Shown in pieces: positions 1 to 22,099 of a stretch of 22,099 nucleotides of DNA. The stretch spans positions 1 to 22,099 of IMG/VR virus record IMGVR_UViG_3300031840_000371. The stretch is one strand, 5' to 3'. The notes below the pieces were generated by a model that worked only from the letters and a program-made list of their open reading frames with translations, was not told where the DNA came from and made no database searches. Every line of letters begins with the position of its first letter. The first letter of the stretch is position 1. The stretch comes from a virus. The translations under genes were made by a program, and so were the position numbers.

Positions 1-899
1 ATATCCGTATTAAGTTTATCAAAATCCCAGCTACCGCCTTGGTCTACATACTTGTCGAAAAAGTTTTCTAGATCAGAGTTGTACGTTTTAATCTCTTGAC
101 GAGCATCGTCGTCTAGATTGTAAATGTACTCTTCGCCTTGGTCGTTCATAGAAAAGGATAACCCATCTAAGTCACTAACCGTAGACTCCATCTCGTTAAT
201 CCACTCAACCCTTTCTTCAGCAGATACTCCAGGATCACTAGCCTCTAAAGGTGTAGCGTAATCCTCTTTCACTTTGTTAAAATAGTCTCTAGCAGTTCTA
301 GCGTCCTTATTAAGCTGAACCTTACCAGCGTTAACATCTCTCGCAGTATACTCTTCAGAGTCTGTTTTGTAAGTAGCTGTAACATAATCATTTAACTCAG
401 CTTCAGTCAAATTTGGATTCTCTACACGTAGATACTCCTTTATTACAGCGTCGTCAGACACGTCAGACAAATCAACAGATTGAGTGTTTAGGTAATCTTG
501 AACTGTACGCCCTGTGTTTTTAACATAGTCGTTAATAACTCGAAGCTGCTCGCTAGCGAAGTCACTACTTTCTGTTTCTGCTCCAGGGGTGTTAAGATCA
601 TCAAATGATGAAAGGTCTCGCCCAAGCTTCTCGCTAAGGTATTGTAAGACAACTTCGTCATCACTGATTTCCTCTCCCTCCTCCTGCTGACTACCTTGAG
701 GTTCGTCAACATTGGGTTCCTCAGTATTTAAAGAACTCTCTCCTGTTAAGTCTACAACACCAGGTTCTTCCTGAGTTGTATTTTCTGTTGTCTCAACTGC
801 TTGGTTTTCATCACCAGTTAAGTCAACAATATTTTGCTGAGGTTGGTCCTGTTGAACCTCTCCCCCAAATTTCTGTACTAATTGTTCTCTTATATCCAT
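1..899 (-). CDS. Acidic scaffold-like head assembly protein, partial (C-terminus cut by window edge)
   Basis: A leftward open frame starts at an ATG at 899-897 and runs off the left edge with no stop, giving 299 codons. The product is strongly acidic and rich in Gln, Glu, Asp and Thr. The first 65 residues look disordered. They contain two copies of a short motif, VDLTGD (residues 25-30) and VDLTGE (residues 49-54). The rest looks helical and charged, with no signal peptide or membrane segment. It lies directly after portal, where tailed phages usually keep a scaffold, protease or capsid-assembly gene, and it has its own promoter at 926-955. The scaffold role is inferred from position and composition only; I do not recognise the family. 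It could instead be a minor head or internal virion protein. Confidence 0.75.
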   Translation of the reverse strand, partial: MDIREQLVQKFGGEVQQDQPQQNIVDLTGDENQAVETTENTTQEEPGVVDLTGESSLNTEEPNVDEPQGSQQEEGEEISDDEVVLQYLSEKLGRDLSSFDDLNTPGAETESSDFASEQLRVINDYVKNTGRTVQDYLNTQSVDLSDVSDDAVIKEYLRVENPNLTEAELNDYVTATYKTDSEEYTARDVNAGKVQLNKDARTARDYFNKVKEDYATPLEASDPGVSAEERVEWINEMESTVSDLDGLSFSMNDQGEEYIYNLDDDARQEIKTYNSDLENFFDKYVDQGGSWDFDKLNTD

Positions 900-925
900 G
901 TTAATTAAATTTACCTGTTATTTCG

Positions 926-955
926 CAAATATAACGATTTTATTTACAATCGCAA
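926..955 (-). promoter_or_regulatory. Bacteroidetes-type promoter before the scaffold-like gene
   Basis: On the minus strand there is a TTG (complement of 953-955), a 19-bp spacer and TATATTTG (complement of 926-933). This matches the Bacteroidetes sigma factor consensus of TTG at -33 and TAnnTTTG at -7. The start codon is about 27 bp downstream of the -7 element. The promoter sits in the 58-bp gap after the portal stop codon. It would let the scaffold/capsid genes to the left be expressed separately from the packaging genes. Confidence 0.7.
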
Positions 956-957
956 TA

Positions 958-3360
958 TTATTCTTCTACTTCTTGCTGCTCTTGACCTAAAGGACCTCTT
1001 TTACCTTGTCTTTGCTCTATCATCTGAGACTGATTCATAGCAGACTGTTGTTGAACATCTTTTCTTACAGAGCCTTGAATAGACGCCTGACCTTCCTTAC
1101 CAAGGTTGGATAGCTCTATCTCCCTAAGCCTTCTTTCGTGCTGTGATTGCTCGAACTGCTCTTTAAGCTGATACTCTAACTGTTTAAGCTGCATATCTGC
1201 CTGAACCTTAGCCTGAGCTTTAGCCTGCTCGATTTGCATCTCAGTCTGCAACTCCTGCTGCTTAAGTTGTGCTGCTTGTTGTGCTGACTGTTGCTGTAGC
1301 ATAGCGTTTTGTTCTGAAGCCTGCTGTGCTTGAGCTTGCTGATCTTTCTGGTACTTAGTCCTTCTAAGGATAAGCATCTGATTAGCCATCTTAATATTTC
1401 TAATAGACCGAATCATAATAGCATCCTCTAACCTAAGTTCCTTCTGAGCTAACGAAACCTGTATGTTCTGTTCCATCATTTGCTTTTCCTCCTCGCTAGG
1501 TGCTACATCTAAAGTAATACCAAACTCGTGGACAGAAAGTTTCTTCATCATATCTATACTGTGCATAGAAGTCTCACCAATAACGTTGGTGTACATACCA
1601 TGAAGACCTTTAAAGTTTACCAAATCCTGCATACGAACAGTAATGCTTTGAGATACTCTTTTTGTTACGTTAAGGTAAGCGTCATTAATATCTCTAGTGG
1701 CGTTGTTAGACGCTAGCAGTGCTAACTTCTGTACACCCACCAAAGCTTCGCTAGACGGTTGTGAAGCGTCTCTAGCCTCGTTGACACCTGTAACGTCACG
1801 AAGCATCTGTAAGTTATGCTGATACACGTTAATAAGAGTACCGAAGTCTCTACCAATACCATTCTCTAACTCCTGTATAGGCATAGCTCCAGTCATCTGG
1901 CCTTCATCATCTATCCTTCGATAGTAAATGTTACCAGTTTGATCGTAAATCTCCTGAAGCTCCATAGGAGTAAAAGTACCACCATCTCCTTTAGATACGT
2001 TCTCTAAAGAGCCAACCTCAAACGCAGCACCTTTTGGCCTAGCCTTAGCAAGTACCTGCTGAATCTTAAGGTGAGCTAACTGTATCTGGTCAGCAAAAGG
2101 AATCATACGATCTACCAAAGACTTAGACTTCATTTTGTATAAGTTTGGCTGGTAAACTATATACGAAAGTCTAGTTTCTGAAAGGTTAGACTTAGGTCTA
2201 GGCATATCCTTCATTAACCCGTAGTTAAAGATGTAGTCTGTATCTATAATGTACTTACCTTTATATATAACCTTTACAGTAGACCCCAGATCTTCTCTTT
2301 TAGTCTTTGACTTTTTCGGAGCCTTGTACTTAGGCCCTTTCTTGTTTACAGAGTATCCTCCATGTTTATTTTCTTTCTTCTCATAATTTAAGGAGTGAGA
2401 AGTAATAAACTCAGCGTCCAATATGTTAACGCTAAACTTATCGTAATCGTAAGTCTCGCTGCCGTTATCATAAAACGCTGTAGTGCTATAATTAATAGGG
2501 TTGTTATTTTTTCCTGCGTATTGTTTAGCTATAGATATGTACTCTTCCTCACTAAACTCGTCTCCTGCTTGTTGTTTAAGATCAGCAATAGTAATAGAGT
2601 AAATCTCTCCAGCGTGACGTATGTTTTTAAAGTCAGGCTTTGCAGAAAAAGAAGTAATAAGATTAGAAGGGTCTACGTGTCGAATCTTTACACCCTCTGT
2701 TTTAGATAGCTCTGTTTTAGCGGCACATATACCTAAAACTACAAGGTCACGTATCATATAACGCTTAAGTTCGTCGTAGTCGTTTACATCAAGAGTGTAC
2801 TCAATAGCTTTCTCTAAAGCAATCTCTACGTTTTGTTTATAGTTAAGGGCCATAAACATTTCAATCTCTTCAGGGTTTTCAGCTACAAAACCTTTAGAAG
2901 TCATAGGTACACCTGTCTGATCTTCCATATCCTCCAAGAAGTCTTTGTTGATCATGTCAGCAAACATCTTCTTTTTCTTGTCAAGTCTTTCTGCTGCAGC
3001 TATAGGGTCTATAGACTTAGCTTTAACATCGTACTCTTGGTTTACCATACCGTTAATAATAACGTCAACAAACTTAGGAATAATAGATACAGGTGTCCAG
3101 TCTATGTTAAGGTAAGAGGAATCCCCTTGAACGTCAAGCAAGTCTTTGTACTTACCTATATCTTGATTACCTTCAGCGTAACTCCTATTACGGGAGTACC
3201 TCATTTTAGTATCTCTAAAATATACGTCTCCGTTGTTTTTCCACTCGTAGTACATAGCCTTAAAGTAATTAAGACCGTAGCCATTAGAAGCTTTTTCTTC
3301 GTTAGTAGATAGAGGTGAAGGATAGCCGTTTAACTCTTCCTTACTATTATTGTAAATCAT
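958..3360 (-). CDS. Phage portal protein
   Basis: The 800-residue product is most likely the dodecameric portal at the unique head vertex, through which DNA is packaged and ejected. The N-terminal part (residues about 30-110) carries aromatic/charged segments and a conserved-looking stretch around YLNIDWTPVSIIPKF. The middle is a mixed alpha/beta body. The C-terminal 130-140 residues are an extreme Gln/Ala/Glu-rich coiled coil, as in the C-terminal barrel/crown region of large portals. It begins at an ATG whose last bases overlap the TerL stop (ATGA, 4 bp). Terminase followed by portal is the standard order. At 800 residues it is long for a portal but normal for crAss-like and some marine podovirus portals; that comparison is from memory. 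Confidence 0.85.
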   Translation of the reverse strand: MIYNNSKEELNGYPSPLSTNEEKASNGYGLNYFKAMYYEWKNNGDVYFRDTKMRYSRNRSYAEGNQDIGKYKDLLDVQGDSSYLNIDWTPVSIIPKFVDVIINGMVNQEYDVKAKSIDPIAAAERLDKKKKMFADMINKDFLEDMEDQTGVPMTSKGFVAENPEEIEMFMALNYKQNVEIALEKAIEYTLDVNDYDELKRYMIRDLVVLGICAAKTELSKTEGVKIRHVDPSNLITSFSAKPDFKNIRHAGEIYSITIADLKQQAGDEFSEEEYISIAKQYAGKNNNPINYSTTAFYDNGSETYDYDKFSVNILDAEFITSHSLNYEKKENKHGGYSVNKKGPKYKAPKKSKTKREDLGSTVKVIYKGKYIIDTDYIFNYGLMKDMPRPKSNLSETRLSYIVYQPNLYKMKSKSLVDRMIPFADQIQLAHLKIQQVLAKARPKGAAFEVGSLENVSKGDGGTFTPMELQEIYDQTGNIYYRRIDDEGQMTGAMPIQELENGIGRDFGTLINVYQHNLQMLRDVTGVNEARDASQPSSEALVGVQKLALLASNNATRDINDAYLNVTKRVSQSITVRMQDLVNFKGLHGMYTNVIGETSMHSIDMMKKLSVHEFGITLDVAPSEEEKQMMEQNIQVSLAQKELRLEDAIMIRSIRNIKMANQMLILRRTKYQKDQQAQAQQASEQNAMLQQQSAQQAAQLKQQELQTEMQIEQAKAQAKVQADMQLKQLEYQLKEQFEQSQHERRLREIELSNLGKEGQASIQGSVRKDVQQQSAMNQSQMIEQRQGKRGPLGQEQQEVEE

Positions 3361-5438
3361 GCCCTTAATTTTTTACTAGACATCCCTTTGTTATTGTACC
3401 TTTTAACTAAAGGAGACGATATTTTTAATTCTTTTTTAGGTTTTATGTACTTCTGTGAAGCTAGTAAAGCCAACGAGGACGATATACTAGCATCGTATTT
3501 TGTTCTGTTATCTATTTCAAATCTACTCCAGTCATCAAGTAAGACGTTAAAATAACACCTTCCCATCTCACCAGTATTTTCATTTTGACCAACGTGATCG
3601 TATATATACGTAGCTATAGCTTCTGCTTGAGCGTTAATTACAGCAGCACCAGATCCAGGTATACCCTTTGTCTTTTGCTTACCTCTACTCCAGTCTGTAT
3701 GCGTCATGTCTGGTCTATCCATAAGATACTCGTAGTATCCTCTATTCTCAAAGTACTTTAATATACCTACTTTGTTATTCTCCACTAATATCTGGCAACC
3801 ATAAAAGACACACATCTTAATCATGTCTTCGTAAAATATTTCCGCTTTAGGCGGTCTATTAATATACTCACATACAAACTGCATAGACGCATCACTTGCC
3901 ATGCTAAATTTGTGAAAAACATGAGCAGAAGCATCAGATCTCCTGCCATCAGTAGTGGTGTCATGGTCATAAGGGTCACAGCCTGCCACCAAGACATCTG
4001 ACCTTCCAGGAAATCTTTTACCGTACCTACTAGAGATATTGTTTTGATCTTGATGTTCTGGAACCCAACTAATCTCCCACTTACCTTTTCTATGAGGTAT
4101 CCAAATAACCTCTTCATCTTGCTTCCCATTCCTCCAAACAAACTCTCCCCTAGTCGTCGTTGCGTTATTAACCTCGTTGTAATCCATCTGTTGATAGATT
4201 CTTTCTACGTCAAAGATACAACTTTGTGTGTCATTTCTAAAGGATTCTTCTACAGTAAATGGAAACTGACGTTTAAATTCAGATAAAGCTGTAGTATCGT
4301 TCTTTAAAGCGTCTCTTCTGTTCTGAATATAATCTTTAGCCCCAATGTCTACAAGCATCTCGTCAATACCCATAATTGGCTTCTTGGGGGTTTCTATAAC
4401 AGAGTAGCCATACTCGTCTATAAAGCCTTCTAAGTTATCGTACGCAGGTATAAACAGTTTGTACAAACCGCTTTTAGTCCTGCCGTTAAGATCTTTATCG
4501 TCAGTATTAGAGTCGTAGAATATATCTTTAAACTCAGCACCACCATCTTGCTGCTTATTCGCAGTAGAACCCATCATGCACTTACCAACAACCTTTCGAC
4601 CTAAAAGTAGACAGGTCTGTGTAACCCCCCAGTTCTTCTTAATAGAATTTTGACCCGTCCACTTTCCAGCTTCATCATGGATTAGAAGCTTGAGCTTCAT
4701 ACCATCATAACTGTTGTCTGCGGTGTTTCTCCAATCTATTGTAGAGTTTAAAGCTTCAGACTCTTCGATATGTTTTTGATTCTTAGTAATCTTTTTAGCA
4801 GGCTCCCTAAAGGCTAACTCTACACGAGGGTTACTAGAACCATCCTGTATAGGCTGAAAAAAGAAAGGGTAGTTTCTGTATATACGAACAACCTTATCCG
4901 TAAACATTATTTTAGCATCAGCACCAGTCTTAGACAATAAACCAAAGTTACTATCGTAAGTCTGAGTAGCCTGATTTACAATCTCACTACTAGCCATGTA
5001 CGAAAAACCACTACGCCTGTTCTTGAGGAAACACATCCCATAAGAGTTTTTATCTAGCTTACACGCTTCCCAAAAAATAAAGAACGTTCTGTTAGCATCC
5101 CTGTAATCAGGGTATCCAACATCTATCTTACTCCACTGAATAAACATATAGTGAGAGCCTGTAATATAGGTTGGTACTCCGTTATTAAAAAACCAAAGCC
5201 CATCTCTTCTACGTCTAAACTCTTCTTCTATATAGTCCACATAATCTGTGGCGTTATCTCTACTTAATCCTTTTGGCATTCCTTCCCTGGTCCACCTCTG
5301 CTTTCCTTTGGGAAGGTTGTGGTAGAGTATGTCCTTTTTTAATCTAGGCTTTTTAGGTAGTACGATCTTTAAGTTGTCAAACTCTAAAACCTCACCCTCA
5401 CTGCCTTCAATTAAATATACTTTATCACTTTTTTGCAT
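3357..5438 (-). CDS. terL: Terminase large subunit (packaging ATPase and nuclease)
   Basis: The 693-residue product drives DNA into the prohead and cuts the concatemer. The ATPase half shows a Walker A-like loop NRRSGFSYM (about residues 140-148), a Walker B run LKLLIHDE (about 249-256) and a coupling motif GSTANKQ (about 290-296). The nuclease half shows an acidic residue in VAGCDPYDH (near 488), a second in ILVENNK (near 553), and a late Asp in the C-terminal TKYDAS stretch, as expected for an RNase H-fold nuclease. A longer frame exists up to 5450, but it starts with TTG. The ATG at 5438-5436 gives MQKSDKVY and is preferred. It overlaps the upstream small gene by 14 bp and portal by 4 bp, indicating translational coupling. 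Confidence 0.93.
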   Translation of the reverse strand: MQKSDKVYLIEGSEGEVLEFDNLKIVLPKKPRLKKDILYHNLPKGKQRWTREGMPKGLSRDNATDYVDYIEEEFRRRRDGLWFFNNGVPTYITGSHYMFIQWSKIDVGYPDYRDANRTFFIFWEACKLDKNSYGMCFLKNRRSGFSYMASSEIVNQATQTYDSNFGLLSKTGADAKIMFTDKVVRIYRNYPFFFQPIQDGSSNPRVELAFREPAKKITKNQKHIEESEALNSTIDWRNTADNSYDGMKLKLLIHDEAGKWTGQNSIKKNWGVTQTCLLLGRKVVGKCMMGSTANKQQDGGAEFKDIFYDSNTDDKDLNGRTKSGLYKLFIPAYDNLEGFIDEYGYSVIETPKKPIMGIDEMLVDIGAKDYIQNRRDALKNDTTALSEFKRQFPFTVEESFRNDTQSCIFDVERIYQQMDYNEVNNATTTRGEFVWRNGKQDEEVIWIPHRKGKWEISWVPEHQDQNNISSRYGKRFPGRSDVLVAGCDPYDHDTTTDGRRSDASAHVFHKFSMASDASMQFVCEYINRPPKAEIFYEDMIKMCVFYGCQILVENNKVGILKYFENRGYYEYLMDRPDMTHTDWSRGKQKTKGIPGSGAAVINAQAEAIATYIYDHVGQNENTGEMGRCYFNVLLDDWSRFEIDNRTKYDASISSSLALLASQKYIKPKKELKISSPLVKRYNNKGMSSKKLRA

Positions 5439-5712
5439 ACCTCTCAGCAAAAGACCCTTTAAAGTCTTTCTTATCTTCTATAAGGGACTCGCCCTCTTTA
5501 ATTCTATCTTCAAGGTTCTTAATACCTAAAAGAATTTCTTGACAATCCTCAAAGCATTCTCGTTTAGCTTTTATCGCCTGTCTTCGCCTAGCATCGTCTT
5601 CCTCTACTAAAGGCTTGCCAATCTCTTCTATTAAAAGATCAACAGCTCCTTTACTAGCCTCTATTAGCTTCTCTAAAGTTTCAAGAGCGTAGTTTTTATT
5701 ATCATCCTTCAT
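5425..5712 (-). CDS. Small coiled-coil protein upstream of TerL
   Basis: This 95-residue product is almost entirely charged and helical, with acidic and basic heptad-like segments and a basic C-terminal tail (ending FAERYAKK). It has no signal peptide or membrane segment. Three starts are possible: TTG at 5730, ATG at 5727 and ATG at 5712. The last is chosen because it trims the overlap with the upstream gene to 11 bp. Its position immediately before TerL and its small helical make-up fit a small terminase subunit or packaging accessory factor. No family signature supports that, so the function is unknown. Confidence 0.75.
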   Translation of the reverse strand: MKDDNKNYALETLEKLIEASKGAVDLLIEEIGKPLVEEDDARRRQAIKAKRECFEDCQEILLGIKNLEDRIKEGESLIEDKKDFKGSFAERYAKK

Positions 5713-6271
5713 ACTTGCAAAGAACATCAAAGTTACGCATACGAAGAAGTTTTCTTCCGTCTATATCCATATCGTACTCAGAGTTCTCGCTCCACATTAC
5801 TCTATCTCCTTCCTCTACGCCTTGCTCCTTCATCCACTCGTTAATAATAACGGCTTCACCATGCAAGTCTACTTCTTGAGCTTCTGACCCTAAAAATATA
5901 CCAGAATCTGATTTTTCTGGATCTTTCATTTCCTGCTTCATAAAGTTCCATACACCTACAGGAATATACTCGTCATTCCTTTTTATTAAGTATATCTGCT
6001 CCATACTAGCCTGATATATATTCTTTTTGTCTGCGTGCTTAACAAGATTTACAGGTGTAGCTATAAAATGGTGAAACCATACTTTATCGCCTTCCTGTAT
6101 TCCCGAATCTTTAGTATCGTGAATCGGAGCCCTGTAAACCGTACCATACTGTCTCGCTAACTTCATAGGGTCGTAAGAAGTATCTCTATACAACTCTTTT
6201 CCGTTTAACGTAATGGTATCTTCTGTTTCTTTTTCTACCTCTATCCAGTAGCTATCTTTAATTGGCCTCAT
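5702..6271 (-). CDS. GroES-like co-chaperonin with two tandem domains
   Basis: The 189-residue protein appears to be two GroES folds in one chain. The first half (about residues 6-98) has GTVYRAPI, then GDKVWFHH near 61-68, and closes with IYLIK, the usual strand order of GroES. The second half (about 103-188) starts PVGVW, has GDRVMW near 155-160, then DGRKLLRMRNFDVLCKYE. That closely resembles the classical C-terminus of GroES, where the last strands carry a DG..L.....D(I/V)L pattern. GroES is normally about 97 residues with one domain. The likely role is to cap host GroEL during folding of head proteins, as T4 gp31 does. It sits just before the packaging genes. The mobile-loop sequence is not obvious in either half. 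Confidence 0.75.
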   Translation of the reverse strand: MRPIKDSYWIEVEKETEDTITLNGKELYRDTSYDPMKLARQYGTVYRAPIHDTKDSGIQEGDKVWFHHFIATPVNLVKHADKKNIYQASMEQIYLIKRNDEYIPVGVWNFMKQEMKDPEKSDSGIFLGSEAQEVDLHGEAVIINEWMKEQGVEEGDRVMWSENSEYDMDIDGRKLLRMRNFDVLCKYEG

Positions 6272-6287
6272 GTCTTTGTCTTTAAAT

Positions 6288-6563
6288 TTACTTTACCTCG
6301 TACTCTTCTAGATTGTCTGTGTTGTACTCTATCGCTGTAGGCTGAGAGAAAAACCTCTTCCAGGGTCTAGAAAACTCTTCAGTCTCTTTCTTCACGTATA
6401 CGTCGTACACTACTTGTTGATGTTTGTACCACGCTGCCTCATCTTGAATGATGGCTGTAACTCTAAGGGACCCTCCTAGCATTCTCTGGCCTACCTGATA
6501 GGTAAGACCTTGCTTTAAGTCCCCTATAGTTATCTTTCTAATAATAGGGTTAATTGATTCCAT
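6288..6563 (-). CDS. Conserved phage hypothetical protein, 91 residues
   Basis: This small, soluble, mildly acidic protein begins at an ATG, 14 bp downstream of the fibre gene stop. The N-terminus (INPIIRKITIGDLKQGLTYQVGQ) has a compact look, followed by predicted beta strands (LRVTAIIQDE, VVYDVYVKKE) and a polar tail. There are no cysteine clusters, signal peptide or membrane segment. I associate this N-terminal pattern with small proteins in other marine Bacteroidetes phages, but no function is known to me. Its place between a fibre and the GroES-like gene suggests a structural or assembly accessory role, which is inference. Confidence 0.75.
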   Translation of the reverse strand: MESINPIIRKITIGDLKQGLTYQVGQRMLGGSLRVTAIIQDEAAWYKHQQVVYDVYVKKETEEFSRPWKRFFSQPTAIEYNTDNLEEYEVK

Positions 6564-6577
6564 TTAGTTTAATTTAA

Positions 6578-8119
6578 TTATGCTAACGTTCTTGATATTT
6601 TTATAAAGTGACAATAAAGATATCTAGCAGAGCCCGATAAATTTTGCGAACCTACAACTGGTATTAAAGACGCATTAGAAGTAGTAGCTAAAGACTTAGA
6701 AGTCGTTATTGGTTGTGTTACTCCACCTGCAGTTGTAGTTGTAGGAGTGTGAGTTAAACCGTACTGAACACCGTTTACAAAAACACTAATTTTTGCGTTG
6801 TCATCAAAAACTATTCTTAATCTATATACAGTACTAACAGCAACTGCGATACCTAAATCTGTTACGTAATCAACGCCAGCAACACTATACACGAAGTGAA
6901 GGTTCCCATTTGTCGTTAAAGCTCCTAAATCGTCATCTGTAGCGTATAAAAAATAAGCCTGATCAACGTCAGTAGCGTAAGTACCAGTATTTGATAGCTT
7001 CATACCAGCCCAAATAGCTTGGTTAGCAATGTCACTATGAGTTGATATTGCTATGTTAAGTTCTGTTTCAAACTCAGGGCTAAAAAGAACGTTTCTCCAA
7101 GGCGTAACATTTAACAGATCAGTGCCATTTCCTTGGGAAGAAATCTTAGGATGAAGTATGACTTGATCGTTATCAGAACCACTAGTTACAACTCTTAAAC
7201 CTGGTTGAGAACCAGCGTAAGTAATAAAGTTTTCAGCAGCATTTGTACCATCTAAAGACCAGTGAAAGTTTGCTTGTATATGAGGGTCTACCACAACTTC
7301 TATTTCAAAAGTTTGAGACGCAATATCTACTGCGTTTGTAGCTACCCTAATTTTACACGAACCATTAGCAACATCATGAACCATGACGTTTACCATAGCG
7401 TTATCTGCAATGGCACCACTACTATTTATAATGTAAGCTAAAACATGAGAGTTAGGATGTATCATTGTATTATTAAACGTAAACTCTTGAGAGTCTGACG
7501 CAGCCAAATCGTTAGCGTAAGTAGTAATTCTAGTCATTTTAGTTGAACTAGATACAGCTTCCGTAGCACTAGTTCCTTGAGTTACTTCTGCTTGTTGAAC
7601 ATCTTTGTAGGGAAGGCTATGAAAGTACTCGTCAAGAAAATATCTATCTTCTGATTGAGATAACACACCTCCAATAGTTAAGTTCCCTGACTTGTCAAGG
7701 TTCATAGACTGAGACCCATCGACGGTAAAATTCATTGCGTCGTTAGAGTGATCGTAAGATATACCACCTACATCATTATCGTTAGCATCACCAAAATATA
7801 TATGACCAAAACTAGAAGTTCCAGAAAGTATAGAAAGACCTGCGTCTCCAGAGTTTTCTAAAGTTAACTGGTTAGCAAAAGAACTAGCCGTTACAGCCCC
7901 TGCACTTACAGATAATACGTGAAGTAAACCATCTGGAGTTATACCATCAGTACCAACACCTAATTGCTGAAACTCAGCTTTGTTGGTAGAGAGTTTCATA
8001 GCTGTAGGCGTTCCATTACCTGTACTAACCTGCTTTAAAGTACCATCAGTTATTTCGTTATCAGACTGAATTAACTTCTGATATGTCCTTGATATTGTTT
8101 TACCTTTTAATGAGCTCAT
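6578..8119 (-). CDS. Phage fibre / virion appendage protein with lectin-like C-terminus
   Basis: The 513-residue protein has a modular fibre layout. The N-terminus (residues 1-45, with the run GKTISRTYQKLIQSDNEI) looks like a virion-attachment segment. It is followed by Ser/Thr/Gly-rich repeats with the phage-fibre pattern GGISYDHSNDAMNFTVDG..MNLDKSGNLTIGG (about 118-150). A beta-rich domain follows (about 170-285) that fits a jelly roll. The C-terminal part, including ISVFVNGVQYG, fits a concanavalin/LamG-type jelly roll for glycan binding. There is no signal peptide and no intramolecular chaperone motif that I can see. It is probably a head or tail fibre contacting host surface polysaccharide. 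It lies downstream of the holin with a 3-bp gap. Confidence 0.82.
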   Translation of the reverse strand: MSSLKGKTISRTYQKLIQSDNEITDGTLKQVSTGNGTPTAMKLSTNKAEFQQLGVGTDGITPDGLLHVLSVSAGAVTASSFANQLTLENSGDAGLSILSGTSSFGHIYFGDANDNDVGGISYDHSNDAMNFTVDGSQSMNLDKSGNLTIGGVLSQSEDRYFLDEYFHSLPYKDVQQAEVTQGTSATEAVSSSTKMTRITTYANDLAASDSQEFTFNNTMIHPNSHVLAYIINSSGAIADNAMVNVMVHDVANGSCKIRVATNAVDIASQTFEIEVVVDPHIQANFHWSLDGTNAAENFITYAGSQPGLRVVTSGSDNDQVILHPKISSQGNGTDLLNVTPWRNVLFSPEFETELNIAISTHSDIANQAIWAGMKLSNTGTYATDVDQAYFLYATDDDLGALTTNGNLHFVYSVAGVDYVTDLGIAVAVSTVYRLRIVFDDNAKISVFVNGVQYGLTHTPTTTTAGGVTQPITTSKSLATTSNASLIPVVGSQNLSGSARYLYCHFIKISRTLA

Positions 8120-8122
8120 TGT

Positions 8123-8509
8123 TTACTTCTTTTTTATTTTCTCGATAGACCTACCTGCAAAGTAAGCCCCGTATACTGTTATTAATAACGTCTGATATAT
8201 TGGAACGTACGTTTCTTGAATAATAAATCCTCCTACGTTGCCATCAAACATTGACAAAACTACAAAAATTACAGTTAAGAATATGCAGATTAAAGGACGA
8301 ATGTTTTTAGATAGCCAGTTGTCAGACTTCATATCAGCCTCCCAACGCTTAGTAACTTGCTCTTGAGCTTGGCTTTCTGCCTTCAATAAAACCTCTTCTA
8401 TCTTCTGTTGTGCAGCAAGCTTTTCTTCTTTGGTTGTTGTTAGCTTATCTAAAACATCACCAACCTGCTTTACCACACCTCCACCTAATATGTCTAGTAA
8501 CTTACTCAT
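8123..8509 (-). CDS. 3TM holin of the GTA-holin type
   Basis: The 128-residue protein begins with an amphipathic segment (LLDILGGGVVKQVGDVL), then a charged coiled coil (about residues 26-56). The stretch RWEADMKSDNWLSKNIRPL (about 55-73) is characteristic of the 3TM holin family known from gene-transfer agents. Two clear hydrophobic helices follow (LICIFLTVIFVVLSMF and the segment around ITVYGAYFAG), and the tail is basic (IEKIKKK). Holins open the inner membrane at the end of the lytic cycle and let the endolysin reach the wall. The start codon overlaps the stop of the M15 peptidase gene by one base (TAATG), giving a tightly coupled lysis pair. Confidence 0.85.
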   Translation of the reverse strand: MSKLLDILGGGVVKQVGDVLDKLTTTKEEKLAAQQKIEEVLLKAESQAQEQVTKRWEADMKSDNWLSKNIRPLICIFLTVIFVVLSMFDGNVGGFIIQETYVPIYQTLLITVYGAYFAGRSIEKIKKK

Positions 8510-8964
8510 TACACTTCAGCGTATTTATATCTAGTATCTCCGTCTTCGTCTTTGTAAGCCTCAAGGACCTGCTTTCTGTTTTTAAACTCGTTAAAAGATA
8601 TGTGTATCCAAGAGTAGTCAAACTCGTTAATCATTTGATCAAAGTCTATACCACTAGATAGTATCCAGTCGTAAATTTTCTTATTATTCATTTCTCCTCC
8701 TTCCCAAAACTGCAGATCCAAAGCTTCACCTTTACAATGCTGGCTTTTGTTACTACCACCAATGGCACGATTGAGTTCAGGGCTACGATAACCAGAGCTA
8801 ATGCGAATAGGACCGATAGCATCTCGCAAAGGCTGCACGATTTTTCTAATAAGAGCCTGAATGTTGTTAAGATGTTCTTTATTCGGTGCATTGTCTATAC
8901 CTATTCTTTTAGCAGTACTACTGCGAGTTACTTCTGATAGAGAAAAGTTATTACTTAGCTTCAT
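8509..8964 (-). CDS. M15-family peptidase endolysin
   Basis: This 151-residue zinc peptidase is of the D,D-carboxypeptidase/endolysin type, which cleaves peptide cross-links in peptidoglycan. The substrate-side segment ISSGYRSPELNRAIGGS (about 55-71) is followed by the metal motif SQHCKGEALDL, giving ligands His76 and Asp83. The third ligand lies in WIHISF (His121). The length is typical for a single catalytic domain without a wall-binding domain. There is no signal peptide, so export must depend on a holin. It is directly coupled to the 3TM holin gene downstream. A 10-bp gap separates it from the thioredoxin-like gene upstream. Confidence 0.92.
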   Translation of the reverse strand: MKLSNNFSLSEVTRSSTAKRIGIDNAPNKEHLNNIQALIRKIVQPLRDAIGPIRISSGYRSPELNRAIGGSNKSQHCKGEALDLQFWEGGEMNNKKIYDWILSSGIDFDQMINEFDYSWIHISFNEFKNRKQVLEAYKDEDGDTRYKYAEV

Positions 8965-8974
8965 TTTAGTTTAA

Positions 8975-9331
8975 TTAAAGTTCGTTTATTGCTGATTGTA
9001 CTTGATTTTTTGTTGCTGTTACTTTAAGCATTATGTTAGGTGCAAACCTATACTCTTCCTCACCGTTTTTAAATATTATAATGGTAGGTGCTGAGGTTAT
9101 TTTATACCTTTCCAGTAAAGATGCGTCCCTTCTTATTATGTGTCTATAAGCTCTACAGTTTTTTAGCTCGTGCATAAACAGTATTTCGTTTCCTCTATTC
9201 CATCCTGCCCAAAACTCTACTGCTACTATCCCTCTTCTTATTTCCCAGTCAAAGTTGTCAACACCTATAGAAGATTGACCCTTTAAAGTTAAAGGGGTTA
9301 AAAACAATATAAAAAAAAGAATCCTACTCAT
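8975..9331 (-). CDS. Secreted thioredoxin-fold protein lacking the CxxC active site
   Basis: From the ATG at 9331 the product has 118 residues and starts with a signal-peptide-like segment (MSRILFFILFLTPLTLKGQ), which supports this start over the ATG at 9379. The mature part follows the thioredoxin order. VAVEFWAGW is where VDFWAxW is expected, SAPTIIIFKNGEEEYRF holds the cis-Pro (Pro82), and a C-terminal helix follows. The redox site is WNRGN instead of WCGPC, so both catalytic cysteines are missing; only Cys59 remains. It therefore cannot be a classical oxidoreductase. It lies inside the lysis cluster and overlaps the upstream membrane-protein gene by 8 bp. Chaperone-like or structural use of the fold in the periplasm is plausible but unproven. 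Confidence 0.8.
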   Translation of the reverse strand: MSRILFFILFLTPLTLKGQSSIGVDNFDWEIRRGIVAVEFWAGWNRGNEILFMHELKNCRAYRHIIRRDASLLERYKITSAPTIIIFKNGEEEYRFAPNIMLKVTATKNQVQSAINEL

Positions 9332-9602
9332 ATAATTTTTCTTTAATGAGTTTAATATCATCTTTAATTTCTTGAACATCTTCCTGGGTAGACATAATAG
9401 TCTGCCTAATAAGTTGATCCTTCATGTCGAACTCCATCCTTGTTATTACAGGGTCTAAAGGTTTAGGTAACTCTTTAGCCTCAGCTATATCGTTCTGTAG
9501 TGTAAACCACATTCCTATTATGATGGATAAGCCTATTGCTATTACACTCAAACTTTTAATATCAAAGCTTATGCTTGTACTTTCATTAATCTTTATTCCC
9601 AT
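9324..9602 (-). CDS. Single-TM protein with coiled-coil tail, lysis-cluster associated
   Basis: The 92-residue product has a short polar N-terminus (MGIKINESTSISFD), one hydrophobic helix (SLSVIAIGLSIIIGMWFTL, about 18-36) and a long charged helical tail (EVQEIKDDIKLIKEKL type). This topology is seen in phage holin-like, antiholin-like or spanin-like proteins. It resembles the rightward protein at 16292-16615, which has the same order of a polar start, a membrane helix ending in WFTL and a coiled coil. It is translated just ahead of the thioredoxin-like and endolysin genes, so a role in lysis timing is likely but inferred. Confidence 0.78.
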   Translation of the reverse strand: MGIKINESTSISFDIKSLSVIAIGLSIIIGMWFTLQNDIAEAKELPKPLDPVITRMEFDMKDQLIRQTIMSTQEDVQEIKDDIKLIKEKLYE

Positions 9603-9617
9603 TATTACATTTTTTTC

Positions 9618-9902
9618 TTAGCATTTCCATCTTCGCCTTGCTTGGCGTATCCTTGAGTTAGGATCGTTCTGAGTCTTCTGACTACTTCTTTTTAACTGAC
9701 CTAAAGATCTAGCACAGTAGGATTTTCTTCTTCCTGCTCTTTTTCCTGTAGGTTTATTTTCTGTTACGGCTGTTTTAAGTTTACTACCAGGATTTGCACG
9801 CCTGTAAGCAGCGACTCCTTTCTTAGTCATACCAGCTCCAGACTTTGTAGGTCTGTAATTAGCACCTTTACCTGTTGTTGTTTTTCGTATCGCTTTAGCC
9901 AT
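9618..9902 (-). CDS. Small Arg/Lys-rich conserved protein (GANYRPTKSG / NPGSKLKTAV type)
   Basis: The 94-residue product is extremely basic and has conserved-looking blocks: GANYRPTKSGAGMTKKG, VAAYRRANPGSKLKTAV, GKRAGRRKSYCARSLGQ and DPNSRIRQARRRWKC. The last two carry single cysteines, with one Cys at the C-terminus. I recognise this as a family of unknown function shared by marine phages and some giant viruses (I recall it as DUF6321, not certain). Basicity suggests a DNA- or virion-associated protein. The ATG overlaps the stop of the preceding basic gene by one base (TAATG). Confidence 0.82.
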   Translation of the reverse strand: MAKAIRKTTTGKGANYRPTKSGAGMTKKGVAAYRRANPGSKLKTAVTENKPTGKRAGRRKSYCARSLGQLKRSSQKTQNDPNSRIRQARRRWKC

Positions 9903-10156
9903 TACTTTTTACTTTTGCGTATTGCCTTTGTTTTTCTTCCCATGCCTACAGATTTTTTCTGAGCTACTACTGCAGACTTTCTAGGTCCAACGCCTTTCCA
10001 CGTTACAGGAGTTTTAGAAGAAACTTTTTTAGTAGGCCTACACTTTTTAATAGCCTTATTCTTAGAAGAGCCACAAACGTTTCCTTTTTCGTCTTTCCAC
10101 TTTTCCTTAAACCATCGTTTAAGATTCAGTCCTGCTTGTGTCTTTCTAACTGCCAC
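9902..10156 (-). CDS. Small basic conserved protein (AGLNLKRWFKEKW type)
   Basis: This 84-residue, very basic protein has the blocks AGLNLKRWFKEKWKDEKGN, VCGSSKNKAIKKCRPTKKV, SSKTPVTW and SVGMGRKTKAIRKSKK. The two cysteines could form a pair. The start codon here is GTG at 10156, because no ATG fits; the gap to the upstream stop is 2 bp. I know this pattern from environmental and viral proteins of unknown function. It belongs to a run of three adjacent basic genes, which suggests that they are co-packaged or bind DNA together. The biochemical role is not known. Confidence 0.78.
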   Translation of the reverse strand: MAVRKTQAGLNLKRWFKEKWKDEKGNVCGSSKNKAIKKCRPTKKVSSKTPVTWKGVGPRKSAVVAQKKSVGMGRKTKAIRKSKK

Positions 10157-10158
10157 TA

Positions 10159-10344
10159 CTATCCTTTTTTCTTTCTACACTTAGCTATAGCTCCAGAAGC
10201 GTAAGCACTAGGGAATACTTTGTAACTTGCTTTTACCTTGTGGTAGCAGGCATCTTTTATAGATCCACCTTTTTTCATGGTCTTCACCTTCTTACTTTTC
10301 TTCTTTCGCTTTACAGCTTTACAAGTACAATTAGCTCCCCCCAT
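10159..10344 (-). CDS. Small basic conserved protein with SAYASGAIAKCRK motif
   Basis: A longer frame reaches 10401, but the ATG at 10344 (MGGANCTCKAV) is preferred. It overlaps the stop of the upstream membrane-protein gene by one base (TAATG), and translation from it removes an implausible N-terminus. The 61-residue product has a Lys-rich stretch (KRKKKSKKVKTMKKGG), then DACYHKVKASYKVFPSAYASGAIAKCRKKKG. The KVF.SAYASGA..KCRK block recurs in small basic proteins of marine phages and algal viruses, in my recollection. There are four cysteines. Function unknown; probably virion- or nucleic-acid-associated. Confidence 0.77.
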   Translation of the reverse strand: MGGANCTCKAVKRKKKSKKVKTMKKGGSIKDACYHKVKASYKVFPSAYASGAIAKCRKKKG

Positions 10345-10556
10345 TATTTCTTTGAAAATTTTTCTACCCCAGAAATACCAAACGAGCCCAACACAACCCA
10401 AACGAAGGAGTCGTATACGTGCTCGTTTATCATAAAGTCTTTACCAAACCATACCACTGTTAGGTCAGCTATCATTATAAGGCACATAATAGCAAAAGCT
10501 ACAAAGCCTACAATAGCCTTCTCATTCCAGTCGTTATCGTCTTTAAAGATATTCAT
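10344..10556 (-). CDS. Small two-helix membrane protein, holin-like
   Basis: The 70-residue product has a charged N-terminus (MNIFKDDNDWNEK), a long hydrophobic helix (AIVGFVAFAIMCLIMIADLTVVW, about 14-36), a polar turn (GKDFMINEHVYD) and a second hydrophobic stretch (SFVWVVLGSFGISG). The end is basic (VEKFSKK). Size and topology fit a class II holin or a small phage inner-membrane protein. It would be a second candidate membrane-permeabilising protein besides the 3TM holin at 8123-8509. There is no signal-peptidase site. The function is inferred from topology only. Confidence 0.78.
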   Translation of the reverse strand: MNIFKDDNDWNEKAIVGFVAFAIMCLIMIADLTVVWFGKDFMINEHVYDSFVWVVLGSFGISGVEKFSKK

Positions 10557-10560
10557 TATT

Positions 10561-10923
10561 TTAGTGTTTAGGTGCTAGATATGCTATAACACCTGCGGCA
10601 GCGTCAGCAGTAATCGCTAGCTCTGTCCACCTTCCGTAGATAGTAGAACCTTTAGGGAATTCTTGACCTGAAGCAATAGTGTCTCCACCACTACCTTCAA
10701 TTCCATTTGCATCTTCGTGAGCAGAATATGCGGTACTAGGAAACATTCTTTTTCCGTCTGTAGTATTTTCTGCAGTTAACTTTGTAATGTTTGTATCAGC
10801 TAAAAAAAATATAGCACATATTATAAAGTCTGCTGGAGGAGTTACGTCTCCTGCGGTGTCGCAAAATATAGATCCAAACTGGCCAAGTTGAGCCATTTCG
10901 TATTTTGTTCCTGATAAAGCCAT
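10561..10923 (-). CDS. Small virion-type protein, first gene of the leftward block
   Basis: This 120-residue product is Ala/Thr/Gly-rich, has few basic residues and is predicted beta-rich. Recognisable runs are QLGQFGSIFCDTAGDVTPP, FIICAIFFLADTNITKL and GSTIYGRWTELAITADAAAGVIAYLAPKH. The last run, with a YGRW element followed by an Ala-rich strand, is typical of small head or tail decoration proteins in marine phages. It is the promoter-proximal gene of the leftward block (putative -7 element at 10958-10965). The hydrophobic run looks like a buried beta strand more than a membrane helix, given its Asp flanks. Function inferred. Confidence 0.72.
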   Translation of the reverse strand: MALSGTKYEMAQLGQFGSIFCDTAGDVTPPADFIICAIFFLADTNITKLTAENTTDGKRMFPSTAYSAHEDANGIEGSGGDTIASGQEFPKGSTIYGRWTELAITADAAAGVIAYLAPKH

Positions 10924-10957
10924 AATATTATTGTATTTTTTAAAAAATTGTTATATG

Positions 10958-10965
10958 CAAATGTA
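10958..10965 (-). promoter_or_regulatory. -7 element of the leftward late promoter
   Basis: The complement reads TACATTTG, a full match to TAnnTTTG, 35 bp before the ATG at 10923. No clear TTG lies 19-21 bp upstream, so the -33 part is weak. It is divergent to the rightward element at 10996-11003, and the two -7 boxes are only 30 bp apart. They could share an activator. Confidence 0.5.
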
Positions 10966-10995
10966 GCAATAATTTTTTAATTACCATAAAAATGT

Positions 10996-11003
10996 TACCT
11001 TTG
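10996..11003 (+). promoter_or_regulatory. -7 element of the rightward fibre-block promoter
   Basis: The sequence TACCTTTG matches TAnnTTTG and lies 20 bp before the ATG at 11024. The -33 region is T-rich without an exact TTG. It probably starts the transcript for the winged-helix, basic, fibre and following genes. Confidence 0.5.
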
Positions 11004-11023
11004 TAATAATTTAATCTAAGAAA

Positions 11024-11347
11024 ATGAGAAATTACCTTAAATATGTAGGAGATACTATATACTCCTTCAAAAGGAAGCATAATCTCTCAGACAACCAACT
11101 TATGTTCTTGTTGTTTATAAACGACGAAAACGGCTCGTTTACAAAAAGATACATAAGGGAAAGTATGTTTGTCAGTAAAGACTTTAACGATACTAAGTTT
11201 CCTGAGCTGGTAAAAAAAGATTACGTGTTTTGCTTTGAGAAGAGAGCTTGGAACTCTCACAAGCCCAATAAATATAGGGTTACTAGCAAGACTAGAAGGT
11301 TGATAAATAAATTTTATAATGTCCTTGAGGGGACCGAAGAAATATAA
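11024..11347 (+). CDS. Winged-helix-like putative transcriptional regulator
   Basis: The 107-residue basic protein has helices in LSDNQLMFLLFIND and SFTKRYIRESMFVS. A putative recognition region (DTKFPELVKKDYV) follows, then a wing-like pair of strands (VFCFEKRAWNSHKPNKYRVTSKTRRLINKFYNVL). This order fits a MarR-like winged helix without long dimerisation arms. It is the first gene of the rightward block and sits beside the divergent promoters. It could therefore be a late-gene regulator acting on 10924-11023. The next ATG starts 1 bp after its stop. The DNA-binding role is inferred from secondary-structure pattern only. Confidence 0.7.
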   Translation: MRNYLKYVGDTIYSFKRKHNLSDNQLMFLLFINDENGSFTKRYIRESMFVSKDFNDTKFPELVKKDYVFCFEKRAWNSHKPNKYRVTSKTRRLINKFYNVLEGTEEI

Positions 11348-11348
11348 T

Positions 11349-12263
11349 ATGGCAAGTCCAATAAGAATGAGGAAAAGAGCTGCTAGACGACAAGCTCGAA
11401 AGTATCGAAAGATGTCTAGTGAAGAAAGGCTACAAAGAGTTGAAGCTGCTAAAGCCCGAAGGGCTCAAAATCAAAAATCTACCTCTAGTGTTTCCTACAA
11501 GGTATCTACCCCTGTAGATAAGGCTGCTAAGGTAAAAGCAGTTAAAGCTGATATTAAGAAGAAAAAATCTATATCTAAACAAAACGAAATAACAATAGCC
11601 AATAGAAAAGCTGCTGCTGCAGCCAAGCCTGGCGAAACTTATATTAGAACAATGAAAGACGGTACAAAGAAAAAGGTTAAAGCTGTAAAGAAGGCTGAAA
11701 AAGGATCTTCTCTTAAGTCAGTTCCAAAAGATAACAAAGGTTTATCTAAACTTCCTACAGGAGTAAGGAATAAAATGGGTTACGCTCAAAATGGTGGTAA
11801 GTTAGGTGGTAAGCCTAAACGATACACCGAAAATGGTGTTACTTACGTGTGGGATGAAGAAAGACAAACATACCTAGGAGATATGGGTGGTAACGTTGCT
11901 AAAGGTGGTCTTTCATCTGACTTCGGTACTGCTTTCAAAGCTGCGAAGCGTTACGGTAAAGACGAGTTTACTTGGCAGGGTAAAAAGTACAGCACTAAAA
12001 CAAAAGAAAAAATGAAAAGCGTAAAAAAAATGAAAAACGGAGGTAAAGTTGGAGATCCTCCTAAGAAAAAAACTGTAAAAGCTTTATTAAAAGGTGCAGT
12101 AGAAGGTGCAGCAGAACGAGCTACAGGAAAACCTAAAATGGGTTACAAGAAAACTGTAAAAGCTTTATTAAAAGGTGCAGCAGAAGGTGCAGCAGAAAAA
12201 GCTACAAAAAAGCCTAAAATGGGTTACATGAAAACTGTAAAAGCTTTAAAGAAGAAAAAGTAA
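11349..12263 (+). CDS. Very basic Lys/Ala-rich virion-type protein with C-terminal tandem repeats
   Basis: From the ATG at 11349 (the frame opens earlier at 11319, inside the previous gene) the product has 304 residues and is extremely rich in Lys and Ala. The N-terminus is Arg-rich (RMRKRAARRQARKYRKM). A central part holds FTWQGKKYSTKTKEKM and a folded-looking patch (RYTENGVTYVWDEERQTYLGDMGG). The C-terminus carries two 27-residue repeats and a partial third (KTVKALLKGA.EGAAE.AT.KPKMGY). The protein resembles histone-tail or protamine-like proteins. Packaging with DNA in the head, or head-interior cargo, is the likely role. The family is not known to me. The fibre gene follows after 5 bp. 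Confidence 0.72.
   Translation: MASPIRMRKRAARRQARKYRKMSSEERLQRVEAAKARRAQNQKSTSSVSYKVSTPVDKAAKVKAVKADIKKKKSISKQNEITIANRKAAAAAKPGETYIRTMKDGTKKKVKAVKKAEKGSSLKSVPKDNKGLSKLPTGVRNKMGYAQNGGKLGGKPKRYTENGVTYVWDEERQTYLGDMGGNVAKGGLSSDFGTAFKAAKRYGKDEFTWQGKKYSTKTKEKMKSVKKMKNGGKVGDPPKKKTVKALLKGAVEGAAERATGKPKMGYKKTVKALLKGAAEGAAEKATKKPKMGYMKTVKALKKKK
12066..12260 (+). repeat. 81-bp in-frame tandem repeat (2.4 copies)
   Basis: Copies lie at 12066-12146 and 12147-12227, with a partial copy at 12228-12260 that reaches the stop codon. By eye the two full copies differ at about 7 of 81 bases. Each encodes 27 residues of the KTVKALLKGA type. High identity points to recent duplication by slippage or unequal recombination. 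Confidence 0.88.
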
Positions 12264-12268
12264 TATAA

Positions 12269-14692
12269 ATGAAATCATCCCTAATTAATAGCATAGGTGA
12301 GGTAGTCACTGATTACGGAGCTAGGGTAATGAAGGTGTTTAAGAAAGGGCTACTAGGACGTAGCCTTTTTGATTTTTATGGAGACATAAAAGCAGACGCA
12401 CTTAGAACTAACGAAAGCTCTGCTGCCCCAGGAACCCCTGCGGATGGTAAGGGAGGTGTTATATACACTAAATCTGCTGACGGTAAACTGTACTACAAAA
12501 GTAATGAGGTTTCAGAAATAGAACTTAGTGCTAATGGCGGTCATACCGACGAAGACATTCAAGACTTAGTAGGTGCTATGGTAACAAGCAATACAGAGTC
12601 TGGCATTACAGTTGCTTATCAAGACGGTGATGGAACTTTAGATTTTACGGTAGGAACCCTTAATCAAGACACTACTGGAAACGCAGCTACAGCTACAGCA
12701 CTAGAAACTGCTAGAGCAATTAATGGAGTTGATTTTAATGGTACTGCACCCATAACAGTAACAGCAGCAGGATCTACTCTTTCTGATACAGTTCCTGTAT
12801 CTAAGGGTGGTACTGGAGCAACAAGTTTGGCTTCAACATCTATCTTAACAGGTAACGGAACTAGTGCTATTACTGCACAGTCTAAACTTACTTACTCTGG
12901 AGAAATATTGTCTATCGGAGAGTCTGACGCAGGAGAAGCTTCTATAACCAGAAATAATGGAGCAGCTACAAATGGAGGTGATTTTTCTATACAATCAGGT
13001 AGGGCTACTGGTGGAACAAATTTAACTGGAGGTAATTTAAAATTACGATCAGGGCAAGGTACAGGTAATGGTGCTAGTGGAGATATAATATTTGAAGCAG
13101 GAGTGCCTCAAGGTTCTGGAACAGGAGTACAGCCTAATGCTGAAATAGCTACATTAGACAGCACAGGAAATTTATCTATAGACGGAGATCTTACTGTAAA
13201 AGGTAACGACATTAAAGATGATGACGGTACAGTTTGTATAACTTTTGACAGCTCAGGTAATACAACAGTAACTAATACGCTGAATGCTAGTGTAACAGGA
13301 AACGTAACTGGTAACACTTCAGGATCATCAGGATCTTGTACGGGTAATGCTGCTACTGCTACTGCTCTTGCCGCAGGAAATCAGACTATAGATGGAGACG
13401 TTACTATAGGAGCAAATGATGAGGGGCATGACTTGCTTGTGTATGGACATACTGCTAGTGCTAATATGTTTTGGAATGCGTCTAATGACTTTTTAAAATT
13501 TTCAGATGCAGCTAAATTAGTTTTTGGTAGTGGTGTAGCCGCAGCAGATTTTGATAGCTCTATACAAGCAAATGGAAGTAACCTTGTTATATATAATGAT
13601 ACAGGTAATATACAAATAGGAGATACTGTAGAAATTACTGGAGATCTTACTGTGAGCGGAGACTTATCTATTGGTAACGATGCAGAAATTACTTCTGTAG
13701 GTAGCATGGTATTTAGAATAGATTCTGATGCTAATGAATCAAGTCAAACGTTTACCTGGAAAGATAATGCTAGTGATACTATAGCTGCATTAGATGAGAA
13801 TGGAGAGTTTACCGTATATGGAGGTGCTTTAGGGGATCCTCATATTACACTACATCAAACAGGACAAAATGTTATATACGGCCCTCCTTTATTAGATTTT
13901 TATCGAGAAGACACATTGGTAGATAATGCAGATATAGGTATGGTTAGATTTATAGCTAAAGATTCTGCAGACAATGATCAAACATACGCACAAATAGTAG
14001 GGAGCTCTGAAGAGTCAGGCTCAACAACTGAAGGAGGTAAAATAAAACTTCAAGTAGCAACTCATGATGGTGAGATGCAAACAGGAATTACAATTGAAGA
14101 TGGAGATGCCGAAGACGAGATAGATGTTACCATAGCTAATGGCTCTAGCTCTTTAACTACTGTAGCTGGTAACTTAAACATTACAACTAACATAGAGCTT
14201 GGGCACGCGTCTGATACGACCATAGCTAGAACTGCAGCAGGTACAGCATCTATAGAAGGTAAAGAAATAGTTACTATAAACAAACAAAAGAATATACACA
14301 GTTACGCTTACCACTACTCAGGTACAAGTGCTCACTTTATACCTATGTCTGGTGCTACAACATCTGATAGTACAGGTTTAACTGCTACATCTTACCACTT
14401 AATGCAAGTAATGCCTTTTGACGGTAGAGTAGTTAGGATAGCTGTATTTAATCAAACTACAACAAGTAGAACTGATTTATTTGAAATGTATATAGATGGA
14501 GACGATAGCGATCCTGTTGCAGACCAAAGAGGTACAGACTTAAGTTTTACGTCTACACAAAAAGGTAATGGAGATTGCAATACTGACTGGACGTTTTCTA
14601 AAGGCGAAGCTATAGCGATAAGAAGAACTCCTTCAGCAGCAGTAAATGGAACAACAATAACAGTAGTATTTGAATTTGATATGACAACGTAA
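12269..14692 (+). CDS. Large phage fibre protein (putative receptor-binding)
   Basis: The 807-residue protein has a fibre architecture. The N-terminus (about 1-45) looks like an anchoring segment. HTDEDIQDLVGAMVTSNTESGITVAYQDGDGTLDFTV (about 91-128) is a block common in marine phage fibres. Long Ser/Thr/Gly/Asn-rich beta-repeat parts follow, including two GNAATATAL copies and VTGNVTGNTSGSSG. The last 130-140 residues (from about NIHSYAYHYSG) form a distinct compact domain that resembles the C-terminal part of the next protein. It is unlikely to be a spike enzyme, because no catalytic motif is seen. The role is host recognition, inferred. The stop overlaps the next start by one base (TAATG). 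Confidence 0.85.
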   Translation: MKSSLINSIGEVVTDYGARVMKVFKKGLLGRSLFDFYGDIKADALRTNESSAAPGTPADGKGGVIYTKSADGKLYYKSNEVSEIELSANGGHTDEDIQDLVGAMVTSNTESGITVAYQDGDGTLDFTVGTLNQDTTGNAATATALETARAINGVDFNGTAPITVTAAGSTLSDTVPVSKGGTGATSLASTSILTGNGTSAITAQSKLTYSGEILSIGESDAGEASITRNNGAATNGGDFSIQSGRATGGTNLTGGNLKLRSGQGTGNGASGDIIFEAGVPQGSGTGVQPNAEIATLDSTGNLSIDGDLTVKGNDIKDDDGTVCITFDSSGNTTVTNTLNASVTGNVTGNTSGSSGSCTGNAATATALAAGNQTIDGDVTIGANDEGHDLLVYGHTASANMFWNASNDFLKFSDAAKLVFGSGVAAADFDSSIQANGSNLVIYNDTGNIQIGDTVEITGDLTVSGDLSIGNDAEITSVGSMVFRIDSDANESSQTFTWKDNASDTIAALDENGEFTVYGGALGDPHITLHQTGQNVIYGPPLLDFYREDTLVDNADIGMVRFIAKDSADNDQTYAQIVGSSEESGSTTEGGKIKLQVATHDGEMQTGITIEDGDAEDEIDVTIANGSSSLTTVAGNLNITTNIELGHASDTTIARTAAGTASIEGKEIVTINKQKNIHSYAYHYSGTSAHFIPMSGATTSDSTGLTATSYHLMQVMPFDGRVVRIAVFNQTTTSRTDLFEMYIDGDDSDPVADQRGTDLSFTSTQKGNGDCNTDWTFSKGEAIAIRRTPSAAVNGTTITVVFEFDMTT

Positions 14693-15372
14693 TGGCACTA
14701 GCAGATAAAAAACATAGCAGAATATATTCGACTACAGGAAGCGACTCTGACAAAGTAGACTCTACTAAGCTAAATAGAATGCAAGCTAAGTTTAGTAACA
14801 ACGAATACTTAGAAGATGAAGATGCTTTTGAAACTTTAGGGTGCGTGCTTTATCAAATGCAGCAGATGTCTGAAGAACTTGACGAGCTTAGAAGGTTTTC
14901 TAATACAGAGCTTAATCATAAAAACTCTTCAAAAATGATACTAAACTGTGGGTGGGTAGGCTCTACAGCTTCTAGGCAATATTTACCATTCGGTTATGGT
15001 GGTACTTTTGACTCAACATCAACTAATGGGTACTTAGAATACGGAGGGTGGATTGCTCCTTGTAATGGTAGTGTAGAGTCAGTAATAGTTAGGTCTGAAA
15101 ATTTTTGTGGATACTCTGACGTAGCTTTACACTTTGCGTCTACTAATACAGAAGTGCCTACTTTCAACCCTGGTAGTGGTAAAAGTGATACGATAAACAT
15201 GAGTCAGGATGATACACCTTACAAGTTTCTTAGCTTTGATGGTCAATACTCTTCAAACTTAAATACTTTTACTGCAGGGCAAGTAATTATGGTTAGTTTT
15301 GACCCCTCTTCAGTATCAGGAGATAGTATAGCAACAATGGTTTTAAATTTAGATTGGACAAACTCTTTATAA
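14692..15372 (+). CDS. Fibre-associated protein with jelly-roll-like C-terminal domain
   Basis: The 226-residue product has an N-terminal helical part (residues about 1-75, ending in a coiled coil of MQQMSEELDELRRF type). A beta-rich C-terminal domain follows (about 80-226), with GGWIAPCNGSVESVIV, DVALHFASTNTEVPTF, FTAGQVIMVSFDPSSVSG and TMVLNLDW. The strand order and spacing parallel the C-terminal domain of the 807-residue fibre just upstream. The two proteins probably form or cap the same appendage. The trimeric coiled coil would be the joining element. Overlapping codons (TAATG) couple its translation to the fibre gene. Confidence 0.8.
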   Translation: MALADKKHSRIYSTTGSDSDKVDSTKLNRMQAKFSNNEYLEDEDAFETLGCVLYQMQQMSEELDELRRFSNTELNHKNSSKMILNCGWVGSTASRQYLPFGYGGTFDSTSTNGYLEYGGWIAPCNGSVESVIVRSENFCGYSDVALHFASTNTEVPTFNPGSGKSDTINMSQDDTPYKFLSFDGQYSSNLNTFTAGQVIMVSFDPSSVSGDSIATMVLNLDWTNSL

Positions 15373-15396
15373 CCCTAAACAATAAAATAAATTTTA

Positions 15397-15404
15397 TATA
15401 TTTG
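15397..15404 (+). promoter_or_regulatory. -7 element before the small virion protein
   Basis: TATATTTG lies 28 bp upstream of the ATG at 15433 and matches TAnnTTTG exactly. The -33 part is not clear. The gap 15373-15432 is AT-rich and otherwise featureless. A separate promoter would let this small protein be made in excess. Confidence 0.55.
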
Positions 15405-15432
15405 TAAACAATAATTTAAACAATAAACAAAA

Positions 15433-15831
15433 ATGGCAACAGTAACTAAAAAACTAACAATAACTAGTGCGAACTTATTATCTCAGCCCCTGAATATAAG
15501 TGTTACTAGTTCTTCAACAGCAACAAACACAACAGGTGTAGCTAGATCAACAATCACCTCTACGGCTAAAGCAACAGCTTCTGGACAGGTAACCTTATAC
15601 ACAGCTAGCTCTTATACGTCACCTAACTATTTGTACATTAAAAACACAAGTAACGTGACTACAAACTACGTGTCCGTATTTGCTGATACCTCTTCAGACG
15701 ATCCAGATTTATTCTATATTCCTGGTGGTGGGTTTGCGATGATTCCCGTAACAAGTGGAGTGACTCTTAAAGCTTACGCTACAGTTAGTGGTACAGTTGT
15801 AGAACACATGACTTACGGTACAGAAGTTTAA
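15433..15831 (+). CDS. Small beta-rich virion-type protein
   Basis: The 132-residue product is mostly Ser/Thr/Ala/Val, with no cysteine and no signal peptide. It begins MATVTKKLTITSANLLSQPLN. Strand-like runs YLYIKNTSNVTTNYVSVFAD, LFYIPGGGFAMIPVTSGVTLKAYATVSG and VEHMTYGTEV follow. Such small beta proteins are often head decoration or fibre-tip proteins. The IPGGGFAMIPV run recalls similar runs in other marine phage structural proteins, from memory. It is transcribed from its own putative promoter and meets the leftward HNH gene tail to tail. The two stop codons share the palindrome TTAA. Confidence 0.78.
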   Translation: MATVTKKLTITSANLLSQPLNISVTSSSTATNTTGVARSTITSTAKATASGQVTLYTASSYTSPNYLYIKNTSNVTTNYVSVFADTSSDDPDLFYIPGGGFAMIPVTSGVTLKAYATVSGTVVEHMTYGTEV

Positions 15832-16223
15832 GAATTCCTAGCTCTAAGGCCTTTTCTATAATCAGACTGTGCCTTCTTGCAACCGTCACACCTGCAGCCC
15901 CTATTGTAAGAACCCACTGATGGGCACTCTTGCTTATTTAACTTTCGTGCTGCACTGTAGTTGCAAGACTTATGAGAGAAGGCTATATTCTCAATATCAA
16001 AGTATAACGACACAGGATCCTCTGAATGTAACCAGGGGATTTTGTGTTCTATACTCATATCTTCTACACCAAAGATTTTTGCACCACAGTGAAAGCACCA
16101 GTGCATATCTAACTTCTTAGCAAATGTATATAGGAGTTGTTTATTAAGTCTGTTGGAAGCCGTTGAAGGATTCATCCCTAACTGGGACTTTTTTACCTTA
16201 GTCGCTTTAGTAAGTTTACTCAT
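15828..16223 (-). CDS. HNH endonuclease
   Basis: From the ATG at 16223 (a TTG start at 16247 is possible but less likely) the product has 131 residues. The zinc/HNH core includes CFHC (43-46), the segment DMSIEHKIPW (His60), the Asn in FDIENIAFSHKSCN (Asn79) and His84/Cys87. A C-terminal block GSYNRGCRCDGCKKAQSDYRK (about 104-123) carries three more cysteines and resembles the short GCRC..C...Y module found next to HNH domains in phages. It is a single leftward gene between rightward genes. It may be a homing endonuclease or a packaging-type HNH; the isolated position favours a mobile element. Confidence 0.85.
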   Translation of the reverse strand: MSKLTKATKVKKSQLGMNPSTASNRLNKQLLYTFAKKLDMHWCFHCGAKIFGVEDMSIEHKIPWLHSEDPVSLYFDIENIAFSHKSCNYSAARKLNKQECPSVGSYNRGCRCDGCKKAQSDYRKGLRARNS

Positions 16224-16265
16224 CTTGAATTTAAATGGTTTCCGCAATATAAAAATTAATTTTTG

Positions 16266-16273
16266 TAAATTTG
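16266..16273 (+). promoter_or_regulatory. -7 element before the TM/coiled-coil gene
   Basis: TAAATTTG matches TAnnTTTG and lies 18 bp before the ATG at 16292. The gap of 68 bp to the HNH gene is a divergent control region. On the opposite strand a weaker TATATTG lies about 25 bp before the HNH ATG, and may drive that gene. Confidence 0.45.
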
Positions 16274-16291
16274 GAACAAAATAATATTATT

Positions 16292-16615
16292 ATGGAAAAT
16301 GAAATGAATATTGGAGAAGAGTCGAAAGTAAAACTAGATCTAAAAACACTCGTAGGGATCGTTGTAGGGATAGTTTCCCTCGCTGGAATATGGTTCACCC
16401 TTACAGCATCTATCTCTCAACTGCAACTAGACGTAGTTAGAATGCAAGACGCTGTACATCTTAACGAAGAGTTTAGGATAAAGTGGCCTCGTGGTGAGAT
16501 GGGTGCACTACCAGATGATGCGAAACAAGATCTGAAGATACACTACCTACAAAAAGATATGGACTACATCAAAACTGTAGTAAAAGAGCTTGAGATTAGT
16601 CAAGCGAAGGAGTAG
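16292..16615 (+). CDS. Single-TM protein with coiled-coil tail
   Basis: From the ATG at 16292 (the frame opens with TTG at 16271) the product has 107 residues. A polar N-terminus (MENEMNIGEESKVKLD) is followed by one hydrophobic helix (LKTLVGIVVGIVSLAGIWFTL, about 17-37) and a long charged helical tail (LDVVRMQDAVHLNEEFRIKW and DLKIHYLQKDMDYIKTVVKELE). The order matches the leftward protein at 9324-9602, including a WFTL at the end of the membrane helix. The two may be distant paralogues. The topology suggests membrane association in lysis or virion entry. The gene has its own putative promoter. Confidence 0.8.
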   Translation: MENEMNIGEESKVKLDLKTLVGIVVGIVSLAGIWFTLTASISQLQLDVVRMQDAVHLNEEFRIKWPRGEMGALPDDAKQDLKIHYLQKDMDYIKTVVKELEISQAKE

Positions 16616-16966
16616 TTACTTGTTTTTTCTTTCTTGCCTTTTTTTGGCTCTGTAAGCTTTCATAGCTTCTTTTCTGTCTTTACCTTTCTTCCAAGACCCT
16701 GCAGCAAACTTCTCTGCTTTTTTGCGTCTTTTAAATTCGTAAAGCTCTCCTGCTTTTTTAGCCTCATTGAAGCTTTGAGGTCTAGCCTTTTCATTACCTT
16801 TAAATGTTATCGCTGGAGCTGCATAGTGAACAATCTTATTTCTGTCCCCATTTCTCTGAGGCTCGTCAGGATAAAACTCTACTTTAACGGTAGCATCTCT
16901 TCCTGACTTATTTCTTTTTAAGTTTTGTATATGCTTCTTTCGTTTTTTCTTAATAGGTGTAGGCAT
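16616..16966 (-). CDS. Basic protein with GSWKKGKDRKEAMKAYR tail, virion-type
   Basis: The 116-residue Lys-rich product starts with a strongly basic segment (TPIKKKRKKHIQNLKRN). The middle patch (VKVEFYPDEPQRNGDRNKIVHYAAPAITF) looks folded. The C-terminal AGSWKKGKDRKEAMKAYRAKKRQERKNK looks helical and nucleic-acid binding. I recall similar GSW..G..R.EAM..Y runs in small phage proteins of unknown function. It meets the rightward TM gene tail to tail with no gap. The 17-bp region before its start is AT-rich with a poor -7 match. Function not known. Confidence 0.75.
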   Translation of the reverse strand: MPTPIKKKRKKHIQNLKRNKSGRDATVKVEFYPDEPQRNGDRNKIVHYAAPAITFKGNEKARPQSFNEAKKAGELYEFKRRKKAEKFAAGSWKKGKDRKEAMKAYRAKKRQERKNK

Positions 16967-17376
16967 AATTATATTTTATTGCAATTTATAAAATTTCTAT
17001 GAGATATAAAAAGGGTGGGGGTTATATATATAGTACGCACGCACGTTCCATAATCCGAAACCGAATCTCTCGAAGGGGGTGGTCAAACATTATGCACGCA
17101 TACCAAAACTAAATGTCGTTTTTGCTCCCACGCAGATACCTAATTTCTGCCCTTGTAATGACACGCATACCAAAAGGGTGGCTTTACTATACATACACGC
17201 CGAAATGCTCTTAAATCGTCTCTAACGTAGTGAGAACAAGAGATGAGAGGTATAACTACCCAACCATTCCCCCCAATCCATACACATATAGATTAACTTC
17301 AAAAAAAACTTTCGCTCTGTATCCCCCGTAAACATTGAGAAAGTGAAAATACTTTGAAAATAAAGTGTAAAATAAC
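16967..17376. other. Gene-free control region with C/G tracts and direct repeats
   Basis: About 410 bp holds no credible coding frame on either strand. It contains a G tract (AAGGGTGGGGG near 17011-17021), a GGGGG run near 17076-17080, C tracts (CCCCCC near 17270, CCCCC near 17323), an alternating AT run (near 17024-17031), several CACGC boxes and the 14-bp repeat described separately. TCTCT (17219-17223) can pair with AGAGA (17239-17243). Two AAAGTG.AAAAT boxes precede the strong promoter and could be operator sites. This is where a replication origin or genome terminus could sit, but nothing proves it. Confidence 0.5.
17095..17175 (+). repeat. 14-bp direct repeat pair (CACGCATACCAAAA)
   Basis: Exact copies lie at 17095-17108 and 17162-17175, 67 bp apart from start to start. 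The C/G-rich core CACGC recurs in shorter form nearby (for example around 17034-17044 and 17196-17201). The arrangement fits protein-binding sites in an origin or regulatory region. Confidence 0.8.
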
Positions 17377-17408
17377 TTGACACGTATTAAAATTAGTTCG
17401 TATATTTG
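17377..17408 (+). promoter_or_regulatory. Strong Bacteroidetes-type promoter for the non-coding leader and early genes
   Basis: TTG at 17377-17379, a 21-bp spacer and TATATTTG at 17401-17408 give a complete consensus match. Transcription would begin about 17412-17416. That is the foot of a 7-bp hairpin (AACAATG at 17413-17419 with CATTGTT at 17428-17434). No gene starts for the next 540 bp, so this promoter appears to serve the structured region first. A repeated AAAGTG box and a small ACTTT/AAAGT inverted repeat (17351-17366) lie upstream. Confidence 0.8.
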
Positions 17409-17412
17409 TCCC

Positions 17413-17927
17413 AACAATGAATCAAAGCATTGTTCGTTCTTTCACATACTGATTCAGACATAGCGTTCAGCATAGGCGTTGGCACTCCATACGGATAGCG
17501 TAAGACCAACACACAAGCCTTAGAATAGCATCTGACTATCGAGTTCCTTAGGGATGTTGAGATAGCATATTAGTAAGTAGAACATAGTTCATTGACATAG
17601 TGTAGTAAGCATTCGCAAAGTTCAGCAGTCGGCTGAGACAATAGGATGACAAATGGCGTTAACATATGGTATGCAAAACATCGCACATATTCAGTCAGAT
17701 GTCGGAGATTCCGTCTCACTTGGTCACATGATAAGACCATTAATCGATAGGACGTTTACAAGCTACACATTGATAGAGTAAAAATTGATTCGATGGGATA
17801 TTGCAAGGGCTTATGTTGTTATTACGCTCGCAGTAAGCTAAGGTTAGGTAGTCGCTAACACCTTGCAAAATCCTTTAATGCTACCGATGGTCGTTGCAAG
17901 TCGACATAAAAGCAGAGCAGAGGGAAC
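17413..17927 (+). ncRNA. Putative large structured non-coding RNA (about 515 nt)
   Basis: There is no open frame, and GC is higher than the neighbours (31 of 60 bases at 17461-17520). Helices seen by eye: 17413-17419/17428-17434 (7 bp at the predicted 5' end); AGGCGTTGG 17474-17482 with CCAAC 17506-17510 and GCCT 17517-17520; CTATC/GATAG 17536-17540/17561-17565; TCAGC/GCTGA 17622-17626/17632-17636; TGGTC/GACCA 17721-17725/17735-17739; TTTAC/GTAAA 17755-17759/17778-17782. A 3' junction is closed by GGAT-A-TTGCAAGG 17796-17808 with CCTTGCAA-A-ATCC 17861-17873. It encloses GCTTA/TAAGC and GTTAG/CTAAC hairpins. GTTCTTTC 17436-17443 can pair with GAGGGAAC 17920-17927 (two G-U pairs), which would close the whole domain. 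The size and ornateness recall phage RNAs such as GOLLD and ROOL, but I cannot identify it. It could also be a long early-operon leader, since no terminator follows. Confidence 0.6.
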
Positions 17928-17957
17928 TATCAATCAAAACAACTAAAACCTACTATT

Positions 17958-18188
17958 ATGACATTAGGATTCGGAAAGTACAAAGGGCAACAATTTGAAA
18001 AAACACCTAAATCTTATCAAGATTGGTTATTCAAACAAGATTGGTTTAAATTGTCTAAGCAAGATAAACCTATCAACAATTATTACTGCCATCATTGTGA
18101 TACTCCTCACAATAATCAATACTCAAGCTACTGTTGTAGTGGGTGTGAACGTGCAGAGGAAAGTTTTAACCATTTTGATAACAACTAA
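17958..18188 (+). CDS. Small protein with FGKYKG motif and zinc ribbon
   Basis: The 76-residue product combines an N-terminal block LGFGKYKGQQFEKTPKSYQDWLFKQDWF (residues 3-30) with a C-terminal four-cysteine knuckle (Cys44-x2-Cys47 and Cys60-x2-Cys63). The first block matches the FGKYKG....P..Y..W pattern of the DUF3820-like module, often found beside or inside phage and bacterial nucleases. The zinc knuckle suggests nucleic-acid or protein binding. It is the first gene after the structured RNA. A frame one base off (17995-18222) is its shadow. The function is not known. Confidence 0.78.
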   Translation: MTLGFGKYKGQQFEKTPKSYQDWLFKQDWFKLSKQDKPINNYYCHHCDTPHNNQYSSYCCSGCERAEESFNHFDNN

Positions 18189-18189
18189 C

Positions 18190-18207
18190 GGAGGCGGAAG
18201 CCCCTCC
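18190..18207 (+). other. GC-rich hairpin directly after the stop codon
   Basis: GGAGG (18190-18194) pairs with CCTCC (18203-18207) around an 8-base loop. It begins one base after the stop codon. No U-run follows, so it is not a typical intrinsic terminator. It may stabilise or separate early messages. Confidence 0.45.
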
Positions 18208-18226
18208 TTAACTAAACCTTAGACAG

Positions 18227-18403
18227 ATGACAAAATTAACCTACAAGTTCGCTATTACAATTTTGATATTATTGAATATCATTATTTTACTTTTATTTGC
18301 TGCAACAAGTAACGAGGCTGCTTTGTATATGCTACCTTTTGGTGTTTTCACCTTGTATCTAGTTTTAAAAGATGCAATTCAGTACGATAAAAAAAACAAC
18401 TAA
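18227..18403 (+). CDS. Small two-TM membrane protein
   Basis: The 58-residue product begins at an ATG preceded by the recurring leader ACTAAACCTTAGACAG. It has two hydrophobic stretches, FAITILILLNIIILLLFAAT (about 8-27) and ALYMLPFGVFTLYLVL (about 32-47), and a polar end (KDAIQYDKKNN). It is an early-module gene and might modify the host membrane, for example for superinfection exclusion, but that is speculation. No family is recognised. Confidence 0.65.
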   Translation: MTKLTYKFAITILILLNIIILLLFAATSNEAALYMLPFGVFTLYLVLKDAIQYDKKNN

Positions 18404-18415
18404 ACCTTAGAGATT

Positions 18416-18703
18416 ATGACTACAATCACATTAAATTGGGAGACGAAAAATGGTCAGTACAAACAAGACTTTAATGGTCTTAATACTGCCATAAAAGAGA
18501 TGAATAAAATGGCTGAAGGTTCTAATAAAACGTCTATTGTAATATTCGATAGAAATAGTAATTGGGATTTAGTGATACGCTATAATGAGGAAGTTTATTA
18601 CATGGCTAAAGAGGGCAGTAAATGTTCATCAGGTTACTACGGAACAATAGGTCACCTTAGAAATAATATCCGATTGGGATACGAAAAAACAAAATTAAAC
18701 TAA
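18416..18703 (+). CDS. Early-module hypothetical protein, 95 residues
   Basis: This soluble alpha/beta protein begins MTTITLNWETKNGQY. The segments SIVIFDRNSNWDLVIRY and VYYMAKEGSKCSSGYYG look like strands with aromatic/charged alternation. There is no signal peptide, membrane helix or metal motif. The upstream leader is of the AACTAAACCTTAGAG type, and the next gene follows after 11 bp. I do not recognise the family. Confidence 0.7.
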   Translation: MTTITLNWETKNGQYKQDFNGLNTAIKEMNKMAEGSNKTSIVIFDRNSNWDLVIRYNEEVYYMAKEGSKCSSGYYGTIGHLRNNIRLGYEKTKLN

Positions 18704-18714
18704 ACCACAGACAG

Positions 18715-19629
18715 ATGAAAAATCAAGAGATTATCGATAGTATCAACGAGAGAGTAATAGATGGATTGAAGGAACATGGTATGGAATGGTTCAAGCCATT
18801 CAAAGCAGGGGAATTCAATCAACCTATGAATAGGATAACAAAGAGATTGTATACGGGATTCAACGTGTTCTTCCTACACTTTGAGTGTAGACGTAACAAT
18901 TGGGAGCATAACCAATGGATGACATTCAAACAAGCATCATCCAATGGTGGTAGAATCATCAAGGGTAGTAAGTCTACAGAGGTACACTTTTACAATATAA
19001 GCTACCTTGATACTAAGACAAACAAATTTGTTAAGGACACAAGGAAGATCGATCTCAGCAACAAACGATACAAGAAAATCTTTGGTCTGAGAGTATATAG
19101 AGTATTCAACATCGCACAGATAGAGGGTATCGAACCACTATCATCAGATGTGGATGTGATTGACTTTACTCCAAACGAGAGGGCAGAGGAGATTGTGAAC
19201 GGATACTTTGACAGAGAGAAGCCACTAACACTTAACCACACAGAAGATGACAAGTGTTTCTATAGCCCAACTACAGACTCTATAACGATGACGTTACAAG
19301 GGTTGTTTGTAGACTCTGACTCATACTATAAGACTCTATTCCACGAGATGAGCCATAGTAGTGGACATAAGGACAGACTTAATCGTAAGACCTTAGTAGA
19401 GAATAAGGGTGTGCATGGAGATACTGAGACGTACTCCAAAGAAGAACTTGTAGCAGAAGTATCATCACTATACCTTTCAGGTATCGTAGGGCTTGAGCCT
19501 AAAGATAGCAGTAAGAATAGTCAAGCATACCTCAATGGTTGGATAAAGTTCGCAGAGGAAGATAAGAAAGGTGCAATGGTACACGCTATGACACAAGCAT
19601 CTAAATCAGTGAACTATATCTTAGGATAG
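18715..19629 (+). CDS. ardC: ArdC-like antirestriction protein with zincin metallopeptidase domain
   Basis: The 304-residue product has the two-domain plan of ArdC/DUF1738 proteins. The N-terminal ssDNA-binding part (about 1-135) includes WFKPFKAGEFNQPMNRITKRLYTGFNVFFL, the block WMTFKQASSNGGRIIKGSKSTEVHFY and GLRVYRVFNIAQIEG. The C-terminal zincin domain has the metal motif HEMSH (210-214) followed by SGH, with a candidate third ligand in EELVAE (244-248), and ends with the usual AYLNGWIKFAEED...AMTQASKSVNYI. ArdC homologues protect incoming DNA, for instance by blocking restriction. In phages the domain is used as part of polyvalent proteins. Here it is a stand-alone early gene, which fits defence evasion right after DNA entry. 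Confidence 0.93.
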   Translation: MKNQEIIDSINERVIDGLKEHGMEWFKPFKAGEFNQPMNRITKRLYTGFNVFFLHFECRRNNWEHNQWMTFKQASSNGGRIIKGSKSTEVHFYNISYLDTKTNKFVKDTRKIDLSNKRYKKIFGLRVYRVFNIAQIEGIEPLSSDVDVIDFTPNERAEEIVNGYFDREKPLTLNHTEDDKCFYSPTTDSITMTLQGLFVDSDSYYKTLFHEMSHSSGHKDRLNRKTLVENKGVHGDTETYSKEELVAEVSSLYLSGIVGLEPKDSSKNSQAYLNGWIKFAEEDKKGAMVHAMTQASKSVNYILG

Positions 19630-19638
19630 TATTAATAA

Positions 19639-19656
19639 GGGGGGCATTGTCCCCCC
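19639..19656 (+). terminator. Perfect G6/C6 hairpin after the ArdC-like gene
   Basis: GGGGGG (19639-19644) pairs with CCCCCC (19651-19656) around the loop CATTGT, 10 bp after the stop codon. AATAAAC follows and no U-run, so intrinsic termination is uncertain. An mRNA-processing or stabilising element is the alternative. Confidence 0.45.
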
Positions 19657-19673
19657 AATAAACAACAGAAACT

Positions 19674-19865
19674 ATGAATAAACAAGAGAGAATACTATCG
19701 TTAGCCCTTATCTATAAGATGAGTGACGAAACACTATCATCAATGTACAAAGACCTTACTACGTACAGAAAAGACTATCCAAAAGGAGATAGCCGTATAG
19801 ACCATTTCATTATGATTGTAGAAGATGAGATGCAGAACAGATTAGAAATTAACTTAGACTTATAA
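19674..19865 (+). CDS. Early-module hypothetical protein, 63 residues
   Basis: This small helical protein (MNKQERILSLALIYKMSDETLSSMYKDLTTYRKDYPKGDSR and so on) ends in an acidic helix (MIVEDEMQNRLEINLDL). It has no membrane segment or cysteine. It starts at an ATG 17 bp after the G6/C6 hairpin and is followed, 4 bp after its stop, by the next ATG. No family is recognised. Confidence 0.65.
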   Translation: MNKQERILSLALIYKMSDETLSSMYKDLTTYRKDYPKGDSRIDHFIMIVEDEMQNRLEINLDL

Positions 19866-19869
19866 CACT

Positions 19870-20166
19870 ATGAAACCAACAAAGAAAATTTTATGGTCAC
19901 GTCAATGTGACGTAACAGAAGAAGGTATGAACGAAGGATGGTGTTGGGGAGATGGACATTTCTACACCAAGTATGAAAAAGATACCATAGCAGAACTACG
20001 TAAAGACCACCCCGACAGAAATATCTTTTCTGACGAGGAGTTATTAGAGTGGGCATACGATGAAGAAATCCTATATTGGACAGAATGGGAATGTTCGGAT
20101 GACATCGAATACAATAACTACAGTTGGGAAGAAGTAAACGGAGAATTAATAGAGTTTGAACAATAA
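19870..20166 (+). CDS. Acidic, Trp-rich early-module protein
   Basis: The 98-residue product is very acidic and has nine tryptophans. Notable runs are ILWSRQCDVTEEGMNEGWCWGDGHFYTKYEKDT and DEELLEWAYDEEILYWTEWECSDD. I recall similar WCWGDG.FYTKYE stretches in small phage proteins from marine Bacteroidetes, without function. High acidity would suit a DNA mimic that blocks host nucleic-acid enzymes, which is speculation. The start is preceded by TTATAACACT. Confidence 0.72.
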   Translation: MKPTKKILWSRQCDVTEEGMNEGWCWGDGHFYTKYEKDTIAELRKDHPDRNIFSDEELLEWAYDEEILYWTEWECSDDIEYNNYSWEEVNGELIEFEQ

Positions 20167-20177
20167 CAACCACTATC

Positions 20178-20363
20178 ATGAAGAAAGCAACCAAACTACA
20201 GAAAGATGTAATGGAGTCTATGAACTATTTCTTAGGCTACCGACTTGAAGAACTAAAGACAGATGATGTGTACTACATTAAGGCTTTAATAAAGTACATA
20301 CGGAAACAAGAGAAGCAAATCATCGAACTGAAAGAAAAGAACACAAGTATCCCTAATGTATAA
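20178..20363 (+). CDS. Early-module hypothetical protein, 61 residues
   Basis: This small helical protein begins KKATKLQKDVMESMNYFLGYRLEELKTDD and then forms a charged coiled coil (YIRKQEKQIIELKEKNT). It has no cysteine or membrane segment. The leader AACAACCACTATC directly precedes the ATG. Function unknown; the coiled coil suggests oligomerisation. Confidence 0.65.
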   Translation: MKKATKLQKDVMESMNYFLGYRLEELKTDDVYYIKALIKYIRKQEKQIIELKEKNTSIPNV

Positions 20364-20619
20364 CCTTATAGCGTAGCCAAACGGAATGTGCGACTTGTTC
20401 ACCGTTGTAGGCAATTTTCGGCAATGCGATTCTACACTGCCTTGAGTTGCCAAAGAAATCGACATCACGAAAAGTTGCGGAGTGATTTTTTTAATATGTT
20501 TTTAAGTATTAGAAAATTACGACTAACGATTGTTAGTGGTGGAGATTGAGGCGAAGTTATAAGAAATATTTTAAATAATCAAGCGTTTTAAAAACTTTAA
20601 CAAAAAAAAACTAATTATT
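20364..20619. other. Structured 256-bp gene-free stretch
   Basis: No coding frame is credible here. The first 140 bp are GC-richer than the flanks and rich in inverted repeats: AACGG/CCGTT (20380-20384/20402-20406), TGTAG/CTACA (20406-20410/20432-20436) and CGATT/AATCG (20427-20431/20457-20461). GGCAA/TTGCC alternatives also exist. ACTAAC-GATT-GTTAGT (20522-20537) is a 6-bp hairpin with a tetraloop. The last 60 bp are A/T-rich, without a clear TAnnTTTG, before the next gene. It may hold a small RNA or a leader. No promoter is obvious upstream. Confidence 0.45.
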
Positions 20620-21024
20620 ATGAAGACAACAGAAAACAACAAATTGATTGCAGAATTTATGGGGTGTACTCATCCCTTTAATTATATACACGATGCTACC
20701 TTATATAAGGTTAGTCATGGTACATTTGAGGCAAGTGAATTAAAGTATGATACAGAATGGAACTGGCTTATGTCAGTAGTAGATAAGATAGAAAAAAACC
20801 ACAAAGCTAACTTTAAAACTATATGCGGTTGGAATGAATTTAACGAGTGTTCTTATTACCAAGTAATTGTAAACATAGAAAAGGGAACTATGAGTAAAGA
20901 TAAGACTTATATTTATGACCAAAAAAAAGTGTATGAACATTCGACACAAACGTGTAGGTGCAAAAAAAAGGCTACATATGAAGCAGTAGTACAATTTATT
21001 AAGTGGTATAACAAACAAAACTAA
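20620..21024 (+). CDS. Conserved phage protein of the NNKLIAEFMG family
   Basis: The 134-residue product begins with NNKLIAEFMG and has a central WNWLMSVVDKIEK segment. It ends with ATYEAVVQFIKWYNKQN. I recognise this three-block pattern (IAEFMG, then W.WLM.VV.KIE, then AVV.FIKWYN) from many Bacteroidetes phages and prophages, always without assigned function. It carries a central cysteine pair in the CRCKKK stretch. The start is an ATG after a long A-run. Confidence 0.82.
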   Translation: MKTTENNKLIAEFMGCTHPFNYIHDATLYKVSHGTFEASELKYDTEWNWLMSVVDKIEKNHKANFKTICGWNEFNECSYYQVIVNIEKGTMSKDKTYIYDQKKVYEHSTQTCRCKKKATYEAVVQFIKWYNKQN

Positions 21025-21030
21025 AGGACT

Positions 21031-21309
21031 ATGAGAAAAGTAAAAGTATCAGCAAGAAGGGTAGTGCATAAATATGTCGAGTTAGATGTTTTTGTGCCAA
21101 ACACAATTAAAGATGCAGACATAGAAGAATGGCTAACTGCCAACGCAGACATCTATGATTGGAAATTAGAGAATAAGTTTATAGATGCTAAGTATCAGAA
21201 AGGTCTTGGTATAAACATACCAATGGGTATGTACGACAGAGAGGCTGACGAGGAGTATAGGTATGACATTATAGTAGATAATGCTATACAAATGGGAGGT
21301 CATCTGTAA
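21031..21309 (+). CDS. Early-module hypothetical protein, 92 residues
   Basis: The product has an N-terminal strand pair (RKVKVSARRVVHKYVELDVFVP) that resembles a small beta-hairpin fold. An acidic helix (DADIEEWLTANADIYDWKLEN) follows, and the tail is EEYRYDIIVDNAIQMGGHL. There is no signal peptide or cysteine. It lies 6 bp after the preceding stop, with the leader AAAACTAAAGGACT. Function not known. Confidence 0.68.
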   Translation: MRKVKVSARRVVHKYVELDVFVPNTIKDADIEEWLTANADIYDWKLENKFIDAKYQKGLGINIPMGMYDREADEEYRYDIIVDNAIQMGGHL

Positions 21310-21315
21310 ATTAAA

Positions 21316-21347
21316 TTTGCACAAGTAAAATAAGTTTACTATATTTA
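21316..21347 (+). promoter_or_regulatory. Bacteroidetes-type promoter inside the early module
   Basis: TTTG (21316-21319), a 20-bp spacer and TATATTTA (21340-21347) make a near-consensus promoter, with the last base A in place of G. The ATG of the next gene lies at 21372. It would give the following genes their own transcription start. Confidence 0.6.
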
Positions 21348-21371
21348 CACCAACAACTAAAAACCACTATC

Positions 21372-21842
21372 ATGTTTATTAGAGAGTACAACAGAACAGA
21401 CAAGCCATTCAAAGACTATTCTTATCAAGATGGCTTAGGGAAAATCAGAGAGATTTTATTAGACGAGTACGAACAACTTGGGGCAGACGCATCTATCTTA
21501 GGGGATAGAAAGGTCAACACCATATCTGATGATGACTTGTTAGACATCGGATACCAATATTTTGATATGTGGGTACTGCGTAAAAACGAAGTGTCTCTTA
21601 GAAATGACCTTATGGATACCTTCGACGAGGAAGAACTAATGTTTGCAGATGGCTTCGATGAGGCTATCTTAGGTGTATGTTCATCATCCTATAGAGTTAT
21701 ATATTCTGTAGAAAAAATGATCAAAATCCTAATGGATGAGGGTATGGAATATATAGATGCTATCGAACACCTATCATTTAACGTGGTAAACGCTTACGTA
21801 GGAGAGAAGACTCCTATCTACTCAACTATATCAACCATTTAA
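21372..21842 (+). CDS. Conserved phage protein of the FNVVxAYVGExTPI family
   Basis: The 156-residue acidic protein has a charged, mainly helical N-terminal half. The C-terminal half has DEAILGVCSSSYRVIYSVEKMIKILMDEGMEYIDAIEHLSFNVVNAYVGEKTPIYSTI (about 96-154). This block, with FNV, G and TPI, is widespread in phages, where the usual form is FNVVGAWVGEQTPI. The function is unknown to me. It is the first gene after the internal promoter and is preceded by the leader AACTAAAAACCACTATC. Confidence 0.82.
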   Translation: MFIREYNRTDKPFKDYSYQDGLGKIREILLDEYEQLGADASILGDRKVNTISDDDLLDIGYQYFDMWVLRKNEVSLRNDLMDTFDEEELMFADGFDEAILGVCSSSYRVIYSVEKMIKILMDEGMEYIDAIEHLSFNVVNAYVGEKTPIYSTISTI

Positions 21843-21852
21843 ACTAAACACT

Positions 21853-22011
21853 ATGGGACAGACTAAAGAATTATTTACCTCTATGATGCAAGGCATGATG
21901 GAAGGAATGAGCATCGAACAACAGATGGCTCGTAAAATGAGAGATGACGAGTACAGATACGCTATCTACAAGAAAGAGAAAGAAAAAGAAACTAAACCTA
22001 AAAAGAAGTAA
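21853..22011 (+). CDS. Small Met-rich helical protein, 52 residues
   Basis: The frame opens at an ATG after the leader AAACTAAACACT. The product has a methionine-rich N-terminal helix (SMMQGMMEGMSIEQQMARKM) and a Lys/Glu-rich C-terminal tail. There is no signal peptide. The spacing to neighbours (10 bp before, 3 bp after) and the typical leader support a real gene. Function unknown. Confidence 0.62.
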   Translation: MGQTKELFTSMMQGMMEGMSIEQQMARKMRDDEYRYAIYKKEKEKETKPKKK

Positions 22012-22014
22012 GCT

Positions 22015-22099
22015 ATGAGTAAAGATTGGTGGGACAATAGTCCCCTACACCCAGCAAATAGAGATGATGATAACAGAGACGATCATCTTTACTGCGACG
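22015..22099 (+). CDS. Partial hypothetical protein at right edge
   Basis: An ATG 3 bp after the previous stop opens a frame that runs off the window after 28 codons. The N-terminus is acidic with a Trp pair (MSKDWWDNSPLHPANRDDDN). It is too short to classify. Confidence 0.5.
   Translation, partial: MSKDWWDNSPLHPANRDDDNRDDHLYCD

Follow-up and report, generated by a model that had tools for sequence, protein, structure and literature searches.

A family of large structured RNAs with a predicted 3'-terminal twister ribozyme ahead of the early genes of uncultured phages, carrying a candidate antisense element

The antitermination RNAs HK022 put and EAR are structured RNAs with which a long early or operon transcript begins. 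In the trans-encoded antisense RNAs of phages, a short element is complementary to an mRNA from another part of the same genome. Larger structured RNAs of phages and prophages are represented by GOLLD, in which the 3' region is conserved and the 5' region less so, and by ROOL (one example has 659 nt); both are of similar or larger size than the RNA described below and often lie near tRNA islands, neighbouring tRNA genes being frequent for GOLLD, not universal (PMC12286853). Twister ribozymes cleave at a U-A step (PMC6154101).

In the present study we analysed a virus record of 22,099 bases (the whole stretch is referred to as the window), whose terminase and portal proteins resemble those of Flavobacterium, Cellulophaga, Maribacter and Tenacibaculum phages. 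The window originates from a marine Bacteroidetes phage. The investigated region is bordered by a leftward gene (16616–16966) on one side and by the rightward early genes (from 17958), including an ArdC-type antirestriction gene, on the other. The original prediction, made from the DNA sequence of the window, was that these early genes are preceded by a new, large and structured RNA, and it held well: homologues were found, with strong covariation and without a conserved frame. The full consensus promoter it described (TTGACA-18-TATATT) shows 11 of 12 sigma-70 matches, its -7 region TATATTTG fits the TAnnTTTG pattern of Bacteroidetes, and the same promoter is kept ahead of the RNA in the relatives. 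As predicted, the 549 bases between the promoter and the start codon have no coding frame: all ORFs are of 56 aa or less (the longest being 42 aa on the + strand and 56 aa on the - strand) and none is common to the 13 family members. The GC content is raised, if modestly: it amounts to 41.4%, compared with 37.5% in the whole window and 35.7% in the early genes. The features of the locus are listed in Table 1.

Table 1. Features of the RNA locus, numbered from the first base of the window.
Feature	Position	Strand	Details and basis
Promoter	17377–17408	+	TTGACA 17377–17382; Bacteroidetes-type -7 box TATATTTG 17401–17408
Structured non-coding RNA (predicted 5' cleavage product)	17409–17876	+	Family alignment, covariation, no conserved ORF
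5' hairpin	17413–17434	+	AACAAUG (17413–17419) with CAUUGUU (17428–17434); stem swapped in relatives
5' subdomain	17446–17548	+	UCAGA 17454–17458 / UCUGA 17531–17535; inner GUUG 17478–17481 / CAAC 17507–17510
Central module, second type	17575–17784	+	Mosaic similarity; two-sequence fold only
Conserved element UUGAUUCGAUGGGAU, candidate antisense site for resolvase-like endonuclease mRNA	17785–17799	+	Based on relatives
3' hairpin module	17800–17869	+	UUGCAAGG 17801–17808 with CCUUGCAA 17861–17868
Predicted type-P1 twister ribozyme	17872–17923	+	Rfam E 7e-7, alignment, covariation including pseudoknots, model search
Twister P1	17872–17875/17920–17923	+	Rfam consensus alignment
Twister P2	17879–17882/17911–17914	+	Rfam consensus alignment
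Twister P4	17890–17893/17902–17905	+	Rfam consensus alignment
Twister T1 pseudoknot	17895–17897/17917–17919	+	Rfam consensus alignment
Twister T2 pseudoknot	17883–17884/17900–17901	+	Rfam consensus alignment
First early gene, 76 aa	17958–18188	+	ORF; 3' of ribozyme, outside RNA

Two further observations concern the surroundings of the locus. Between the divergent gene blocks (17000–17100) there is a strongly conserved block, GGGTGGGGGTTATATAT..CCGAAACCGAA, also present in the related contigs L158, L175, L186 and L193 and in G017, which lacks the RNA; it is possibly a replication or regulatory element. The early genes (18188–18416 of the window, and the early leaders of the relatives) have common short A-rich leaders, e.g. 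AACTAAACCTTAGAnnnATG, which are probably translation starts of the Bacteroidetes type.

Homologues of the RNA were identified in two close relatives found by protein searches (L002 and L003) and, using DNA patterns taken from the twister and from conserved stretches, in L158, L175, L179, L180/L185, L181, L182, L186, L188, L192 and L193. Counting the window, the family has 13 full-length members, and a single truncated copy lies at the contig end of the terminase relative L170; all of them are in uncultured viral contigs. Searches of 50,697 phage records, of GTDB genomes and of the rest of the window gave no match beyond chance or self, and the corresponding place in the close relative G017 contains neither a related RNA nor a twister. 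Since the family occurs only in uncultured phages of the searched data, it would be missed in isolate genomes. No description of this RNA was found in the openly accessible literature, and the long non-coding leader represents a real, previously undescribed family.

The 13 full members share the same order of parts: the promoter, the 5' hairpin, GTTCTTT (followed, with small variations, by ACATACTGATTCAGA in all but L160), the body, the element GATTnG(A/G)TGGG and then the ribozyme, which ends every full member except L179 and lies 30–60 bases upstream of a start codon; the first gene downstream varies between phages. The twister's place in L179 (3381–3545) is taken by a piece of approximately 150 nt that has a canonical T arm and a stem resembling an acceptor stem. 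This piece was not recognised as a tRNA or tmRNA by ARAGORN or Rfam; it may serve the same purpose via tRNA-processing enzymes.

The conserved structure was deduced with RNAalifold from 11 full members, which yielded 143 base pairs with 96.6% of the cells paired, a percentage that is biased upward because the structure was derived from the same alignment. Stronger evidence is provided by double changes: both sides are altered in 42 of the 143 pairs among the 11 relatives, compared with a mean of 19 in shuffled alignments (0/500 of which reached 42) and at most 7 in slid-partner controls. Such an excess of compensatory changes shows that the RNA is structured. Most of these pairs (35 of 42) fall outside the 5' hairpin and the twister. 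Helices 3, 4 and 13, putative long-range closures, are nearly invariant. The window sequence taken alone folds no better than its shuffles (z = -0.87; 20 of 100 fold equally well), so that the many short helices originally noted in it are no evidence by themselves; it was the comparison of homologues that bore this part of the prediction out.

The 7-bp hairpin predicted at the 5' end was strengthened by the comparison, as L181, L186 and L193 have the whole stem replaced by GAGCAGU/ACUGCUC. Five of the 16 predicted pairs of the 5' subdomain are double-changed (alignment A5, window included), and the 3' hairpin can be drawn with changed pairs in five members, among them L158, L160, L175 and L179. 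A different result was obtained for the proposed 8-bp helix closing the whole domain (17436–17443 with 17920–17927). It can be drawn, but was rejected because its bases 17920–17923 form the 3' strand of twister P1 and because it is not conserved, base 17924 being A in every other twister-bearing relative, which breaks the helix. A switch joining the GGGA that follows the conserved element to the 5' strand of twister P1 was likewise considered; it can be drawn in some members only.

The centre of the RNA is of two types. The module present in the window is common only to L002/L160, the other relatives having a different, strongly conserved centre. As the first part of the window RNA matches L003 and the later part matches L002, the RNA is a mosaic, and the alignments indicate that its central part is a swapped module. 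A two-sequence fold of the second-type RNA kept 97 pairs, 11 of them double-changed, which gives limited support since the 5' parts of both sequences align poorly.

The ribozyme was not reported in the original prediction and was found in a permissive Rfam search. Its score for twister type P1 (RF03160) is 39.5 bits (E 7e-7), below the curated value of 67.2 bits, which is a cut-off for automatic annotation and no feature of the ribozyme itself; the shortfall is apparently due to the missing consensus P3. The stems P1, P2 and P4 of the type are present, as are its two pseudoknots and its core letters (UAA at the cleavage site, CAAG, UAAA and GAG), the latter seen in the alignment to the Rfam consensus and in invariant columns of the family. 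All 17 pairs of P1, P2, P4, T1 and T2 form in 12 sequences (11 distinct), with five compensatory pairs against at most one in slid controls. The compensatory changes affect each of the stems P1, P2 and P4, and T1 also covaries (UGC/GCA to UAC/GUA, one pair double-changed); T2 (AC/GU) is invariant in the family. A model built from the members gave one match per genome with the RNA and twister, and elsewhere a single marginal place (E 0.63). A match of L089 to the 3' half of the twister was judged to be a chance one, and no twister is present there. The terminal element is filed as a twister by its architecture, with activity predicted; since twisters cut at the U-A step, cleavage is expected between U17876 and A17877. 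The ribozyme departs from type P1 in lacking the consensus P3 and would act as the 3' boundary of a large structured RNA. Compensatory changes throughout the alignment strongly support both the RNA structure and the twister, and a structured family with a twister is very probably what these contigs share.

Comparison with the known large classes placed the RNA apart from them. Rfam models of GOLLD, ROOL, OLE and other large classes gave no match at gathering or permissive thresholds, and no tRNA genes were found in the window or in the loci of nine relatives. For these reasons the RNA was not filed under GOLLD or ROOL, as the original prediction had considered, and by the sequence comparisons it is a new class. 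It resembles GOLLD as a large structured phage RNA, but is smaller, lacks a covariance-model match and neighbouring tRNA, and is followed by a twister. It resembles ROOL in being phage-borne, structured and of similar size; it differs in having no covariance-model match, no tRNA island and a 3' end predicted to be defined by a ribozyme. Matches to RAGATH-17, LhrC and CopA near the region (E 0.8–4) were treated as chance.

The arrangement suggests the following model. The early promoter would start a transcript, and its first ~465 nt would form the structured RNA with its 5'-end hairpin (the length applies if transcription begins near 17412, a start inferred from the promoter). The twister directly downstream would cut at 17876/17877 in the cell. 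This would free a presumably stable RNA whose 3' end is set by the cut and bears a 2',3'-cyclic phosphate, and what follows in the early mRNA would begin with a short 5'-OH leader. The long early leader envisaged as an alternative in the original prediction is partly right as well, since the RNA heads the early transcript, from which the twister probably cuts it off. The freed RNA would act in trans, its conserved element pairing with the mRNA of a resolvase-like endonuclease encoded at the opposite end of this rightward early/replication block; the pairing would lower or delay expression of the enzyme. To this whole model, i.e. a new large phage RNA class released by a twister and acting in trans on the endonuclease mRNA, we assign a probability of roughly 0.5.

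The candidate target emerged from the RNA of L158, in which a run of 21 bases is matched exactly at another place in the L158 genome. The conserved element is antisense to the codons V/I-P-S-N-Q-K-E of an endonuclease gene (DUF1064 above cut-off, a weak Phage_endo_I match, Holliday junction resolvase by PHROG), situated 12–14 kb downstream of the RNA on the same strand. In the annotated example, the rightward genes of an early/replication block with Erf, an exonuclease and a DnaB-like helicase end with it. The gene falls outside the window fragment, and the match is known from the relatives. In 8/8 genomes holding both, no other match between the RNA and the genome is longer than that at the endonuclease site (13–21 bases); single lengths are near the range of shuffled RNAs (11–16), and the evidence lies in the place being always identical. 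Synonymous differences in the gene are mirrored in the RNA in 8/8 genomes: genes with TCA..AAG (G050, G052, G053, G054 and G057) accompany RNAs reading GATTTG, and those with TCG..AAA (G001, G051 and G055) RNAs reading GATTCG, an agreement that separates essentially two clades and may reflect only one or two events. Two more positions agree where comparable, and duplexes matched by clade clearly exceed cross-clade ones in strength.

The site lies in the coding sequence near its 3' end, away from the ribosome-binding site, two relatives retain the gene and the site with no RNA detected, and, for most relatives, internal pairing of the RNA (helix 13) can take up part of the element. As in the trans-encoded antisense RNAs of phages, a short element is complementary to the mRNA of a distant gene, but here it forms part of a large RNA predicted to be released by a ribozyme, the site is inside the coding sequence and the pairing is a candidate one. 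An antisense role is possible, at somewhat less than even odds, the proposed function resting on about one independent co-variation event. The full proposal, in which an RNA cut from the early transcript controls the phage's own resolvase/endonuclease and its site co-evolves with synonymous sites of the gene, is put forward tentatively.

The large size of the RNA, its many conserved helices and a strongly conserved centre unrelated to the antisense element would also fit a structural or protein-binding role, as supposed for GOLLD and ROOL. The same RNA and twister would then assemble or sequester something, and the endonuclease match would be a common binding motif or an ancient coincidence, which the phylogenetically shallow agreement between gene and RNA would allow. 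Under such a role the element would not be expected to co-vary with synonymous sites in a single gene, and the wholesale replacement of the centre in the window and L002 indicates that a single fixed architecture is not required; we consider this explanation rather unlikely. Less probable still is an antitermination leader comparable to HK022 put or EAR, whose nascent RNA would modify RNA polymerase so that the long early block is read through, with the twister cutting later. The RNA does follow immediately on the early promoter and, in the annotated example, precedes a long series of co-directional genes, but it is much longer than such elements, showed no sequence match to them in the Rfam searches, and cleavage by the ribozyme that follows would free it from the nascent chain.

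Other putative ribozymes were observed in related early regions. Hammerhead-like motifs, defined in our own descriptor search as a core CUGAnGA..GAAA with three stems, are present in L175 (5227–5292), L179 (3956–4011), L186 (7804–7859), L009 (7627–7684 and 9285–9347) and L014 (6948–7023, 7406–7461 and 8718–8770). They lie between early genes, each about 15–30 bases upstream of a start codon, and their stems II and III show compensating changes between L179 and L186; an Rfam Hammerhead_1 search reported none of these candidate sites. A pistol ribozyme above the Rfam cut-off was detected in L005 (5797–5863), with a relative in L006, in the intergenic stretch preceding a small early gene and upstream of the ArdC-type gene. 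Such ribozymes directly before start codons suggest that cleaved leaders are common here, yet it is highly improbable that the twister serves only to leave the early mRNA with a clean, short 5' end, the cut-off piece being a by-product; a by-product would not retain 35 double-changed pairs in the body of the RNA.

Few large structured RNAs of phages have been described and little is understood of them; most twister ribozymes, too, lack an assigned biological role. With a twister-released RNA acting on the endonuclease mRNA as the preferred reading, the family described here offers twisters a plain job, the releasing of a structured RNA, and gives a large structured phage RNA a concrete, testable candidate target.
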